Origin: Candidatus Methanosuratincola subterraneus
GTDB taxonomy: Archaea > Thermoproteota > Methanomethylicia > Methanomethylicales > Methanomethylicaceae
Assembly: GCA_004028775.1 (NCBI GenBank)
Contig: RXGA01000001.1
Coordinates: forward strand, 62,001-126,000
Reading direction: 5' to 3'
DNA: 64,000 bases
Each line of letters begins with the position of its first letter. Position 1 is the first letter of the stretch. Under the pieces are notes generated by a model that saw only the letters and a list, made by a program, of their open reading frames with translations, searched no databases and was not told the origin of the DNA. The position numbers were made by a program, and so were the translations under genes. Shown piece after piece: positions 1-64,000 of the stretch.

Positions 1-243
1 GATCAAGAGCGTAGCCGGGGCAAACAGGTAGTAACCAAGGATGAGGTCGGCAAGCATGGATCCAACCCCCCCTGCGAAGGCGCCTATCCTCGCGCCTCCA
101 AGGAGGGCGGCAAGGAACACCGCAGACTCTCCGACGTTGAAGTAACCCCTCGTCGCAGGCACATAGATTGTGAAGGCGACGGTGGCGACGGTTACTAAGG
201 AGGTGTAAAAGGCGGTAACAGGGACTTCCCTCGCCAGGCGCAT
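1..243 (-). CDS. ECF transporter S component, N-terminal fragment (cut by window edge)
   Basis: The minus-strand frame is open from 243 to the window edge, so only the first 81 codons are present. They read as a hydrophobic membrane protein: an N-terminal helix (MRLAREVPVTAFYTSLV), then VPATRGYFNVGE and a glycine-rich helix AGGVGSMLADLILGYY. This pattern is typical of the small substrate-binding S subunits of energy-coupling-factor vitamin transporters. An in-frame ATG at 286-288 is an alternative start. The substrate cannot be told from this fragment. A second S component lies at 54931-55503, but the operator seen there is absent here. Confidence 0.7.
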   Translation of the reverse strand, partial: MRLAREVPVTAFYTSLVTVATVAFTIYVPATRGYFNVGESAVFLAALLGGARIGAFAGGVGSMLADLILGYYLFAPATLLI

Positions 244-490
244 ATTGGATTCGCCGAGGAATGAGGGGAGCCGATTGGATATTAGCATTTTGGTAGAATT
301 CCGGATCGCCCGAAGACGGGAAATGGCAGGGCATCGCAGATTTTCTGAAAAAGCTTGCTGATCCATCCGAGCGGAGGGTTGCAAATGGGCGGAAGCCACG
401 CGAGCACTTTTGCAGGGGCTGCCACAGGGGAGGGGGCAAGGACTTTTCCTAGCAGGCGAAATTGGGCTCCAAGAAATGGCTCCGAGTAGG

Positions 491-526
491 TTAAATACCA
501 TTTCCTTAAGATCGAATCAGGAGGGG
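491..526 (+). promoter_or_regulatory. rfcS promoter and Shine-Dalgarno
   Basis: A TATA-like TTAAATACC at 491-499 lies about 35 bases before the chosen TTG start at 533, and GGAGGGG at 520-526 sits 6 bases before it. This decides the start: in-frame starts further upstream would lie before the promoter. The rest of 244-490 shows no gene that I can support. Confidence 0.55.
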
Positions 527-532
527 ACTCGA

Positions 533-1498
533 TTGTCAGCACACGAGATTATGTGGACAGAGAAGTACAGACCCCGGACATTAGACGCCATTGTGAACCA
601 GACCGAGATCGTTGAGAGGCTTAAGAGGTTTGTCAAGGAGAAGTCTATGCCCCACTGCCTCTTTGCAGGGACGCCTGGTACAGGGAAGACGACCGCAGCG
701 ATGTGTCTGGCTAGCGACCTGTACGGGAAGGACTACAAGAAGAATTACCTAGAGCTCAACGCAAGCGACGAGCGAGGGATCGACGTAATCAGGACGACCG
801 TCAAGGACTTTGCCAGGACTGTAGGGATGGCCGAGGCCCCCTTCAAGATACTCGTCCTAGACGAGGCCGACAACCTCACGGCGGACGCGCAGCAGGCACT
901 GAGGAGGACCATGGAGATGTACACCGCGACTTGCAGGTTCATACTATGCTGCAACTACTTCAGCAGGATAATTGAACCAATACAGTCGAGGTGCGCTTTC
1001 TTCAGGTTTGTTCCGCTCAAGCCTGAGGACGTGAGGGCAAGGATAACATACATCTGCAAGCTCGAGAACGTGGAGATCACCAAAGAGGGGATCGATGCGC
1101 TCATCTACGTCGGCAATGGGGATCTCAGGAAGGTCATAAACACGCTCCAGGCGGCTGCTGCCACCTCGGAGGTCGTGGACGAGGGCGTCATCTACAGAAT
1201 CGCAGGGAGGGTAAGCCCCAAGGAGATAAAGGAGGTGCTGGCCGACGCCCTAGGCGGGGATTTCAAGTCCGCGCGCGAGAGGGCGATAGACCTGATGGTG
1301 GAATACGGCCTCTCAGGTCTCGACGTTGTCAAGCAGATTCACAGGGAGGTCCTCGGGCTCAACATTGATGAGAAGGCGAAGCTGAGGATAATCGAGGCTG
1401 TCGGGGAGGCAGAGTTCAGGCTTCTGCAGGGCGGCAGCGACGAGATCCAGATAAACTCGATGCTCGCAAAGGTGGCAGACATAGGGCGCGAAAAGTGA
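533..1498 (+). CDS. rfcS: Replication factor C small subunit
   Basis: AAA+ ATPase of the archaeal clamp loader, which with the large subunit opens PCNA and loads it on primed DNA. The N-terminus has the RFC box WTEKYRPRTLD, followed by Walker A GTPGTGKT, Walker B LVLDEAD, and the SRC arginine-finger motif (QSRCAFFRF), then the C-terminal collar domain. The chosen TTG start gives 321 residues, the usual family length. The stop overlaps the next gene by 4 bases, so the two subunits are probably co-translated. Confidence 0.96.
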   Translation: MSAHEIMWTEKYRPRTLDAIVNQTEIVERLKRFVKEKSMPHCLFAGTPGTGKTTAAMCLASDLYGKDYKKNYLELNASDERGIDVIRTTVKDFARTVGMAEAPFKILVLDEADNLTADAQQALRRTMEMYTATCRFILCCNYFSRIIEPIQSRCAFFRFVPLKPEDVRARITYICKLENVEITKEGIDALIYVGNGDLRKVINTLQAAAATSEVVDEGVIYRIAGRVSPKEIKEVLADALGGDFKSARERAIDLMVEYGLSGLDVVKQIHREVLGLNIDEKAKLRIIEAVGEAEFRLLQGGSDEIQINSMLAKVADIGREK

Positions 1499-2700
1499 AA
1501 CGAGGGTCAGGCGGGTGGCGCGGATTGACAGGAGAAGGGCTGCCGTGGACTGAGCGGTTCAAACCAGCCAGCCTGATGGAGATCGTTGGGAACTATGCCT
1601 CGGCTGAGCAGCTGCTGAACTGGGTCAAGAGGAGTCTGGAGGGCGGGGAAGGGGTCAAGAAGGGGGCAATGGTTTACGGACCGCCAGGCACAGGCAAGAC
1701 TCTTTCTGTGGAGCTTGTCGCCAAAGAGCTTGATCTCGAACTTATCGAGATGAATGCAAGCGACTTCAGGACGGAGGAGCTCGTTGAAAAGGTTGCAGGA
1801 GGGGCAGCATCCCAGGCATCCCTGTTCGGCAGGAGAGGCAAGCTGATCTTCATGGACGAGATAGACGGGATCTCGGGGAGGGAAGACAGGGGAGGGCTCT
1901 CCTCGATAATCGCGACTATCAGGGCGTCCAAGCACCCGGTCGTAGTCGGCGCGAACGACCCTTGGGACCCGAGGTTCAGGGGCCTCCGCGAGATCTGCGA
2001 GATGATCCAGTTCAGGAGGATAAGGAGCCAGAGCATTGTCGTATACCTTAAGAAGGTTGCAAAGAAGGCAGGGGTGACTGCGACAGACGGCGCGCTCGAG
2101 CGCATAGCAGAGTTCTCCAACGGGGACTTGAGGGCGGCGATAAACGACTTCCAGATGCTTGCAACCGGAAGGCAGACGCTCAATGAGCTGGAGGTGAGGG
2201 GGCTCCAGTTCAGAGTGCAGGAGCGGGGATCTTTTGATGTTATGAAGGAGCTATTCTCCTCAAAGAGCGCCCTGGAGGCGAAGCTCGCGCTCGAGGGGAC
2301 CGCGATGGATCCCGAGATGGCTCTCCAGTGGATTAACGAGAACATACCGAACCAGTATCAATCCCCCAAGGAGAGGGCAGAGGCATACGACTGGCTCTCC
2401 AGGGGCGACGTGTTCCTGGGGCGCGTCAAGAGGTGGCAAGCCTGGGACCTTATCGGCTACGCGCTAGAACTCGCAGCCGGCGGGGCAGCTTTAGCCAAGA
2501 GCGGGGAGTACAGGTTTGTAAAGTACAGCTTCCCCAAGAGGATCAGCATAATGAGCCAGACGAAGGAGGAGAGGGGCGCCAAGCGGGAGGCGCTGGATCT
2601 CATTGCCAAGGCGAACCACGTCTCCCTGAAGAAGGCCGCATTCGAGTACCTGCCCTACATAGAAATAATCTCAGGGGTCGGCACGCGGCGGTCTGCCTAA
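1495..2700 (+). CDS. rfcL: Replication factor C large subunit
   Basis: Clamp-loader large subunit, partner of the upstream small subunit. LPWTERFKPASL (RFC box), Walker A GPPGTGKT and Walker B IFMDEIDGI are visible, followed by the AAA+ lid and collar. The GTG start overlaps the rfcS stop (GTGA). At 401 residues it is at the short end for the family. It stops right after the collar and lacks a lysine-rich tail and an obvious PCNA-interacting QxxLxxFF motif, which many archaeal RFC-L proteins carry. Confidence 0.93.
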   Translation: MKRGSGGWRGLTGEGLPWTERFKPASLMEIVGNYASAEQLLNWVKRSLEGGEGVKKGAMVYGPPGTGKTLSVELVAKELDLELIEMNASDFRTEELVEKVAGGAASQASLFGRRGKLIFMDEIDGISGREDRGGLSSIIATIRASKHPVVVGANDPWDPRFRGLREICEMIQFRRIRSQSIVVYLKKVAKKAGVTATDGALERIAEFSNGDLRAAINDFQMLATGRQTLNELEVRGLQFRVQERGSFDVMKELFSSKSALEAKLALEGTAMDPEMALQWINENIPNQYQSPKERAEAYDWLSRGDVFLGRVKRWQAWDLIGYALELAAGGAALAKSGEYRFVKYSFPKRISIMSQTKEERGAKREALDLIAKANHVSLKKAAFEYLPYIEIISGVGTRRSA

Positions 2701-2702
2701 GA

Positions 2703-4121
2703 TCACCTGTAAAAGGGCTCCCTAGCCGATACAGCTGACATGAACAGGTCCTTGAGCTGGTCGTCTGTCAACCCTGATCTGATTCCCCCGAGGAGGTCGA
2801 AGAGGAGATCGTCCCTCATCAGGCATGGCTTTATCTTCCCGTCGCTGGTTATCCTGATCCTTGTGCATCCGGCGCAGAAGCTGGGGTTGCTTACGGGGCG
2901 AACGATCTCGATCGGCAGACCCTTGACCAAGTACACCCGCCTCCTGTTCATCTCGCCCCGCTCGACCACGGAGTCGGACGCGCGCGAAATCGTCTCTTCA
3001 GTTTGGGTTAGGTCGAAATGGTATTTCTCAAAGAAGCCCTTGTCCAAGTGGAGATCCTCAAGCTCAATCAGCTGGAGCTGGGAAGAGCGCGTGCGCGCAA
3101 ATTCGATTATGTTGCCTATGCTCGAGTCGTTTATGCCCCTCATCACAACCGTGTTGATCTTAACATGGATCCCTAGCCTCCGGGCAGACTCGAGCCCATC
3201 TACCACATTCCTGAGTTCCCCTCCAGTTATCGACCTGTAAACGTTCGGATCGACGCTGGGCACCGAGAGGTTCAGCCTCCGCAGCCCTGCCTCGTAGAGC
3301 TCCAGGGCCCGTTCCCGAAGAAGCTGCCCGTTTGTGGTAACGCCCACATCCTCGAACCCGAGCGCATAGGAGTAGGCGATGATCCCCCCCAGATCCTTCC
3401 TGAGCAGGGGCTCCCCCCCTGTGAACTTGACCCTCCGCATCCCGAGATCCCTTGCCACCCGGAGTATCCTCAGGATCTCGTCAGTGTACATCTCACCTGA
3501 AGGCGATCCCTCCCCCTCATGGTGGCAGTAGACGCAGTTCAGGTTGCACCGCTGCGTTAATGACATCCTTATCCCGAGGATCCGTCTGCCGTACCTGTCG
3601 ATCATGGTTGCCCTCCGCCTTGACTCTAAGAACCGGCTCTCGATGAATGCAGCAACCACGGAGGGGTCGAAGGGGAGGCAGTCCACGCCGCCCACAGGCG
3701 CAACATCCCCCTTGAGGACAAGCGCCACGACGCCTCGCAGACGCGAGCCTGGACCTAAATCGGAGGGCTCGACAATGGCTATCTTCGGCAGCCCAGAATC
3801 TTTGAACCCCTCGCAGATCACAATATCCGGATTGAAGCATGAGACAACATTGATTGCCGTATGGAGGTCGGCACCTTGGGAGCAGACTTCGAGGTAGCCG
3901 CTGGACTGGAGGAGGGCAGACGCTGCGGCACCGGCCTCGCGGTACTTCCAAGTGTCCTTACTTGCATCTTGTACTTCATTGTGCGCCGAATGCTTGATCG
4001 CGCACACGCGATACCCCTTGCCTGTGAGTTCCCTTATGATGCCCTCCAGAAGTGTGGTTTTCCCTTCACCGCTGTGGAAGGAGACGATTGCCAGGGCGGG
4101 GGGCTGCTGCATCCACATCAT
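2703..4121 (-). CDS. MobB-MoaA fusion: molybdopterin-guanine dinucleotide P-loop protein joined to GTP 3',8-cyclase
   Basis: Two molybdenum-cofactor proteins in one chain. Residues 1-165 are MobB-like: Walker A HSGEGKTT near residue 20 and KHSAH, a GTP-binding protein that helps attach GMP to molybdopterin. Residues 175-472 are MoaA-like radical SAM: CNLNCVYC (Cys192, 196, 199) binds the SAM cluster, GGEPLL follows, and Cys416, 419 and 433 would bind the second cluster that holds GTP. The usual C-terminal GG of bacterial MoaA is absent (it ends REPFYR). The start overlaps moaB by 4 bases (ATGA). A start 3 or 9 bases later is possible. Confidence 0.92.
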   Translation of the reverse strand: MMWMQQPPALAIVSFHSGEGKTTLLEGIIRELTGKGYRVCAIKHSAHNEVQDASKDTWKYREAGAAASALLQSSGYLEVCSQGADLHTAINVVSCFNPDIVICEGFKDSGLPKIAIVEPSDLGPGSRLRGVVALVLKGDVAPVGGVDCLPFDPSVVAAFIESRFLESRRRATMIDRYGRRILGIRMSLTQRCNLNCVYCHHEGEGSPSGEMYTDEILRILRVARDLGMRRVKFTGGEPLLRKDLGGIIAYSYALGFEDVGVTTNGQLLRERALELYEAGLRRLNLSVPSVDPNVYRSITGGELRNVVDGLESARRLGIHVKINTVVMRGINDSSIGNIIEFARTRSSQLQLIELEDLHLDKGFFEKYHFDLTQTEETISRASDSVVERGEMNRRRVYLVKGLPIEIVRPVSNPSFCAGCTRIRITSDGKIKPCLMRDDLLFDLLGGIRSGLTDDQLKDLFMSAVSAREPFYR

Positions 4122-4642
4122 CCACGGATCATTTTTATCAGGTGTGGGGCTTCGGGGAGGATTATCCGCTCCATCGCCATCTTCACTGCCTCGGGCGACC
4201 CGGGGATCACGAACACAAGCGTCCCGTTCACCACGCCTGCAGTCGCGCGGGATGCTATCGCCGATGTGCCGATGGACTCGTATGAGAGGCGCCTGAATAT
4301 CTCGCCGAATCCAGGGATCTGCTTCTCGAAGATGGGCGCGACTGCTTCGATCGAGACATCGCGTCTGCTCAGACCAGTTCCCCCGATTATCACTATTGCG
4401 TCGTTGGATCCTGAGATTGTTCCAGACTTGGTCTCCCTCAATATTTCTTCAATCCTATTGGGCAGATAGATCCGTTTTGTGACTTTGAATCCGTGGCTTA
4501 GTATAAGCGAGAGAGCCACGTCCCCGCTTATGTCCTGGTAAGGCTCGCCCTTGTCCTTTGCAGCCACGATTGTATCGCTGGTCACGATCACCATGAAACG
4601 CAGGCTCTTGGGAAGATTCGCATGGTGATCAGCAGTGTGCAT
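4118..4642 (-). CDS. moaB: Molybdopterin adenylyltransferase family protein MoaB
   Basis: MoaB/MogA-type enzyme that adenylylates molybdopterin before metal insertion. The conserved TSD near the N-terminus, GGTGLSRRD (MPT-binding glycine loop), YESIGTSA and the closing FVIPGSPEAV are all present. I chose the ATG at 4640-4642 because AAGGGGGAAC precedes it. It overlaps the end of moaC by 14 bases. A frame extension upstream lies wholly inside moaC and is unlikely to be used. Confidence 0.92.
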   Translation of the reverse strand: MHTADHHANLPKSLRFMVIVTSDTIVAAKDKGEPYQDISGDVALSLILSHGFKVTKRIYLPNRIEEILRETKSGTISGSNDAIVIIGGTGLSRRDVSIEAVAPIFEKQIPGFGEIFRRLSYESIGTSAIASRATAGVVNGTLVFVIPGSPEAVKMAMERIILPEAPHLIKMIRG

Positions 4643-5087
4643 CGCTCTGTTCCCCCTTGTACTTGCTGAGGACGCGGATCTCACTGATAAATGTCTCTGG
4701 GTACTGCCCCCTCTCGTCCTTCTCGTACTTCTTCGTCATGTCCCAAATCGTGAGCAGGGCGGCAGAAACGCCACAGAGGGCCTCCATCTCGACCCCGGTC
4801 TTGGCAACTGCCCTAACCCGGACGGTGCACTCGATGCGATCGGAACCGATAGCGAAGTCGACAGAGACATGGTCTACAGGTATAGGGTGGCAGAGAGGTA
4901 TGCTCTCAGAGGTCCTCTTGACTGCCTGGATGGCGGCGACCCTCGCCACGGCCAGGACGTCCCCCTTCTCGATTGAGTTGGATTTGATCATATCGATAGT
5001 CTTTGGCTTGAGCCTTATTGATCCGCCTGCAACTGCGACCCGCAGGACTGGAGGCTTTTCCCCTACGTCAACCATCTTGACGCTCAT
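4629..5087 (-). CDS. moaC: Cyclic pyranopterin monophosphate synthase MoaC
   Basis: Second enzyme of molybdenum-cofactor synthesis, acting after MoaA to form cyclic pyranopterin monophosphate. Diagnostic segments are MVDVGEKP at the N-terminus, KKGD-like EKGDVLAVARVAAIQAVKRT, the catalytic-region IPLCHPIPV, and GVEMEAL. The ATG at 5085-5087 overlaps the stop of the preceding HTH gene (ATGA) and gives the normal size of about 152 residues. A longer upstream reading frame has no family similarity. Confidence 0.94.
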   Translation of the reverse strand: MSVKMVDVGEKPPVLRVAVAGGSIRLKPKTIDMIKSNSIEKGDVLAVARVAAIQAVKRTSESIPLCHPIPVDHVSVDFAIGSDRIECTVRVRAVAKTGVEMEALCGVSAALLTIWDMTKKYEKDERGQYPETFISEIRVLSKYKGEQSDAHC

Positions 5088-5359
5088 GCTTTCTGACCCC
5101 GCTTTGAGAATGAGTCGAATAGGGTCCGGATCGCCCAGCCGCGCGGATCGTCCTTCTTGAACCTGAATATCCTGACCCTGCCGAACCTCTTCTCCTCGAT
5201 CACCCCTATCTTGCATAGCTGTTCAAGGTGCATAGAGGTGGTCGTGTGGTTCAGCTTTGTCCTTCTGGTGATCTCGGATATGTTCATCTCCCCGGTCTCC
5301 GCAAGCGCCTTCAAGACTTTTACCCTCCCTTTTGAAGAGAATATTTCTTCGACAGCCAT
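5084..5359 (-). CDS. Winged-helix (ArsR-like) transcription regulator
   Basis: A 91-residue DNA-binding protein. LKALAETGEMNISEITRRTK and LNHTTTSMHLEQLCKIGVIEEKR form a helix-turn-helix, followed by a wing (FGRVRIFRFK). No metal-binding cysteine pair is seen. Its start shares one base with the cdc6 stop and its stop overlaps moaC by 4 bases, so it is transcribed with the molybdopterin genes and may regulate them; that role is inferred from position only. Confidence 0.8.
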   Translation of the reverse strand: MAVEEIFSSKGRVKVLKALAETGEMNISEITRRTKLNHTTTSMHLEQLCKIGVIEEKRFGRVRIFRFKKDDPRGWAIRTLFDSFSKRGQKA

Positions 5360-6552
5360 TATCTCAACACCGCCGAGAGGTTCTTCTCCACAGCCTCAAC
5401 AGAAAGGTTCAGCATCCCTATGAGCGTTGTCTTCCCCCTGAAGCCTGCGCCGGATATCTTCGTGTACAGTATCCCAAGGTTCTTCAGGTTCTGGAGGTAC
5501 TCCCAGAACTGCGTGTGCCTCCTGGCCTCGACCTTCATGTCCTCGCAGAGCATTCGGTAAGCTGACTCGACCTCCCCCATCGTCACATATGCGGACTTTG
5601 TCCTCTTCAGTGCCCTTGCGACCGAGAGGAGAAATAGCCTCTCGTGGAGTGGCAGATCCAGCACGATCTGCATCGGGAACTGCGAGACATCCAGCTGGGC
5701 TTTCCTCACGTGCTCTGGCAGAACCTTGCTGGCGGCTTCGGAATCGGCGTACTTGCCTGCCCGCCAGAGTAGCTCGAGCGCGTACCGCGCGTCCCCCCGT
5801 GGAGACGCCATGTCTGATATCATGAGGAGGACATCGTCGTCGATTGCCCCCTCCTTGAACGACTCCAGCCCCCTGAGACGGATTATGTCGTACAGCTGGG
5901 CGGCAGAATAGCTCTCGAACCTTATGACGTTGTGAAGGAGCGTGCTCTGGACGCTCTTATCCAGCCCCGTAATGAAGTCCAGGTTCCTGGTGATGAGGAT
6001 GAGGCTCATCCGCTGCTTCCGGTTGAGGAACTCGTCGGTCGCCCTTGAGAGGAAGTAGAGGGGGGCTTCTTTCTCCCCTGCAACGGAGATCAGGAAGTCA
6101 ATCTCGTCGAGCGCCAGAAGCAGGTAAATCCCCTCGTCCTCCAGCGTGTTCCAGAGGGTCTCGAATAGCTCCTGCGCGGAGAAGCCCCTGTCCGGTATCG
6201 CCGGGATGATGTGCTGGGCCACTTTCTTCACGACTAGGAAGAGTGTCCTGTCCTTGTAGCAGTTGACGTGCACGTACCTCAGGTCGATCCCCCTCTCCTT
6301 GGCGATGGACTCGAGGGTAGATCCGAACCGCTTCGCCACAGCTGTCTTCCCGACCCCAACGTCCCCGACGAGGGTGACCTTCTGCGAGACGGCCCCCGGG
6401 GTCTCAAGGATTGCCCGGAATACCCTGCTCAAGGATCTTAGCTGCGGCTCCCTGTGGACAAGGTTCATCGGGACGTGGTCAGGGAAGAGCTTGGACTCGT
6501 CCTTGAAGACGCTGGGGCGCCCGATCTCGCCTGAGATTATGTCGTACGCCAA
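5359..6552 (-). CDS. Orc1/Cdc6 family replication initiator ATPase
   Basis: AAA+ origin-recognition protein. The N-terminus carries the usual NLVHREPQLRSL lead-in, Walker A GDVGVGKTA, Walker B LLLALDEIDFL, and sensor-1 LILITRNLDF, and the last 100 residues fit the winged-helix DNA-binding domain. The start is TTG at 6550-6552. It is the first gene of a tightly packed minus-strand run into the HTH and molybdopterin genes. Origin recognition boxes are expected near such genes, but I could not find any in the 89 bases upstream. Confidence 0.9.
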   Translation of the reverse strand: MAYDIISGEIGRPSVFKDESKLFPDHVPMNLVHREPQLRSLSRVFRAILETPGAVSQKVTLVGDVGVGKTAVAKRFGSTLESIAKERGIDLRYVHVNCYKDRTLFLVVKKVAQHIIPAIPDRGFSAQELFETLWNTLEDEGIYLLLALDEIDFLISVAGEKEAPLYFLSRATDEFLNRKQRMSLILITRNLDFITGLDKSVQSTLLHNVIRFESYSAAQLYDIIRLRGLESFKEGAIDDDVLLMISDMASPRGDARYALELLWRAGKYADSEAASKVLPEHVRKAQLDVSQFPMQIVLDLPLHERLFLLSVARALKRTKSAYVTMGEVESAYRMLCEDMKVEARRHTQFWEYLQNLKNLGILYTKISGAGFRGKTTLIGMLNLSVEAVEKNLSAVLR

Positions 6553-6641
6553 AGGGGACTACCTGATCAGAGATGGTTTTAGGGGGATTTATGGTTTTTG
6601 TCCTTTAGAAAAGAATTTTTTCAGAGAGACAACCGAAAGTA

Positions 6642-7649
6642 TTAACCCTTAGTCCGTGCGCGCCACAGCTCGTCACTGCCCGGGGGAGGTATGCTGAAAA
6701 GGCGCCCCTCCAAATCCCTGAACAGCCTGCCTTCATGCGGCCCCACGATCACCCCGATCCGGGAATACTGGATCCCTGCTTTTGAGAGGGATGCCTCCAC
6801 CAACGCCTCTGACCCTGCCCTTACGGTGAAAAGGACTGCCCCCGACCCCATCAGCCTGAAGGGATCAAGCCCAAGTTCCGAACAGAGCGACCATGTCTCA
6901 TCAAGGACCCTGACGCAGGAGAGGTCGATGAATATGCCTGAGGAGGAGGCTTCGGCAATCTCCCAGGCACAGCCGAGTATTCCGCCCTCGGTGACGTCGT
7001 GCATCGAGGTCACCCCTTCCTGGTCGGCAAGCAGCGTGCACTCGCTCACGACGTTCACTTTCGGCAGCATCGACTTGCACTTCCTCACAAAGACCTCGCC
7101 CAGGCTTTTCTCTATCCTTGGATCTGAAGAGAGGATCACCGTCCCCTCGATCCCTGCCGCCTTGGTCATATATACCAGATCCCCAGGCGAGGATCCCCCT
7201 GTCGTTATGAACCTGCTGTTCTTTACCACGCCAATCATTGATCCGACCACTATCGGGCGGGTTGTCCCGTCAGTGACCTCGGTGTGCCCGCCTACGACGG
7301 CGATGCGAAGCTCTTTTGCCGCAGAGTCGATCTGCCTGCAGATCCTGTCTAGATCCGACTCGCTGCTCCCCGGGGGGAGCAGGATGCACCCCAAGAACCA
7401 CCGAGGTACCGCACCCCTCGAGGCTATGTCATTCGCATTCACGTAGACTGCGAGAATGCCCACTTCCTCGACTGATCCTGTTATCGGGTCTGACTTGAAA
7501 GCTAATTCCCCGCCGCCATGACTTATTATCGCGGCGTCTTCACCAATCCCCGGACCCACCAGGACATCAGGATCGCCCACCCCCAGCTGGCTGAGCACTA
7601 TCCTCTTCAGAAGCGAGTTCGGTATCTTCCCGATGCCCATCTTGGTCAT
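6642..7649 (-). CDS. HypE-like / AIR-synthase-related ATP-binding protein
   Basis: A 335-residue member of the PurM/HypE/ThiL fold, in which a dimer binds ATP at the subunit interface. GPGIGEDAAII, KSDPITGS, NANDIASRGAVPRWFL, GGHTEVTD and MHDVTEGGI(LG) are the conserved nucleotide and metal segments. It lacks the C-terminal PRIC cysteine motif that true HypE needs for thiocyanate transfer, so it is probably a paralogue of unknown substrate, as is common in archaea. Its start overlaps the THUMP gene stop by 4 bases. Confidence 0.8.
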   Translation of the reverse strand: MTKMGIGKIPNSLLKRIVLSQLGVGDPDVLVGPGIGEDAAIISHGGGELAFKSDPITGSVEEVGILAVYVNANDIASRGAVPRWFLGCILLPPGSSESDLDRICRQIDSAAKELRIAVVGGHTEVTDGTTRPIVVGSMIGVVKNSRFITTGGSSPGDLVYMTKAAGIEGTVILSSDPRIEKSLGEVFVRKCKSMLPKVNVVSECTLLADQEGVTSMHDVTEGGILGCAWEIAEASSSGIFIDLSCVRVLDETWSLCSELGLDPFRLMGSGAVLFTVRAGSEALVEASLSKAGIQYSRIGVIVGPHEGRLFRDLEGRLFSIPPPGSDELWRARTKG

Positions 7650-8155
7650 GAGTCTTGCACCCGCGAGGATCTCGCTTTGAACACAGACCTGTTGGGAGGT
7701 CTAACGGATACAGCAGTAATCTCCCCTATTATTTCTATCCGGACGATCTGATCAGGATTCTTGAGGTCCACAGCGCACCCGATCCCCTTCAGCCTGCGGC
7801 CAACAATGCATTCAACCTCCTTCGGTGAGGGGAGGGAAGATCCCCGCCTCCTGCACCTCACCGCGATCTTGGATCCAATCCTGACCCGTGATGCAGCGAC
7901 CTCTTCAATTTCTGAGATCTCAGACCTTACAATCTGATCGACTGGGATTGCGCTCCGCACCAGTCGGCTCAGAGAGCCCGCTATGGATTCAGCTGCACGG
8001 TCAGTATCGAGGGAGGTCTCGAGGATGAGTATCCCGCCGAACCCGGTGCGCCTGACGGAGGCATCAGGATCCAAAGGCAGGATGCAATCTAGGACCTCCG
8101 CTTCCGCCCTGTCCTCCTTGCCGTACTCGACTGTTATGAGAACCATCTCCATCAT
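7646..8155 (-). CDS. THUMP-domain RNA-binding protein
   Basis: A small protein resembling stand-alone archaeal THUMP proteins. The N-terminal half has a ferredoxin-like start (MVLITVEYGKEDRAEAEVLD) and the C-terminal half the THUMP core (VRCRRRGSSLPSPKEVECIVG... VDLKNPDQIVRIEIIG). THUMP domains bind tRNA in modification enzymes; no catalytic domain is attached here. It is the first gene of a two-gene unit with the HypE-like gene. ATG 8144-8146 is an alternative start. Confidence 0.8.
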   Translation of the reverse strand: MMEMVLITVEYGKEDRAEAEVLDCILPLDPDASVRRTGFGGILILETSLDTDRAAESIAGSLSRLVRSAIPVDQIVRSEISEIEEVAASRVRIGSKIAVRCRRRGSSLPSPKEVECIVGRRLKGIGCAVDLKNPDQIVRIEIIGEITAVSVRPPNRSVFKARSSRVQDS

Positions 8156-8182
8156 GTTGCACCTAGATAATGGCGGTAGAGC

Positions 8183-9121
8183 TCAAATCCAGCCTATTCT
8201 CTTGAAGTATGCGAGCATCAACGCGGCCGGCAGTAAGGAAAACAAGAGCACGAATATGAAAGTTGTCCAAGGCCCGAGGAAGGTGGGCAGCCCTTCCGTT
8301 AGTTCCACGGCAGATCCCGGCATGGGAATATTCATCCCGTAGAACGTGCCTACTATCGTGGCCGGGATGGTGATCGTGAATATCACAGTTAGGATGACGA
8401 GGGCCCGGTTCATGCGCCTCTGGTAGAGCGTGAAATCAGTGTCCTTGAAGATCTCGACGAGCTCCTTGCAGGTCTCGGAGAGCTCCCAAATGCGCTCCAC
8501 CCTGTCCTTCACGTCATCGAAGTAAACTTTCAAGTCATCCCCTGTAACCTCGCTCACGGCTATCGAGATGTCTGCGACTACCTTCCTGAACGGGGAGATG
8601 ATCCTCCTCAGGTCAGAGACGCTCCTCCTCAGGTTCGCAACCTCAAACAGGGCGTCGTGCTGCTCGCTGAATATCCTGTCCTCAAGCTCCTCGATGCGGT
8701 CCATCATCATTTCCATAACTGGGAAGAGCGAATCGACTATCTTGCTGATGATCGTGTAGAAAAGGGAGCCGACGCCGTCCCAAGTCACCTTCTGGTTCTG
8801 CTTAGTCAAGGTTTCGCAGGAGTCGAAGACCTCTTTCATCGCCGCAATGCTCCCGTCATGGATAGTGACAAGGTAGTCATTGCCCAGGAAAAACGAGATC
8901 TGCGATGGGGAACAGCTCAGATCCCCGCATTTGACCGGGAACCGCACGACAAGAAAGATGTGATCTTCATGGCGCTCAAGTTTGGTCAGCTGTGTCCTGG
9001 AAAGGCAGTCCTCAAGGTTGAGCGGGTGGAAAGGGAATAGCTTTCCAAGCTCCATCACCTCTTCCCGATTTGGCTTTTCTAGGTCTATCCAGACCACCCC
9101 GCCGCACTGGAGCCTTCTCAC
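8183..9121 (-). CDS. corA: CorA-type magnesium/divalent cation channel
   Basis: Membrane channel for Mg2+ (or Co2+/Ni2+). A long cytoplasmic alpha/beta and helical domain is followed by two C-terminal membrane helices, with the signature GMN (GTFYGMNIPMPG) at the pore entrance and a short positively charged tail (FKRIGWI). The GTG start at 9119-9121 has GAGGGG 7 bases upstream, and a TATA-like TTTAAATA lies on the minus strand near 9160-9170. Length 312 is normal. Confidence 0.94.
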   Translation of the reverse strand: MRRLQCGGVVWIDLEKPNREEVMELGKLFPFHPLNLEDCLSRTQLTKLERHEDHIFLVVRFPVKCGDLSCSPSQISFFLGNDYLVTIHDGSIAAMKEVFDSCETLTKQNQKVTWDGVGSLFYTIISKIVDSLFPVMEMMMDRIEELEDRIFSEQHDALFEVANLRRSVSDLRRIISPFRKVVADISIAVSEVTGDDLKVYFDDVKDRVERIWELSETCKELVEIFKDTDFTLYQRRMNRALVILTVIFTITIPATIVGTFYGMNIPMPGSAVELTEGLPTFLGPWTTFIFVLLFSLLPAALMLAYFKRIGWI

Positions 9122-9258
9122 AAGATACCCCTCATCAGATTAAGTCAGGCTGCAGCGGATATTTAAAATGATAAGGTTTTGTTCGCAAAGGGCTGCCAGG
9201 CGCGGACAGGGCAGGTATTTTTATCCTCTTCAGGCAATATTATCAGGAGGGCTGAACA
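9122..9258. promoter_or_regulatory. Divergent promoter region between corA and the DUF362 gene
   Basis: Two opposed promoters are visible: minus-strand TTTAAATA near 9160-9170 for corA, and plus-strand TATTTTTATC at about 9216-9225 for the gene at 9259, which also has an AGGAGGG ribosome site at 9245-9251. Confidence 0.5.
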
Positions 9259-10353
9259 GTGTCTGAGGTATACTTCTTCGATTTCGCCGAGAGCGACGAC
9301 GTGCTCGTAGGCATCGACAAGCTGCTTGAGAGATGTACAGGGGCTTGTGGAGGCGGAGAGCGCATAGACTTGGAAGGCAAAAGGGTAGCTGTCAAGGCCC
9401 ACTTTGGGGAGCTCGGTAACTATACGCACATAAGGCCAGCCTTTGTGAGGCGGGTGGTGGATCATGTGAAAAGCATGGGTGGCACCCCATTTGCCACAGA
9501 GACCACAGCACTATACCCCGAGGGTGCAAGGGTGACGGTCGAGGAGAGCCTGAGGACCGCGGCATACAATGGCTTCACGGAAGAAGGGCTCGGGTGCCCC
9601 ATACTGATTGCCGACGCCCCTGACGGATATAGCGGCACGGTAACCGGAGGCGGGAGGTTCGTCAATTTTGTGAAGGTGGCCAGAGCAATTGCCGATGCAG
9701 ACGCAATGATTGTGTTGAGCCACGTCAAAGGGCACGTCCTGTCAGGCATAGGCGGTGCGATTAAAAACCTGGCGATGGGGTGCACAACGAAGGACTGCAA
9801 GAGGGAGCAGCACAAGGCGCATGGGATTGTTTTTCACGAAGAAAAGTGCACGGGGTGCGGTTCATGCGCCGAGGTCTGCCGGTTCTCTGCCTTGAAGATG
9901 GTGGAGGGGAGACCAGTCTGGGACTGGGACAGGTGCTTCTACTGCTCCACCTGCAGGTTCAGATGCGAATACGGCGCAATAGGCATCCTGGAGGACGGGA
10001 AGGAGAGGTTCCAGAAGGGGATGGCCGAGGCGGCTGCCGGGGTCATGAGGGTTATGGAAGGAAAGGCGACTGTTTTTCTAAATTTCATATTCGACGTCAC
10101 GCCGCTGTGCGACTGCGCAGCCCCGGCAGGCAGCATAGTGGTGCAGAACGTCGGGATACTCGCCTCAAGGGATCCCGTGGCTGTAGATGCAGCAGCGATC
10201 CATCTGATCGACTCTGCTGAGGCGTTCCCCTCTTGGGGGGTCTCGCCTCCGGACATCCTGGGGAAGATAAACAGGACTGACAGCTGGATACACATCAAGG
10301 AAGCGGAACGCCTGGGCATGGGATCGTGCAAGTATAGGCTCGTGAGGATCTAG
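9259..10353 (+). CDS. DUF362 domain protein with two [4Fe-4S] ferredoxin motifs
   Basis: A 364-residue DUF362 protein. The N-terminal half has VAVKAHFGELGNYTHIRP and LSHVKGHVLSGIGGAIKNLAMG, hallmarks of DUF362. Residues about 196-240 hold two ferredoxin clusters: CTGCGSCAEVC and CFYCSTCRFRC. The family is linked to electron transfer and metal-centre chemistry but has no settled reaction. GTG start at 9259 with AGGAGGG upstream. It is followed by tRNA-His on the other strand. Confidence 0.88.
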   Translation: MSEVYFFDFAESDDVLVGIDKLLERCTGACGGGERIDLEGKRVAVKAHFGELGNYTHIRPAFVRRVVDHVKSMGGTPFATETTALYPEGARVTVEESLRTAAYNGFTEEGLGCPILIADAPDGYSGTVTGGGRFVNFVKVARAIADADAMIVLSHVKGHVLSGIGGAIKNLAMGCTTKDCKREQHKAHGIVFHEEKCTGCGSCAEVCRFSALKMVEGRPVWDWDRCFYCSTCRFRCEYGAIGILEDGKERFQKGMAEAAAGVMRVMEGKATVFLNFIFDVTPLCDCAAPAGSIVVQNVGILASRDPVAVDAAAIHLIDSAEAFPSWGVSPPDILGKINRTDSWIHIKEAERLGMGSCKYRLVRI

Positions 10354-10367
10354 AAAGAAATATTGAG

Positions 10368-10483
10368 GGCCCGGGGCGGGGATCGAACCCGCGAACTGAG
10401 GCTCTCTGCGCTTGCGCGCCACAGGCCTCCGGGATAACCGCTACCCTTCGGGGGCAGCCTGAATTGGCTGCCTAACCCGGGCC
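10368..10483 (-). tRNA. tRNA-His (GTG) with two probable introns
   Basis: On the minus strand the acceptor halves GCCCGGG/CCCGGGC pair (10476-10482 and 10369-10375), with an encoded G-1 at 10483 opposite C73 at 10368, the identity pair of tRNA-His. The D-arm (10431-10446), anticodon GTG (10420-10422) and T-arm GCGGG-TTCGATC-CCCGC are clear. Two extra pieces remain: about 27 nt between acceptor and D-arm (roughly 10447-10475), which contains a perfect 7-bp hairpin, and about 15 nt in the anticodon loop at the usual 37/38 site. CCA is not encoded. A TATA-like CTTTAAAAAG lies upstream near 10512-10522. Confidence 0.88.
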
Positions 10484-10575
10484 ACCTCGAGCCCCCTTCA
10501 GACTTGCGGAGCACGATCTTTTTAAAGTTTGCCTGCTGCCGGCAGCTCTCATCCAGCTCTCCTTGCAAAAGATTT

Positions 10576-10600
10576 TTTACATGTACTTTACAAATGTAAA
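10576..10600 (+). promoter_or_regulatory. Inverted repeat next to the promoter of the oxidoreductase operon
   Basis: TTTACAT (10576-10582) and ATGTAAA (10594-10600) are perfect inverted halves 11 bases apart, running into the TATA-like GTAAATATA and ending 14 bases before the TTG start at 10615. This placement suits a repressor operator. Confidence 0.4.
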
Positions 10601-10614
10601 TATAGGCGGTCCCC

Positions 10615-11160
10615 TTGTTCCTTGAGATAAGATTCCACGGGAGGGGCGGCCAGGGGATAGTTACCGCCGCCGAGATGATCGCTGAGGCTGCCATCGTCGA
10701 AGGATTCTACGCGCAGTCAATACCCCTCTTTGGTGCGGAGAGGAGGGGGGCCCCGGTAAGCGCCTCCACAAGGATCTCTGAATCGCCAATCAGGCGGCAT
10801 TCACAGGTCCGGAGACCGCAAATCGTTGCAGTATGCGATCCCCTCCTCCTCTACATGAAGGATGTCTTTGATGGCGCTCCCGAGGGGGCAATACTGGTGG
10901 TGAACCACAAGCAGGAGCCGCAGCTGGAGGGATTCAGGGTCGCACTTATAGACGCCACGGGGATTGCGGTTGGGAATGGATTGGTGAGCGCAGGCTGGGC
11001 GATATTGAGCACCGTGATCTTCGGGGCGGTCTCGAAGGTGACCGGCGTAATAAGCAAGGAGACGGTACTCAAGGTGATCAACTCCAGGTGGAAGGGGGAG
11101 GTGGCAGACAGGAACCGCAGGGCAGCCGCGTCGGGTTATGAGGGGGTGAAAGCTTGGTAG
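10615..11160 (+). CDS. porG: 2-oxoacid:ferredoxin oxidoreductase gamma subunit
   Basis: Gamma subunit of the pyruvate/2-ketoacid ferredoxin oxidoreductase complex, which interconverts 2-oxoacids and acyl-CoA plus CO2 with ferredoxin. FHGRGGQGIVTAAEM at the N-terminus and IPLFGAERRGAPVSAS are family signatures. The TTG start at 10615 gives 181 residues. First gene of the order gamma-delta-alpha-beta typical of archaea. Which oxoacid is used cannot be decided from sequence alone; pyruvate is the most likely. Confidence 0.9.
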   Translation: MFLEIRFHGRGGQGIVTAAEMIAEAAIVEGFYAQSIPLFGAERRGAPVSASTRISESPIRRHSQVRRPQIVAVCDPLLLYMKDVFDGAPEGAILVVNHKQEPQLEGFRVALIDATGIAVGNGLVSAGWAILSTVIFGAVSKVTGVISKETVLKVINSRWKGEVADRNRRAAASGYEGVKAW

Positions 11161-11405
11161 TTTTGCCTGTCTCGAGAGGAAGGGAGGGGGCAGGCGGGCT
11201 TACAGGGATGTGGAGGATCAAGAGGCCTGTGGTGGACAGCAGCAAGTGCACGAAGTGCCACCTATGCTGGCTATTCTGCCCTGAGGGCGTAGTAAGGAGG
11301 GGTAGCAAAGGAGAGGTCTGGATAGTGTACGAATTCTGCAAGGGCTGCGGCATATGCGCCGAGGTCTGCGCTGCCCATGCCATAAAAATGGTAAGGGAGG
11401 TTTAG
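11154..11405 (+). CDS. porD: 2-oxoacid:ferredoxin oxidoreductase delta (ferredoxin) subunit
   Basis: An 83-residue 2x[4Fe-4S] ferredoxin subunit that carries electrons from the catalytic subunits to soluble ferredoxin. Two full cluster motifs are present: CTKCHLCWLFC and CKGCGICAEVC. The TTG start overlaps the porG stop by 7 bases. Confidence 0.92.
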   Translation: MVVLPVSRGREGAGGLTGMWRIKRPVVDSSKCTKCHLCWLFCPEGVVRRGSKGEVWIVYEFCKGCGICAEVCAAHAIKMVREV

Positions 11406-11409
11406 TCGT

Positions 11410-12561
11410 TTGATAGCGACCGGAAACCACGCTGTTGCGTACGGCGTGAAGGCGGCGAGGGCAGAGGTGATAGCAGCCTACCCGATAACCCCCCAGACGC
11501 AGATCATCGAAAAGCTCTCCGAATTCATCGAGAAGGGGGAAATGCGCGCAAAGTTTCTGCGGGTGGAGTCGGAGCACAGCGCGATGGCAGCCTGCATTGG
11601 CGCATCAGCCTGCGGCGCGAGAGCCTTCACTGCCACGTCCTCGCAAGGGCTGTTGTACATGAGCGAGATGGTATTCTGGGCAGGGCTCGGGAGCTTCCCG
11701 GTGGTGATGGCAGTGGTGACTAGGGCACTTGCCCCCCCTTGGAGCATTTGGAATGAGCACACGGACATGCTAACCCAGCGGGACGCGGGATGGATAGCCA
11801 TAATGTGCGAGAGCGTGCAGGAGGCTTACGATTCATCTATACAGGCTTTCAGGATTGCCGAGGACAGGATGGTGAGGCAGCCAGTCATGTTCGGTCTCGA
11901 TGCGTTCTCACTCTCGCACACTTCGGAGAGGCTGGAGCTGATCGGGCAGGAGGAGGCTGAGGCCTTTCTTCCGGCACCTGAAGGGGGGTGGAAGGTAATA
12001 GACTTCCAAGACCCGACCACATACGGGAACATGGCAGGACCAGAGAGGATGATGGAGATCAGGCATTCGATAATGGAGAGGGTGAAGGATAGTGCCAGAG
12101 TGATCGAGGAGGCGGCCTCCGAGTTCAGCAGGATCTCGGGCAGGGGGCAGGCGGGATTGGTGGAGGAATACAGGACTTCAGGCGCGGAGGTCATACTGGT
12201 GGTGGTCGGCGCGTCCTCTGGGGATGCGAAGGACGCGGCGGACGCCCTGAGGGACGAGGGGATCAGGGCCGGAGTTGCGAGGCTTAGGGTCCTCAGGCCG
12301 TTCCCCGCTGAGAAGATCAGGGCAGCAGTGCAGGGATGCAGGGCGGTCGCCGTGGTCGACAGGGATTACTCCTTAGGTTCCGGCGGCATAATCGGACAAG
12401 AGGTGGCTTCGGCAATTGGGGCAAAGCCTTTCAATTACATAGCTGGGATCGGGGGTCGCGACCTTAGCGTGGCGGACTTTTCTGGGATCGCCAAGGATGC
12501 GATTAGCAGGGCAGAAGCGGGCGAGGAGGGGAGGGAAATATGGTGGGGCATCAAGGGATAA
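11410..12561 (+). CDS. porA: 2-oxoacid:ferredoxin oxidoreductase alpha subunit
   Basis: Alpha subunit (pyrimidine-binding and domain II/III part) of the thiamine-diphosphate enzyme. AAYPITPQTQIIE, RVESEHSAMAACIGAS and FTATSSQGLLYMSE are the conserved N-terminal blocks, and the C-terminal transketolase-like domain (EVILVVVGASSGDAKDA) follows. Starts with TTG four bases after porD and overlaps porB by 22 bases. Confidence 0.94.
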   Translation: MIATGNHAVAYGVKAARAEVIAAYPITPQTQIIEKLSEFIEKGEMRAKFLRVESEHSAMAACIGASACGARAFTATSSQGLLYMSEMVFWAGLGSFPVVMAVVTRALAPPWSIWNEHTDMLTQRDAGWIAIMCESVQEAYDSSIQAFRIAEDRMVRQPVMFGLDAFSLSHTSERLELIGQEEAEAFLPAPEGGWKVIDFQDPTTYGNMAGPERMMEIRHSIMERVKDSARVIEEAASEFSRISGRGQAGLVEEYRTSGAEVILVVVGASSGDAKDAADALRDEGIRAGVARLRVLRPFPAEKIRAAVQGCRAVAVVDRDYSLGSGGIIGQEVASAIGAKPFNYIAGIGGRDLSVADFSGIAKDAISRAEAGEEGREIWWGIKG

Positions 12562-13460
12562 CGGAAACTTTCACTTTAAAGAGCCTGACAGACGAGGAAT
12601 ATCTTCTCCCCGGGAATGCGGCATGCCCCGGTTGCGCGGCAGTCATGGCAATGAGGATAGGGCTAAAGGCGCTCGGGCCTAGAACGGTCCTAATTGTCCC
12701 GGCCTGCTGCATGTCGGTGGCGCAGGGGCACTACCCCAAGACGCCGTCTAAGGTCCCAGTCTTCAACACCGCATTTGCTGCCTCAGCCGCCACGGCATCC
12801 GGGATAAGGGCAGCGCTGGAGATGAAGGGGATCACTGATGTGTATGTCGTCTGCTGGGCAGGTGACGGCGGCACGGCTGACATAGGCATTCAGTCGCTGA
12901 GCGGGGCAGCGGAGAGGGGAGACGATCTGATCTATATCTGCTACGACAACGAGGCGTACATGAACACAGGTACACAGAGGAGCAGCAGCACGTCCGAAGG
13001 AGCGAGGACGACCACCACAATAACAGGGAAGGCTGAGCGGAAGAAGGATGTCCCAGGGATAATGATGGCACACAGGATCCCCTACGTAGCGACCGCGTGC
13101 GCATCCTACCCGCTCGACTTCGCGAACAAGCTCAGGAGGGCAGTCTCGATTAAGGGGACGAGGTACATCCATCTGCTTTCCCCATGCCCGCCTGGCTGGA
13201 GGTACCCGTCCGAGAAGACGGTCGAAGTCGGGAGGCTCGCGGTCGAGACCGGGGCCTGGATACTTTACGAGTGGACCGGCGGGAGGTGCAGGCTCACAGG
13301 GCCATCTTCAGGGCTAGCAGATAGGTCAAGGAGGCGCCCGCTCGAGGAGTATCTCAGAATTCAGGGGAGGTTCTCCGAAGCGGATCCTTCCAAGATTGAG
13401 GCAATGAAGAAAAGGATCGACGAGGAGTGGGAGATGATCCTTGAGCTATGCAAGGGTTAG
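12540..13460 (+). CDS. porB: 2-oxoacid:ferredoxin oxidoreductase beta subunit
   Basis: Thiamine-diphosphate-binding beta subunit. The N-terminal cluster ligands CPGC sit in LLPGNAACPGCAAVMAM, the diphosphate/Mg motif GDGGTADIG precedes a downstream asparagine (YDNEAYMNTG), and a further cysteine pair surrounds LLSPCPPGW. These show a PorB-type subunit holding one [4Fe-4S] cluster. Its stop overlaps the stop of the convergent peptidase gene by 4 bases. Confidence 0.94.
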   Translation: MVGHQGITETFTLKSLTDEEYLLPGNAACPGCAAVMAMRIGLKALGPRTVLIVPACCMSVAQGHYPKTPSKVPVFNTAFAASAATASGIRAALEMKGITDVYVVCWAGDGGTADIGIQSLSGAAERGDDLIYICYDNEAYMNTGTQRSSSTSEGARTTTTITGKAERKKDVPGIMMAHRIPYVATACASYPLDFANKLRRAVSIKGTRYIHLLSPCPPGWRYPSEKTVEVGRLAVETGAWILYEWTGGRCRLTGPSSGLADRSRRRPLEEYLRIQGRFSEADPSKIEAMKKRIDEEWEMILELCKG

Positions 13461-14458
13461 AGTATCCTGCCGTCGCGCATTACCGCCTCGGTGATCCCTG
13501 AGGAGTACGTGCACTCCACGGTGGGCCTGGAGATCAGGAAGTCCATGTGCGTTGCGGATCTGTTCCTGCCGCCTGGGAAGTCTGTGTTGTGCCCGAATGC
13601 CACATGGATTGTATTCGCGACCTTCTCGGCCTCGAGGAAACCGGCGTTGACCCTCGCCTTCTTGTTGAGGCCAAATGCGAACTCCCCGACATACCTAGCC
13701 ATCTCGTCGACTCCCAGTGCGGTCTCGACCCTCGATAATATTTCCCTGTCATCACACCTGAACTCTGCAGCCCGCCCGCCCCTAGCAACTATCTCAAATG
13801 GCGTCTGAATTGGTCCGATGCCTCCGATTGCAAGGTCGCAGACGATCTTCCCCTCAAGGGAAGTCTCAACCGGGGCTACAATGACCTCCCCTGTCGGGAG
13901 GTTGCACCATTTGAAGAGCCCCCAGTCGAACTTTGTGTCGGTGAAGAAATCCCTCCCCTCGACGCTGAAGGAGATGTCGGTCCCGTTTGGGCTGGTCACC
14001 CTGATCCTCCTCACGTCCATTAACCGCGAGATCAGACCAAGGGCTGACGAGTACATCGACCTGTGCTCCTCATCTGTCAGCGAGAGGGCGCCATCGGTCA
14101 GCATATCCATGGTTATCCCCGGGCAATGACCCAGCCGGAACTTCCTGTACCTCGATATCAGGTCAATTATGCTGACGCGGAAAGGGGTCTCTTTCTCGCT
14201 CTCCCTGAAGACTGTGATGAAGATGTCAGAGGCATTCCTGGCGACGACCTCGGAGACGCGCTCAGGCAGCCCGCTTCTAACATCCCCTCCGGTTTCGAGG
14301 GGGATGAGCCTGGTGGCGAGCCCGAGCTCGAGTGCCCCAAGCGCAAAGGACTCCCCTATGTCTAGCCTGCAGTCGTCGCAGATCACTGTCAGGCGCTCAT
14401 TTGGGATCGCATCAAAGACAAACTTGATTGCGTTCTTTGCTGCTTCTTTAGGTTCCAT
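13457..14458 (-). CDS. M29-type leucyl aminopeptidase-like metalloprotease
   Basis: A 333-residue protein like the M29 (thermophilic AmpT/AmpS) aminopeptidases. The two-metal site is suggested by NLPTGEVIVAPVE, and by HVAFGHNTDFPGGRN with SATHMDFLI near the C-terminus. It would release N-terminal residues from peptides in the cytoplasm. Single gene with a TATA-like CTTTTATC upstream near 14480-14488, convergent to porB. Confidence 0.8.
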   Translation of the reverse strand: MEPKEAAKNAIKFVFDAIPNERLTVICDDCRLDIGESFALGALELGLATRLIPLETGGDVRSGLPERVSEVVARNASDIFITVFRESEKETPFRVSIIDLISRYRKFRLGHCPGITMDMLTDGALSLTDEEHRSMYSSALGLISRLMDVRRIRVTSPNGTDISFSVEGRDFFTDTKFDWGLFKWCNLPTGEVIVAPVETSLEGKIVCDLAIGGIGPIQTPFEIVARGGRAAEFRCDDREILSRVETALGVDEMARYVGEFAFGLNKKARVNAGFLEAEKVANTIHVAFGHNTDFPGGRNRSATHMDFLISRPTVECTYSSGITEAVMRDGRIL

Positions 14459-14497
14459 GAGTCACCTATCCCGCGAATAGATAAAAGAATTTGCATT

Positions 14498-14515
14498 CCC
14501 GCCACCAAAGGCGGG
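14498..14515 (-). terminator. Stem-loop after the cooS-like gene
   Basis: CCCGCC (14498-14503) and GGCGGG (14510-14515) form a perfect 6-bp stem with a 6-base loop between the cooS-like stop and the peptidase gene. It may end or stabilise the cooS-like transcript. Confidence 0.45.
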
Positions 14516-14556
14516 CGGAGCCTGTCTGCACCTTCAAGAGGTCGATCCGGACTGTG

Positions 14557-16437
14557 TCAGCTGAGACCCAACGCCGACCGCTTTCCCTCTATGTGGATTG
14601 CTATCTTCTCAGCCGCCTTAACCATGTCATCCTCGATGAGGAGGGACCCGCCTGTGACGTGTGCAAGGTCCTGCGATAGCAGCTTCATCAACCTGGAGCC
14701 CCCGACAATAGGCGGGGTTGGGGATACGTGGGTAAGCACGCCCAAGGCAAGCGCAAAGATTGCGTCGATCGTAGCCTTCTGTTCCATGTACTGAGGGGCA
14801 GTGACCGCGATTGGGAGATCGGGGATGTCGACATGGAGCGCCTTTGCGACCTCGGAGACGAGTATTGAAAGGCGCCCCGTATCAGTGCAGGTCCCGAACG
14901 AGAGGACCGGCGGTATGCCGAGCGATCCGCAGACCCTCTTCAAGCCTGGTCCGGCAAGTTCCCTTGCCTCAGGCGAGCAGAGGCCGGCCACCTGCAGCGC
15001 GGCATTCCCGCATCCCATTGAGAGGACCAGGACGTCCCGGCCTATCAGCTCCTTGGCCACAGTGATCGTAGGCAGATCGTGCGGGCCGTTGCCGAGCGTC
15101 GTGCAGGAGACTAGACCGACGACACCCCTCACGCTTCCTGATTTTATCTCGGCGAGGAGTGGCTCCAGCGACCCCCCAAGCGCCTCGAGTATCGATTCGA
15201 CCGAGAAGCCCACAATCGCGCTCCGCTTCGCCATAGGGACGCTGCTGGCTGAGCCTTTCCTCTTTTTGAAGTTCTCAATGGCTAGCCTTACGAGCTCGTC
15301 AGCCTGCCTTGAGACCTCCTCGGGCAGGTAGTCGACATGCCTTGTTATGCCTGGGACGTTCACGAGCGGAGAGACCGAGACGAAGGTGGTCGAATACTGC
15401 TTCGCGTAGAGCTCGAGGGATGGGGGCGAGCAATTCATGTCCATGGCAAACAGGTCTACCGCGTTAGTTGCTACCAGAGGCTCTATAGTGATCCAGTTAC
15501 CAGTCATCCCAACATAAACGTCGTCCGTTGCCATCCGCTGGAGCATCTCCTGCCCGGTTTCGATGGATCCTATCACGCGTATGCCCTTGGCGCCGATCTC
15601 TCTTGCCATTGCCTGGACGGACGGATCCTTGCAGCGGCCTATCAGCGCGACCCCAAAGAACGGCTCATGACCGTTAACCACGATGTTGACGTACTCCGGA
15701 TCCAGGATCCCAAGGTCAAAAGAGACGACATGCGGACGGGGCGTCCCGAAGAGAGCGTCCTGACCGAGCTCGAGCGGGATCTGAGATCCATAGATGCATG
15801 AGAGGGCAAGGCGCATCGCCGTCTTAGCGAGGGAGACGTAGTCGCCGTCCACGTTCGTCAGGCAGTGCGACACGGCGTCAATCTGCTCATTCGCAGGGCC
15901 CCCAGGCAGTATCCCAAGCCCCCTCCAGGTCTCGATCCTGCCCGCTGTGGCGAGGGCGAGGGTGCTCAGCCGCTCTGAGGGGTCGGCGTTTATCTCCCGG
16001 AGGATCGCATTTCCAACTTCAACTGCAAGCTGCGAGTCGCTCTTTGAATCGGCTATTCCGTATATCCTGGCCAGCATCCTTAGCTTGGATGCGTCCTTTA
16101 TGGAGTAAGGGGTCTTTCCCAAGCCAGTGGCGATTAGCGTCCTCGCGACCTCCCTTGCATGGTAGGTGTAGGTCGAGAGCCCCATAGCATTCCTGAGGAG
16201 CATATAGCGCATTGCCATGGCATCGGCATCTATGCCGCAGGTACCGCGCTCGAGCTTGCCAGGTATGATCCTGCAAGGACCGTTGCTGCAGAACTGGCAG
16301 CTGAGACCCTTCATGCAGAAGGATCTGCACCGGACCTGCTCCTGCGCCTGCCATCGATCCCATACGTTCGAGATCCCGTCTGCCTTGAGCTTCTCGTACA
16401 TCTTCCTTATCGATTCATGCGCACTAATTTCCGGCAA
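14557..16437 (-). CDS. Divergent CooS-type carbon monoxide dehydrogenase catalytic subunit
   Basis: A 626-residue homologue of the Ni-Fe CO dehydrogenase. B-cluster ligands Cys47, Cys50, Cys55 and Cys67 are present, as are most C-cluster ligands: His257 (VNGHEP), Cys336, Cys445, Cys476, Cys517 and the acid-base Lys554. However, the conserved ICCTGNE motif reads SIETGQE, so the cysteine equivalent to Cys295 of the Carboxydothermus enzyme is Glu293. The two D-cluster cysteine positions that link the dimer are Arg38 and Ser46, although Cys37 and Cys41 lie nearby. Classic CO oxidation is therefore uncertain. No CooC, CooF or acetyl-CoA synthase genes flank it. TTG start. Confidence 0.85.
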   Translation of the reverse strand: MPEISAHESIRKMYEKLKADGISNVWDRWQAQEQVRCRSFCMKGLSCQFCSNGPCRIIPGKLERGTCGIDADAMAMRYMLLRNAMGLSTYTYHAREVARTLIATGLGKTPYSIKDASKLRMLARIYGIADSKSDSQLAVEVGNAILREINADPSERLSTLALATAGRIETWRGLGILPGGPANEQIDAVSHCLTNVDGDYVSLAKTAMRLALSCIYGSQIPLELGQDALFGTPRPHVVSFDLGILDPEYVNIVVNGHEPFFGVALIGRCKDPSVQAMAREIGAKGIRVIGSIETGQEMLQRMATDDVYVGMTGNWITIEPLVATNAVDLFAMDMNCSPPSLELYAKQYSTTFVSVSPLVNVPGITRHVDYLPEEVSRQADELVRLAIENFKKRKGSASSVPMAKRSAIVGFSVESILEALGGSLEPLLAEIKSGSVRGVVGLVSCTTLGNGPHDLPTITVAKELIGRDVLVLSMGCGNAALQVAGLCSPEARELAGPGLKRVCGSLGIPPVLSFGTCTDTGRLSILVSEVAKALHVDIPDLPIAVTAPQYMEQKATIDAIFALALGVLTHVSPTPPIVGGSRLMKLLSQDLAHVTGGSLLIEDDMVKAAEKIAIHIEGKRSALGLS

Positions 16438-16772
16438 TAATTACACCGTATTGTTTATTGCTGATCTGATTAATAAAAATTAGACCGCCAAAAGGGAAAT
16501 CGACCATATTAACTTGCCTTTCCCACCAAGTGCATCGCAGTTGTTCCGATCGCATTGAGCGCCCAGACTCCCCCAAACCCGCTAGCACACAGACGGGGAG
16601 TCGTAGGATCCAGGAGAGTCTTCGGCAATCCCTAAGCTGTCCGGGTCACGGATTTCAAAATACACACACCACTGCTGGAGTGGGAGGGGGTTCAATCCCC
16701 CCTTTGTGCAGTTCAGTCGTCAACCGAGGGACTGGATCAAGGGGTTCCCGAGCATATGCCAAATGGAAAAAT
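16438..16772. other. Non-coding stretch between cooS-like gene and tRNA-Glu
   Basis: About 335 bases without a convincing gene. The first 60 bases are AT-rich (minus-strand AATTTTTATTAATC) and should be the cooS-like promoter. Around 16672-16710 the plus strand holds a CCACT...AGTGG hairpin followed by GGGGG-TTCAATC-CCCCC, which looks like a tRNA T-arm. A possible acceptor pair (CACACAG upstream, CTTTGTG downstream) has one mismatch, but no convincing D-arm or anticodon arm could be assigned. It could be a decayed tRNA or another structured RNA. Confidence 0.3.
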
Positions 16773-16866
<94 letters not shown>

Positions 16867-16935
16867 GTAATTGTTGGAATGCTAGGCGGGTATTTTAAAT
16901 TTTTTGGGTTATTGGTTGCTGAAGCACCCCCACGG

Positions 16936-17130
16936 GTTTCGCTCTATGTAGGCACAGGTAGGTATGCGTCGGCATGCCTATCATATGCATATAAGAGCTT
17001 GGGCTTCACAGCCTCATATAGCCCCCTCACGAGTTCATAGGGGGCCTTCAGCTCCGCCCCTGTCAGGAAGTACCCACCCACCAGTGATGGCAAGATATGC
17101 TTATCCCACCATTTCATCTGGTGGGGAACT
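16936..17130 (-). ncRNA. Candidate omega-RNA (TnpB guide RNA scaffold)
   Basis: TnpB nucleases use an RNA made from the 3' end of tnpB and the element end, with the guide read from flanking DNA. Here two hairpins lie in the tnpB tail: CCCACCA/TGGTGGG (17105-17111 with 17119-17125) and GCCCCCT/AGGGGGC (17021-17027 with 17039-17045). The same region is kept in the deleted copy at 30762, with a compensating base-pair change. The scaffold would end at the left border (16936) and the guide would come from about 16935 down to 16916, that is, from the tRNA-Glu upstream region. Inferred, not measured. Confidence 0.5.
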
Positions 17131-18203
17131 CCCTCCATCCTCAGATACAGGTTTATCGCGGCGTTGAGCTGCCTATCTATCGTTAAACCACAGCTCCCAC
17201 ATCTGAACATGCACCCGTTCAGGTCTCTATTGATACACCCACATCTGGAGCATCCCTTAGATGTGTGCTGTGGAGGCAGCTCTGTGCTGCCATCGACTCT
17301 TCTCATTATCGCCCTCCAGTCCGTTCTCATAACTCTCCTGTTCCATACCCTAGACCTCCGATACATCCTCTCCTTCCTCAGCCTCTCGAAACCGTTTACT
17401 TCAGCTAAAGAGTTTATGACTCTAGCGATTTCGAGCTGATGTTTCCTTGCTTTATTCATCTCCCTCCTCGAATACTTGTTCAGCACCCTCTTAGCCTTCT
17501 TCGACTTTGCCTCTCTCTGAACCGACCTCCTCTTCTCAAATGATGATATGTGAACAGTAGCAAGCGCCTTCGTATCTATCTTCACCCAACCTATTTTGGG
17601 AGAGTAACCATCAAGGGATAGCATGTTTGAGTCCCAAGCGATCTTTCCTATTGCGGGTTCAGGTCTCTTATCAGGCGCATGTATAGGTAGATATATTCTG
17701 TTGAGAGTGATGATTGGTTCCCCGATCCCGCTTGATGAGATTTCCCTAGGGATTTTGAAGTAGCGTTTTGATAGGTCAAAGTAAACAAAACTTTTGGGTG
17801 CTGTGGTAACCCTTAGATTGTCCCCTTCCAGCTTGCATAAGGTCTGCTTCACTCTAATGAATAATCTTCTTGCCTTTGGGCACACCCTCTTCCTATCACC
17901 TTTAACATAATTCTTCTTCCAAGAATCCATTATCGAAAAAGCAGTCTTCAGTGCAGAATCAACCCAATGTGCTGCATAAATCCAACCTTTCAGGTTCTTA
18001 TCCCTCAAACACTTCTTGAACTGATTATCCTTCCTGTAGATTGGAAGGAGCCTGAACTGATTCTTTCCTCGTATCTTAACCTGTTTCCATCTTATGTTTG
18101 ACCAGATATCCTCTATTATAGCGTTGAGTATCTCGTTGTATGCTCTAAGCAATCCTTCAACCTCTTCCCTTTTATCATGCTTGAGCGAATAGGTCTTTAG
18201 CAT
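16944..18203 (-). CDS. tnpB: TnpB, RNA-guided nuclease of an IS607-family element
   Basis: A 419-residue TnpB (OrfB). The three RuvC acidic residues are recognisable: Asp191 (IAWDSN), Glu273 (NGFERL) and Asp343 (TIDRQLNAA). The C-terminal zinc finger is intact (Cys318, 321, 335, 338: CSRCGC...CGSC). TnpB nucleases cut DNA matching their guide RNA and help the element stay at its site. It overlaps tnpA by 29 bases and appears undamaged. Confidence 0.92.
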   Translation of the reverse strand: MLKTYSLKHDKREEVEGLLRAYNEILNAIIEDIWSNIRWKQVKIRGKNQFRLLPIYRKDNQFKKCLRDKNLKGWIYAAHWVDSALKTAFSIMDSWKKNYVKGDRKRVCPKARRLFIRVKQTLCKLEGDNLRVTTAPKSFVYFDLSKRYFKIPREISSSGIGEPIITLNRIYLPIHAPDKRPEPAIGKIAWDSNMLSLDGYSPKIGWVKIDTKALATVHISSFEKRRSVQREAKSKKAKRVLNKYSRREMNKARKHQLEIARVINSLAEVNGFERLRKERMYRRSRVWNRRVMRTDWRAIMRRVDGSTELPPQHTSKGCSRCGCINRDLNGCMFRCGSCGLTIDRQLNAAINLYLRMEGVPHQMKWWDKHILPSLVGGYFLTGAELKAPYELVRGLYEAVKPKLLYAYDRHADAYLPVPT

Positions 18204-18780
18204 GTTCCATGACCTCCTTGTACTTATGGCTCCTCAACCCATACATCTTACCTGAGAAATGGGATATTATCATGATAAGGTCTTCGACCAACTCTTGCTG
18301 GGGTGATTTCATCTCCACCTGGTTCAGCACCTCGATGCTTGTTCCATGGGCTTCGAACACCTTCCGAAGTGTGTCAAATCCGAATCTTGTAAGCCTGTCC
18401 TCGTACAATATTACTACCTTGTCCACCTCATTGTGCAGCACTCTATCGAGAAGCCTCAGAAACCCTTTCCTCTTCTCGTTTAAACCAGAACCTACATCAG
18501 TAATTATCTCCTGAACCCCTCTCTGCCTCAAATACTCCACCTGCCTCTCCAGGTCGTCTTTTTGGGTTGATGACGAAACTCTGGCATAACCTATTATGCT
18601 CCTTATACCTCTCTCGCCCTGCATCCTCCGAATCTCTGATTCGGGTATTCTCCTGCGGCCGCCTATGGTCCTCACGACCCTGATCTTCCCCTGCTTGTCC
18701 CACTTCTGAATCGTTCTCGGATGAAGACCGAGAAGCAGGCAGGCTTCTTTAAGGGTGTACAACTTCTCTGGCATGCACAT
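18175..18780 (-). CDS. tnpA: IS607-type serine recombinase TnpA
   Basis: A 201-residue transposase. The N-terminal MerR-like helix-turn-helix (YTLKEACLLLGLHPRTIQKW) recognises DNA, and the C-terminal serine-resolvase domain has the nucleophile region IGYARVSSSTQKDDLERQ and DRLTRFGFDTL. It moves the element through a circular intermediate into GG targets. Start ATG 18778-18780. Intact in length and motifs. Confidence 0.92.
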   Translation of the reverse strand: MCMPEKLYTLKEACLLLGLHPRTIQKWDKQGKIRVVRTIGGRRRIPESEIRRMQGERGIRSIIGYARVSSSTQKDDLERQVEYLRQRGVQEIITDVGSGLNEKRKGFLRLLDRVLHNEVDKVVILYEDRLTRFGFDTLRKVFEAHGTSIEVLNQVEMKSPQQELVEDLIMIISHFSGKMYGLRSHKYKEVMEHAKDLFAQA

Positions 18781-18832
18781 CGTATATTATAAGAACCTAT
18801 AATAACCTATTTATTTTAGAACTGTTAGTAAC

Positions 18833-20281
18833 GGCGATGACATAACCTTTGTCTATTCTGACGGAAATACCTCGAGGCTAGTCCTTGACCTTAGCGGCGA
18901 CGAGCCTGTCGCTTACTACCCGGCGCCAGCCAATGTCAGCGGTACGAGGCCTGCGAGGATAGAGGCCCTCGACGCAAACACCGTTAGGATCCAGATCGCT
19001 GAGTTCGGAGGCCTAGGCAAGCCTGTCGCAACCTTCCACCCTGAGGGTGACGGAGTTGCTATCCTGCCGAAGCACGTGCTGGGAAACGTTCCATTCGAGG
19101 ACTGGAAGACCCATCCGTTCAACAGCGGCGTTGGCACTTACGAATCTAACGGCAAGACCTTCTCTGGGCCGATCGGCACAGGTCCCTACGTCTTCAAGAG
19201 CTATGATCCAGTTTCAGCCATAGTCACCCTTGAGAAGAACAACAACTACTGGGACAAGGCGCGTCTCGAGTCTGAGGGCTACTTCACCGTCCAGAAGTTC
19301 TACGTGAGGTACATCGTAGAGAAGGACAGCGCGATAGCCGCCCTCAAGAACGGGCAGGTCCACATACTCGACCAGAACTACCAGCTCGGCAATGACTACA
19401 AGGCAGGAAACCTGAACTTCGCGAATAACTACGAGCTGAGGGGATCTGGGATACAGCAACTAGGGTACAACATGCGCCACCCAGTCTTCGGCACAGGCGT
19501 CGACACACCTCTCGGCAAGTCGAACCCCGCAAGGGCAGCGGAGGCAGCCAGGTACGTCCGCCAGGCTATGGACTACCTGATACCGAGGGAGCTGATCATT
19601 GACAACCTCCTTGGAGGTTTCGGTGAGCCGGCTGCGGTGCACGTGAACCCTGTCAGCCCGTACTACAACTCGAGCATTGTCGCGAGGGAGTACAGCCCCA
19701 CTAAGGCAAAAGAGCTGCTTGCAATGGCAGGTTATTCGGTCGGGGTGACCCCCTCAGGTCCTACTGTGCTTTCGAGCTACCTCCTCGGGCAGCCGATCAC
19801 ATTTGAAGGGACATTCGACATCGATCCTGTGATCGCTCTGGAGCAGGAAGGGATAGTTGCGCTCCTGCTCATGAGCACCGACAATTCGACCTGGACGCCG
19901 GTAGCCCAAACCGTGGTCAACACCGGTGGCTACTACAAGATGAGCTACACGCCGACTCAGACAGGAACCTACTACTTCAAGGTCCAGCTGACCGGAGTGG
20001 GAGCCAAGACGGCTGCCGCTTCAGCAGCTTCGGGTCCGAGCTACCCGTACGGAAGCATCAGCAAGGTCATTGATCCTCAGACGACCCCAGCCAAGAGCGT
20101 GACCGTGATCTCCATTGACAATGCAATCTCGTCCTACGCCAACCAGGTGAATGCCCTCAACACTAAAGTCAACGATCTGACTGCGCAGTTGGCAAATGCC
20201 ATGAACATGGCCTATGCCGGAATAGGGCTCGCAATAATAGCATTGATAGTTGCAATCGCTCTCGGAATGAGGAAAAAATAA
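18833..20281 (+). pseudogene. Family 5 extracellular solute-binding protein, 5' end lost at IS border
   Basis: The frame is open right from the IS607 border (GGC at 18833) and reads as the middle and C-terminal parts of a peptide/oligopeptide-type ABC solute-binding protein: GPIGTGPYVFKSYDP, NNNYWDK, then a C-terminal stalk and membrane anchor (GIGLAIIALIVAIALGMRKK). About 480 codons remain; the signal peptide and first lobe are missing. The missing piece is not on the other side of the IS, where the tRNA-Glu promoter lies, and no transporter genes are near. An internal GTG at 19076 could start a shorter product, but it would lack an export signal. Confidence 0.8.
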
Positions 20282-20301
20282 ACCTCTTTTTTTCTTTTTT
20301 C
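20282..20301 (+). terminator. T-rich terminator
   Basis: Runs of T (CTCTTTTTTTCTTTTTTCCC) follow the solute-binding gene stop directly, the usual archaeal termination signal. Confidence 0.6.
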
Positions 20302-20393
20302 CCTTGTAAATTCCTGATTTTTCTGACTGTCGATTTTGATCCAAAGCCATTTAATCTGAATCGCAAAGCTCGCACCTTGAGGATTGCGGGGCG

Positions 20394-20735
20394 TTAGTAA
20401 ATCATCAATAAAGTCAATAAGAGGCTCTCCACAAGCAGAAGGATCCCAAGGACCACCGTCCTTAGCCCCCTCTTCTCAGGCTTCTCTTTGACCTCTTTTT
20501 TCTGCTCTTCCTCCTTCACCCCCCTCCTCAGCCTCAGGTAGGCAAGCAGCTTGCTATAGCTTATGCTCGAGACAAAGAATCCTAGATAGCCGCCAAAAAT
20601 CAACACAAGGCCGCTCAAAAGGAACGTCAAAAGGATGAATGTGTTGAAAAGTTCCCGGCCCAACAAGGTACCTATGGCAGCGATTACCAAGGAAATAATA
20701 TTGAGGATTATGAAGTCTGCGAGTAGGATCCTCAA
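20394..20735 (-). CDS. Small membrane protein of unknown function
   Basis: 113 residues. Two membrane helices (IILNIISLVIAAIGTLLG and ILLTFLLSGLVLIFGGYLGFF) are followed by a charged cytoplasmic loop rich in Lys and Glu and a third helix (VVLGILLLVESLLLTLLMIY). No known family is recognised. It is divergent from the anchored protein at 20802, with TATA-like sequences between them. Confidence 0.6.
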   Translation of the reverse strand: MRILLADFIILNIISLVIAAIGTLLGRELFNTFILLTFLLSGLVLIFGGYLGFFVSSISYSKLLAYLRLRRGVKEEEQKKEVKEKPEKRGLRTVVLGILLLVESLLLTLLMIY

Positions 20736-20801
20736 ATTCCAAACCTTCAGGAGAGCCTATATAAGCCCATTCCTAAATCTTTTCCGTGATTAGTGATACC
20801 G

Positions 20802-21701
20802 ATGACAAAAGAGAAACCAAGACGGAAAAAGAAGGATCAGCCATCCAACAAGGCAAAGGTTATCGGGATACTTATAATTGCAGCATTGGTTGTTTCCACC
20901 ATTGGCATATTCCTCACAGGAGGACCAAAGACGACCCCTCTGCCATCGCCCCAAAACTTCAAGTCTCAGGATTGGATGTCCTACATCCCTGCTGACGCTT
21001 ATGAGTTCAGGTTCCTCAACATCACAAAACTCTCGGCCTTCCCGGATCTACTCTCCTCAACAGTGCTTTCGATTTCCGATCCTGCGATACAAGTCAACCT
21101 TTCTGAGATAACCTTCGGAGTAGACCTAATTTACTCTAACTATGCTGGAGTCTCAATCCTCGGGATCGGGGCGTCTGCCAGGGAACGGGTCTTTGGAGCA
21201 TTGCAGAGTAGCAACATCACGCCGTCATACTCTCATGGCATACCTGTCTACAAGATCCCCGCGAGCAACGGCTCGGCAACTTCTGACGCTTGGCTGTGCA
21301 TTTACAACAACTCCTTGCTTTACAGCGAGGGCGATACGGCCGCATACCAGGCAATAGACTCGATAATCGGAAACAGTCAGCTTCTCTTCGATAACGACTC
21401 GTACAAGACCGGTTACCTCCTCGCTACCGGAGGATCCGATGCCTTTGTGGTCTCCTATTACAGGGCTAGCAGCAACCAGTTCAATATCTCATGGGTAATG
21501 AGCGCAGCCTTTGGCACAACCTCTATAGTCAAGCACGACGTCTTCTCCTTCCCGTCAAGGGAGCTTGCAAGCGCCCAGTATTCCGCGGTCGTCAAAAACG
21601 TGATAGGAAACGCCTCAGCAGTCTACCTCTCCGGACCATACATGCTCGCGGTCGATACTTACCCGCTCTCGGATATCCGATATGTTCTGATGAGCCTCTG
21701 A
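20802..21701 (+). CDS. Membrane-anchored extracellular protein of unknown function
   Basis: About 299 residues. A very basic N-terminus (KEKPRRKKKDQPSNK) is followed by one membrane helix (VIGILIIAALVVSTIGIFLTGG) and a long extracytoplasmic part with many Asn-X-Ser/Thr sites. This suggests an N-terminally anchored, glycosylated surface protein. ATG 20802 is preferred; an in-frame GTG lies 9 bases upstream. No family recognised. Confidence 0.65.
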   Translation: MTKEKPRRKKKDQPSNKAKVIGILIIAALVVSTIGIFLTGGPKTTPLPSPQNFKSQDWMSYIPADAYEFRFLNITKLSAFPDLLSSTVLSISDPAIQVNLSEITFGVDLIYSNYAGVSILGIGASARERVFGALQSSNITPSYSHGIPVYKIPASNGSATSDAWLCIYNNSLLYSEGDTAAYQAIDSIIGNSQLLFDNDSYKTGYLLATGGSDAFVVSYYRASSNQFNISWVMSAAFGTTSIVKHDVFSFPSRELASAQYSAVVKNVIGNASAVYLSGPYMLAVDTYPLSDIRYVLMSL

Positions 21702-21804
21702 CATTACCCTTTTTTCAATACTCGCTTATCCTCCCTGAAAGTTGGGCAGATCTCCTTAGGAACAATGATAAAAGGATAAATACGAAGACCAATCCCTTCT
21801 AACC

Positions 21805-22209
21805 TTGGTGTTTCAATTGCGCAGCATGCCACGACTAGTACTCCTTATGGTCGCCCTCCAAGTCCCCCTAGTCGCCATTGACCTGATCTTGCCCTTCTTC
21901 TCGCCGTTTTTCGAGCAGTTCGGGACCTTCGACTTCTTCGCAGCCTACATGTTTGCCTTGTTCGACTTCATACTGATTATAGGCTTCAGGTCTGGGGCAA
22001 AGTGGGCATGGCTCTTCGGCCTGCTCTTCAGCGGGCTAAACGTGGTCATGTACGTATACATGTACCTCGCGAACCCCGTCCTCCTCTACATATTGCCCCT
22101 ATTCCTGAGGGTTTCTGTGATGTTCTGCCTCAGGGGGAGGGCTGTCCGCGATTACTTCGATCTTCTGGGCGATGTCAGCAAAAAAACAAAGAAGCCGCTC
22201 AAGAAATGA
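21805..22209 (+). CDS. Small polytopic membrane protein of unknown function
   Basis: 134 residues with about four hydrophobic helices and a basic C-terminal tail (SKKTKKPLKK). A TATA-like GATAAATAC at about 21774-21782 places transcription start very close to the TTG/GTG start, suggesting a leaderless message. Its last 11 bases overlap the convergent gene at 22199. No family recognised. Confidence 0.55.
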   Translation: MVFQLRSMPRLVLLMVALQVPLVAIDLILPFFSPFFEQFGTFDFFAAYMFALFDFILIIGFRSGAKWAWLFGLLFSGLNVVMYVYMYLANPVLLYILPLFLRVSVMFCLRGRAVRDYFDLLGDVSKKTKKPLKK

Positions 22210-22882
22210 GCGGTATTATCTCAGTTTTTATATAGGAAAGGAACTCGGCAGGCTCGACCTCGCTGAATGCGGTCACGACCCCGTTCCTCGTAACCCCTAC
22301 AACTATCCCGTACTTCCTCGACTTGAACACCATGTACCAGATCCCTCCCCTGGAAGAGTAGTCTGAGTAGAGGATGGTGTTGGCGAGACCAGAACCGTAG
22401 AGGGAGAGCTTCTCGATGTTCGGGATGTTCACCCCGTCGAAGAAGATGACCTTTGTGTCTTCCGGGTTCTGCTCGTGGAACTTCTTCAGGGTCTCGGGCT
22501 GGATCCTGCTCTCCACGATCCCTCCCACAGAGATGAACAGTATCTTGCTGAGCAGGTTGGCTATGTTGTTGGCCGCCCTCTTCTTCTCGAGCACTATGAG
22601 GAATATCCTCTCACCTGATTTGTAGAATGTGAAGGGGGACTCGGTGGTCTTGGTAACCGCCTTCTCGCCGTCCCGGTGGTGAACTGTGAACACATAATCC
22701 TGGGATAAGACCCCTTCGATCGAGTCCTGCGTCATGCCAAGCTTGACTATCTCTGTGATAAGCGGGATCTTCTCGCCGCCATATTCGAACTCCTGCTCGG
22801 TCCGGTAGCCCTTTAGCTTCCCGGAGATCGTCGGGATGTCTATTTCTTCCTTTACGATGAAAACTTTTCCAGCCAAGACCAT
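22199..22882 (-). CDS. Conserved-looking hypothetical protein downstream of topoisomerase IB
   Basis: About 227 residues from ATG 22880-22882, eight bases after the topoisomerase stop; an upstream ATG at 22915 would overlap that gene. The sequence is soluble alpha/beta. A region SKILFISVGGIVESR and FKSRKYGIVVGVTRNGVV has the look of a PH- or YokE-like domain, but I do not recognise a family. Transcribed with topoisomerase IB, so a link to it is possible but unproven. Confidence 0.6.
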   Translation of the reverse strand: MVLAGKVFIVKEEIDIPTISGKLKGYRTEQEFEYGGEKIPLITEIVKLGMTQDSIEGVLSQDYVFTVHHRDGEKAVTKTTESPFTFYKSGERIFLIVLEKKRAANNIANLLSKILFISVGGIVESRIQPETLKKFHEQNPEDTKVIFFDGVNIPNIEKLSLYGSGLANTILYSDYSSRGGIWYMVFKSRKYGIVVGVTRNGVVTAFSEVEPAEFLSYIKTEIIPLIS

Positions 22883-22889
22883 ATTGGCA

Positions 22890-24434
22890 TCACTGTCCAG
22901 ATAATCCCGCCGCATTAATTTCCTTTTCTACCCAGGCGAACCTCCTCTGGAGGGACTTTGAGTAATACATCTTCCAATCAAAGTCTATCCTCTGCCCCCA
23001 GTCAGCATAGACCCTTGGGTCGATGTAGTTCTTGAGCGAAGTGTTCAGGTTGTAGTCCTTGGTCGCCTTCATCGCCTTGATCTTCAGCTGGAGCTCCTTG
23101 ATCTTTTCCGGCTTGACCTTCTTCTCCTTCAGTGCCCTGAGCCGTTCCTCCTTCTTCTTGAGCGACGCCTCCCAGGTCTTCGGCAGCTTCCTCTTGTGGT
23201 TGCAGACTTTTGCGGCTTCAAGGTTGGCCATCGTGGCATGGTATTTCTTTACAAAAGCAGGGTCGTCCCTGTCGACCTCCGCCTTCTCAAGATAGGCCTT
23301 TGTCGTCGTTGATGCATGGTATGTCCTGAAGACCTTGGCGGTAAGCCCGGGCATAATCTCCGCCAAGTAAGCATTGACCTTCTGCGATCTCACGCCGTTG
23401 AACACTGTTTCCTTCCCTTCCTCGATGAATTCCTTGAGATTCTGGATTACTATCGGGGGAGGCTTGATTGTGCTTATCCACCTGACCGAGTCCTTACCCA
23501 GGAAATCGAAGGTAACTTCCCCCTTCTCTTCGTCTATGCTGATGTGCTCTGGCCTCAGGGTCGTTGCACCCACCGTGTCGGCCTCGTCCTCGTCCTTCTC
23601 GTCCCCGACCCTCATCTTGAGGACATCGATCAGGTAGCAGACTGTCGCAACCTTCCTCTGGAGGGGATCCTGCGACTCCAGCCCGGTCATTATGTGATCC
23701 CTCACCTCCTTGATTTTTCCTTCAAGCTCCCATGCCTTGTTGAACTTCTCGATGTCCCTGACCTGCTTGATGTATGCGGTGTCGGAGAGCCAGACATACT
23801 TCATCTTATCCCTCAGCTTGTCCTTCCACCTCGCTACCCAGAGTGAGCCAGGGTCGAAGATCACGCCCCCCCACCTTCCCCCGCCTGGAGGCTGTGGGAC
23901 AGGGGCGTCTGGGGAGAGGTTTAGTGTAACGTCCTCTGGCTTAACGCCGGGCTTCCATCTCCCGCGCATCGGGTGATCCCCTCTCCCCATGAAGATCGAG
24001 GCGGGCTCAACCATGTAGTTGCTGATCTCCATGGGCATGCCGTTGACATAGGCAAAGCCGTACTTCTGCCTGTTCTCTTCCCTGATCCTCTTACGCTCGG
24101 CTGCCAGCGCCTTCTTTTCTTCTTTGGTCATGGCCTCCTTCTTAGCCTTCTCCTCTGAGATCCATGCAATTATTTCCGAGAAATCGAAATCCTCTGGCTT
24201 CACCCTCCCCTTGATTCCTAGGGCCTTCCCGAAATCATGGAAGAAATTCCTGATGAACACCTTGTCAGTAGCGTACTCGGTCCCGAGCTTCTTGACCCAG
24301 GCGACGGCCATCTCCTCCTGGTCCTTGTCCAGCGCGATCTCTTGCCCCCTGAAGCGTATCTTGAACCCAACGGGCTTGTACACCGGTATGAGCACTCCGC
24401 TGTGTACAAGGCTCTTGACCTCTATTTTCTCCAA
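22890..24434 (-). CDS. Eukaryote-type DNA topoisomerase IB
   Basis: 514-residue type IB topoisomerase that relaxes supercoils through a 3'-phosphotyrosyl intermediate. The N-terminal core (KPVGFKIRFRGQEI, MEISNYMVEPASIFMGRGDHP, KYVWLSD) is followed by the catalytic domain with KVATVCYLIDVLKMRVGDEKD and TLRPEHI. A Lys/Glu-rich linker leads to the active-site Tyr470 in SLKNYIDPRVYADWG. Among archaea this enzyme is known mainly from Thaumarchaeota and relatives. Divergent from the SMC5/6-like operon across a 216-base promoter region. Confidence 0.96.
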   Translation of the reverse strand: MEKIEVKSLVHSGVLIPVYKPVGFKIRFRGQEIALDKDQEEMAVAWVKKLGTEYATDKVFIRNFFHDFGKALGIKGRVKPEDFDFSEIIAWISEEKAKKEAMTKEEKKALAAERKRIREENRQKYGFAYVNGMPMEISNYMVEPASIFMGRGDHPMRGRWKPGVKPEDVTLNLSPDAPVPQPPGGGRWGGVIFDPGSLWVARWKDKLRDKMKYVWLSDTAYIKQVRDIEKFNKAWELEGKIKEVRDHIMTGLESQDPLQRKVATVCYLIDVLKMRVGDEKDEDEADTVGATTLRPEHISIDEEKGEVTFDFLGKDSVRWISTIKPPPIVIQNLKEFIEEGKETVFNGVRSQKVNAYLAEIMPGLTAKVFRTYHASTTTKAYLEKAEVDRDDPAFVKKYHATMANLEAAKVCNHKRKLPKTWEASLKKKEERLRALKEKKVKPEKIKELQLKIKAMKATKDYNLNTSLKNYIDPRVYADWGQRIDFDWKMYYSKSLQRRFAWVEKEINAAGLSGQ

Positions 24435-24650
24435 TGACCATCGCCTATGCTTTTAAATGATTATTGAAAATATTCATAAGCTTTTTTCTGAACAATGCGT
24501 TTTATGCGAAAAAGAGGCACTTGCTTACGGCAAATGATCTGACCCGCCCCCAACGAAGTCAATATAAATGACTGCCCGTTATCGACTCCTGAAGGGAAAG
24601 GAGAGGTTTATTAAGCATAAAATGGAAGGGGAAGCCCCTCGGTGAATCCA
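24435..24650. promoter_or_regulatory. Divergent promoter region between topoisomerase IB and the SMC operon
   Basis: AT-rich elements serve both sides: minus-strand TATTTTCAATAATCATTT near 24455-24475 for the topoisomerase, and plus-strand TTTATTAAGCATAAAATGG near 24608-24626 for the SMC gene. GGGGAAGCCCC at 24628-24638 can form a small hairpin just before the SMC start. Confidence 0.4.
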
Positions 24651-26402
24651 ATGGCCAGGCTTACGCTGTCTGAGGTGATCCTAGAGAACTTCATGTCGTA
24701 TGAGTACGCTAGGGTGCAGCTTAACCGGGGGCTCAACCTAATATCCGGCCCGAACGGTGCCGGCAAGTCTTCGATCCTGCTGGCAATTTCTGTGGCGACC
24801 GGCCAGAGCTATACCGAGCGGTCCAGGAAGCTCTCTGATCTGATAAGGAGGGGGAAGGAAACTGCCCGTGTTACGCTCGTCCTCAACAACACCGCTGTGG
24901 ACGGGAAGCGGCCTGTGCCGATCATCAACAGCGACCTGATAACCGTCTCAAGGTATCTCAAGAAGGACGGGACTTACTGGTTCGAAATCAACTCCAAAGA
25001 GGCGAGCAAGTTCGACGTGAACCGGCTCTTCAAGAGCGTCGGCATGAACCCTGACAACATGCTGATAATAATGCACCAGAACATGATAGAGGAGTTCGCA
25101 ATAACATCGCCTGAGGAGAAGCTCCGGATGGTCGAAGAGGCTGTTGGCTTCCTTCCTTACCGCAATGCCATATTCGATGCCGAGGAGAAGCTGAGCCGCA
25201 TACTGGGTGAGGAGGAGGCGACAACTCAGCTCCTGAGCAGCGCTGAGCAGACGCTCGCGTACTGGAAGGATCTTAACGACCGTCACGAGGAGAAGAAGCG
25301 CCTCTTAGAGAGGAAGTCCTACTTGGAAAGGGAGATGGTCTGGGCTCAGGTCATAAAGAACGAGAAAGCCGTAGCCTCTATCGAAGAGCGGATGCGGCTC
25401 AAGTCAGCCCAGCTTGAGGATTTGAGGAGGGGGATCGCTGAGAAGAAGGCAGCTGCGGAGCAGCTTTGGTCCGATTACCTGGCCGAAAAAGAGCGGCTGA
25501 GGGCCCTCATCTCGGCCCCTGAAAAGCTCAAGGAGAGGGGCATTTCCGACGAAAGGCTGGACTCGATAGTCAGATCCTATGTCGATGCCCGTGTAGAGGA
25601 GGCTGTGATGCGTTACCGCGCCGGCGAGTTGGATCGGGAGATCGGCGATCTGAAATCGGGTCTGGAAGAGGCGAAGGTGATGCTTGGGGAGGCGCTGCGT
25701 GGAGCAAAAGGCGCTGGAGATCGCATTCAGACTACGCGGACGCTGATGGAGATCTCGGACGAGATCAGGTATGTTAATGCCCACCTCCTTTCGCTTGGCG
25801 ACGTGCCGGAGGATGCCCCGTCTATGTTCGAGGCATACAAGAAGACATACCAAGAGCTGAAGCAGAAGGCAGCTGTCGTCGGGGAGAACAGGAAGCACCT
25901 GATCGAGGAGATAGCTGAGAGGAAGCGGATCTGGAGGGAAGTCCTCGAGAGGCTTGTCGCTGAGATAACCCCAATATACAGGGACGTGCTGAGCAGAGTT
26001 GGGGGGACGGGCGAGATACGCCTCTCCAACATGGACGACCCCGAGAAGGCCGGGATCGAGGTGACTGTTGGTTTCAGGGGCGCCTCCCCGGTCCTGCTTG
26101 ATGCATACGCGCAGAGCGGGGGAGAGCGCGCAGTGGCGACGATGGCTTTCCTGCTTGCCCTGCAGCACCAGCTGAAGTCTCCTGTCAGGGCTGTGGACGA
26201 GTTCGATGTGCACATGGATCCCTTCAACAGGGAAGCGATGATGCGGATGCTATTCTCGTTCATGAACGAGAACTCGGACGTCCAGTTCATTGTGATCACC
26301 CCGAGCCAGCTCAGCGCGGTGGGTGACTTTGCTAACATAATCTTTGTCCAGAACGTCCATGGCAAGTCGGAGGTGGCGAGGGCTGCCGCAGCAAGGGCGT
26401 AG
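24651..26402 (+). CDS. Compact SMC5/6-like chromosome-maintenance ATPase
   Basis: 583 residues (ATG 24651; an in-frame GTG is 9 bases upstream). The N-terminal head has Walker A GPNGAGKSS (33-41) followed by TERSRKLSDLIRRGKETARV, the SMC5/6-type pattern after the P-loop rather than that of canonical SMC or Rad50. The C-terminal head has signature QSGGER (488-493), Walker B with catalytic glutamate VRAVDEFDVHMD (Glu517), and the SMC5-like FIVITPSQL. Between them is only about 300 residues of coiled coil, far shorter than a canonical SMC, with no Cys pair (zinc hook) and no obvious globular hinge. It heads a three-gene operon with kleisin-like and MAGE/Nse-like genes. Confidence 0.85.
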   Translation: MARLTLSEVILENFMSYEYARVQLNRGLNLISGPNGAGKSSILLAISVATGQSYTERSRKLSDLIRRGKETARVTLVLNNTAVDGKRPVPIINSDLITVSRYLKKDGTYWFEINSKEASKFDVNRLFKSVGMNPDNMLIIMHQNMIEEFAITSPEEKLRMVEEAVGFLPYRNAIFDAEEKLSRILGEEEATTQLLSSAEQTLAYWKDLNDRHEEKKRLLERKSYLEREMVWAQVIKNEKAVASIEERMRLKSAQLEDLRRGIAEKKAAAEQLWSDYLAEKERLRALISAPEKLKERGISDERLDSIVRSYVDARVEEAVMRYRAGELDREIGDLKSGLEEAKVMLGEALRGAKGAGDRIQTTRTLMEISDEIRYVNAHLLSLGDVPEDAPSMFEAYKKTYQELKQKAAVVGENRKHLIEEIAERKRIWREVLERLVAEITPIYRDVLSRVGGTGEIRLSNMDDPEKAGIEVTVGFRGASPVLLDAYAQSGGERAVATMAFLLALQHQLKSPVRAVDEFDVHMDPFNREAMMRMLFSFMNENSDVQFIVITPSQLSAVGDFANIIFVQNVHGKSEVARAAAARA

Positions 26403-27192
26403 CGAGGAATACTACGAGGAGCTGGCAAGGATAATCAACCTATGCCAGAGCATAAGCACAAAGAGCGACGATCCTTTCCTTGTAGACATCCCCCAGAAGC
26501 TGACAATCCTGAAGCGACTTCTCCCAAAATGGAAGCTAATCGACGACCTGCTCATGGATGCAGAGGCTATAAGGGAGCTCTCGCTCATGGTTAAGCTGCA
26601 GAGCGACTGGGTCAAGCGCCGGGCCTCGGGGCTTTTCATCGATCCCTTCCTGGTCGAAGTGAAGATCAAGCTGCTCAGCAAGGAAGCCCTAGCATACTCT
26701 GTACTCTCGTCCTGGCACCCTCTCGTCGCAATGGATCAGCTCACCCCGGAGCGCCTCGAGGATGCGCTGGATTACTGGAACTCCATCCTGCCGATCTCCC
26801 AGCGTGTCAAGGAGGAATCTCCCGATCAGACCGCCTCGGACAGGACGGTTGACATAGCAGAGCTCGTGAGGCTTAGGTTCATCTCAGAGCGTGCGTTCAA
26901 CGAGGATATCCAGAAGATGCGGTCGAGGTTGATAGAGTCAGCAAAGGAAGGCCCCATAGACTACTGGGAGTTCGTTCTCGGTCCCACATATGAGGAGACC
27001 GTCATGAATGCCTATCGCCTTTCTTTTTTGGTCTCAAAGGGCTTGGCCAACCTCATAATAAACCCCATTGAGGAGACAATCCTGGTCGAGCCTGCAGAGG
27101 GCGTAGAGAACAGGCGGGGAGGCCGTTCTGTGGCCATCAACATAAGCTACGAAAAATGGAGAAACATGATCAAGGAGGCGGAAAAAGCATGA
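26359..27192 (+). CDS. Kleisin-like subunit of the SMC5/6-like complex
   Basis: 277 residues starting inside the SMC gene (ATG 26359, 44-base overlap). Sequence similarity is weak. The C-terminus has a winged-helix pattern (TYEETVMNAYRLSFLVSKGLANLIINP, then ETILVEP) like the SMC-head-binding end of ScpA/Nse4 kleisins, and the N-terminal part is helical (EEYYEELARIINLCQSI), as expected for a neck-binding region. A kleisin role is inferred from this and from gene order between an SMC and a kite-type protein. Confidence 0.6.
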   Translation: MASRRWRGLPQQGRSEEYYEELARIINLCQSISTKSDDPFLVDIPQKLTILKRLLPKWKLIDDLLMDAEAIRELSLMVKLQSDWVKRRASGLFIDPFLVEVKIKLLSKEALAYSVLSSWHPLVAMDQLTPERLEDALDYWNSILPISQRVKEESPDQTASDRTVDIAELVRLRFISERAFNEDIQKMRSRLIESAKEGPIDYWEFVLGPTYEETVMNAYRLSFLVSKGLANLIINPIEETILVEPAEGVENRRGGRSVAINISYEKWRNMIKEAEKA

Positions 27193-27779
27193 GCGAAGAC
27201 GCGTCCCTGTCCAAAAAGATAAGGAAGGCAGCCCAGCTCATCATGTACCAGCACCATCGCCTTCCTGGCGTCAAGGGATACGAGCTCAAGAAGTACATTG
27301 GAAAGGATTTCATGAAGGTTGTCTCGCTGCTCCAGAGGAAGCTCGACGATCTAGGGCTTGAGGTGAAGATAGTGTATTCTGATGGACTCGACCACCCGAA
27401 CCCAACAGAAGAAGAGCTGGAGCAGGCAAGGTTCTATGTGATCTCTAAGGCGCCTCTGCAGATGGGGGACGCTTCGCTTTCGGGGTGGAGGATCGACACC
27501 CTTGCCGTATTCGCCGCAACTGTGGCGTACCTGACATCCAAGCAGGGGAGGGCGCCCAGGCGCGATGTCGAGGAGCTGCTTCAGGAGAAGTTCCCGGACT
27601 GGAAGATCGACCAAGACCTCAACCGGTTCATCAGGAGGGGCTATCTTGATGAGGACCAGAACGGCGTGCTATTCGTAGGGTGGAGGACGAGGGTTGAGAT
27701 CGACAGGAAGCACCTGCTTGACATGATTGCAGGCTCTTCCCCAGAGAGGGTAAGTCTCGAACCCGAATCCAACGACTAG
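27189..27779 (+). CDS. MAGE/Nse3-like tandem winged-helix (kite) protein
   Basis: 196 residues. Its ATG overlaps the kleisin-like stop (ATGA), with AAGGAGGCGG upstream. Residues 10-88 fit the first winged helix of the MAGE homology domain (a KAAQLIMYQHHR... helix, LLQRKLDDLGLEVK, RFYVISKAPL), and residues 100-172 the second (WRIDTLAVFAATVAYLTSKQ, APRRDVEELL, DLNRFIRRGYLDE, VLFVGWRTRVEI). In eukaryotes Nse1/Nse3/MAGE proteins bind the Nse4 kleisin and DNA in the SMC5/6 complex. ScpB-like kite proteins are the alternative, but the block order matches MAGE better. Confidence 0.7.
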   Translation: MSEDASLSKKIRKAAQLIMYQHHRLPGVKGYELKKYIGKDFMKVVSLLQRKLDDLGLEVKIVYSDGLDHPNPTEEELEQARFYVISKAPLQMGDASLSGWRIDTLAVFAATVAYLTSKQGRAPRRDVEELLQEKFPDWKIDQDLNRFIRRGYLDEDQNGVLFVGWRTRVEIDRKHLLDMIAGSSPERVSLEPESND

Positions 27780-30655
27780 CCTTGGGCCTCCTGCTTCCTG
27801 TGTCGGAACCTGCTCTTCAGCGCGTTCTTCTCTTCCCTGATTATCATGTCCACGAGAGAGTCGAGATCCTTCGTGCGGGAAGTCGCTATTGTGAATGCCA
27901 CAGGCTTAGGGAGGCTCCTCGAGGCTATGGCCATCGCTGCCTGCAGCCCGTACTCTTCGGTCAGCTCCCCTGTCTCAACCGCCTCCTTGAGCATTGGCTT
28001 GTGCTTCTCAGAGACTTTCCCCAGCTCTGACCTCTCTGCTGCCATCTGTGCCACCTCGTTAGGATCCTCGTCGAGCAGCCCTATCTTGGCAGAACCGCAT
28101 TCCGGGCACCTGAACCCGCTGATGAACCTCTTTATTTTCACATTCTCGACGAACCTGAAGCACTCGGCGCAGACTGCGACCCTGGCCTCGTTCAGAAGCC
28201 TCGCCTTGGTAGACTCAATGAGAAGCCTCCTTAGCCGGTCCGCGGGCACCAGATCTGTCTTCCAACTGAGCTCCCTGATGCCGATCCTTGAGATCGGGGA
28301 CAGCGGCAACTCAGGATCCATGACTCTGACCTTGAACCTCCCGGATTTTATCCCCTCGACAACTGAGACGAGCCCTTCGATGTCCAGATCCTTTGAGAAG
28401 ACCTCGCTCATTGCCTCCTCGTACACTATGCTCCCCTTCAAGTTCTCAACGAGCTGGGCCGACCCGACATCGCTGATCTCAGCCTCCTTGCTTATTATTC
28501 CCATCCTCTTGGCGACATGGATGAGCCTCCTCCTGAATAGCCCCGTCCTCTCGACAGCAACCTCGGCGACTTTCCGCACCCCCTCCGCCTCTAGCCCTTT
28601 GAGGATCTCAGCGACCAGGGCAGGGCTCACATTCGCCTTGACGAAGACCCTGTATGCATCTTGGGATGTCCCTGCGCCTACGCCTGTCCTCTCCGTTATC
28701 ATGTACCCAAGTATCCTGGAGAGCGCCTTGTTTATCATAAGGCCAAAAGCGCAACTCACTATGACATAGCCCTCCCAGCCTTCGACTGTGACCACATCGT
28801 CTGTTGGGATCTCCCACAATCCCTCGGCCTGTTCCTTCAATTCTTGGAGTGCCCTGTAGAGGGTATCCCTGGAGATCGGGTAATCCTTGAGCAATTCATC
28901 GATGACCATGCCGTAATCCTTGCCCTGTCTCAATGCGCTGGCCGCCCTCCTCCTTATGCTGCCGACTTCCTGGGCTATCTCAAAAGGCACTGGTATCTCG
29001 TCGCCTATCCAGTCGGGTATCGCGCCCGTTGGGTCATCCTCAGCCCTGACGTACACCGTGCTCTTGTATACTTGGATAATCTTCCACGGTGATCCCCTCA
29101 CTATGAACTTGACCCCCGGCTCCCCATACTCAGCAACGAAGGCTTCGTCGAGGAGCCCTATTGCCTCGTCAGTCTTCTCGTCAATCACCACATAGTGCTT
29201 CTCTTCGGGGATCATTGAAAGGTTCTCGAAGTAGTACTGGTAGAGCGCCTCTTTTGGCCTCGACTTTATGAAGACCCCTTCCTCCGGAAGATAGAGCGCG
29301 AGCCTTGGCCTCCTGTTGCTCATGTACTCAAGCACCCTCTCAAGCCTCCTCTCCTCCAGCGCTGCGAATGGATATGCCCTCCTCACAATCGAGAGGGCAT
29401 CGCTCACCCCCATCCTCCCCTCGTCGAGGAGGAGACCTGCGAGCTGGTGCGTGAGCACATCGCAGGGGTTCTCGATGATCTTGACCTCCTCTAGCTCCTC
29501 TGCCAGCGCCTTCCTGACTATTACTGCGGACTCGAGCGCATCGTCCGAGTCCATCGTAATTATCACGCCCCTCGAAACGCCCCCGACCCAGTGCCCCGAT
29601 CGCCCCACCCTCTGGAGCAGCCTCGTCACCTGCCTGGGCGAGTTGTACTGTATCACGAGATCGACGTTGCCGATGTCGATCCCGAGCTCGAGCGAGGAGG
29701 TGCATACCACCCCCTTCAGCTCCCCCTTCTTCAGGCTCGACTCCACCTCAACCCTGGAGGACTTTGCCAGGCTCCCGTGGTGGATGCTTATCGGGGCATT
29801 GACGTCCCAGATCCTGAACCTGCTGGCTAGGATTTCCGCCTCGGATCTCGTGTTGGTGAATATGAGCGTCGACCTGTTCTTCTCAATCAGATCCCTAAGA
29901 TTCCTTAGCCTTGCAGCAACTTCGGGAAAGGTGGCGAGCCTCTCTGCCAGATCGTAGTCAGAGTTTTCAGCCTCAGGAAAAACCACGTCGAGCTTCAGGT
30001 CCTTGGCGACTGAAACCCGGACGATCTCGCACCCCCTCTCTGATCCGACAAGGAACTTCCCAACCAGATCAGGCGATCCTATTGTTGCCGAGAGCCCGAT
30101 CACTTGGGGCTCGACCGACGTTATCTCCCTAAGCCTCTCCAACGCCACAGCAAGCTGGACGCCCCGCTTGTCGTTGGCAAGCTCGTGGACCTCGTCGACT
30201 ATCACCCACCTCACCTTCGACAGGTGTCTCTTCAGATTTCTCCCTGGCAGCATTGCCTGTAATGTCTCGGGCGTAGTGATCATGATGTCCGGCGGTGCCA
30301 TCGTCTGCCGCCCCCGTTCCTTCGTCTCGGTGTCTCCGTGCCTGACTGCAACCTTAAGGTCGAGCCTGCTGCACCACCAGTGGAGCCTGTCGAGCAGGTC
30401 CCTGTTCAAAGCCCTAAGGGGGGATATGTAGAGGACTCTGATCCCGCAAGTGCCCCCCTCCCTGATTATGCGGTCCAAGACTGGCAAAAACGCAGCCTCG
30501 GTCTTGCCGGTGCCAGTAGGCGCGATGACAAGCACATTCTTGCCTTCCATTATTAGCGGGATCGCCTTACTCTGCGGCTCAGTGAAGCCTTTGAAGCCCT
30601 TCTCCAAGATAATCCTCTGGATGGGTTTCGAGAAGGCTGAGAAAAGATCGTCCAT
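27776..30655 (-). CDS. lhr: Lhr-type large DEAD/DEAH helicase with C-terminal zinc-ribbon
   Basis: Superfamily 2 helicase of about 959 residues. Motifs seen: FTEPQSKAIPLIMEGKNVLV (Q and I), APTGTGKTEA (Walker A), VDEVHEL (DEVH box), GLSATIG (III), LVIQYNSPRQ and QRVGRSGHW (VI), then the long Lhr core region. Near the C-terminus two CxxC pairs (AVCAECF, FRCPECG) form a zinc ribbon. Lhr enzymes are 3'-5' DNA translocases tied to repair. I prefer ATG 30655 because a TTTTTTATATATGG promoter ends just upstream; a TTG lies 21 bases earlier. It converges on the SMC operon with a 4-base overlap. Confidence 0.93.
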   Translation of the reverse strand: MDDLFSAFSKPIQRIILEKGFKGFTEPQSKAIPLIMEGKNVLVIAPTGTGKTEAAFLPVLDRIIREGGTCGIRVLYISPLRALNRDLLDRLHWWCSRLDLKVAVRHGDTETKERGRQTMAPPDIMITTPETLQAMLPGRNLKRHLSKVRWVIVDEVHELANDKRGVQLAVALERLREITSVEPQVIGLSATIGSPDLVGKFLVGSERGCEIVRVSVAKDLKLDVVFPEAENSDYDLAERLATFPEVAARLRNLRDLIEKNRSTLIFTNTRSEAEILASRFRIWDVNAPISIHHGSLAKSSRVEVESSLKKGELKGVVCTSSLELGIDIGNVDLVIQYNSPRQVTRLLQRVGRSGHWVGGVSRGVIITMDSDDALESAVIVRKALAEELEEVKIIENPCDVLTHQLAGLLLDEGRMGVSDALSIVRRAYPFAALEERRLERVLEYMSNRRPRLALYLPEEGVFIKSRPKEALYQYYFENLSMIPEEKHYVVIDEKTDEAIGLLDEAFVAEYGEPGVKFIVRGSPWKIIQVYKSTVYVRAEDDPTGAIPDWIGDEIPVPFEIAQEVGSIRRRAASALRQGKDYGMVIDELLKDYPISRDTLYRALQELKEQAEGLWEIPTDDVVTVEGWEGYVIVSCAFGLMINKALSRILGYMITERTGVGAGTSQDAYRVFVKANVSPALVAEILKGLEAEGVRKVAEVAVERTGLFRRRLIHVAKRMGIISKEAEISDVGSAQLVENLKGSIVYEEAMSEVFSKDLDIEGLVSVVEGIKSGRFKVRVMDPELPLSPISRIGIRELSWKTDLVPADRLRRLLIESTKARLLNEARVAVCAECFRFVENVKIKRFISGFRCPECGSAKIGLLDEDPNEVAQMAAERSELGKVSEKHKPMLKEAVETGELTEEYGLQAAMAIASRSLPKPVAFTIATSRTKDLDSLVDMIIREEKNALKSRFRHRKQEAQG

Positions 30656-30759
30656 AGATTTGACCCAAGATTCCAATCACCCTTCCATATATAAAAAATC
30701 CCGGGATCGACGGACACTTTATAATCCGAAATGCCATACCTTCATGCATGGTGCAGATA

Positions 30760-31073
30760 GGGTTTCAACCTATGTAGGCACACACAGGTCTTGGGCTTCA
30801 CCAGGCTCGTCCGCCTCACGAGTTCATAGGCGGCTCTTCACTGCCCTCCGCCCCTGTCAGGAAGTACCCGCCCGCTCACTAGCCTCCCCCGTTGCCGAGG
30901 AAGCCTTCACGGGAAACTCCCTCCATCTTCAGTTCGGTGTGGCACTGTGCATGTACCCCTCATCTGAATCCGAGGTCTTTTGCTATCACCTTACTGCCCA
31001 TGCACCTGCCAACTAATTTAATGTTCATTCTAAAATTATACAAGCCCATCTATTTCTAAACTGTTGATTACGG
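30760..31073 (-). mobile_element. 312-bp non-autonomous IS607 derivative (MITE-like)
   Basis: Both ends match the full IS607 element at 16934-18834: left GGGTTTC...CTATGTAGGCACA, right AACTGTT..TTACGG against AACTGTTAGTAACGG. The left 165 bases are related to the tnpB 3' end, including a shared 19-base hairpin block and TCCGCCCCTGTCAGGAAGTA; the rest of tnpB and all of tnpA are gone. It sits exactly at a GG in the LOG gene. It cannot move alone but could be mobilised by the intact TnpA. Confidence 0.85.
30762..30925 (-). ncRNA. Candidate omega-RNA scaffold kept in the deleted element
   Basis: The part retained is just the tnpB tail that should form the guide RNA scaffold. Hairpin CCGCCT/AGGCGG (30811-30816 with 30828-30833) has the same 11-base loop CACGAGTTCAT as in the full element but a swapped C-G/G-C pair. 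A second hairpin CCCGT/ACGGG replaces CCCACCA/TGGTGGG. The guide would be read leftward from 30761 and would match the LOG gene start. Inferred. Confidence 0.45.
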
Positions 31074-31607
31074 CGTAATCACGACATACGACCCGGTGAC
31101 TCATGAGGTAGAGGCAAAGGCAAAGGCCCTCGGGAAGGCGATAGCGAGGAGAGGGCACGTGCTGATCACGGGAGGGGATGGGGGGCTGATGAGAGTGGTC
31201 TCTGAGGCCGCATTCAAGGAAGGGGGCATGACCGTGGGCATAATGGCTGTGGAGATGGAGGGGATCGCCGGTTCCCACCCCTGGAATAACCCATACAATC
31301 GGGTGGTGATACGCTCGGGGCAGTCCTTCACTTCAAGAAGCTCAATTGTAGTAAGGAGCAGCGATGCCATTATCCTCGTGGCTGGAGGGGTCGGCTCCCT
31401 CGCCGAGGTTGCGATTGCTTACAACATGAAAAAGCCGGTCGTGGTCCTGAAGGGCACCGGGATGATCGCTGACCGTCTCGTGGAGCTCTTCCCAGACGGG
31501 TTCCTCGACCACCGGAAAATGGTGCGCCTGCACTTTGAGGAGGACCCGGAGAAGGCGGTCGATCTCGCGGCCGAGCTTGCTAGGCTGGATGGGGAAGGTT
31601 GAAATTG

Positions 31608-32528
31608 TCAGTATTTCTTCTCTGAGATGTAATCGAAAGCTGCGAGCGCTGCGACCGCGCCCTGCCCTGCCGAAATTATGGCTTGTCCATAGGGGAGATC
31701 CGTTATCTCACCTGCTGCGAATATGCCCTCCCGACTAGTCCGCTGAAGCCTGTCCACGATTACCTGGCCATACTCGTTCGTCTGGACGAGCCCCTTCAGA
31801 TAATCAACCTTGACTTCCTTCCCTATTTCAATGAAGACTTTCTGGACGGGCAAATCAAAGAGTTGCCGGCTTTCCAAGTTCTCCAGAAGCACGCTCTCTA
31901 CCCTGTCCTTCCCCCTGATCTCCCTGATTACCGCATTGGTGATCATCTCAACGTTGGCGTGCCCCTTTACCCTGTTAACCAAGATGCCGTCTGCTCTGAA
32001 TTCCCCCCTCCGGTGGATCAAGTAAACTTTGGCTGCATACCTTGCCAGGAGATCTGCGCTCTGGAAGGCTGCGTTTCCACCTCCCACCACCGCAACGATC
32101 TTGTTCTTGGTGAGAGGGGCGTCGCACGTAGCGCAGACATACACCCCCCTCCCAAAGAACTCCTCCTCGCCTGGCACATTCAATTTCTTGTGCGATCCAC
32201 CTCCTGTGGCTATTACGCTCTTGCAGTAGAACTCGCGCCCCTCCTCGCAGATTGCCTTGAACATCTTGCCTTCAATGCGTACCTCTCTCACCGTGTCTTC
32301 AAAGATCTCGACCTCGACCTCCTTCAGCTGCTGCTCGAAGTACTCAGCAAGCTTCATTCCAGACCTCTCCACGAACCCAGGGTAATTCTCGATATTGCTA
32401 GTTAGTAGGACTTGCCCTCCGATCTCCTTGGTGATCAATGCGGTGCGGAGGAGCTTCCTCTTGGCATAGATGGCGGCGCTAACCCCAGCTGGCCCGCCCC
32501 CGATTATGACCACATCGTAAATCTCCAT
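31608..32528 (-). CDS. trxB: Thioredoxin reductase-like FAD protein
   Basis: Low-molecular-weight thioredoxin reductase: FAD site VVIIGGGPAGVSAAIYAKR, redox-active Cys pair in VCATCDAPL, NAD(P)H site VVGGGNAAFQSADLLARY, and C-terminal FAD motif GIFAAGEITD. It reduces thioredoxin-like partners, for which several candidates lie nearby (36712-37232 and 41157-42034). ATG 32526-32528 is chosen because GTGGGGAACGC upstream is a better ribosome site than start; a GTG 12 bases upstream is possible. Confidence 0.93.
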   Translation of the reverse strand: MEIYDVVIIGGGPAGVSAAIYAKRKLLRTALITKEIGGQVLLTSNIENYPGFVERSGMKLAEYFEQQLKEVEVEIFEDTVREVRIEGKMFKAICEEGREFYCKSVIATGGGSHKKLNVPGEEEFFGRGVYVCATCDAPLTKNKIVAVVGGGNAAFQSADLLARYAAKVYLIHRRGEFRADGILVNRVKGHANVEMITNAVIREIRGKDRVESVLLENLESRQLFDLPVQKVFIEIGKEVKVDYLKGLVQTNEYGQVIVDRLQRTSREGIFAAGEITDLPYGQAIISAGQGAVAALAAFDYISEKKY

Positions 32529-32597
32529 TGCGTTCCCCACATTTTGGTTTTATTTTACAACTTAATTTATTAATGTATTTGACAATCATATCTATCG

Positions 32598-32936
32598 ATG
32601 GATATGACATTCTATAGGGTTGCAAGCCTCTCAGAGGTGCCTCCGAACGCAATGAAGGCTTTCACAATTTCTGGAAGGGAAATTCTTGTGGCTAACATCA
32701 ACGGGAATCTCTATGCAATTGACAACAGGTGTTCGCACAGGAAGGGGGACCTCTCAAAGGGAGTTATCGACGGCACAACCGTTACCTGCCCCGTTCACGG
32801 TTCAAAATTCGACCTTTCTTCTGGAAAAGCCTTGTCTGGTCCTAAGTTTGGGCCAATCAAATTGAAGACCTCCGACTTGAACTCCTACAAAGTGAAGGTC
32901 GAGGAAGGCTCGATTATGGTTGAGTTGCCGGAATGA
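32598..32936 (+). CDS. Rieske-type [2Fe-2S] ferredoxin
   Basis: 112-residue soluble Rieske protein with both ligand pairs, NRCSHRKGDLS and VTCPVHGSKFD. No membrane anchor, so it is a cytoplasmic electron carrier rather than a cytochrome complex subunit. It is followed within 22 bases by the lipoamide-dehydrogenase-like flavoprotein and may serve it or the divergent thioredoxin reductase. Confidence 0.93.
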   Translation: MDMTFYRVASLSEVPPNAMKAFTISGREILVANINGNLYAIDNRCSHRKGDLSKGVIDGTTVTCPVHGSKFDLSSGKALSGPKFGPIKLKTSDLNSYKVKVEEGSIMVELPE

Positions 32937-32957
32937 TGGCTCCCGAAGGCGATTAAT

Positions 32958-34346
32958 TTGAGAGACTTCGACCTCATCGTGATAGGCAGCGGATCTGGGC
33001 TCGACGTGGCGGTAGCCGCAGCCAACAGGGGCCTCAGGGTGGCAATAGTCGAGAAGGGTCCATTGGGCGGAACCTGCCTCAACCGCGGGTGCATACCCTC
33101 AAAGATGCTCATCCACAGCGCAGACCTAGTCGAGGAAATAAGGGGCGCTGGCAGATTCGGGATAAAAGTGAAGGGATACGAAGTCGACTACACTGCCATC
33201 GTGGATAGGGTCACTTCCGATGTCGACTCTGAGTCAAAGTCCATTGAGAATGCCCTGATGTCCTCCGAGAATCCAGTCCTGTTCAAGGGGCTAGGCAAAT
33301 TCACAGGACGAAAAATAATTGAGGTTAATGGGGAGGAGATAACCGCAGAGAAGATCCTCATAGCGGCAGGGGCCAGGCCCAAGATCCCAGAGATCGAGGG
33401 GCTAAGGGAATCCGGGTTCATCACCAGCGATGATGCCCTGCGCCTCAGGGAGCAGCCGAAAACCCTCGCGATCATAGGCGGCGGGTACATAGCCGCTGAA
33501 CTGGCACATTTCTTCGGATCCTTGGGCACGGAGGTCTACATAATCCACAGGAAAGAGCTTCTGATCAACAGCGAGGATGAAGAGGTCGCTCGTGCATTCA
33601 CTGGCATAGCGTCCAAAAAATTCAGGGTATTCACATCATCAGAGCCCGTCTCAGTGAGGCGTGAGGGCGGCACATATGAGATCGCAGTCAAGGATCTGAA
33701 GACCTCTTCGATTGTGACTGTCAGCTCAGATCAGCTGCTCGTCGCTGCTGGGAGGGTTCCGAACTCTGATCTCCTCGACCTCGAAAAGACCGGGGTCCTA
33801 GTCGATCCGCGAGGGTACATAAAAGTCAACGAATACCTCGAGACGAATGTGCCTGGCATATACGCGCTTGGGGACATAATCGGGAAGTACCAGTTCAAAC
33901 ATGCAGCCAATCTCGAAGCCGAATATGCCCTCCAAAACATGCTCTTCCCGGAGGAGAAGCTCCCAGTCGATTACACCGCAATGCCCCATGCCATATTCAC
34001 ATCGCCGCAGATAGCCTCCGTCGGGAGCACTGAGCAGGAGCTCCGATCCAAAGGCGTGGAGTACATTGCCGCAAAGTGGAGGTATATAGACTCTGGGATG
34101 GGGAAGGCGATAGAGGACCATGACGGGTTTGTGAAGTTCCTCTATGATAAGAAGACCTTAAAGATACTTGGGTGCCACATAATCGGAACTGACGCCGCTA
34201 CCATGATACACGAGGTCATTGTGGCGATGAAGAGCGGGAAGGGTGATGCATTCAGCATACTTGATGCGGTCCATATACACCCTGCCCTATCAGAAGTCGT
34301 ACAGAGGGCTGCTTCGAATATTCATATTCATGACCATGACCATTAA
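32958..34346 (+). CDS. Lipoamide dehydrogenase / mercuric reductase family flavoprotein
   Basis: 462-residue class I pyridine nucleotide-disulfide oxidoreductase. FAD motif LIVIGSGSGLDVAVAAANRG, active disulfide GGTCLNRGCIPSK, NAD(P) site IIGGGYIAAELAHFFG, second FAD motif GIYALGDI and the C-terminal catalytic HIHPALSEV are complete. No 2-oxoacid dehydrogenase genes are near, so it may reduce another disulfide or metal substrate. The tail NIHIHDHDH is histidine-rich and could bind a metal. TTG start. Confidence 0.9.
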   Translation: MRDFDLIVIGSGSGLDVAVAAANRGLRVAIVEKGPLGGTCLNRGCIPSKMLIHSADLVEEIRGAGRFGIKVKGYEVDYTAIVDRVTSDVDSESKSIENALMSSENPVLFKGLGKFTGRKIIEVNGEEITAEKILIAAGARPKIPEIEGLRESGFITSDDALRLREQPKTLAIIGGGYIAAELAHFFGSLGTEVYIIHRKELLINSEDEEVARAFTGIASKKFRVFTSSEPVSVRREGGTYEIAVKDLKTSSIVTVSSDQLLVAAGRVPNSDLLDLEKTGVLVDPRGYIKVNEYLETNVPGIYALGDIIGKYQFKHAANLEAEYALQNMLFPEEKLPVDYTAMPHAIFTSPQIASVGSTEQELRSKGVEYIAAKWRYIDSGMGKAIEDHDGFVKFLYDKKTLKILGCHIIGTDAATMIHEVIVAMKSGKGDAFSILDAVHIHPALSEVVQRAASNIHIHDHDH

Positions 34347-34350
34347 AATT

Positions 34351-34367
34351 GGAGGGGGCGCCCCTCC
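34351..34367. terminator. Stem-loop between convergent genes
   Basis: GGAGGGG-GCG-CCCCTCC is a perfect 7-bp stem with a 3-base loop between the flavoprotein and the convergent ABC permease gene, and could end both transcripts. Confidence 0.5.
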
Positions 34368-34395
34368 CTTCTGGTGGCGGGCAGCTTAAGCCAGA

Positions 34396-35142
34396 TCAGG
34401 TCATCTTCTTGAATGCAAAGGTGCCGATTGCCACAAGCACTGCAACGTAGGCTGCAGCCACCCCGAGGTCGAGGACTATCGGGAAACTGCTCTCACCGAG
34501 AAGCGCACCCCTCATGCCATCGACTATGTATGTGAGCGGATTGGCGTACGTTATCCAGCTTAGCCATGCAGGGAGGTTGTCTATAGGGTAAAGAGCGCCG
34601 CTCAGGAAGAAGAGTGGCAGGATCACGAATGACTGGACCAGCCCAAACCCCTCAAAACTTGTCATCTGAGAGCCTATCGCAAGGCCGAGGCTGGTTGTCC
34701 CCATCGCAAGGAGCAGCACGAAGAGTATCACCAACCCCAATGAATAGGCGGTGTAGTTTATTCCGAACAGGGGCCCGAAGAGGATTATGATGCCGCTCTG
34801 AATCAAACCGTCCGTGCACCCCCCCAGCATCTTGCCCACGAATATTGAAGTCCTTTTCAGCGGCGAGACCAGGACCTCCTTGAAGAAGTCGATTTTCTTG
34901 TCCCAGACCACGTAGAGCCCGAAGAAGATTGTCGTGAAGAGGACCACAAGCATCAACACCCCAGGGAATATGAATGCCTGGTATCCAGCCCCGCCGATGG
35001 ATATTGATGCGCCAAGGCCGCCGCCGAAGGCCACCAACCAGATCAGAGGGTTCACAGTCGAGGAGACGAGGCGTGACTTCTCCCTCAGGAAGACCTTCAC
35101 CTCTCGGTACCAGAGCGCGTAAATTCCCCAAAGATCACTCAT
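34396..35142 (-). CDS. ABC-2 type exporter permease
   Basis: About 248 residues with six hydrophobic helices and the ABC-2 pattern (SSTVNPLIWLVAFGGGLG near the start; LPAWLSWITYANPLTYIVDGMRG near the end). ATG 35140-35142 overlaps the ATPase stop by 4 bases (ATGA) and gives the normal family length; a longer reading frame lies inside the ATPase gene. With the ATPase it forms a DrrAB-like exporter for an unknown substrate. Confidence 0.92.
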   Translation of the reverse strand: MSDLWGIYALWYREVKVFLREKSRLVSSTVNPLIWLVAFGGGLGASISIGGAGYQAFIFPGVLMLVVLFTTIFFGLYVVWDKKIDFFKEVLVSPLKRTSIFVGKMLGGCTDGLIQSGIIILFGPLFGINYTAYSLGLVILFVLLLAMGTTSLGLAIGSQMTSFEGFGLVQSFVILPLFFLSGALYPIDNLPAWLSWITYANPLTYIVDGMRGALLGESSFPIVLDLGVAAAYVAVLVAIGTFAFKKMT

Positions 35143-36113
35143 CTTGAACCAGCCCTCGCATACACCTCTGCCCATCCTTCCGCAGACTCTACCCTCATCT
35201 CCTTCCCGGTTATCTGAAGGAAGACATCGTTCAGCGTCGGCTCCCTGAGCTCCACAAAAGAGACGTTCCCCAGGTTGCACAGGATCTCCTGTATGTGCGC
35301 GCCAGCCTCGCTCAGGATTATTGTCACAGTCCCATCCTTCGCCTCTGCCTTTATCACATATGGCAGCCCCCTAATGTAATCAAGATTCGGGCTCTCGACC
35401 CTTGCCTTAATCATGCTTTTCCCCACTTTCATTTTAAGCATCGATGGTGAGTCGAGCGCTTTGATCTCCCCATGGTCTATTATCGCCACGCGGTCGCAGA
35501 GGGAGTCCGCCTCCTCCATATAATGCGTCGTGATAATGATCGTCACGCCTTGCTCTTTGGAGAGCCTCTTTATGTAGTCCCAGATGTGCTGCCTCGTTTG
35601 CGGATCCAGGCCTAGTGTTGGCTCGTCAAGGAAGAGGATTTTGGGCCTGTGGAGAAGCCCCCTCGCGAGCTCAAGCCTCCTCCTCATTCCGCCTGAGTAA
35701 GTCTTGACAAGGTCATTCGCCCTGTCTGCCAGGTCTACAAGTTCCAGAACATCCTCTATCCTCTTCTCCCTCTCCTCCTTGGGCACTCCGTACAACAGGG
35801 CGTGCAGGTACAGGTTCTCCCTCCCTGTCAGGATCTCATCCGAACTGGGAGTCTGGAATACCATGCCTATTGATGCCCGTACCTTTCCGGGCTCCTTCCT
35901 GATGTCATAGCCATTGACTTTTGCGGTCCCCTCAGTCGGCGGGATCAGGGTGGCTAGCATGGATAGCAATGTGGTCTTCCCTGCCCCGTTAGGCCCAAGG
36001 AGGCCAAAGATCTTCCCCTCCTCGATGGAGAGATCTATGTGGTTCACGGCGGTGATGTTCTTGTACCTCTTGGTTATCCCGAATGTCTGAATTATCATGC
36101 TCAATCCCGCCAT
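35139..36113 (-). CDS. ABC exporter ATP-binding protein (DrrA/CcmA type)
   Basis: 324 residues. Walker A GPNGAGKTT, Q-loop VFQTPSSD, signature TYSGGMRRR, Walker B ILFLDEPTLG and H-loop TTHYMEEAD are intact, followed by the C-terminal DrrA-type extension. Drives the permease encoded by the next gene. ATG 36098 (MIIQTFGI) is an alternative start. Divergent from the arsR-like gene. Confidence 0.94.
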   Translation of the reverse strand: MAGLSMIIQTFGITKRYKNITAVNHIDLSIEEGKIFGLLGPNGAGKTTLLSMLATLIPPTEGTAKVNGYDIRKEPGKVRASIGMVFQTPSSDEILTGRENLYLHALLYGVPKEEREKRIEDVLELVDLADRANDLVKTYSGGMRRRLELARGLLHRPKILFLDEPTLGLDPQTRQHIWDYIKRLSKEQGVTIIITTHYMEEADSLCDRVAIIDHGEIKALDSPSMLKMKVGKSMIKARVESPNLDYIRGLPYVIKAEAKDGTVTIILSEAGAHIQEILCNLGNVSFVELREPTLNDVFLQITGKEMRVESAEGWAEVYARAGSR

Positions 36114-36257
36114 TTGCGGTATGCTAATATCAGTTTAAACCGACCCTCTCTTTAATCTCTTTATTCCATCCCCGTCAGATGACTGGTTGAATTCCATCTG
36201 CTTTGTAGGGCACCTTGTTAGCCTGACTTCTGATTCCGATTAATATCTGAATTTGTA

Positions 36258-36285
36258 GATATGTTTATATCGATTGATCAAATGA
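36258..36285 (+). promoter_or_regulatory. Promoter and possible operator of the ArsR-like gene
   Basis: TATA-like GTTTATATCG at about 36262-36271 is followed at once by TTGATCAA (36274-36281), a perfect 8-base palindrome, 14 bases before the ATG at 36295. This is a plausible autoregulatory site. Confidence 0.4.
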
Positions 36286-36294
36286 GATGCTCTC

Positions 36295-36633
36295 ATGGAG
36301 CTTCCGAATGACCGTATAAACGAGTTGAGGGCGAGCGTACTCAAGGCACTTTGCGACCCTGTGAGGCTTAAGATAATCTATGCACTCAAGGATGGGGAGC
36401 GGTGCATGTGCGAACTAATCCCTCTGTTGAGGAGATCCCAATCCACTATATCAAAGGACTTGGACATGCTGTACAGGTCAGGCATATTGGGGCGGCGGAC
36501 CGAGGGGAAGAAGACGATATACTGGGTGTCCGGAGAAGGCGTCTTCAGGATACTCGAAGAGGTCGACAGGATAGCGATGAGATCGATCTCGGACCTCGCA
36601 AAGACTTTTTCACAGTCTGAAAGAGCCATGTGA
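36295..36633 (+). CDS. ArsR/SmtB family regulator
   Basis: 112-residue winged-helix repressor. LKALCDPVRLKIIYALKDGERCMCELIPLLRRSQSTISKDLDMLYRSGIL is the full helix-turn-helix region. It has the Cys-x-Cys pair (CMCEL) at the start of the recognition region, the place where As(III)-, Cd(II)- or thiol-sensing ArsR proteins bind their signal. It probably controls the two thioredoxin-fold genes downstream. Confidence 0.88.
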   Translation: MELPNDRINELRASVLKALCDPVRLKIIYALKDGERCMCELIPLLRRSQSTISKDLDMLYRSGILGRRTEGKKTIYWVSGEGVFRILEEVDRIAMRSISDLAKTFSQSERAM

Positions 36634-36711
36634 TTTCTGCACACGTTCAGCCTTGCATTTGGAAAATTATATATTTATCAATTCAAAAAAATGAATGTGA
36701 GGTTTTCGATA

Positions 36712-36969
36712 ATGGTGAAAGTTGAGTTCTTCACAGCAGAGCCTCCTTGCGCAGGCTGCGTTGAGCTCCTAAGGCTGGCTGACGAGCTTGCCGAGAAATA
36801 CGGGGATCGCGTTGAGATCATAAAGCACGTGGGGCCGTGCAAGGAATTCGATGAATACGGGCTTACAGTGGTTCCTGCGGTGGTCTTTGAAGGGGGGCGG
36901 ATAATGCTGATGGGGGTTTGCCCTGATATGGAAACATTGATCGCTTCGCTGAAAGAGATGGGGGTGTAG
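36712..36969 (+). CDS. Small thioredoxin-fold protein with CAGC motif
   Basis: 85 residues from ATG 36712 (an upstream ATG at 36691 is less likely). VKVEFFTAEPPCAGCVELLRLADEL has the strand-CxxC-helix start of a thioredoxin fold, YGLTVVPAVVFEGG has the cis-proline, and GVCPDMETLIASL ends it. Compact proteins of this kind act as disulfide reductants or metal-thiol carriers. Follows the ArsR gene in the same direction. Confidence 0.85.
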   Translation: MVKVEFFTAEPPCAGCVELLRLADELAEKYGDRVEIIKHVGPCKEFDEYGLTVVPAVVFEGGRIMLMGVCPDMETLIASLKEMGV

Positions 36970-36971
36970 AC

Positions 36972-37232
36972 GTGGCGCTTAAGATCGAGGTATTCGCGTC
37001 CCAGCCGCCCTGCTCAGGGGGCAGGCTAGTCCTCAAGCTGATGGAAGAGATCAAGCAGGAGTACGGAGACAAGATCGATGTCGAGGTCCACAAGGGGCTC
37101 ACCGAGAAAGCCAAGGAATACGGTCTCAAAGTAAGCCCTGCTATAGTTATAGACAGGGACATCCGGATAATAGGCGTTTGCCCGACAAAGAACACCTTGA
37201 AGAACGCAATCAGGGAAGCCGGTGTCCTTTAG
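36972..37232 (+). CDS. Thioredoxin-fold paralogue with a single active-site cysteine
   Basis: 86 residues, GTG start two bases after the previous stop. It is clearly a sister of that protein (KIEVFASQPPCSGGRLVLKLMEEI ... VSPAIVIDRDIRIIGVCP), but the active site reads CSGG, so the second cysteine is lost. GVCP near the end is shared by both. It may work as a monothiol carrier or as a partner of the CAGC protein. Confidence 0.85.
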   Translation: MALKIEVFASQPPCSGGRLVLKLMEEIKQEYGDKIDVEVHKGLTEKAKEYGLKVSPAIVIDRDIRIIGVCPTKNTLKNAIREAGVL

Positions 37233-37367
37233 CCATATTCCAATCTGATTTTTTTATTTCTAGATCCAATCCGATTTTTTCCTCGATTTTCAGATAAGCA
37301 TCTGCCGCCGCGGGCTCACTTTTTTAAACCCCCTGATCATATCACTTTACAAGTTCGGGTGTAACCG
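37233..37367 (+). terminator. T-rich terminator and promoter of the LuxE-like gene
   Basis: Two near repeats (TCCAATCTGATTTTTTTA and TCCAATCCGATTTTTTCC, about 37237-37286) provide T-runs after the thioredoxin genes. A TTTTTTAAACC box near 37320-37330 lies about 40 bases before the next start. Confidence 0.5.
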
Positions 37368-38630
37368 ATGAGCTCATCAGAGATCTTCAAGAGGGCCTCC
37401 GAGAGCCGCCTCCTCAAGGATCCTTTTGTGGAAAAAGTCTGGAGATTGATTGGGGATACGACCCTTTTCAGGAAGTCTCCTGACTTCTTGCTTTCCTTGA
37501 GGAGAGAGATGCTGAGGGAGTCCCTTGACTTTTTCAAGAGACACAGCACATATTACTCGCGGCTCTTCGAGAGGCTAGGCATCGACCCTAAGAATGCTGA
37601 TTTTCCGGACCTGGCAAAGCTTGCCATCCCCTCTGACATGCTGAGGGGTGACGGTCACAGGCAGTTTCTCATAGATGATGTTGAGCAGGGCGGCGAGTAC
37701 TTCACCTCTAGCGGCACGACCGGGAAGGATCCCGTCAAGATCTACCGAAGCCCGCTCGATCTCGCAATAATGATCAAGGCCAATACATACCTCTTTGAGC
37801 ATGTTTATGGCAACAAGCTGGAGGAAGGGAAAGGGATCGCCCTCTTCTTGGCTGCCCCAGAGCTTAGGCACAAGCTTAGCTTCGTGGCATTTGTGCAACT
37901 GACCCTGGAGTACAAGAACATCGAGCTGCTTTATGGCATGGATTTGATTCAGGGAGAGGCTTCTGGGACGCAATGGCAGAAGTTAGTGCCAAACAAGGAA
38001 CGCATATTGAAATTCATGAAGAGCAAGGCGGAGCCCAAGCTCCTCTTCACTGCACCAGCCGGAATCTACTTGCTCTCTCAGAATTTCGAAAAGATGAATA
38101 TCCTCAAGCGGATAGTCTACAAGCTTGTCACCGGCACCCCTCCGATAGAGCTTGGCAGAGGTGGGGTCATCGTCACAGGGGGCGGATCGAAAGGCTATGC
38201 CCTGCCACCTTACGACGATATCGTGTCAACATCGAGGAAATACTTCACTGCGAAGGATCCCTCAGGTGCCGAGACCCCCACGCCTTTTATGGACGTCCTA
38301 GGGATGACTGAGACCCTCACAGCCCTCATCGATCGGCATGGATCCCTGAACAAAATACCACACCCGCTCTCCCATGTGTTCCTCCTAGACCCCAAGACAT
38401 ACAACGTGATTGAGGAGGATGGCAAGGAGGGCATACTGGGCATATTCAATCCATTTGTCACTTCTTGGCTGGAGACCTTCTACCCTGGCGATCTGATGTC
38501 TTCGATGCCCTCAACGAGCTACTACGGAAGGGAGTTCAAGTACATACGCCGCTTCACCGTGGAAGAGGGCTGGGACCTCCAGCGTGCCTGCGGCGGCACC
38601 ATGGAAGAGATGATGACTACAAAGGGATAG
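37368..38630 (+). CDS. LuxE-like acyl-protein synthetase (adenylate-forming)
   Basis: 420 residues of the LuxE/acyl-protein synthetase family, which activates a fatty acid with ATP and passes it to a reductase. The adenylate-forming signature TSSGTTGKDP is clear, with MDVLGMTETLTA as the second core motif. It is directly upstream of a LuxC-like acyl reductase and an SDR enzyme, so the three probably convert an acyl group to an aldehyde or alcohol. The acyl substrate is unknown; archaeal lipids are not fatty-acid based. Confidence 0.85.
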   Translation: MSSSEIFKRASESRLLKDPFVEKVWRLIGDTTLFRKSPDFLLSLRREMLRESLDFFKRHSTYYSRLFERLGIDPKNADFPDLAKLAIPSDMLRGDGHRQFLIDDVEQGGEYFTSSGTTGKDPVKIYRSPLDLAIMIKANTYLFEHVYGNKLEEGKGIALFLAAPELRHKLSFVAFVQLTLEYKNIELLYGMDLIQGEASGTQWQKLVPNKERILKFMKSKAEPKLLFTAPAGIYLLSQNFEKMNILKRIVYKLVTGTPPIELGRGGVIVTGGGSKGYALPPYDDIVSTSRKYFTAKDPSGAETPTPFMDVLGMTETLTALIDRHGSLNKIPHPLSHVFLLDPKTYNVIEEDGKEGILGIFNPFVTSWLETFYPGDLMSSMPSTSYYGREFKYIRRFTVEEGWDLQRACGGTMEEMMTTKG

Positions 38631-38640
38631 TGGATCGCCG

Positions 38641-40083
38641 ATGGCCCTTACCCCGCTCTCCAATCGGGCATACGCATGCATAGAGAAGAAGGTTGGCAAC
38701 CATGTAGTGGCAGAGATCAGCGAGGACGGGCTCTCCGATCTCTTTTCCAAGGCAACGGAAGTGCAGAACCGCCTCTGCTCTATACCATTGGAGGAGCGAC
38801 TGATCGTAATCGATAAGATTGGTAAGGCTTGGGCGGAAAAGCACCGAAAAGGGGAACTGGATGCATTGAAGAGCGAACTCTCCGACTCCACCGGGTACAG
38901 CCCTGGGATGATCGACCTGGAGTTCTCGCTCGTGCATTCTGCCATCAATGCCCTAAGCATAAAGCAGAACCTTGACGCTTCTTTCCCGCCCGGCATCTCT
39001 TGCCTCGATAGGTTCACAAAGGTCGGCAATGACGAGTACTGCTGGTTCAGGCCGCGCGGGCCCGTCTTCATCATAAGCTCCGGCAACTCGCTGATACCGC
39101 CGCTGATACCCACGACGATCTCGCTCGCGACCGGCAACATGACTCTGCTCAGGCCATCTCTCGCAAACTTCTCCGGCGTGAAGGCGGTATATTCGCTCCT
39201 CGAGGAGATGGGCGGGGATGTGGCTGAGTTGATGCGGGAGGCACTGACGATAAGCTACTTCTCCCACGACAGCCCTTCGCTTGAATACCTGCTGAGCAAG
39301 TCGAAGATCGGCGTCATCAACTTCTGGGGAGGGGAGCCGGCTAGGACAGAGATCAGCAGGCGCGTCTCATCTAACCCAAGCCACCCGGCCCTCATAATAA
39401 ACGGGCCGCTGACGGGCTATGCCATCGTGGACGCCGCGGGTGCGGATGAATCTGCGGCTTTGGGGCTAGCCAAGAACATCTTGCTCTACGACCAGCAGCT
39501 GTGCAGCTCCCCGACTGAAGGGGTCTTTGTAGGCGGGTGGGCGGAGGCCGTTGAATTTGTCAACCGCGTAGGAAAAAGGCTCGACGAGCTGACCGAGAAA
39601 TTGCCGCCCAAACTGACCGAATCCCATGCGTACATAATCGAGGCCGTCCGCCGTTCCCTCCAGTTCAAGGGCTCAATGGTCTTCAAGTCGGCCTCTTCAC
39701 CATCTTGGACTATTGCCCTCTCCAAGTCAAGGAGCATCCTGGACGATGCTATTCAGGCGTTCCCTGAGTTCGGGCTGCACGCAAGGCGCAGGTTCATAGA
39801 GATTATCGTCGTCGAGAATTACGAGGACGCTCTTGAGATGATAGAGGGCCTTCCAAAGAGGAAATCCTTCAGGGGTATTGACGGGGTACAGTCGGTGGGG
39901 CTTAGTGTATCGGACGATGTGAGGGAGCGCCTCTGCAAGGGTCTGGCAGAGCGAGGGATCTTCAGGATACTGCCCCTTGAGGACATGTACATGCGCAGCG
40001 CGCTCGAGCCTTACGACGGCATGAACCTGGCCCAAGCGTTCACCTATGCAGTTTACAGGCGGGATAGGATCCTGGCTGAATAG
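38641..40083 (+). CDS. LuxC-like acyl-CoA/acyl-protein reductase
   Basis: 480-residue aldehyde-dehydrogenase-fold enzyme of the LuxC family. FRPRGPVFIISSGNSLIPPLIPTT is the nucleotide-binding part and LLYDQQLCSSPTEGVFV holds the catalytic cysteine. It reduces an activated acyl group to an aldehyde with NAD(P)H. The ATG is 10 bases after the LuxE-like stop. Confidence 0.87.
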   Translation: MALTPLSNRAYACIEKKVGNHVVAEISEDGLSDLFSKATEVQNRLCSIPLEERLIVIDKIGKAWAEKHRKGELDALKSELSDSTGYSPGMIDLEFSLVHSAINALSIKQNLDASFPPGISCLDRFTKVGNDEYCWFRPRGPVFIISSGNSLIPPLIPTTISLATGNMTLLRPSLANFSGVKAVYSLLEEMGGDVAELMREALTISYFSHDSPSLEYLLSKSKIGVINFWGGEPARTEISRRVSSNPSHPALIINGPLTGYAIVDAAGADESAALGLAKNILLYDQQLCSSPTEGVFVGGWAEAVEFVNRVGKRLDELTEKLPPKLTESHAYIIEAVRRSLQFKGSMVFKSASSPSWTIALSKSRSILDDAIQAFPEFGLHARRRFIEIIVVENYEDALEMIEGLPKRKSFRGIDGVQSVGLSVSDDVRERLCKGLAERGIFRILPLEDMYMRSALEPYDGMNLAQAFTYAVYRRDRILAE

Positions 40084-40097
40084 TGCGGGTGTAGAGA

Positions 40098-41099
40098 TTG
40101 AGGGTGGCTGTGACTGGGGCGTCTGGCTTCCTGGGAGGGCACCTCTCGGAGACGCTTGTGGAGAATGGTCACGAAGTTGTCGCACTGGTGAGGAGGCGCA
40201 GCGACCTGTCGGTGCTCTCCCCCTTGGGCGTCGAGCTGAGATACATTGACCTGGAGACAGGTGAAGGGATCTCGGAGTCTTTGAGGGGGGCAGACGCAGT
40301 AGTGCATCTTGCGGCATACTACACGTTCCATGGCAAATGGGAGCTCTACAAAAAGATCAACATAGACGGCACTAAAGCGATGGTTGACGCTGCCAGGCTA
40401 AATGGAATCCGCCATTTCGTATATTGCAGCACCACTGAAGTAATCGGGCCAGTCAAGGACCCGCCTGCAGACGAGCACACGCCGCCAACCCCTCAGTATG
40501 CGTATGGGAAGTCGAAGCTTATCGCCGAGGGGATCGTGAGGGATTCTTGCAGCTCAAAGGGCGGCATGGCCTTCACGATCCTGAGACCCTCCGGGATCTA
40601 CGGGCCCAGGAATGTGGACGATGTTTCCTACTGGACAATCACATCTTTTGCAAAGAATGCCCTGCCCACCCGGTTCATCGTCGGGAGCGGGAAGAACCTC
40701 ATACAATTCGTCCACGTGAAGGATGTCGCCCAAGGATTCCTTCTTGCTATCGAGAAGCCTGAGATTTCTTCTGGAAAGACCTATATAATAAGCGACGAGC
40801 GCGCATACACTTACGAGGAGGTCTACTCGATCCTGTCTGAGCTTTGCAACCGAAAGCCGCCTAAGATGCATGTCCCAAAGTGGATCTCAGCAGCCTTGGT
40901 GCTGCCGATCGAGGCATTCAACAGGATCGCCGGCAAGGAGAGCTTCTTGTACCATGTATCCACGATCCAGTCGGTGACCCAAGACAGGGCATACAGCATT
41001 GAAAAGGCAAAAACAGAACTCGGCTACCTGCCAAAATACGATTTGCGTAAGGGTCTGCAGGAGACCGTTGACTGGTATATTAAAAATGGATACATTTAG
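40098..41099 (+). CDS. NAD(P)-dependent epimerase/dehydrogenase (extended SDR, 3-beta-HSD-like)
   Basis: 333-residue extended short-chain dehydrogenase. VAVTGASGFLGGHLSETL binds the cofactor, VVHLAAYYTFHG follows, and the catalytic YGKSK (PQYAYGKSKLIAEG) is present; GPRNVDD and QFVHVKDVAQGFLLA are typical of the 3-beta-HSD/DFR branch. Third gene of the LuxE-LuxC cluster, so it may reduce the aldehyde or a keto intermediate. TTG start, 14 bases after luxC-like. Confidence 0.88.
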   Translation: MRVAVTGASGFLGGHLSETLVENGHEVVALVRRRSDLSVLSPLGVELRYIDLETGEGISESLRGADAVVHLAAYYTFHGKWELYKKINIDGTKAMVDAARLNGIRHFVYCSTTEVIGPVKDPPADEHTPPTPQYAYGKSKLIAEGIVRDSCSSKGGMAFTILRPSGIYGPRNVDDVSYWTITSFAKNALPTRFIVGSGKNLIQFVHVKDVAQGFLLAIEKPEISSGKTYIISDERAYTYEEVYSILSELCNRKPPKMHVPKWISAALVLPIEAFNRIAGKESFLYHVSTIQSVTQDRAYSIEKAKTELGYLPKYDLRKGLQETVDWYIKNGYI

Positions 41100-41156
41100 G
41101 CGCATATGTGAAAAAAGTATCATAGCAGAAAAGCGTTATATCCTGTCAAATGAATA

Positions 41157-41459
41157 ATGCTAACTGTGGTCATCATGCAGGTTGTAAAAGTCCCTGGCAA
41201 AGACAAGCGGCACAAAGTCTTTCTTTACGCGCTGAGCACTTGTGCCTGGTGCAAGAAGACGAAAAAGTTCTTAGAGGAACATGGAATCGAGTTCGAATAC
41301 GTTGATGTTGACCGGTGTTCGCAAGAGGACCTAGCTGCAGTAAGGTCAGAGCTGGAGAAGCGCGGCGCGCCCATGAGCTTCCCGTTAATAATAATTGATG
41401 ACAAGGTCCAGATACTCGGGTTCAAGGAGGATGCGCTGAAGGAGGCTCTCGGCGTTTGA
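41157..41459 (+). CDS. Glutaredoxin-like protein (CAWC)
   Basis: 100 residues. VFLYALSTCAWCKKTKKFLEEHGIEFEYVDVD is a glutaredoxin/thioredoxin-fold start with a CAWC active site, and FPLIIIDDKVQILGF holds the cis-proline. A TATA-like GTTATATCC lies about 25 bases upstream of ATG 41157, consistent with a leaderless message; ATG 41175 is an alternative. It overlaps the ferredoxin:thioredoxin reductase gene by 4 bases, making it that enzyme's likely target. Confidence 0.9.
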   Translation: MLTVVIMQVVKVPGKDKRHKVFLYALSTCAWCKKTKKFLEEHGIEFEYVDVDRCSQEDLAAVRSELEKRGAPMSFPLIIIDDKVQILGFKEDALKEALGV

Positions 41460-42034
41460 CGACGATAGATGAGGCAAGAAGGAGGGCTGAAAGCGATGCA
41501 AAGTCGAGGGGGTACTTCCTAAACCCTGACGAGTCTTTCCTCAAAGACCTTCTTGAAGGGCTCGTCGAAAATGAACGCCGGTACGGATATCCGTCCTGCC
41601 CATGCAGGATTGCGACAGGAAATTTCGGGCTGGATCGGGACATAATATGCCCGTGCGACTACAGGGATGCCGATGTAGAGGAGTACGGGGCCTGCTACTG
41701 CGCCCTCTATGTTAGGAGGGACGTTTTCGAGGGAAAAACTCCCCTGCGCCCTGTCCCGGAGCGGAGGCCCGCGAAAAAGCAGGCGGCAGCGCTTTCCTAT
41801 GCCTCTGGGGCTCCAGCGGTAGGGTCCGGTGGTGTGGAGAAAGCCGAGATCAGGAGTGTAGAAAAAGAAAAGGAGAAAGAGGAGAAGAAAGAGGGTGGTG
41901 AGCCAGGCATGAAGCTATGGTACTGCAAGCAGTGCGGATATGTCGCCTTCAGGGATGAGCCGCCTTACATTTGCCCGATCTGCAAGGCAAAGAAAGAGAT
42001 GTTCGCCGAAGTGAAGCTCGAGCTCGTTGGATGA
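41456..42034 (+). CDS. Ferredoxin:thioredoxin reductase catalytic subunit fused to rubredoxin
   Basis: 192 residues. Residues 1-100 are FTR-beta: CPCRIATG, then IICPCDYRD and GACYCALYV give the [4Fe-4S] ligands and redox disulfide. A charged linker (KEKEKEEKKEGG) leads to a C-terminal rubredoxin-type domain, LWYCKQCGYVAFRDEPPYICPICKAKK, with two CxxC pairs. The fusion would bring an iron one-electron carrier to the disulfide reductase. TTG start overlapping the glutaredoxin stop. Confidence 0.92.
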   Translation: MTTIDEARRRAESDAKSRGYFLNPDESFLKDLLEGLVENERRYGYPSCPCRIATGNFGLDRDIICPCDYRDADVEEYGACYCALYVRRDVFEGKTPLRPVPERRPAKKQAAALSYASGAPAVGSGGVEKAEIRSVEKEKEKEEKKEGGEPGMKLWYCKQCGYVAFRDEPPYICPICKAKKEMFAEVKLELVG

Positions 42035-42038
42035 ATGA

Positions 42039-42191
42039 TCAGCTGCGCCTCACTTCGATCTCTATTTTCTTCCAGTCTTCGCCAACCCCCCTCAGGGACA
42101 TCACTGCGCCAGATACGACCCCTGCAAGAATCTTTGAGACGAACTCATTCAGGGGTATCTCTTCGCCATCCACGCGCACGGTCGTTTCCAT
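42039..42191 (-). CDS. Small conserved-looking archaeal protein (50 residues)
   Basis: The minus strand reads METTVRVDGEEIPLNEFVSK, then ILAGVVSGAVMSLRGVG and EDWKKIEIEVRRS. The start is ATG 42189-42191, preceded by GGTGACGGGTC. The pattern (strand, dGxeIPLNeFV helix, kkIEIeV strand) resembles tiny proteins I recall from methanogens and other archaea; no function is known. Too short for routine gene calling. Confidence 0.6.
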   Translation of the reverse strand: METTVRVDGEEIPLNEFVSKILAGVVSGAVMSLRGVGEDWKKIEIEVRRS

Positions 42192-42330
42192 GACCCGTCA
42201 CCTCCCTATTCCAACATGGTTCCAAAATTAAAAAAGGTGCTAGTTGCATACCAATCACGCCAAAATGGACTCATGGTTTCAATCACTCTTATTCTTAGGC
42301 GGGATGAAGGGAAGCGGCGTGTTGATTTCA

Positions 42331-43089
42331 TTAATCGCCTCTTTTTTCTGGGTATGCTTCAATGAAGATTCGCTTGCTCCTTGAATCGGAGATAGGCTTG
42401 CTCATCTTGACCAGGACTTCAACGGTCCTCTCCAGGAGCTTGCCCGGAATCCCCACAAGCATCTCGCCAGGCCCCATGTCCGTGGCTGATCGGGAACCGT
42501 AGCAACCCAGGCCGATCTGAATCTCGTTCTTCAGGTAAGTTGAGACTGCTATGCCTGAACAGACGCATGCCTCGGTCTGGAGGTCTATCTTAAGGTGGTG
42601 CCCCTCAGGGTACGTCCAAGTCTGGCAAAGCCACATCGCCTGCTCCGGGGTTACCCTCAGTATGACAACATCTGGTTCCATCATCCCTGCCTCAAGCGGG
42701 GCGACCAGGACATACGCAACCGAGCCAGGCATCATCTTAGTGTTGGCGCTGAGGCACCTGACGGCGGCCTCGGGCTTCTCAAATAGCCCGAGGGCATGGT
42801 GCACCTCCCCCCTGAATACCTTTTCCTTCACGGGTGCCCCGAATGAGCCGGGCCCTGGTCCGCAAGCCATGTCGGTTGGCTGGACGGCAAGTGCCTTGCC
42901 CCATGTCGCCTCCATCACGGCTTGGCAGAACCTCATCCTCCTCTGCGGAACAGAGAACCCTTCTGGCACACTCTCGCCGGGTCTCATGAACTTGACCGCA
43001 ACCGGTGCCTTCTCAATCCCGATTGTTTCAATCAGCTTCCTGGAGATGTCGCGCTGATCCAAATGGCTCACCGATCCATCTCTATCCAT
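42331..43089 (-). CDS. DUF169 family protein
   Basis: 252 residues. KAPVAVKFMRPGESVPEGF, MRFCQAVMEATWGK and the cysteine-bearing TEACVCSGIAV and IGLGCYGSRSATD are characteristic of DUF169, common in anaerobes and methanogens. Function unknown; conserved cysteines suggest metal or cofactor binding. Stands alone. Confidence 0.88.
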   Translation of the reverse strand: MDRDGSVSHLDQRDISRKLIETIGIEKAPVAVKFMRPGESVPEGFSVPQRRMRFCQAVMEATWGKALAVQPTDMACGPGPGSFGAPVKEKVFRGEVHHALGLFEKPEAAVRCLSANTKMMPGSVAYVLVAPLEAGMMEPDVVILRVTPEQAMWLCQTWTYPEGHHLKIDLQTEACVCSGIAVSTYLKNEIQIGLGCYGSRSATDMGPGEMLVGIPGKLLERTVEVLVKMSKPISDSRSKRIFIEAYPEKRGD

Positions 43090-43193
43090 TCAAAAAATAA
43101 GCCTTTTCAGTCCGGTGGCCGGTTGGCGTTGGTTTTTCCCTTCCTTTCGCAACTAAAAGTAAGCCTAATCATAAACACGTTATATGAGATCCA

Positions 43194-44327
43194 CTATATG
43201 TAGCCGGATAGCGTCCTCTGTCCTTTTTCCCTCCGAGTGAAATCGGATATGTGGACCCCAATCCTCCTGATCTCCTTGTCCGTGCTCTGTAGGAACTTTT
43301 TGACCAGCTCGGAGCTCTCCCTCTTCAAAGTCCCCAAGTCATCGGTGGGTGCCGGCAGGCTCTTTGTCCTAGTCTTGATCCCTAGATCGGAGGTGATTGC
43401 GATGATCCCGATCGTCCTGAAGAGTACGCCCTCCCTGACCGCCCTCTCGTGGATCTCTTCACAGATCTCATCAACCTTTGGCAATACCGCTTTCAGGTCC
43501 TTTGTGTTCTCCTTCAGGGTGATTATCCTGCTCATCGATCCTGCTTCTGCCCTTCCCCGGACGGGGTCCTCGTCTTCCCCTCTTGATGCTGCATGAAGGT
43601 GAGCCCCGAGGCTCTCCCCGAACTCATCGACAAGCCTAACTGGGTCGAATTGGGCAAGGTCCTTGATAGTCTTTATCCCCATCCGCTCGAGGCGCTCGGC
43701 CGTCTTCTTCCCGACCCCTGGGATCTTGTCGACTGGGAGGGGCGAAATGAACTCCTCCACATTCTCTGGTCTTATGACCATCAAACCGTCCGGCTTCGCC
43801 GCATCCGAGGCCATCTTAGCAATAATCTTGTTTGGCCCTACGCCTATCGTGAGTTTCAGCCCCGCCTCCTGCAGCACCCTCCTCTTTATTTCCTTTGCAA
43901 GCTGCTCAGCCTCCGCAAAGTCCTCTACCCTGTTGCTGACGTCAAGATATGCCTCGTCCAAGCCGACCTGCTCCAGCTGGTCTGAATACTCCTTCATGAT
44001 GCCAATCACCCGTTCGGAGACCTCCTTGTAATACGGAAAGTCCACAGGGAGGAAGACAGGATCAGCCCCAGAAAGCCTTTTCTTGGCCAATGCGATGGGC
44101 ATCCCTGATCTTACGCCGTACTTCCTGGCCTCGTAGTTCGCAGTGGCAACCACACCGCTCTCCTCTGTCCTTCCAGAGTAGACGCAGACCACGACCGGCT
44201 TCCCCCTCATAGATGGGTTCCTGAGCTCTTCTGCCTGGCTGTAGAAATAGTCCAGGTCCGCCAGAAGGACCACCCTCCTAGCCCCCAAATCCCCCCCTCC
44301 TGCTCTTGCTCGCACGATCCGGTACAA
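43194..44327 (-). CDS. dinB: Y-family DNA polymerase (Dpo4/DinB)
   Basis: 377-residue translesion polymerase. VVLLADLDYFYSQAEE and VGLDEAYLDVS hold the catalytic acidic residues, VYSGRTEESGVVATANYEARKYGV is the finger region, and DKIPGVGKKTAERL is the thumb helix-hairpin-helix. The last eight residues QRTLSGYI form a PCNA-interacting motif. TTG start at 44327; a GTG lies 12 bases further in. Confidence 0.95.
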   Translation of the reverse strand: MYRIVRARAGGGDLGARRVVLLADLDYFYSQAEELRNPSMRGKPVVVCVYSGRTEESGVVATANYEARKYGVRSGMPIALAKKRLSGADPVFLPVDFPYYKEVSERVIGIMKEYSDQLEQVGLDEAYLDVSNRVEDFAEAEQLAKEIKRRVLQEAGLKLTIGVGPNKIIAKMASDAAKPDGLMVIRPENVEEFISPLPVDKIPGVGKKTAERLERMGIKTIKDLAQFDPVRLVDEFGESLGAHLHAASRGEDEDPVRGRAEAGSMSRIITLKENTKDLKAVLPKVDEICEEIHERAVREGVLFRTIGIIAITSDLGIKTRTKSLPAPTDDLGTLKRESSELVKKFLQSTDKEIRRIGVHISDFTRREKGQRTLSGYI

Positions 44328-44370
44328 GGCGGAGGCCCATCCGCATCTGCCTGGCCCTTCAGCGCAATCT

Positions 44371-44790
44371 TCAGGCTATGTAGCTCGGGCTCTTCCCTTT
44401 CGTGGCTTCCTGTTGCTGGATGGTTGGAAGCGGTATGGGGGGCGGGATGTTGAGGGATCTGGCAAGGAATATGCCTTCGATGAAAGAGATGTTCGAGATC
44501 GACTGTAGCACGATTGGCGGGAGGACCTTCCTATCCTCGAAGTTTTTCTTCACTTCCTCGAGCTCCTTCTCGTCCCCTGAAACCCTGGCTACGCCCTTCA
44601 GGATGAGGTTTGCGACCGCAGGGTTGTAATTCACCGCAAATACGAAAGCCACCTCTAGCATCCCGCGGAACTGCGTTATCTTCGTGATGCTTATGTTCGT
44701 CATGACCTGGAGGTTTGATATGCCGCCCTCTAGGTCCATCAGCCTCTCGCCCGAGATTTGGCTCAGGCTCACACTAGTGACATTGACCAT
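44371..44790 (-). CDS. Conserved hypothetical protein (SecB-like beta fold possible)
   Basis: 139 residues: alternating strands (TNISITKITQFRGMLEVAFVFAVNY) and a proline/glutamine-rich tail (IPPPIPLPTIQQQEATK). The arrangement of antiparallel strands followed by a helix is reminiscent of SecB-like archaeal proteins, but no motif settles it. Confidence 0.6.
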   Translation of the reverse strand: MVNVTSVSLSQISGERLMDLEGGISNLQVMTNISITKITQFRGMLEVAFVFAVNYNPAVANLILKGVARVSGDEKELEEVKKNFEDRKVLPPIVLQSISNISFIEGIFLARSLNIPPPIPLPTIQQQEATKGKSPSYIA

Positions 44791-44861
44791 GCTGCATGAA
44801 CACCATCTATACCGTTGAGACCATTGCTATTTAACTCTTGTATCTGGGATCCCTGCTGATG

Positions 44862-45968
44862 CTAATGTTGCCTTGAGGCTCCCGGGCTGAGCGCCTTGGG
44901 TCCGTAGAAAGGGATCCTTGCGATCCTGCACGCTCTTAGGGCCCCCCTCACACCAACTGAGACCGCTGAACCTGGTTCAAGCTGCTTCGAGATGTATCCA
45001 AGCCCTACTCCTGTGCTTAATGTTGGGGAAAAAGTCCCGCTTGTTATCTCGCCTATCCTTTCGCCATTCAAGAACAAAGGGTAGCCTTCCCTGGGCACGC
45101 CCCCCTCTTCCATCCTGATCCCGACAAGAAACTTCCTCCTTCCCCCCTCCCGAAGGGCCTCTGCCAACGCTTCCTTGCCGATGAAGCCGCCTTTCTCCAT
45201 TGAAACCGCAAAAAATAACCCTGCGTCAATTGGGGTGACCGACTCGTTAAGTTCCTTGCCATAGAGGGGCAACCCTGCCTCAACCCTGAGGACGTCCCTG
45301 GCCCCCAGGCCTGCCGGCCTGAACCCTTCGCCGAGAAGCCCGTTCCATATGCTTTCGGCGCCCTCGAGGCTGAAAAATATCGCTTCGAACCCGTCTTCGC
45401 CTGTGTAGCCCGTCCTTGTCACAAAAGCCTCCTTGCCGAGTATCCTCGCCCACTCTCCCCTGAACCTCCGTATCTTCGAGAGATCCTCGCTGCAGACCCT
45501 TTGGAGCCGCTCTTCTGCCTTTGGCCCCTGCAGCGCTAACATCAATGAGGAGTCTGAGAAATCCTTCACCGACACATCGAATTTGCTGCCGTGTGCAATT
45601 AGCCATTCGAGATCGAAGTCCCTCCTGGAGGCATTGCCGACCAAAATGAACCTTTCCTCCCCGACCCTGAAGACGATAGCATCTTCGAGAACGCCGCCCC
45701 GCTCATTGCAGAGCAGGCAGTATTTCCCTTGCCTCAAACCGAGACCCGATATATTTGCTGTTGCCAGCCAGTCCAGCAGGCTTGCGCTCTCAGGCCCTTC
45801 GATTATAAGCCTGCCCATGTGGGAGACATCAAAGATCGATGCATCCTTCCTCGTGTTAAGGGCTTCATTTACGATGCCTTCGTACCATATGGGCAACTCG
45901 AAGCCCGCAAATTCCCCCATGTGTGCCGCTTTCGAATGAACGCTGTAAAGAGGCGTCCTTTTCACCAT
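44862..45968 (-). CDS. gcvT: Aminomethyltransferase (glycine cleavage T protein)
   Basis: 368-residue GcvT. FDVSHMGRLIIEG, VEDAIVFR-like VLEDAIVFRVGEE, TRTGYTGEDGFE and GLGARDVLRVEAGLPLYGKEL are the family blocks; the folate/pterin-binding region is complete. It moves a one-carbon group to a tetrahydropterin. No glycine cleavage P or H genes are in the window, so partners lie elsewhere or it has another role. Confidence 0.93.
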   Translation of the reverse strand: MVKRTPLYSVHSKAAHMGEFAGFELPIWYEGIVNEALNTRKDASIFDVSHMGRLIIEGPESASLLDWLATANISGLGLRQGKYCLLCNERGGVLEDAIVFRVGEERFILVGNASRRDFDLEWLIAHGSKFDVSVKDFSDSSLMLALQGPKAEERLQRVCSEDLSKIRRFRGEWARILGKEAFVTRTGYTGEDGFEAIFFSLEGAESIWNGLLGEGFRPAGLGARDVLRVEAGLPLYGKELNESVTPIDAGLFFAVSMEKGGFIGKEALAEALREGGRRKFLVGIRMEEGGVPREGYPLFLNGERIGEITSGTFSPTLSTGVGLGYISKQLEPGSAVSVGVRGALRACRIARIPFYGPKALSPGASRQH

Positions 45969-46059
45969 ATGCCTGCACCGCCCGGTGCAATGCGATCCGC
46001 TTGGTCCCCACTATGTGTTTATTTTCTCGTCTGTGGTTAAAAGGAGATCTGATCGGTAA

Positions 46060-48018
46060 CTACCAGAATGTGAAACCCTCCAACTTCCCTGCCTTCTCCC
46101 TGAAGCGTTTGGATCTCAGGCAGCTGAGGAACTCCTTGACCTCCTCTTTGTCCTTGCACTCTGGGCTGATCACAAAGTCATACTCCTCCTCGGCAATTGG
46201 AATGAAATCGAGCCCATAGGCGGCAGCAGCCCCCTTCACGCAGACTCCTAGGTCTGCGCGCCCTTGGCTAATTGCCGCCGCAACTGAAGAGTGCGTCTTG
46301 AACTCAGATCTGTACCCCCTTATCCTTCCCACAAGGTCCTTGAAACTGATCCCAAGATCATCCGCGATTTCCTTGAGCATCCTGTCCGTTAGGATCCTTG
46401 TCCCTGATCCCCTGTTCCTATTGGCGAAGATCAGGTCTTTGCTGATGAGATCGCGTAGGCCTCTTACGCCCCTCGGGTTCCCATTGGGGACTGCGATCCC
46501 CTGTGCCCTCTTGTATCCCTTCACAAGACACCAGTCAGGGAGTCCTGCCCTCCTGACGAACTCCGTGTTGTAAGTCATGGTCCCTTCGTCCAGCAGGTGG
46601 ATCCCGGCAAGGTCGCATTCCCCACTAGCCACCGCATTAAGCCCGCCTAGGGATCCAACATTAAGCGCCCTCGCGCTTATGCCTTTTTCCTCGAACAAAG
46701 TCTCCAGGAGCAGATCGAGCGCAGGGCAGTGGCTTCCCATCACCAGCAGCCCTTCCTTGGTTTCTGGATTCCCAAAGAGCCTGACCTGGACCGGCTCCCC
46801 CCTTTCAATGTACTCGACATCCTCAGGGACGACTATGTAGCCGTCAGCCCTGGCAAGGGTCCCTACGGCCCCTGAGCTTGCAAGGATGGGGTAGGCCTTC
46901 TCACCGTTGCCCTTAAGCAGGTGCACGGGTAGGAACCACCTCCTCCCCTTCGCGCCGTTGACCCTCTGTGCAAGTTTCGCCTCAACCTCCCTTTCGCTCC
47001 TGCCTTTCGCCCTCGCCATCCTCTGTATCAGGGGGCTGACTATCTGTTTGAAGACCATCAGTGCTGATACTGGGTATCCTGGGAGTCCTATCACTGCTTT
47101 GCCCCTGTGAGCCGCTATGACTGTCGGCTTGCCGGGCTTAATCTTTAGCCCATGTGCAAGGATGCCCGGATCGCAGAGTTCCTCTATCGCTTTGTAGACC
47201 GCATCGCCCAGGCCGGCTGAGGTGCCGCCTGATATCAGGACAAGATCTGTGCCGTCGATCCCCTCGGCAATAAACCTCTTTATCGCTTCAAGGTCGTCTC
47301 TCGCCCTCCCCAAAAATGACGGGACCCCGCCTGCCTCGGTCACAGCAGCAATTAGCATTTGGGAGTTCACATCGTATATCTTCCCGGGGAGAAGCTCAAG
47401 CCCTGGCTCGACCAGCTCATTACCCGTGGATATTATGCCGACCTTCGGCTTTCCATATACCTCCACCTCATTGAACCCTGCAGCCGAGAGCAATGCGACT
47501 TCCCTGACACCGATGACTGATCCTTTCCTCAGAACCACCTCCCCAATCTCGAGGTCCGAACCCGTGTGGGCGATATTCTCGCCTGGCGTCACCGGCTTGT
47601 ACACCTCAACGGAATCGCCGGATCGCGAAGTGTGCTCAACCATCAATACCGCGTCCGCCCCCCTGGGCACCGGCGCGCCGGTCGCTATCTCGACGCATGA
47701 TCCCTCGATAACCTCCCCCCTGTAGGAAGAGCCAGCGTCAACCCTGCCGGATACCTTGAGCCTTACTGGGGAAGTCTCGCTCGCCCCCTCGGTGTCCGAG
47801 GAGATTACCGCATATCCGTCCATCTCTGCCCTGTCGAAGGGCGGGAGGTCTATCTCTGAATAGAGCGTCCTCGAAAGGACCCTGCCAAATGCTTGGCTGA
47901 CCTCGACCCTCTCTGGCCCTGGAATGTGCGTCGCCACTCCCATTAGCATTCTAGATGCCTCTTCAAGGGTCGCCAGCCTATGGAAGATCTTCCTTTCCTC
48001 TTGCGTCAAGTCAATCAC
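46060..48018 (-). CDS. moeA: MoeA with C-terminal periplasmic-binding-protein-like (ModE/LysR-type) domain
   Basis: 652 residues. Residues 1-410 are molybdopterin molybdenumtransferase (PPFDRAEMDGYA, TGNELVEPG, VLISGGTSAGLGDAVY, GLPGYPVSAL), which inserts molybdenum or tungsten into molybdopterin. Residues 430-652 are a substrate-binding-protein-like domain (ALDLLLETLFEEKG, FANRNRGSGTRILTD, DLGVCVKGAAAAYGL), a fusion known in archaea and thought to sense the metal oxyanion. Overlaps the second moeA by 8 bases. Confidence 0.92.
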   Translation of the reverse strand: MIDLTQEERKIFHRLATLEEASRMLMGVATHIPGPERVEVSQAFGRVLSRTLYSEIDLPPFDRAEMDGYAVISSDTEGASETSPVRLKVSGRVDAGSSYRGEVIEGSCVEIATGAPVPRGADAVLMVEHTSRSGDSVEVYKPVTPGENIAHTGSDLEIGEVVLRKGSVIGVREVALLSAAGFNEVEVYGKPKVGIISTGNELVEPGLELLPGKIYDVNSQMLIAAVTEAGGVPSFLGRARDDLEAIKRFIAEGIDGTDLVLISGGTSAGLGDAVYKAIEELCDPGILAHGLKIKPGKPTVIAAHRGKAVIGLPGYPVSALMVFKQIVSPLIQRMARAKGRSEREVEAKLAQRVNGAKGRRWFLPVHLLKGNGEKAYPILASSGAVGTLARADGYIVVPEDVEYIERGEPVQVRLFGNPETKEGLLVMGSHCPALDLLLETLFEEKGISARALNVGSLGGLNAVASGECDLAGIHLLDEGTMTYNTEFVRRAGLPDWCLVKGYKRAQGIAVPNGNPRGVRGLRDLISKDLIFANRNRGSGTRILTDRMLKEIADDLGISFKDLVGRIRGYRSEFKTHSSVAAAISQGRADLGVCVKGAAAAYGLDFIPIAEEEYDFVISPECKDKEEVKEFLSCLRSKRFREKAGKLEGFTFW

Positions 48019-49252
48019 CCAAAAGCTCGACCTCTACCACTTCTCCTTCCTCAAGCCCCTCCTTGTCCTCCCCAACTATGACTAATCCGTCTGCTTTGGC
48101 CACAGAGGAGAGGAGACCTGATCCAGTTAGGGCTATCGGCTTTGCTTTGATCCACTCCCCCTCACGCTCCAGTACGACCCTGAGGAAGTGCCTCACTCCC
48201 GGGGTTGTGGGGACCCTTCTTGTGAGCCTGGCCTTCACCTTTTCCCTCTCCTTGGCTGGGGTGCCGGTGAGGGATGCGATCATTGGCTTTATGATGCACT
48301 CATACCCGACGAGCGCCGACACTGGGTACCCTGGCAGCATGAAGAGCGGCCTCCCCATGAAAATCCCAAACCCCAGCGGCTTCCCCGGCTTTGCTGCTAT
48401 TCCATGGAAGATCAGTCTAGATCCCTGCACGCCGCCGACGGCATCGGGGACAAGATCCTTCCCGCCTACCGAGGTCCCGCCGATGGTGATTATGAGGTCC
48501 GCCTGCGCAGCCAGATTTGAGATCCGATCCCTTATCGCCTCGATTTCATCATGGACTATGCCCCCGTCGACTACATCGCACCCTGCCTTGGCGAGCAGCG
48601 CCTTTATCATAGGCCTTGTCGAGTCGACGAGGCTTGTTTCGTCCAGGGCCCTCGGATCGGAGATCTCGACCAGCTCCGAGCCCGTCGAGATTACTGCTAC
48701 CTTGGGCCTGGTTTTGACTGCAACTTCACGCATCCTTATTGAAAGAAGAACACCGATGTCCCATGCCTTGAGCACGTGGCCTTTCCTGAAGACGACTTCG
48801 CCCTTTTTGATATCCTCGCCGCACCTAGAGACGTTGGCGTACTTTGCTACTGCCCGGAGCACCCGCACCTCATCACCTTCCCTTTCGCAGTCCTCCGCCA
48901 TCGAGACGGCATCGGCGCCCTCCGGCATGACTGCGCCTGTGTATATCTCGGCAGCCTCCCCTGGTCCGACCCTCTTCCGCCCTCCTCCAGCCTCTGCAAC
49001 CCCTACAATCCTGAATATTGCCGGATTCGACTGCGAGGCGCTGAACGCCTCCTCGCTCCTGATCGCATACCCATCTACAGCCGCCCTGTCGTATGGGGGG
49101 ACATCGTGCTGGGCGATTACGTCCTCTGCGAGCATCCGTCCCAGCGCGCACTCTGCGCTGACCATTTCAGTGCCAACCCTCACCCTCGAGCATTCCTTCA
49201 GTGCGATCTGGAGAGCTTCAGCCACATTGGTGAGCTTCCTGAAGCCTTTCAT
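48011..49252 (-). CDS. moeA: MoeA, molybdopterin molybdenumtransferase (stand-alone copy)
   Basis: About 413 residues from ATG 49250-49252 (MKGFRKLTNVAEAL). DVPPYDRAAVDGYAIR, VMPEGADAV, TGSELVEISD, TIGGTSVGGKDL and LPGYPVSALVGYE are the MoeA blocks. A longer frame to 49312 is possible. Tandem moeA pairs, one fused and one plain, are common in archaea; the two may prefer different metals or act in succession. Confidence 0.92.
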   Translation of the reverse strand: MKGFRKLTNVAEALQIALKECSRVRVGTEMVSAECALGRMLAEDVIAQHDVPPYDRAAVDGYAIRSEEAFSASQSNPAIFRIVGVAEAGGGRKRVGPGEAAEIYTGAVMPEGADAVSMAEDCEREGDEVRVLRAVAKYANVSRCGEDIKKGEVVFRKGHVLKAWDIGVLLSIRMREVAVKTRPKVAVISTGSELVEISDPRALDETSLVDSTRPMIKALLAKAGCDVVDGGIVHDEIEAIRDRISNLAAQADLIITIGGTSVGGKDLVPDAVGGVQGSRLIFHGIAAKPGKPLGFGIFMGRPLFMLPGYPVSALVGYECIIKPMIASLTGTPAKEREKVKARLTRRVPTTPGVRHFLRVVLEREGEWIKAKPIALTGSGLLSSVAKADGLVIVGEDKEGLEEGEVVEVELLGD

Positions 49253-49345
49253 CTTCGCCAACGTAATCCCTGTGATGCTGTCTTTCCTCGAATCTCTTAA
49301 CCCTGTCGGCAAGGATGCAAAGGCGTTCTTCGCTTCTCCGCCACA

Positions 49346-49798
49346 CTATGGCAGCTCCATCTCGAGCGTCCCTGTCACTGAACTGCCATACAGGGAGAGG
49401 AACACGATCTCTGCGGTGCCCTTTCCGCCCCCATCAGCGGTGCTGAGGTTTGCCGCGGGGACGGTCCAGCTGAAGCCGACAAGCCTAGCCCCGCCATCCA
49501 CCCTGACCTCGCGGAACTCCTCTGACTTCACCCGAAAGTTGCCGCTGTAGACTTCCTCTCCTTTTTGGTTGGCCACCTTGAGCTTTATGTATCCGTCAGC
49601 AGGCCCGTTGGTGCCGTTCTGGTTCACGAGGGCTATTGTAAACCTGTATTCCCCTGTTTCTGGACCCCCCTCCACGCTCAACAAGGCAAAGGCAGTTGGC
49701 TGGATGTCCCTGCCGAAGTAGGTGTTTAGCCCGAGGATCAAGAGCAGCGACAGAGGGATAGCCACCAGGGGGAAAATGAAGTATTTCTTGGGCCCCAT
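49346..49798 (-). CDS. Membrane-anchored extracellular beta-domain protein (DUF1616-like)
   Basis: About 150 residues from ATG 49798. One N-terminal helix (YFIFPLVAIPLSLLLILGL) is followed by an extracytoplasmic beta-rich domain (FALLSVEGGP, YRFTIALVNQNGT, YIKLKVANQKGEEVYSGNF). It resembles the C-terminal part of DUF1616 proteins, which occur with archaeal cell-surface and glycan genes. Assignment tentative. Confidence 0.6.
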   Translation of the reverse strand: MGPKKYFIFPLVAIPLSLLLILGLNTYFGRDIQPTAFALLSVEGGPETGEYRFTIALVNQNGTNGPADGYIKLKVANQKGEEVYSGNFRVKSEEFREVRVDGGARLVGFSWTVPAANLSTADGGGKGTAEIVFLSLYGSSVTGTLEMELP

Positions 49799-49956
49799 GT
49801 TAAATCCGACTCTAAGGGACATCACAAAATCCTCTGCCTGCTGGAGGATAGCGGGATTGCCTTCTCTTAAACCATGCGCTGTGGGCGCAACACGATCCAG
49901 TCAAGAAAGAGGTGCCGGGAAAGCTTATTATCGGATCAGGGGAGTAGACCAATCGT

Positions 49957-51342
49957 TTGGTGTCTCTCTTGCAGGACAAGCACAGAGTCGAAGGGGAGGG
50001 TGCGGGGGAAAGCACCAGCAGAGATCAGTCGATCCATCTATTCAATACCTGGTGGAGGCAGAGAGGGTGGGAAAAGCCCGTGCAGATCGTCGACGCTGAG
50101 GGGGTCTTCCTCAAAGAAGCTTCGGGCAGGAGGATCCTCGACTTCTCTTCACAGCTGATGTGCTCAAATTTGGGGCACAAGAACAGGGCTGTGATCGAAG
50201 CGATCGCTGATCAAGCGGCAAAGATGCCATTCTTGAGCCCTGCTTTCGCATTGGAAGTTCGGGCTAAGGCTGCAAAATCCCTCTCCGAGATTTTTCCGCG
50301 AGGCCTGGACAAGATGCTCTTCTCGACCTCAGGGAGCGAGGCGAATGAAGCCGCATTGGGGATAGTGAGGCACTTCCAGAGGTCTCGCGGGGCTTACAAG
50401 ATCATCTCAAGGTACGCTTCTTACCACGGATCAACCGCTGGCGCGATATCTTGCACGGGGGACCCGCGCCGCCTGGGCGCAGAGCCCGCAGGCAAGATAC
50501 CCGGGGTGGTCTTTGCGCCGGACTGCTACTGCTACAGGTGCCCCTTCAGTCTGTCATATCCCGAGTGCGGAGTTGCCTGCGCAGAATACGTTCGGTACCT
50601 GGTCGAGAACGAGGGGAACGTCGCCGGGATCATCGTGGAGCCGATCGTGGGGACAAATGGCGTGATAGTCCCTGTCGACGAATACCTCCCGCGCTTGAAG
50701 AGGGTTGCCGAGGAGTTCGGCCTTATCTTCATCGCGGATGAGGTGATGGCTGGCTGGGGGCGGACAGGCACATGGTTCTCGTTTGAGCACTGGGGCATTA
50801 CGCCCGACATAATAACTACTGCGAAGGGGAGCACGGGCGCCTACGCCCCTCTGGGTATTACCGCGGTGAGGCGGGATGTTGCAGAGGAGGCGGAAAAGAC
50901 AGGCTTCACACACGGGCACACCTATGAGGCCCACCCGATCTCCTTGGCTGCCGTGCCCGCAGTGATATCTGAGTTCAGGAGGATGGATCTCCTCAACCAT
51001 GTCAGGAGGATCGGCGGCTACATGCATAGGCGCTTGGAAGAGCTGAAGGAGTCACACCCTTCTGTGGGCGACATCAGGGGCATGGGGCTATTCTGGGCAC
51101 TCGAGTTGACGAGAGACCGGTCGAAGCGCCTGCCTTTCAACACACGCGCAGACAAGGCAAGAGGGCTTCAGCTGATGGCAGATCGCATAGCGTCCGAGAT
51201 GTACCGCTTGGGCGTCTACCAGTACGCTTGGATAAACCACTTGGTGATAGCGCCGCCCCTGATAATCACAGAGTCCGAGATCGATATCGGGATCGAAGCA
51301 CTCGACAAGGCCCTCAGGATCTCTGATCAGAATATGGCGTGA
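49957..51342 (+). CDS. Class III PLP aminotransferase
   Basis: 461 residues of the ornithine/beta-alanine/taurine aminotransferase group. FSTSGSEANEAALGIVR binds the cofactor phosphate, LIFIADEVMAGWGRTG has the cofactor-contacting Asp, and TTAKGSTGAYAPLG holds the Schiff-base lysine. A cysteine-rich insert (DCYCYRCPFSLSYPECGVAC) is typical of the taurine/beta-alanine:pyruvate subgroup. A TATA-like GCTTATTATC lies near 49922-49931. The amino donor is unknown. Confidence 0.9.
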   Translation: MVSLLQDKHRVEGEGAGESTSRDQSIHLFNTWWRQRGWEKPVQIVDAEGVFLKEASGRRILDFSSQLMCSNLGHKNRAVIEAIADQAAKMPFLSPAFALEVRAKAAKSLSEIFPRGLDKMLFSTSGSEANEAALGIVRHFQRSRGAYKIISRYASYHGSTAGAISCTGDPRRLGAEPAGKIPGVVFAPDCYCYRCPFSLSYPECGVACAEYVRYLVENEGNVAGIIVEPIVGTNGVIVPVDEYLPRLKRVAEEFGLIFIADEVMAGWGRTGTWFSFEHWGITPDIITTAKGSTGAYAPLGITAVRRDVAEEAEKTGFTHGHTYEAHPISLAAVPAVISEFRRMDLLNHVRRIGGYMHRRLEELKESHPSVGDIRGMGLFWALELTRDRSKRLPFNTRADKARGLQLMADRIASEMYRLGVYQYAWINHLVIAPPLIITESEIDIGIEALDKALRISDQNMA

Positions 51343-51388
51343 TTGGTGCGTGCGATCCAAAAAATAAAAGAAACGAGTGGCAGGAAGA

Positions 51389-52726
51389 TCAGCTTCCCTG
51401 TGCCTTCGTCAGCATGACGCCAGAGGCGAGAACTGCAGGCACGAGTGCGGGCGTGCGGACCTCCCACCAGCGTACCCAGTTCCTGTCAGAGCTGACTTGC
51501 CTGATCGATCCGAGTATCCTGAGCATATTGTCGCTTATCCTGACGCCCCTTAGGGCGCCTTTCACCTCTCCGCCCTCGACGAGGAAGGTCCCGTCCCTGC
51601 ATATCGTCGAGAAGTCTCCGGTCGCATAGTTCTGGAACCTCGTGTACCAGTTGCTGACAACGTAGACCCCCCTCCTCATCTCGCTGATCATCTCATCCAT
51701 GCTGATGTCGCCTGCGGATACCTTCAGGTTCCAGGGCGATGGCGCCACCCAGCCTGCATTGCCTGTGCTGATCGTGCCGAACCTCTTCGCTGTCGACTTG
51801 TTATGGAGGTACGCCGACATCCTCCCCTCTGCGACAATCGCTGTCTTGCGCACTGGGACGCATTCGTCGTCGAAAGTCCTTGAATTGAGCCCATTTGGAT
51901 CTGAACCGTCATCCTCGATCGTAACCATTTCAGGAGCGACCTTCTCCCCCATCTTGCCGGAGAGGAATGACACGCCCGCCTCAACACTGAACGCAGAGCT
52001 CGCGTCCCCAACCCTCTCGATAAGGTTCGCAAATATTATCGGCCCAAGTAAGACTTCGTAACTCCCTTCGCTCCACTGCACTCTCTCTCTCGACATCCTC
52101 GCGATCATCCCCGCCCGCCTCCCCGCCCCATCGGCATCGAGCGCGCGCATTTCGGTGGCGCATGTCAGCCCCTGGCCTGATCCTTCGCCTGCGAATGACC
52201 TGACATTCAGCTCGAAGGAACTTCTCTCATCATACCCCTCCCCGCCGCTGCTGGTCAGGATTGCGACCTTCCTTGCCTCTGCATTGAAGATCCCGGCGCT
52301 CCTCTCGCCCCCTTCCTTCATCGCCGCATCTATGCAATTGCTGATGCAGTCGTTGATCCTCTCCGGATCTATTGCCTGGTCAGACCGCCTGTCAGGGAAT
52401 TTTGTCGCTTCAACATCAGTGATTGTCTCTGAGTCCGAAACCATTGGGGCGCACTTGACCGCCCGTTCCAGCCCCCTTTCAATCCCTCCCTCAGAGAGAT
52501 CCTCCATGCGAGTTATGACCTTCTTTTTCCCGAAGACCGCCAGCGCATCAATGCCCATCAGGCTCCAGTTCTGGACCACTGTGGTCTTGTTGTTTGAGAA
52601 CCTCACCATGAGCCTCTCGATGTGGCTCGGGATTACTATTGCCTGGTCTGCCCCCATCGAGAGGAACCCCTTGCGCACCCTGTCGCCAATCTCGAAGAGC
52701 TTTTCCTTAATCGTGAACCACCCCAC
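51389..52726 (-). CDS. TldE/PmbA-type modulator of a metalloprotease
   Basis: 445 residues of the TldD/PmbA family. It lacks the HExxxH zinc motif of TldD and has the C-terminal pattern of TldE (GVYVVSNWYTRFQNYATGDFSTICRDG, KGALRGVRISDNMLRIL), so it is the non-catalytic partner. No TldD gene is adjacent. GTG start. Confidence 0.85.
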   Translation of the reverse strand: MGWFTIKEKLFEIGDRVRKGFLSMGADQAIVIPSHIERLMVRFSNNKTTVVQNWSLMGIDALAVFGKKKVITRMEDLSEGGIERGLERAVKCAPMVSDSETITDVEATKFPDRRSDQAIDPERINDCISNCIDAAMKEGGERSAGIFNAEARKVAILTSSGGEGYDERSSFELNVRSFAGEGSGQGLTCATEMRALDADGAGRRAGMIARMSRERVQWSEGSYEVLLGPIIFANLIERVGDASSAFSVEAGVSFLSGKMGEKVAPEMVTIEDDGSDPNGLNSRTFDDECVPVRKTAIVAEGRMSAYLHNKSTAKRFGTISTGNAGWVAPSPWNLKVSAGDISMDEMISEMRRGVYVVSNWYTRFQNYATGDFSTICRDGTFLVEGGEVKGALRGVRISDNMLRILGSIRQVSSDRNWVRWWEVRTPALVPAVLASGVMLTKAQGS

Positions 52727-52808
52727 TCAAGTCCTCGACTTGTCATAGTTTATCCTCTCACACATTTAAATACTAAAAGAATTCAAAGCCATATAGGCTG
52801 GTGCGGGG

Positions 52809-53813
52809 ATGAGGGTAACGGTCTCAGTCCCAGGTAAAGTCTCCCTCTTCGGGGAGCATGCCGTGGTCTACGGGGAGCCTGCCCTAGTCGCCGCGATAGG
52901 CAAGAGGCTCACTGTTTCTGTCGAAGGGCGATCAGACAAGCTCATAAAGATAGCTGCAATGGATCTCCAGGTCCCAGGAGTTGTGCTGACATACAGCGAA
53001 GAACGCCCCGAGCTGATAGTTGAGGCTGATTATGGAAAGATCGTCGGGGCGGTCGGATACGTTAGGAAGGCTATAGAGACCGTCTCCGAGAGGCTCGGCA
53101 AGAAGGGTGGCGTAAACGTCACTATCAGGTCGGAGATGCCTGTGGGCGCTGGGCTCGGCACATCAGCCGCGGTGGCAGTCGGCACAGTTGCTGCCTACAC
53201 TCTGCTTATGGGGGAGGAGCTTTCTCTGGGAGAAATTGCCCGACTAGCCCACCAGACCGAGCTGGCGGTCCAAGGTCTGGCAAGCCCGATGGACACCTCC
53301 GTTGCGACGTATGGGGGGGTCCTGTACATCAAACCCTCTGCACAGCAGACCGTAGAGAAGCTTCCGATCAACTGCGAACTCCCAATGGTCGTGGGGTATT
53401 CTGAACGCGAGTTCCGGACATCCGACCTGGTCAGGAAGGTGAAGGCTCTGCGGGAGGCATATCCTGAGATCGTCTTGCCAACACTCCAGAGCATTGGCAG
53501 GATTTCCGAGCGCGCTAAGGATGCCCTAGCATCAGGGGATCTGGATACCTTGGGGAGGCTGATGAACATCAACCATGGTCTGCTGGACTCCTTGGGGGTA
53601 TCTTCAAAGTCCCTCAATGACATGGTGTATTCTGCCCGGTTTGCTGGCGCAATTGGTTCGAAGATGACTGGCGCTGGTGGCGGCGGCTGCATGATAGCTC
53701 TCTGCCCAGGCAGGGAGGTGGAGGTATCGACTGCAATACGGATAGTCGGGGGTATGCCGTTCAGGGCTGCGGTCTCTGACCAGGGGCTAAGAGTCGAGTC
53801 CATCGAGAGCTGA
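52809..53813 (+). CDS. mvk: Mevalonate kinase
   Basis: 334-residue GHMP kinase that phosphorylates mevalonate in archaeal isoprenoid lipid synthesis. VSVPGKVSLFGEHAVVYGEPAL at the N-terminus, the ATP-binding PVGAGLGTSAAVAVG, and the C-terminal SKMTGAGGGGCMIAL are all diagnostic. GTGCGGGG precedes the ATG and a TATA-like ATTTAAATAC lies near 52763-52772. Confidence 0.96.
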   Translation: MRVTVSVPGKVSLFGEHAVVYGEPALVAAIGKRLTVSVEGRSDKLIKIAAMDLQVPGVVLTYSEERPELIVEADYGKIVGAVGYVRKAIETVSERLGKKGGVNVTIRSEMPVGAGLGTSAAVAVGTVAAYTLLMGEELSLGEIARLAHQTELAVQGLASPMDTSVATYGGVLYIKPSAQQTVEKLPINCELPMVVGYSEREFRTSDLVRKVKALREAYPEIVLPTLQSIGRISERAKDALASGDLDTLGRLMNINHGLLDSLGVSSKSLNDMVYSARFAGAIGSKMTGAGGGGCMIALCPGREVEVSTAIRIVGGMPFRAAVSDQGLRVESIES

Positions 53814-54264
53814 GCCTGGATCTAGCTTCTATGAACCGATCCAGTCTTTCGCTTATGCCTGAAGAGAGGGTCCTGTAGTAATCAAGGTCGTTGTTCTCCC
53901 TTGACCAGTCCACTCCTGGGCAGGCTGCTGAGACGAGGATCCTCTTCCTGGTCACTATGAACGGGTGCCTCCTGCAGGTATCTGGCCTCATGTCGTAGAC
54001 CTTGCATATTGTGCCGTCTAAGAACACACACCTCGAGTTGACCATCATCATCTTGTACGCTGCCCCTGTGATCTCCCTCTCAAGGCTGTTGGTCGGCATG
54101 TAAAAGCTTCTGAAGCCGCCGAGCCTCTCTAGATCCTTTTCGTACAGTGGGATTAGCTTGGCGGTGCAGCATCTGCCGCACCTCCTGCACGAATGGTATG
54201 GGAGCTTCTGCACTGCAAACATGCCTATTTCAGGGATCAACGCCTGCGTACCAAACACTTCCAA
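53761..54264 (-). CDS. YkgJ-family cysteine-cluster protein
   Basis: 167 residues. CRRCGRCCTAK is the CxxCxxCC signature, with further conserved cysteines in SRCVFLDGTICKVYDMRPDTCRRHPF and SAACPG. Such proteins are thought to bind iron-sulfur or zinc; their role is unknown. Its end overlaps the convergent mevalonate kinase gene by 53 bases. A start at MFAVQKLPYH (ATG about 54222) is also possible. Confidence 0.82.
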   Translation of the reverse strand: MEVFGTQALIPEIGMFAVQKLPYHSCRRCGRCCTAKLIPLYEKDLERLGGFRSFYMPTNSLEREITGAAYKMMMVNSRCVFLDGTICKVYDMRPDTCRRHPFIVTRKRILVSAACPGVDWSRENNDLDYYRTLSSGISERLDRFIEARSRLSSRWTRLLAPGQRPQP

Positions 54265-54343
54265 GAATCAAAAGGAACCGGCCTGCAAATTAACCCTAGC
54301 GGTTCCAGCCAATCACATGGTTATGAAGCTGCACCCAGTCAAG

Positions 54344-54373
54344 TTTTTAAATACGGATGGATTATCTATCCAT
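54344..54373 (+). promoter_or_regulatory. TATA box plus palindromic operator of the DUF4430 gene
   Basis: TTTTTAAATA (54344-54353), then CGG within the next bases, then ATGGATTATCTATCCAT (54357-54373), a 7-3-7 inverted repeat with one mismatch. The same layout stands before the ECF gene at 55503. The operator covers the expected transcription start, as for a repressor. Confidence 0.7.
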
Positions 54374-54387
54374 TATAGGCGATCTGA

Positions 54388-54837
54388 ATGGCTACCAACA
54401 CGTGGACCATAATTTCAGGTGTGCTCTTGATATGGGCTGTAGGGGCTACAGTCGGACTGGCCTATTACTACCAGAATTCCCAGAGCCAGCAAATCATTAT
54501 TGACAACTACAAATCGGTGATCGGTGACGTCGCAATTAAGGTCAATCTGGGGATCGACTACGGGAACGGCACCACCGTATGGAAGAATGGCACGTATGTG
54601 CCAGTAGGCTTCAGCCTTCTCAATGCCACTCTCAAAGCGGCACAGGTGAACTACACAGTTTACTCGTATGGCACTTGGGTTAATGGAATCAACGGAGTCT
54701 TTGAAAACGTTGCTCAGAACACCTACTGGGTCTATTATGTCTGGTCAAACAACAAGTGGGAGATGGGCCCTGTAGGCGCTGACCAGTACATCCTGAATAA
54801 TGGGGAATCGGTCAAGTGGGTCTTGACTAAATTCTAA
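54388..54837 (+). CDS. Membrane-anchored DUF4430 (transcobalamin-like) protein
   Basis: 149 residues. An N-terminal helix (WTIISGVLLIWAVGATVGLAYYY) anchors an outer domain. The core (VAIKVNLGIDYGNGTTVWKN, VPVGFSLLNATLKAAQVNYTV, YWVYYVWSNNKWEMGPVGADQYIL) is the DUF4430 pattern, related to the C-terminal domain of transcobalamin/intrinsic factor. It may capture a vitamin, possibly cobalamin, outside the cell. It shares an operator with the ECF S component downstream on the other strand. Confidence 0.8.
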   Translation: MATNTWTIISGVLLIWAVGATVGLAYYYQNSQSQQIIIDNYKSVIGDVAIKVNLGIDYGNGTTVWKNGTYVPVGFSLLNATLKAAQVNYTVYSYGTWVNGINGVFENVAQNTYWVYYVWSNNKWEMGPVGADQYILNNGESVKWVLTKF

Positions 54838-54839
54838 GC

Positions 54840-54866
54840 CAATTTTCCATTTTTTCTTTTTTGTGC
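54840..54866 (+). terminator. T-rich terminator after the DUF4430 gene
   Basis: TTTTCCATTTTTTCTTTTTTG directly follows the stop codon. Confidence 0.55.
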
Positions 54867-54930
54867 GAGTAGGCGGGCGCTCCGAATAGTTTCCTTTGGT
54901 AGGTTGCCGAATGCTTCTCGAATCGGGCGG

Positions 54931-55503
54931 TCACCTAGTTCTGTTCTTTGCAAGCACCTGCACAAGCATCGCTATCACAGAGGCAGTCGTGAACTCGGTT
55001 ATAGGGCCGACTGCCACCATCCACCCTCCAGATGCCGGCGTGGGTATGAAAAGCCCGAGCAACCCGATCACCAAGGCGTAAGCCACGTCCCAGCCAATCA
55101 TAACTAGCAGGATCCAGGACGTCACAACATCGAATGCGAACATGATTATGTAACACCCGACAAGCACGCCAGTCCTTGAGATCCTGTTCTTGTCCTTCCT
55201 CTTCCATATGAGGCCCGCCCCGAAACCTACGGCACCCATTATTAGGCAGTTTACTGCTGTCCATGGGCCTGGGAACCCGATTATCATGTCTGATATCAGG
55301 TAAGAGGCTACTCCGACCACCCCTCCTGTGACAGGACCGAAGAATATCCCTCCCAATATGGTGAAGATCCCTGGGAAATTGATAAACTGGACAGGTCCAA
55401 AGATGGCGTACTTTACAAGCCTCAACGACGCTGCAAGCGCAATCAGAAGGCTTGTGTATGTGATCTTCTGCGTCCTTGAGAGCTTGCCGTTGTTCCTTAT
55501 CAT
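54931..55503 (-). CDS. ECF transporter S component
   Basis: 190-residue vitamin-binding membrane subunit with about six helices. LIALAASLRLVKYAIFGPVQFINFPGIFTILGGIFFGPVTGGVVGVASYLISD is the typical N-terminal half, with FPGPWTAVNCLIMGAVGFGAGLI after it. It needs an ECF ATPase/T module encoded elsewhere. Co-regulation with the DUF4430 gene suggests a shared ligand, perhaps cobalamin, which MtaA-type corrinoid chemistry would need; that is inference. Confidence 0.88.
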   Translation of the reverse strand: MIRNNGKLSRTQKITYTSLLIALAASLRLVKYAIFGPVQFINFPGIFTILGGIFFGPVTGGVVGVASYLISDMIIGFPGPWTAVNCLIMGAVGFGAGLIWKRKDKNRISRTGVLVGCYIIMFAFDVVTSWILLVMIGWDVAYALVIGLLGLFIPTPASGGWMVAVGPITEFTTASVIAMLVQVLAKNRTR

Positions 55504-55535
55504 ATGGATAGATTATCCATCCGATATTAAAAAAC
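55504..55535 (-). promoter_or_regulatory. TATA box plus palindromic operator of the ECF S component gene
   Basis: On the minus strand TTTTTTAATAT is followed by CGG and ATGGATAATCTATCCAT (55504-55520), a perfect 7-3-7 inverted repeat that ends right at the ATG. Spacing between TATA box and palindrome is the same as at 54344-54373. Confidence 0.7.
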
Positions 55536-55574
55536 CTTCTGTGAAGTTTATAAGCATAGGCAGTTTTTAGCGTA

Positions 55575-56636
55575 GTGGTGGCTGAGATGGTCACAAAGGA
55601 AGCGGTCATGGATGCTTTAAGTAAAGTCGTGGATCCTGAGATTGATATCGACATAGTGACCCTCGGGATGGTTAGGGGCGTCGCGGTTGAAGGGGACAAG
55701 GTCTCGGTGACTCTGGCCCTGACATCCGAGTCCTGCCCTCTAGTGGACAGGATAAAGGATGATGTTGAATCTGTCATCAAGGGACTTGGTGGCGTATCGT
55801 CCGTCTCCATCGAGACTGACGTCATGAACGAGGAAGAGAAGTCCGCATTGCTCGAGAAGCTGAAGGAGAAGAGGAAGACTCTCCCGATGCCTGGCAAGCT
55901 CCCGAAGCACGGGATTAAGAGGATCTTGGCAATCCTGTCCGGTAAGGGCGGGGTCGGAAAGTCTTCAGTCACTTCCTTGATTGCCGTGGGTATGCAGCGG
56001 CGTGGCCTGAAGGTTGGCGTATTGGACGCTGACATCACAGGCCCCAGCATACCCAAGATATTTGGCGTCAACGAGGTGCCGTTCGTCCTCGAGGGGAAGA
56101 TAATACCTGCTACCTCGAGCAAAGGGATCAAGATAATCTCGATGAACCTTCTTCTGGGCAATGAGGAGACGCCAGTGATCTGGAGAGGGCCTCTGGTGAG
56201 CACCGCAATCAAGCAGTTCTACACTGATGTCGACTGGGGCGAGCTCGACTATCTGCTTGTCGACCTCCCGCCTGGGACAAGCGATGCCCAGCTCACAGTG
56301 CTGCAGCTCCTCCCTGTCGACGGGATAGTGGTGGTAACTTCGCCACAGGAGCTTGCAGGTGTAATCGTTTCAAAGGCAGTCCAGATGTCAAAGATGCTTG
56401 CAGTTCCAATAGTGGGGGTTCTTGAGAACATGAGCTACGTCCAGTGCCCGAAGTGCGGCGAGATAATCCGGCTCTTCGGGGATAGCAGGGGCAAATTGAT
56501 GGCCGAGCAGATAAACACACAATTCCTTGGCTCGTTGCCTATTGACCCATCCCTCTCAGCCGCCTGCGACAAGGGCAAGATCGAGGAGTACCACAATAAG
56601 GCGTTCGAGGAGGTTGTGGAAAAACTCGTCTCCTGA
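55575..56636 (+). CDS. Mrp/NBP35 family iron-sulfur cluster carrier ATPase
   Basis: 353 residues. The N-terminal 85 residues are a MIP18 (DUF59) domain (ALSKVVDPEIDIDIVTLGMV), followed by the P-loop ATPase with deviant Walker A SGKGGVGKSS, DADITGPSIPK, LVDLPPGTSDAQ and the cluster-binding YVQCPKCGE. It assembles and transfers Fe-S clusters, in demand for the many Fe-S proteins here. Confidence 0.94.
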   Translation: MVAEMVTKEAVMDALSKVVDPEIDIDIVTLGMVRGVAVEGDKVSVTLALTSESCPLVDRIKDDVESVIKGLGGVSSVSIETDVMNEEEKSALLEKLKEKRKTLPMPGKLPKHGIKRILAILSGKGGVGKSSVTSLIAVGMQRRGLKVGVLDADITGPSIPKIFGVNEVPFVLEGKIIPATSSKGIKIISMNLLLGNEETPVIWRGPLVSTAIKQFYTDVDWGELDYLLVDLPPGTSDAQLTVLQLLPVDGIVVVTSPQELAGVIVSKAVQMSKMLAVPIVGVLENMSYVQCPKCGEIIRLFGDSRGKLMAEQINTQFLGSLPIDPSLSAACDKGKIEEYHNKAFEEVVEKLVS

Positions 56637-56657
56637 ACGCATGATGGTAGATGGTCT

Positions 56658-57140
56658 ATGTACCTTGCCGAGAACAGCACCGAAGAAGTACGTGCCCCTG
56701 AGATCAGGATAGTCCCCGCGCTGTCAAGGGATCTCGATTCCATAGCCCTTGTGCTGAAGGCGTCTTTCCCTGGGGAGGCTTCCTACTACAAGATCAAGAG
56801 CTGGTACTGCGAAGCTAAGAGGATCATAAGGTGCGACAAGGGGTGGGTATGCCTGGTCGCCAGGAAAGAGAGGGAAGTCGTCGGGGTGATCGCTGCGCGG
56901 TGCCTGAAAACAGAGGTTCCAACAGTCAGGATAGAATGGGTGGCAGTGCTGCCCAGCGAGAGGGGCATGGGCATCGGATCCAAGCTAATAGAGGAATTGA
57001 TAGGCATTGCTGACCTGAGCTTCAAGGAACCGCAGGTAAGGATTACTCTGCGGGCAAGGGGAGAGCGGCAGGATTTTTACAGGAAACTCGGCTTCCGCTG
57101 CTATGGGCGTGGATGGATGAAGATGAGGCTGAAGCACTGA
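56658..57140 (+). CDS. GNAT family N-acetyltransferase
   Basis: 160 residues. The acetyl-CoA-binding block is VRIEWVAVLPSERGMGIGSKLIEELI, followed by the GERQDFYRKLGFRCYGRGWMKM end. The substrate (protein N-terminus, amino acid or other) cannot be told. Starts 21 bases after the mrp stop and is probably in the same transcript. Confidence 0.88.
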   Translation: MYLAENSTEEVRAPEIRIVPALSRDLDSIALVLKASFPGEASYYKIKSWYCEAKRIIRCDKGWVCLVARKEREVVGVIAARCLKTEVPTVRIEWVAVLPSERGMGIGSKLIEELIGIADLSFKEPQVRITLRARGERQDFYRKLGFRCYGRGWMKMRLKH

Positions 57141-57156
57141 TCTTCAATGCCCCATC

Positions 57157-58353
57157 TTATTTCTCCATTTTCCGCTTCAGCGTCATCTGCGTTGCAGCCA
57201 TTGCCAGCGACGCGAAGAGTGCAAGTATGGATCCGTACAGGAATGCATACTGGCTGCCTAGGGATGCGTATATGAAACCTGCCGCGATGTTGGTTGGCAG
57301 TGCAACTGCCCCTACCGCCATGTTGTAGACCCCGTAGGCTGTGCCCTTGAATTCTTCCTTGGTAAGGCTAGGTATTACAGCCCGCTGCGAGGTCTCAACC
57401 GTCCCCTGGTGCATGCCGAATAGAATGACCCCAAAGAGGAATGTCCACGGCTCCGTTGAGAATGCGATCGTCGCGAATGCAGCAAGTAGCAACAAGTACC
57501 CTGCCTGCACCGCCCTGATCCGCCCGAACCTGTCTGAGATCTCGCCTGCAGGCACGCCCGAGAACACATGGAAGATCTGTATGAGGGCGTAGACCAGGGC
57601 AGTCATCTCGGCTGGTATCCCGACCTCTATAGCCCTTAAGAGAATGAAAGCATAGCTGATTGCTGAGGCCGCGTATAATGTCGCAGAGACTATGTACATC
57701 GAGAAGCTCCTGTTCATTATCGCCCTTGCGTTCTTCAGTATCGCCTTGTTTGGCTTGGTCTTCGAAGGCGGCTCCTTCACAAAGATTACAAGTATTGCTA
57801 TCGCTATAGCCCCGGGAATCGCCGTGAAAAGGAATATCCCGCCGTAACCCAGAGGGATCAGCAGAAGAAAGGCAAGCACGGGTCCTACTACAGCCCCGAG
57901 CTGATCGAGCGTCCTGTGTATGCCGAACGATCTGCCGATCCTGCTGTCAGAGGAGTCGGCGATCATTGCATCCCTCGGCGCGGTCCTCAGCCCTTTCCCA
58001 ATGCGGTCACCTATCCTGAGGGCGAGGACATCCCACCAGCTTGTTGCGAAGCCCATGATGGGCTTTGTGATGTTTGAGAGGGCATACCCGATGACCGTGA
58101 GCCTCTTCTTCTTTCCGGTTCTGTCAGCAATCGCTCCAGAGACCAGCTTCAAGAAGGAGGTCATGCTCTCTGCGATCCCCTCGATCGTCCCAACGATCTC
58201 AGGCGTTGCCCCGAGGGATATCACAAGGAAGGTCGGTAGCACTGACATTATGAGCTCTGTGCTGATGTCAGTGAAGAAGCTTACCACGCCTAGTAAAAGG
58301 ATATTGGAGGAAACGCCGAGCAGGACTTTGTCTTTTGTCTCCATCGCCGTCAC
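57157..58353 (-). CDS. Major facilitator superfamily transporter
   Basis: 398 residues, 12 predicted helices. DRIGKGLRTAPRDAMIADSS is the loop 4-5 region typical of YfkF/NepI-like MFS carriers, and GEISDRFGRIRAVQ is the second-half repeat of the A motif. Substrate unknown. GTG 58353 or ATG 58344. Upstream, 58410-58491 is very AT-rich and serves as promoter on this side and downstream region of purB. Confidence 0.88.
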   Translation of the reverse strand: MTAMETKDKVLLGVSSNILLLGVVSFFTDISTELIMSVLPTFLVISLGATPEIVGTIEGIAESMTSFLKLVSGAIADRTGKKKRLTVIGYALSNITKPIMGFATSWWDVLALRIGDRIGKGLRTAPRDAMIADSSDSRIGRSFGIHRTLDQLGAVVGPVLAFLLLIPLGYGGIFLFTAIPGAIAIAILVIFVKEPPSKTKPNKAILKNARAIMNRSFSMYIVSATLYAASAISYAFILLRAIEVGIPAEMTALVYALIQIFHVFSGVPAGEISDRFGRIRAVQAGYLLLLAAFATIAFSTEPWTFLFGVILFGMHQGTVETSQRAVIPSLTKEEFKGTAYGVYNMAVGAVALPTNIAAGFIYASLGSQYAFLYGSILALFASLAMAATQMTLKRKMEK

Positions 58354-58491
58354 TTCTCATCGCTTTGATACTTCAGTTCATAAAGTTTTCTCTCGCCAGC
58401 CTTGAAACAGGCACGATCTTAATCTGATATATAGATAGATTATATATGATATGACAATTAGTATATACTAAAATATATAAAAATAAATTAT

Positions 58492-59844
58492 TTATACGTC
58501 GATGCTTCTCGCAGCGGCGACTGCCCTTTCAACTAGCTCAGGGGCCTTGCCTATGTAGTTTTCCGGCTTGAGAATTTCTTCGAGCTCTTCTGCTGTGAGC
58601 AGGCTCGTCACCTCCTTCATCTCAGCCAGCACGTCCTTCAGCCCTCTGCCCTCGTTGAAGGCCCTGACGGATGCCTTTCTGAGGACTTCGTGTGCCGCCT
58701 GTCTTCCCATGCCCTTCCTCGCGAGCGCCATCATCACTGCCTCACTCAGTATTGCGCCTTTAGTCAAGCCCAGGTTCCTCCTCATGTTCTCCGGGAACAC
58801 GCGCAGGCTTTTCAGCACCCTCTCCATCGTGGTCAGCATCTCGTCAAGCACTATGAACGATAAGGGGATTATGAAGCGTTCGCTGCTCGAATCGGTGAGA
58901 TCCCTTTCGTGCCAAAGGGGGATGTTCTCGAGCGCTGGCACCACGAGCCCCCTCATGACCTTAGCAAGCCCTGATACCTTCTCGCAGTCTACTGGGTTCT
59001 GCTTGTGGGGCATTGTGCTGCTTCCTACTTGGGCGCTTGCTTCAAAACCCTCTGCGACCTCGAGTATCTCCGTCCTCTGCAGGTTCCTGATCTCGGTCGC
59101 GATCCTGTCCAGGCTCGAAGCCGTAATTGCACTCCAGCAAACAAATTCTGCTATCCTGTCCCTGCAGACGACCTGAGTGGATATCTCCGCAGGCTCCAAT
59201 CCAAGCCTTTCCATCACCCTCCTCTCCACATCGAAGGCCTTCTCGCCTTGGCTGGCCATTGTGCCTACAGCCCCGCTCATCTTGCCTACTAGGAGCCTCT
59301 TCTCCAACTCCTTCAGCCGCTGCAGGTTCCTCGCCGCCTCCGCGGCATACGCTGCCATCTTGAAGCCCAGGGTCACTGGCACGGCATGCTGCCCGTGCGT
59401 CCTGCCCACCATCACAAGGTTCTTGTGATCTAGAGCGAGGGTGCAGAGCACGTCCCTCAAGCGCCCTAGCTTCGTCTTTAATATCCTTGTGGCATCGCGC
59501 ATTATCAGCGCCCAGCTTGTGTCCACAATGTCGTAGCTGGTCGCTCCCCAGTGGACGTACTTCCCATCCTCCCCGCACTCTTCAGCGAGAACCTCCACCA
59601 TCGCCATCAAGTCGTGCCTTGTCTTCGCCTCCCTCGCCTTCACCTTCTCTGGGGTGACCACGCTCACGTTTGCAAGCTTGCTTATCCTCTCAGCGCTTTC
59701 CGATGGGATCTCTCCCAGATCGGCCAGGGCGAGTGCGAGTGCGGCCTCGATGTCGAGATATCTCTGGAGCCTTGAGCCTTCATCAAAAAGTGCCTTCATT
59801 TCCTTGCTTCCGTACCTTCCTGTGTCAATTGGGCAGATCGGCAT
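58492..59844 (-). CDS. purB: Adenylosuccinate lyase
   Basis: About 450 residues; purine synthesis, releasing fumarate from SAICAR and adenylosuccinate. The family signature SSTMPHKQNPVDCEK holds the catalytic serine loop; TRHDLMAMVE and VGRTHGQHAVPVTLG hold the active-site histidines. ATG 59842-59844 is preferred over a TTG two codons earlier. Confidence 0.96.
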   Translation of the reverse strand: MPICPIDTGRYGSKEMKALFDEGSRLQRYLDIEAALALALADLGEIPSESAERISKLANVSVVTPEKVKAREAKTRHDLMAMVEVLAEECGEDGKYVHWGATSYDIVDTSWALIMRDATRILKTKLGRLRDVLCTLALDHKNLVMVGRTHGQHAVPVTLGFKMAAYAAEAARNLQRLKELEKRLLVGKMSGAVGTMASQGEKAFDVERRVMERLGLEPAEISTQVVCRDRIAEFVCWSAITASSLDRIATEIRNLQRTEILEVAEGFEASAQVGSSTMPHKQNPVDCEKVSGLAKVMRGLVVPALENIPLWHERDLTDSSSERFIIPLSFIVLDEMLTTMERVLKSLRVFPENMRRNLGLTKGAILSEAVMMALARKGMGRQAAHEVLRKASVRAFNEGRGLKDVLAEMKEVTSLLTAEELEEILKPENYIGKAPELVERAVAAARSIDV

Positions 59845-59926
59845 CTCCAAATCCCAGTATGGATATGGGCTGAGGTTAATAAAATGGATTGTTTTCCAAA
59901 CATAAAAAAAGGAAGGAAAATTGTTT

Positions 59927-60487
59927 TTAGATCAGTTTTGGCCACAGGAACCAGGATGAATACCCTGAGAGCGCAGGAATCGCTGCGAAGACTAGCCCTA
60001 ATATCGAGAGCGCTGCAAATATCAGGCATATCAGCTGGAGCGTGCCAAGCACTTTCGCATTGGCTTTCTCCCACGCGGCCGGGATCAGTGCAAGGAAAAT
60101 CAGGAACAGCATTAGTATAACAATGAAGAGCGTGGAACTGACAGTTGCATAAGCGAACATTAGCGGCAGCGAGAATATCGCGTAGGCAATCGCCATGGGA
60201 CCGAGAACTCTCCCGTCCCCTCCCCAGTAGACCATTGTGCCTAGCGCCATCCAGAATAGCCCGTATCCTCCGAATGTCGCAGCGTCCAGGAAGTCAAGAT
60301 GCATCGCAAAATATCCGCTAGCGATTAGCTCTGCCACTCCCGAAACCCAAATGAACCATGCCGCCTGCCCATTGCCAAGTAGGTATCCTTCCTTTGTTTT
60401 TATTATGTTGAAGTTGCAGAAGATGAGAATTGCAAGCCCTGTGCATAGCCCTAGGAGCCCTAAAGCAGCATATATCACAAAAGACAT
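59927..60487 (-). CDS. GPR1/FUN34/YaaH-like (acetate-type) membrane transporter
   Basis: 186 residues with six hydrophobic helices. FGGYGLFWMALGTMVYW matches the GFGGFFW-type signature of the YaaH/SatP acetate-succinate carriers, which resemble the AmiS/UreI channels. The N-terminal NPAPLG-type motif is not clear, so the AmiS/UreI branch is an alternative. Its promoter (TTAAATAATTTAATC) lies 30 bases upstream, preceded by an inverted repeat at 60536-60573. Confidence 0.75.
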   Translation of the reverse strand: MSFVIYAALGLLGLCTGLAILIFCNFNIIKTKEGYLLGNGQAAWFIWVSGVAELIASGYFAMHLDFLDAATFGGYGLFWMALGTMVYWGGDGRVLGPMAIAYAIFSLPLMFAYATVSSTLFIVILMLFLIFLALIPAAWEKANAKVLGTLQLICLIFAALSILGLVFAAIPALSGYSSWFLWPKLI

Positions 60488-60535
60488 ATTATCCCCAAGA
60501 TCAATAATTGATTAAATTATTTAAGACTTGTTTTT

Positions 60536-60573
60536 ACAATAATGTACTTTGTAACTTAAAGTGTACAAATTGT
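60536..60573 (-). promoter_or_regulatory. Imperfect inverted repeat upstream of the YaaH-like gene
   Basis: ACAATAATGTAC (60536-60547) and GTGTACAAATTGT (60561-60573) are inverted halves upstream of the gene's TATA box. The TGTAC core also occurs in the repeat before the oxidoreductase operon (10576-10600). Confidence 0.3.
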
Positions 60574-60653
60574 TAAAAAAAGCTTAACGAGGTTATGACG
60601 ATCTTGAATTTGGAAAATATGCGCAAAGTGCAAAATACAAAAAATTATAAAAA

Positions 60654-60702
60654 CGGGCATGCTGCCTTGGACGGGGCCAGGTTTAGGCCCCCGTACAGCC
60701 CG
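60654..60702 (-). terminator. Strong stem-loop and T-tract after the MtaA-like gene
   Basis: An outer stem CGGGC/GCCCG (60654-60658 with 60698-60702) encloses an inner stem ACGGGGCC/GGCCCCCGT with one bulged base and loop AGGTTTA. On the minus strand it lies 36 bases after the MtaA-like stop and is followed by TTTTTATAATTTTTTG, so it looks like a terminator. A plus-strand small RNA behind the TATA-like AATTATAAAAA is a less likely reading. Confidence 0.55.
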
Positions 60703-60737
60703 CGTTGTGACATCCGAGTTCTTGGCTGTGGAGCGTT

Positions 60738-61859
60738 TCACTTTTGGTATTCGTCCCTTGCCTCGATCATTGCCTTGATGTTTGCTAGCGGGCTGCCAGG
60801 CGCTATACCGCAGGCGGGCGCCAGCAAGTCAGTCCCTGCCCTAAGCGCATTTAAAGCCTCTGCCTTGACCTCCTCTGGCTTGCCTGTGAAAAGCGTCTTC
60901 GCGGTCGAAACGTTGCCAGCGATCTTTACTGCTTTGGCAGGCTCGCTTGCCCCCAGTCTAGGTCCTCCGAACCCTCCTCCGAACCCTCCTCCGAACCCTC
61001 CTCCGAACCCTCCTCCCGTTCTGAAGCCTCCTGCAGGTTTTGCGCCCGCGCCTCCTTTTATCACCTCCCTTGCCTTCGCGATGTCAACTTTGTCCTCGAT
61101 GCTGATGGCGTCAAAACCGCACTCGGCCATATCGCCAACTATTGGGAGGGAAGCGCCGCAGATGTGCAGTACCTTCTTTGTCTTGATGTTCCTTGCAAGG
61201 TACTGGAGCCTTGATTTTATTGTGGACCTGAACGAGAGCGGATCGATGAGCTCTGGCGCAGCCGAAGGCTCGTTGACGGTTATTACGTCTGCCCCTGCCT
61301 CTGCGATCTTCTCGACATAGGCTATGCTTGCGTCCGTTACCTTGTCAAGGAGGTTTTCGACCTCTGTTGGCTTGGTCCTCATCATCTTGACGAGCTTCTC
61401 TGTTTCAACCAAGTGCCCGCTGAGCGTAAAGGGGCCAGTGATGCCTACAATTAGCGGGGCATCTATGTTTTCCTTCTTAAGGATCCTGATGGCTTCGAGC
61501 ACAACAGGTATCCTTCCCTTGTCCAAGAATCCCATGTCGATCTCGGCTAGCGATGGCGATTCGAATGCAGGCGCCCTGATTGATGGCTGCCTGTTGATGG
61601 TCCCCATGTCGACCTTACACCCGATTGCCTCTGCCTCAACCGTAAGGCAGAATGGTATTCTCACCGCCTCAAGCCCGACTAGCCTGTTGAGCGAAGCCCC
61701 AAGCACTGCCATCTTTTTCGGATCGCTGTGTGCCTCAGGCCAAGGCGCCCCGACTTTCTGCATGGCCTCGACAATTCCAACCTGGGTGAAGCAAGTAACT
61801 GGAATTTTGTCGGCAGGCTGGTCGGAAAGCACATTCAAAACCCTTTCTCTTGAGTTCAT
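60738..61859 (-). CDS. MtaA/MtbA-type methylcobamide:CoM methyltransferase with glycine-rich insert
   Basis: 373-residue UroD-fold methyltransferase. MNSRERVLNVLSDQPADKIPV starts it; zinc ligands of the MtaA type are suggested by HICGASLP and the late cysteine in LLAPACGIAPGSP. Such enzymes move a methyl group from a corrinoid protein to coenzyme M in methylotrophic methanogenesis. A 36-residue insert made of GGGF-type repeats separates AKAREVIKGG from KIAGNVSTA, where relatives run on directly. Next to a CobW-like GTPase and a second UroD-fold gene. Confidence 0.87.
   Translation of the reverse strand: MNSRERVLNVLSDQPADKIPVTCFTQVGIVEAMQKVGAPWPEAHSDPKKMAVLGASLNRLVGLEAVRIPFCLTVEAEAIGCKVDMGTINRQPSIRAPAFESPSLAEIDMGFLDKGRIPVVLEAIRILKKENIDAPLIVGITGPFTLSGHLVETEKLVKMMRTKPTEVENLLDKVTDASIAYVEKIAEAGADVITVNEPSAAPELIDPLSFRSTIKSRLQYLARNIKTKKVLHICGASLPIVGDMAECGFDAISIEDKVDIAKAREVIKGGAGAKPAGGFRTGGGFGGGFGGGFGGGFGGPRLGASEPAKAVKIAGNVSTAKTLFTGKPEEVKAEALNALRAGTDLLAPACGIAPGSPLANIKAMIEARDEYQK
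60967..61014 (+). repeat. Four tandem 12-base repeats inside the MtaA-like gene
   Basis: CCGAACCCTCCT is repeated four times in succession. Read on the minus strand it encodes GGFG units, giving the glycine/phenylalanine run of the MtaA-like protein. Such short repeats expand and shrink by slippage. Confidence 0.9.
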
Positions 61860-61957
61860 CTATATCCCCCTTTGGTAATATCCATTATCCTCAAACTAAT
61901 AAAAGGTTTTGGAATGGTTTATAACATCGCAGTCCAATATAAAAACGGTGAAACTTA

Positions 61958-63004
61958 ATGGTCCTTCTGGCTCAGATCTCGGGCTTTCTGGGTAGCGGCA
62001 AGACCAGCTCGATAATAAGGATGGCCACCGAGGCGCAAAAGAAAGGTCTGAAGACCGCGGTGATTGTGAACGAGATTGGGGATGTTGACGTCGATGGAGA
62101 GTTTGTAAAGAGCTCTGGGCTAAAAGCCAAGAGGATCTTGGGCGGGTGCATCTGCTGCAGCCTGGGCGCAGACTTGGTCTCCACGATAAAGATTGTCGTG
62201 GAGGAATTCAAACCTGATGTGATCTTCGTCGAGCCCACAGGGGTGGCCCTCCCCTCGCAGGTTAAGCGGTTCTTTGTGCAGGCCTCTTACCTAGTCCCCG
62301 GTCTAGAGTTCTCCCCGACTGTTGCGCTGGTTGATGGCGTCAGGTTCCGTTCCCTGCTCGCCGAGTTCAAGGATTTCCTGACGAAGCAGGCCCGTGATGC
62401 AGAGATCCTTGCGTTGACAAAGATTGACAGGATCGACAAGAAATTCGATCTCCCCCTGATAGTCTCTGCACTCAGCGAGATGAGGCCAGGGACAAGAGTG
62501 ATCGGCGTTTCGTCGGTGACGGGCGAAGGGATGCCTGATCTCTTAGCCGCCATACTCGGGGAGCGGGTCGAATTGGATTCTGAGGCGAATCCAGCACAAG
62601 ACGATTCGGTGGCAGAATCAGGAGTCGGCAATGCTGACTTCTACGGGATCCTCAGATCAGACAAGGATCTAGATGACAAAGCGATCAGATCTTTCGTGTC
62701 AGAAGTGATCGAGGCAATGGGGAGGAAATGCATAGAAAAAACAGGGAGGATCCTTGGTCACATCAAAGCTTTCGGTGAGTCGCAGGGCAAGGGATTCAAG
62801 GCGAGCATGGTCGATCTCACGACAGGCGTCGAATTCTCCGGAGACATCCCGCAGTCTTGGAAGGAGCTTAAGTTCTCTCTCTTCATGGCACTCGAGGGGT
62901 TCGGATCTGAGGATATGCGTTCTTACCTAAAGGAAACGATCAGGGAAACCAGCAAAAAATATGGGTTGTCTGTTGAAGACCTCCACCACCAACACCACAA
63001 CTAG
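61958..63004 (+). CDS. CobW/COG0523-like GTPase (metal or cobalamin chaperone)
   Basis: 348 residues. Walker A GFLGSGKTSS, NEIGDVDVDG, the metal-binding CxCC in GGCICCSLGADL, EPTGVALP and the guanine motif LTKIDRID identify the G3E/COG0523 family. The C-terminal end is HHQHHN, a possible extra metal site. Placed between two UroD-fold methyltransferase genes, it may supply zinc or cobalt, or help the corrinoid proteins. Its stop overlaps that of the next gene by 4 bases. Confidence 0.88.
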   Translation: MVLLAQISGFLGSGKTSSIIRMATEAQKKGLKTAVIVNEIGDVDVDGEFVKSSGLKAKRILGGCICCSLGADLVSTIKIVVEEFKPDVIFVEPTGVALPSQVKRFFVQASYLVPGLEFSPTVALVDGVRFRSLLAEFKDFLTKQARDAEILALTKIDRIDKKFDLPLIVSALSEMRPGTRVIGVSSVTGEGMPDLLAAILGERVELDSEANPAQDDSVAESGVGNADFYGILRSDKDLDDKAIRSFVSEVIEAMGRKCIEKTGRILGHIKAFGESQGKGFKASMVDLTTGVEFSGDIPQSWKELKFSLFMALEGFGSEDMRSYLKETIRETSKKYGLSVEDLHHQHHN

Positions 63005-64000
63005 CCCTTTTTCAGGAACGGTTCGAGCGCTGATAGCTTCTCCAGATTGTGGGAAGTCAGGATGAACGGCTCCCCTCCGTCTGTGCTGACTATCAAATTC
63101 TTGGGCGCGCCCGAAGCCAGCCTAACTGATATATCCCTGATCCTGCTCTCCTCCTCTTGGTCGGCAGGGACCTTGAAGTTCCCCATCACGGCCGCCTGGT
63201 TGGCCAATGCCTCAGAGACCCTCAGAAGATCTGAATCCCTTGAGATGTGGACAATGTAGCTCCTTGGGGGCAACTGTGTCAGGAATTTCAGGCTCCTGGC
63301 ATCCTCTTCGAATTGGATGATCGGCACGACGCCTTCTTTGATAATCCCTTCTAGCAACGTCTTCGTGGTTGGCCATACCACCTTGTCGAAGTAGTAGTCC
63401 CCCACGATCGCCGGGGTCGCATTCGTGAACGAGACCCAAACCCTGGGGACTTTGCATGACTTTGCAAATTCAGCCAGGAACTTTGGGTACTTCTTGGCTA
63501 TCGTCATCGCCGTGTTGTAGATTTTCTGTTGGTCCTTAGCCATGTCCCTCATGGTATCGTTGAAGCCCCTGTAGTACGATATGTAGCCTATCGGGGTTAT
63601 GGCCATCGCGCCGCAGTAGCTTGCAACCCCCCAGCCCCCTGTCTCTTCAACGAAACTGCTCACCAATCCGGGTGCCTCAGCAAGCCTTCTCTCCAGTTCA
63701 ACTACTAGGTCATTTTCCTTGTGGATCTTCAACGCATATTCAACGGGCCCATAGTCGCAGAGGTCGTCGTAGCCATCGATGTCCTTTATTATCCGGACCG
63801 GCTCTCTGAGCGAAGGCTTCGACGGGAGGTATACCCATCCCGAGTCAAAGACGGCTGGATGGAGCAGGAATCCATCAAATTTCTTCAAGACAGATTCGCT
63901 GTTTTTTACGACCTCAGAGAATTTTTCCCTCTTGGAAGTGATTACTGGAGCGACCGGCGTCCTTCCAGTGTTCTCCAGCTTTATTGTCTCCTCTATTATC
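63001..64000 (-). CDS. UroD-fold methyltransferase-like protein, 5' end beyond window
   Basis: The frame is open from the stop at 63001 to the window edge; the residues before the internal TTG at 63888 still read as protein (TPVAPVITSKREKFSEVV), so the true start is outside. VEYALKIHKENDLVVELERRL, YYFDKVVWPTTKTLLEGIIKEGVVPIIQFE and the late VSTDGGEPF fit the uroporphyrinogen decarboxylase/MtaA superfamily. The HxC...C zinc pattern is not seen (IQFEEDAR replaces it), so it may be a divergent methyltransferase or accessory protein. Confidence 0.75.
   Translation of the reverse strand, partial: IIEETIKLENTGRTPVAPVITSKREKFSEVVKNSESVLKKFDGFLLHPAVFDSGWVYLPSKPSLREPVRIIKDIDGYDDLCDYGPVEYALKIHKENDLVVELERRLAEAPGLVSSFVEETGGWGVASYCGAMAITPIGYISYYRGFNDTMRDMAKDQQKIYNTAMTIAKKYPKFLAEFAKSCKVPRVWVSFTNATPAIVGDYYFDKVVWPTTKTLLEGIIKEGVVPIIQFEEDARSLKFLTQLPPRSYIVHISRDSDLLRVSEALANQAAVMGNFKVPADQEEESRIRDISVRLASGAPKNLIVSTDGGEPFILTSHNLEKLSALEPFLKKG

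Follow-up and report, generated by a model that had tools for sequence, protein, structure and literature searches.

Does a gene whose product has the fold of a CO dehydrogenase (CODH) still encode a CODH when one of the cysteines of its Ni-Fe C-cluster has been replaced by glutamate? This question is raised by the open reading frame (ORF) at 14557-16437 of the 64,000-nucleotide stretch of archaeal DNA analysed here (the window). The analysis places its product as a new archaeal member of group D-1, or CooS-V, a known but still poorly understood group. By analogy, the puzzle can be regarded as already solved in a 54% identical homologue, and it is not an open question about CO chemistry.

Gene and gene product

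The ORF lies on the minus strand, starts with TTG and codes for 626 amino acids, while the plus strand of the same interval is interrupted by stops. Searches with phmmer, Pfam, NCBIfam and AlphaFold/Foldseek identify it as a cooS-V type gene (14557..16437), coding for a prismane/CODH-family protein of structural group D-1. The top phmmer match is 7b7q (733 bits), the CooS-V of C. hydrogenoformans (CooS-V Ch), with which it shares 337 of 621 aligned residues (54.3%). The protein matches PF03063 at 465 bits, and its best-scoring NCBIfam model is TIGR01702, that of the CODH catalytic subunit (755 bits against a cut-off of 478). This last match would speak for a functional Ni,Fe-CODH, but the model probably covers CooS-V-type proteins too and is thus non-discriminating. 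The models for HCP (hydroxylamine reductase) are below threshold, with 39 bits for TIGR01703 (cut-off 360.8) and 36.3 bits for NF003658 (cut-off 367).

An AlphaFold model of the metal-free monomer, predicted from a 23-sequence alignment, has a mean pLDDT of 90.7 and a pTM of 0.92. Its best PDB matches in Foldseek are both CooS-V, 7b9a and 7b7q, at an rmsd of 1.1 and 1.2 Å; true CODHs come next, at 1.7-1.9 Å and 31-37% identity. The closest named relatives of the gene are found in Candidatus Methanosuratincola genomes, with M. petrocarbonis V4 at 95% identity. On this basis, the host belongs to this genus of Thermoproteota methanogens or stands close beside it. An isolate exists for one of its species, Methanosuratincola petrocarbonis LWZ-6 (PMC12244365). 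No report of CooS-V in Methanosuratincola was found in the main texts of the open-licence PMC literature.

Active site

The properties of CooS-V Ch are the main guide to this protein. In the available text of PMC9311411, it is described as carrying a hybrid cluster of Fe, S and O, [4Fe-3S-nO], that rearranges with the redox state, as containing no Ni, and as catalysing neither CO oxidation nor CO2 reduction. Group D-1 itself was defined in 2019 (Inoue et al.; PMC6344411) by a type III D-cluster and a Glu at the first C-cluster cysteine, Cys1, and its active-site residues are the same as in HCP; the preliminary description was thus right that surveys of CODHs contain groups with such losses. 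A 2026 marine survey leaves these sequences out of its CODH count on such grounds (PMC13240472, as far as its accessible text goes).

The hybrid-cluster ligands and second-sphere residues named for CooS-V are all kept in the archaeal protein (8/8 in the alignment), Glu293 among them. This residue (15559..15561, minus strand, as for all positions below) aligns with Glu295 of CooS-V Ch and occupies the position of the C-cluster Cys295 of true CODHs; consequently, the full set of one His and five Cys of the true enzymes is absent. The change from ICCTGNE to SIETGQE read earlier from the sequence is therefore borne out by alignment. The other C-cluster ligands are present, as had also been stated: His257 (15667..15669; His259 of CooS-V Ch, a hybrid-cluster ligand in the reduced state), Cys336, in the pair Asn335-Cys336 (15430..15435; Asn337 and Cys338), Cys445 (15103..15105; Cys449), Cys476 (15010..15012; Cys480) and Cys517 (14887..14889; Cys521, the persulfide cysteine). 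Further features are Glu552, equivalent to the HCP-like ligand Glu556, through Lys554 at the catalytic-lysine position (14776..14784), and Tyr90 (16168..16170; Tyr91 of CooS-V Ch) at the position of the acid-base His, a Tyr being typical of D-1 (roles from the available parts of PMC9311411 and PMC6344411). A nearby cysteine might in principle take over from Cys295. Nevertheless, Cys268 (in GRCKDPSV) falls outside the columns that are invariant, or almost so, in 23 relatives, and for lack of conservation neither it nor another nearby cysteine is accepted as a replacement.

The retention of five of the six C-cluster ligands and of the lysine would agree with a functional Ni,Fe-CODH that uses an unusual Glu ligand. 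By contrast, the same residues are found in CooS-V Ch, with the properties given above, and the variant C295E of CODH-II is Ni-deficient and has lost CO oxidation (PMC9311411, available text). No close relative with proven CODH activity came to light. Thus, Ni and CO activity are not expected in the archaeal protein, in agreement with the earlier suggestion that the active site is remodelled, perhaps for another reaction.

Conservation among relatives

A scan of genome contigs with a seven-sequence alignment confirmed 444 relatives, and the 80 best of these were retained. Loci had been picked by two peptide patterns, one of which contains MEQK and neither of which contains Glu293. A Glu occupies position 293 in 80/80 of these best 80 relatives, and it is therefore not there by chance. 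The remaining ligands are kept in all 79 readable loci (L090 is incomplete), the conservation of Glu552 and Lys554 being partly by construction because MEQK is inside a search pattern. Within the phylum, 40 of 398 genomes matched at 1e-10. Among the fetched matches of at most 40% identity (13 loci, L019-L031), all have a Cys at the Glu293 position. In the tree, a branch with an SH-aLRT of 99 separates the 80 Glu-bearing rows from these 13 Cys-bearing rows; L002, L090 and L127 were omitted from the tree, and CooS-V Ch and groups D-2 to D-4 are not knowingly among its rows.

Bridge and B-cluster

The [4Fe-4S] B-cluster motif, Cys47-X2-Cys50-X4-Cys55-X11-Cys67 (16237..16299), is invariant in 23 relatives, and the retention of the B-cluster together with the catalytic lysine (Lys554, in MEQK) had been recognised correctly. 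The bridging D-cluster requires more comment. Its motif, Cys37-X3-Cys41 (16315..16329), is common to the whole archaeal family and corresponds to type III with one inserted residue, Arg38. In the alignment with CooS-V Ch, Ser46 and Cys41 are unshifted, and Cys37 pairs with Cys38 across the insertion. The type III pattern is Cys-X-X-Cys-(X)5-Cys, against C37-X3-C41-X5-C47 here; both bridge cysteines are present, with one residue extra. The preliminary description had considered both standard D-cluster cysteines lost and two others displaced. This applies only if the sequence is aligned with canonical (type II) enzymes and no gaps are allowed; relative to CooS-V, the sole difference is the inserted Arg38. 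Ser46 and Cys41 would then represent the normal type III arrangement of group D-1, and only the spacing C-X3-C, in place of C-X2-C, appears unusual. The different bridge geometry that had been proposed matches the all-Cys [2Fe-2S] bridge of CooS-V Ch, which accompanies [4Fe-4S] B-clusters (PMC9311411, available text).

Of the 79 readable loci from the best 80 of 444 relatives, 14 have the spacing C-X3-C-X5-C, namely all 11 loci of the archaeal family and three bacterial ones (L080, L089, L092). This spacing needs three changes on the tree; the single change given for it in the table of tree groups comes from comparing it with the outgroup alone. As a marker of one lineage it had to be rejected, given that a one-clade constraint yields a p-AU of 9e-7 (44-row subset, quick tree, LG+G4). 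Thus, judging from these sequences, the insertion would have arisen at least twice, and the bridge probably tolerates one additional residue.

Host genomes

The cooS-V gene is the sole PF03063 gene of its own genome (1.51 Mb, 96.7% complete), and this situation is common in the archaeal family. Among 22 family genomes, 17 carry CooS-V, one (G038) has an HCP instead, and four have no PF03063 gene. One CooS-V copy is split over two reading frames (G193) and another is cut by a contig end (G139). In 16 of the 17 carriers, CooS-V is the only gene of the prismane/CODH family; the exception is G198, where a 4.1 kb contig carries part of an ordinary CODH and the contamination of the genome is estimated at 5%. 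If only the 12 family genomes with at least 90% completeness and at most 5% contamination are considered, eight have CooS-V, seven of them as the sole PF03063 gene. Acetyl-CoA synthase (PF03598) was found in none of the 22 genomes, the search control being positive in two methanogens. With no acetyl-CoA synthase in the family and a single PF03063 gene, there is therefore no known CO pathway for the protein to serve.

Beyond the family, 16 of 66 other host genomes, some of them possibly incomplete, have a single PF03063 match, which is necessarily CooS-V. The statement that the CooS-V type occurs only beside other CODH genes (PMC9311411, in its available text) is thus not supported by either set of genomes. 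A 2026 context survey describes clade D genes as mostly solitary and reports a high co-occurrence with HCP (PMC13056359, accessible part); here, a recognisable HCP was seen in six of the 66 other hosts, and HCP and CooS-V occur together in none of the 22 family genomes. The HCP of G038 matches NF003658, a hydroxylamine reductase model, at 758 bits and has an HTH_10 regulator gene upstream. In this genome, it looks as if HCP and CooS-V had replaced one another within the family.

Gene neighbourhood

In the window, cooS-V is followed at 98 bp, on the same strand, by an ORF for an M29-like peptidase (13457..14458, minus; PF02073, 58.8 bits). It is a possible co-transcript, conserved only locally: the arrangement recurs in five of the 11 family loci examined (L051, L052, L054, L059, L060), it is not found in L053 and L055-L058, and L090 is incomplete and unreadable at this point. 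Neither this ORF nor the upstream genes are kept beyond close relatives, and no conserved redox or regulatory neighbour was seen in the archaeal family loci. One cluster of neighbours (cluster 1, 15 loci) was set aside, since its members, multi-domain proteins resembling histidine kinases, seem to have been grouped by chance.

Other genes nearby can be noted in their own right. Convergent with cooS-V are the genes of a four-subunit 2-oxoacid:ferredoxin oxidoreductase (gamma, ferredoxin, alpha, beta; 10615-13460, plus strand), with a DUF362-ferredoxin protein (9259-10353) ahead of them. On the other side, an IS607-type pair (16944-18780, minus) consists of a resolvase (18175-18780) and a TnpB-like ORF (16944-18203) and is adjoined by tRNA-Glu(ctc) (16773-16866). 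The similarity to L051, L059, L060 and L052 ends at about 16910, and thus the IS607-type element or a larger insert lies directly beside this tRNA gene.

In other hosts, the neighbourhood is more informative. A ferredoxin of about 240-280 amino acids is found near CooS-V in several lineages. It is called FrdX-like here for its gene arrangement beside hcp. FrdX is already known to share an operon with hcp (PMC1274295), and a module has been described in which hcp is followed by frdX under the Crp/Fnr-type regulator HcpR (PMC1274295, PMC545781; available parts of both). In the 66 other host genomes, counting the 120 PF03063 hits whose frames are long and CooS- or HCP-like (Cdh-type and fragment hits left out), the FrdX-like ferredoxin lies within 3 kb of 16 of 69 CooS-V genes, three of seven hcp genes and two of 44 other cooS genes. 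These last two are in Methanoperedens-type genomes, where the ordinary cooS is 2.1 kb from an FrdX shared with a CooS-V. The difference between 16/69 and 2/44 has a Fisher p of 0.008 when relatedness is ignored. For these counts, 16 one-domain ferredoxin rows were dropped and nine pairs merged, which gave 40 places; among the rows dropped, two (G447, G456) are also within 1 kb of CooS-V. Adjacency of FrdX requires eight changes on the tree, and it is therefore not one inherited event. In the three deltaproteobacterial genomes with both HCP and a full FrdX, the latter adjoins hcp (128-149 bp). The neighbourhood link between FrdX and CooS-V is thus suggestive, and no report of it was found in the main texts of the open-licence PMC literature. 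In the genome under study, FrdX was not found, the best match (E 8e-9) being to generic ferredoxin domains, and a clear FrdX is present in one of the 22 family genomes (G139).

Regulator genes may also be found beside CooS-V, of MsvR type in six of 80 loci and of Crp/Fnr type in five. The former adjoin CooS-V in six Thermoplasmata loci, and the one protein checked scores 242 bits against a cut-off of 220. In L096/L140 and L082, a Crp/Fnr regulator, FrdX and CooS-V adjoin as in hcpR-frdX-hcp; L096/L140 is a Firmicutes genome in which CooS-V is the only PF03063 gene. In 11 of 80 loci, a small cupin protein (about 95-117 amino acids; one checked, Cupin_2) is encoded close to CooS-V, frequently no more than 300 bp away (L055-L057, L069, L074, L100, L118, L122, L125, L128, L130). 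In Ca. Methanoperedens BLZ2 (L065, 6001-7863), CooS-V and an FrdX-like ferredoxin lie about 4 kb from an ordinary cooS. A cluster of two cooS genes with nitrate reductase has been described in this organism and read as CO-coupled (PMC13079737). If both are the same cluster, one of the two enzymes taken for CODHs there is probably none.

Function and alternative explanations

Taken together, group membership, residue conservation, fold, the lack of CODH/ACS and, in other hosts, the neighbourhood of CooS-V and an HCP-type partner favour, with a probability of roughly 0.85, an archaeal CooS-V that carries an Fe/S/O hybrid cluster, does not act on CO or CO2, and serves to reduce some small oxidised molecule. 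Confidence is high that the protein is no CO dehydrogenase, and at most moderate that it works as an HCP-like reductase. The protein would be a homodimer of CODH fold, bridged by a [2Fe-2S] cluster and with a [4Fe-4S] B-cluster in each subunit. The position of the Ni-Fe C-cluster would be taken by the hybrid cluster, bound through His257, Glu293, Cys336, Cys445, Cys476, Cys517 and Glu552, and CO and CO2 would not be interconverted. A low-potential ferredoxin would supply electrons, which would travel over the [2Fe-2S] and [4Fe-4S] clusters to the hybrid cluster and reduce it. The persulfide of Cys517 would shift into the cluster, opening the channel, and the small oxidised molecule would be reduced there. 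Cluster chemistry, channel switching and the lack of CO activity are carried over here from the solved homologue CooS-V Ch; the substrate class, the electron donor and the stress role in the archaeal host are what we infer.

A specific HCP-like role, acting on reactive nitrogen species such as NO, hydroxylamine or similar, or on another oxidant, comes a little short of an even chance. The genome with HCP and without CooS-V, and the FrdX-like ferredoxin near CooS-V elsewhere, count in its favour. By contrast, 53 of 69 CooS-V copies have no FrdX link, FrdX is missing from the archaeon's own genome, and its family keeps no regulator or redox partner beside the gene; the ordinary cooS genes near FrdX in two Methanoperedens-type genomes also count against this role. 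In addition, CooS-V Ch does not reduce NO beyond the background rate, and its hydroxylamine reductase activity is very low (kcat 0.13 per s; PMC9311411, available text), and thus a reactive-nitrogen substrate is not proven even for this enzyme. On a tentative note, CooS-V may have evolved independently as another hybrid-cluster reductase, substituting for HCP and taking over FrdX in HCP-less hosts. As the sole enzyme of its superfamily in the Methanosuratincola family, it might shield a methanogen devoid of a CO pathway against reactive nitrogen or some other oxidant, with an altered bridge spacing and a different electron donor.

A different explanation is that the protein does not act as a catalyst but as a redox or gas sensor, whose signal would be the redox-dependent rearrangement of the hybrid cluster. 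The very slow turnover and large redox-driven restructuring of CooS-V (PMC9311411), the regulatory roles suggested for clade D (PMC13056359; available parts of both) and the regulators beside CooS-V in some hosts would fit. Nevertheless, this is unlikely, since no signalling domain or partner was seen in the window or the archaeal family, the neighbouring regulators more simply control the CooS-V gene, and the electron-transfer clusters and FrdX-type neighbour would better suit an enzyme. A functional Ni,Fe-CODH is considerably less probable still: M. acetivorans genetics has been cited as a hint that D-1 is involved in CO metabolism (PMC6344411, accessible part), but this must be set against the inactive homologue, the C295E variant and a family without acetyl-CoA synthase. 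Finally, a decaying or non-functional relic of a former CODH, as a solitary gene, no CO pathway, the split copy and the four genomes without CooS-V might suggest, is the least probable reading and is largely refuted by sequence conservation, as the frame is open in most family members at identities down to 71% and all cluster residues are invariant, which points to purifying selection.

For the most part, this reading of an archaeal CooS-V confirms published work: in genome-based accounts of CO metabolism, CooS-V-type genes should be left out of the tally of CO dehydrogenases. What it chiefly adds are genomes in which CooS-V stands alone, and the association with FrdX. Where CooS-V is present without another CODH, ACS or HCP, its role can no longer be mistaken for a part of CO metabolism, as is usually the difficulty. 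The FrdX link offers a concrete electron-donor candidate for CooS-V.

Comparison with known systems

The closest known system is CooS-V Ch (PDB 7B7Q, 7B7T, 7B95, 7B97, 7B9A), which the archaeal protein resembles in identity (54.3%), fold, the eight hybrid-cluster residues, Ser46/Cys41 and the B-cluster cysteines. The two differ in the bridge, which is C-X2-C in CooS-V Ch and C-X3-C in the archaeal protein, and in the host, which here has no other CODH or acetyl-CoA synthase, whereas the available text of PMC9311411 places the type only beside other CODHs. With HCP (TIGR01703/NF003658), it shares the superfamily PF03063, the hybrid Fe/S/O cluster chemistry known from its closest homologue and, through CooS-V in other hosts, an FrdX-type neighbour; by contrast, it scores 39 bits to the HCP model (cut-off 361) and has CODH-type bridge cysteines and the CODH fold. 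Compared with canonical CooS-type Ni,Fe-CODHs (CODH-II Ch, D. vulgaris CODH), the fold, the B-cluster, five of the six C-cluster ligands and the lysine are alike, but Cys295 is replaced by Glu and the acid-base His by Tyr.
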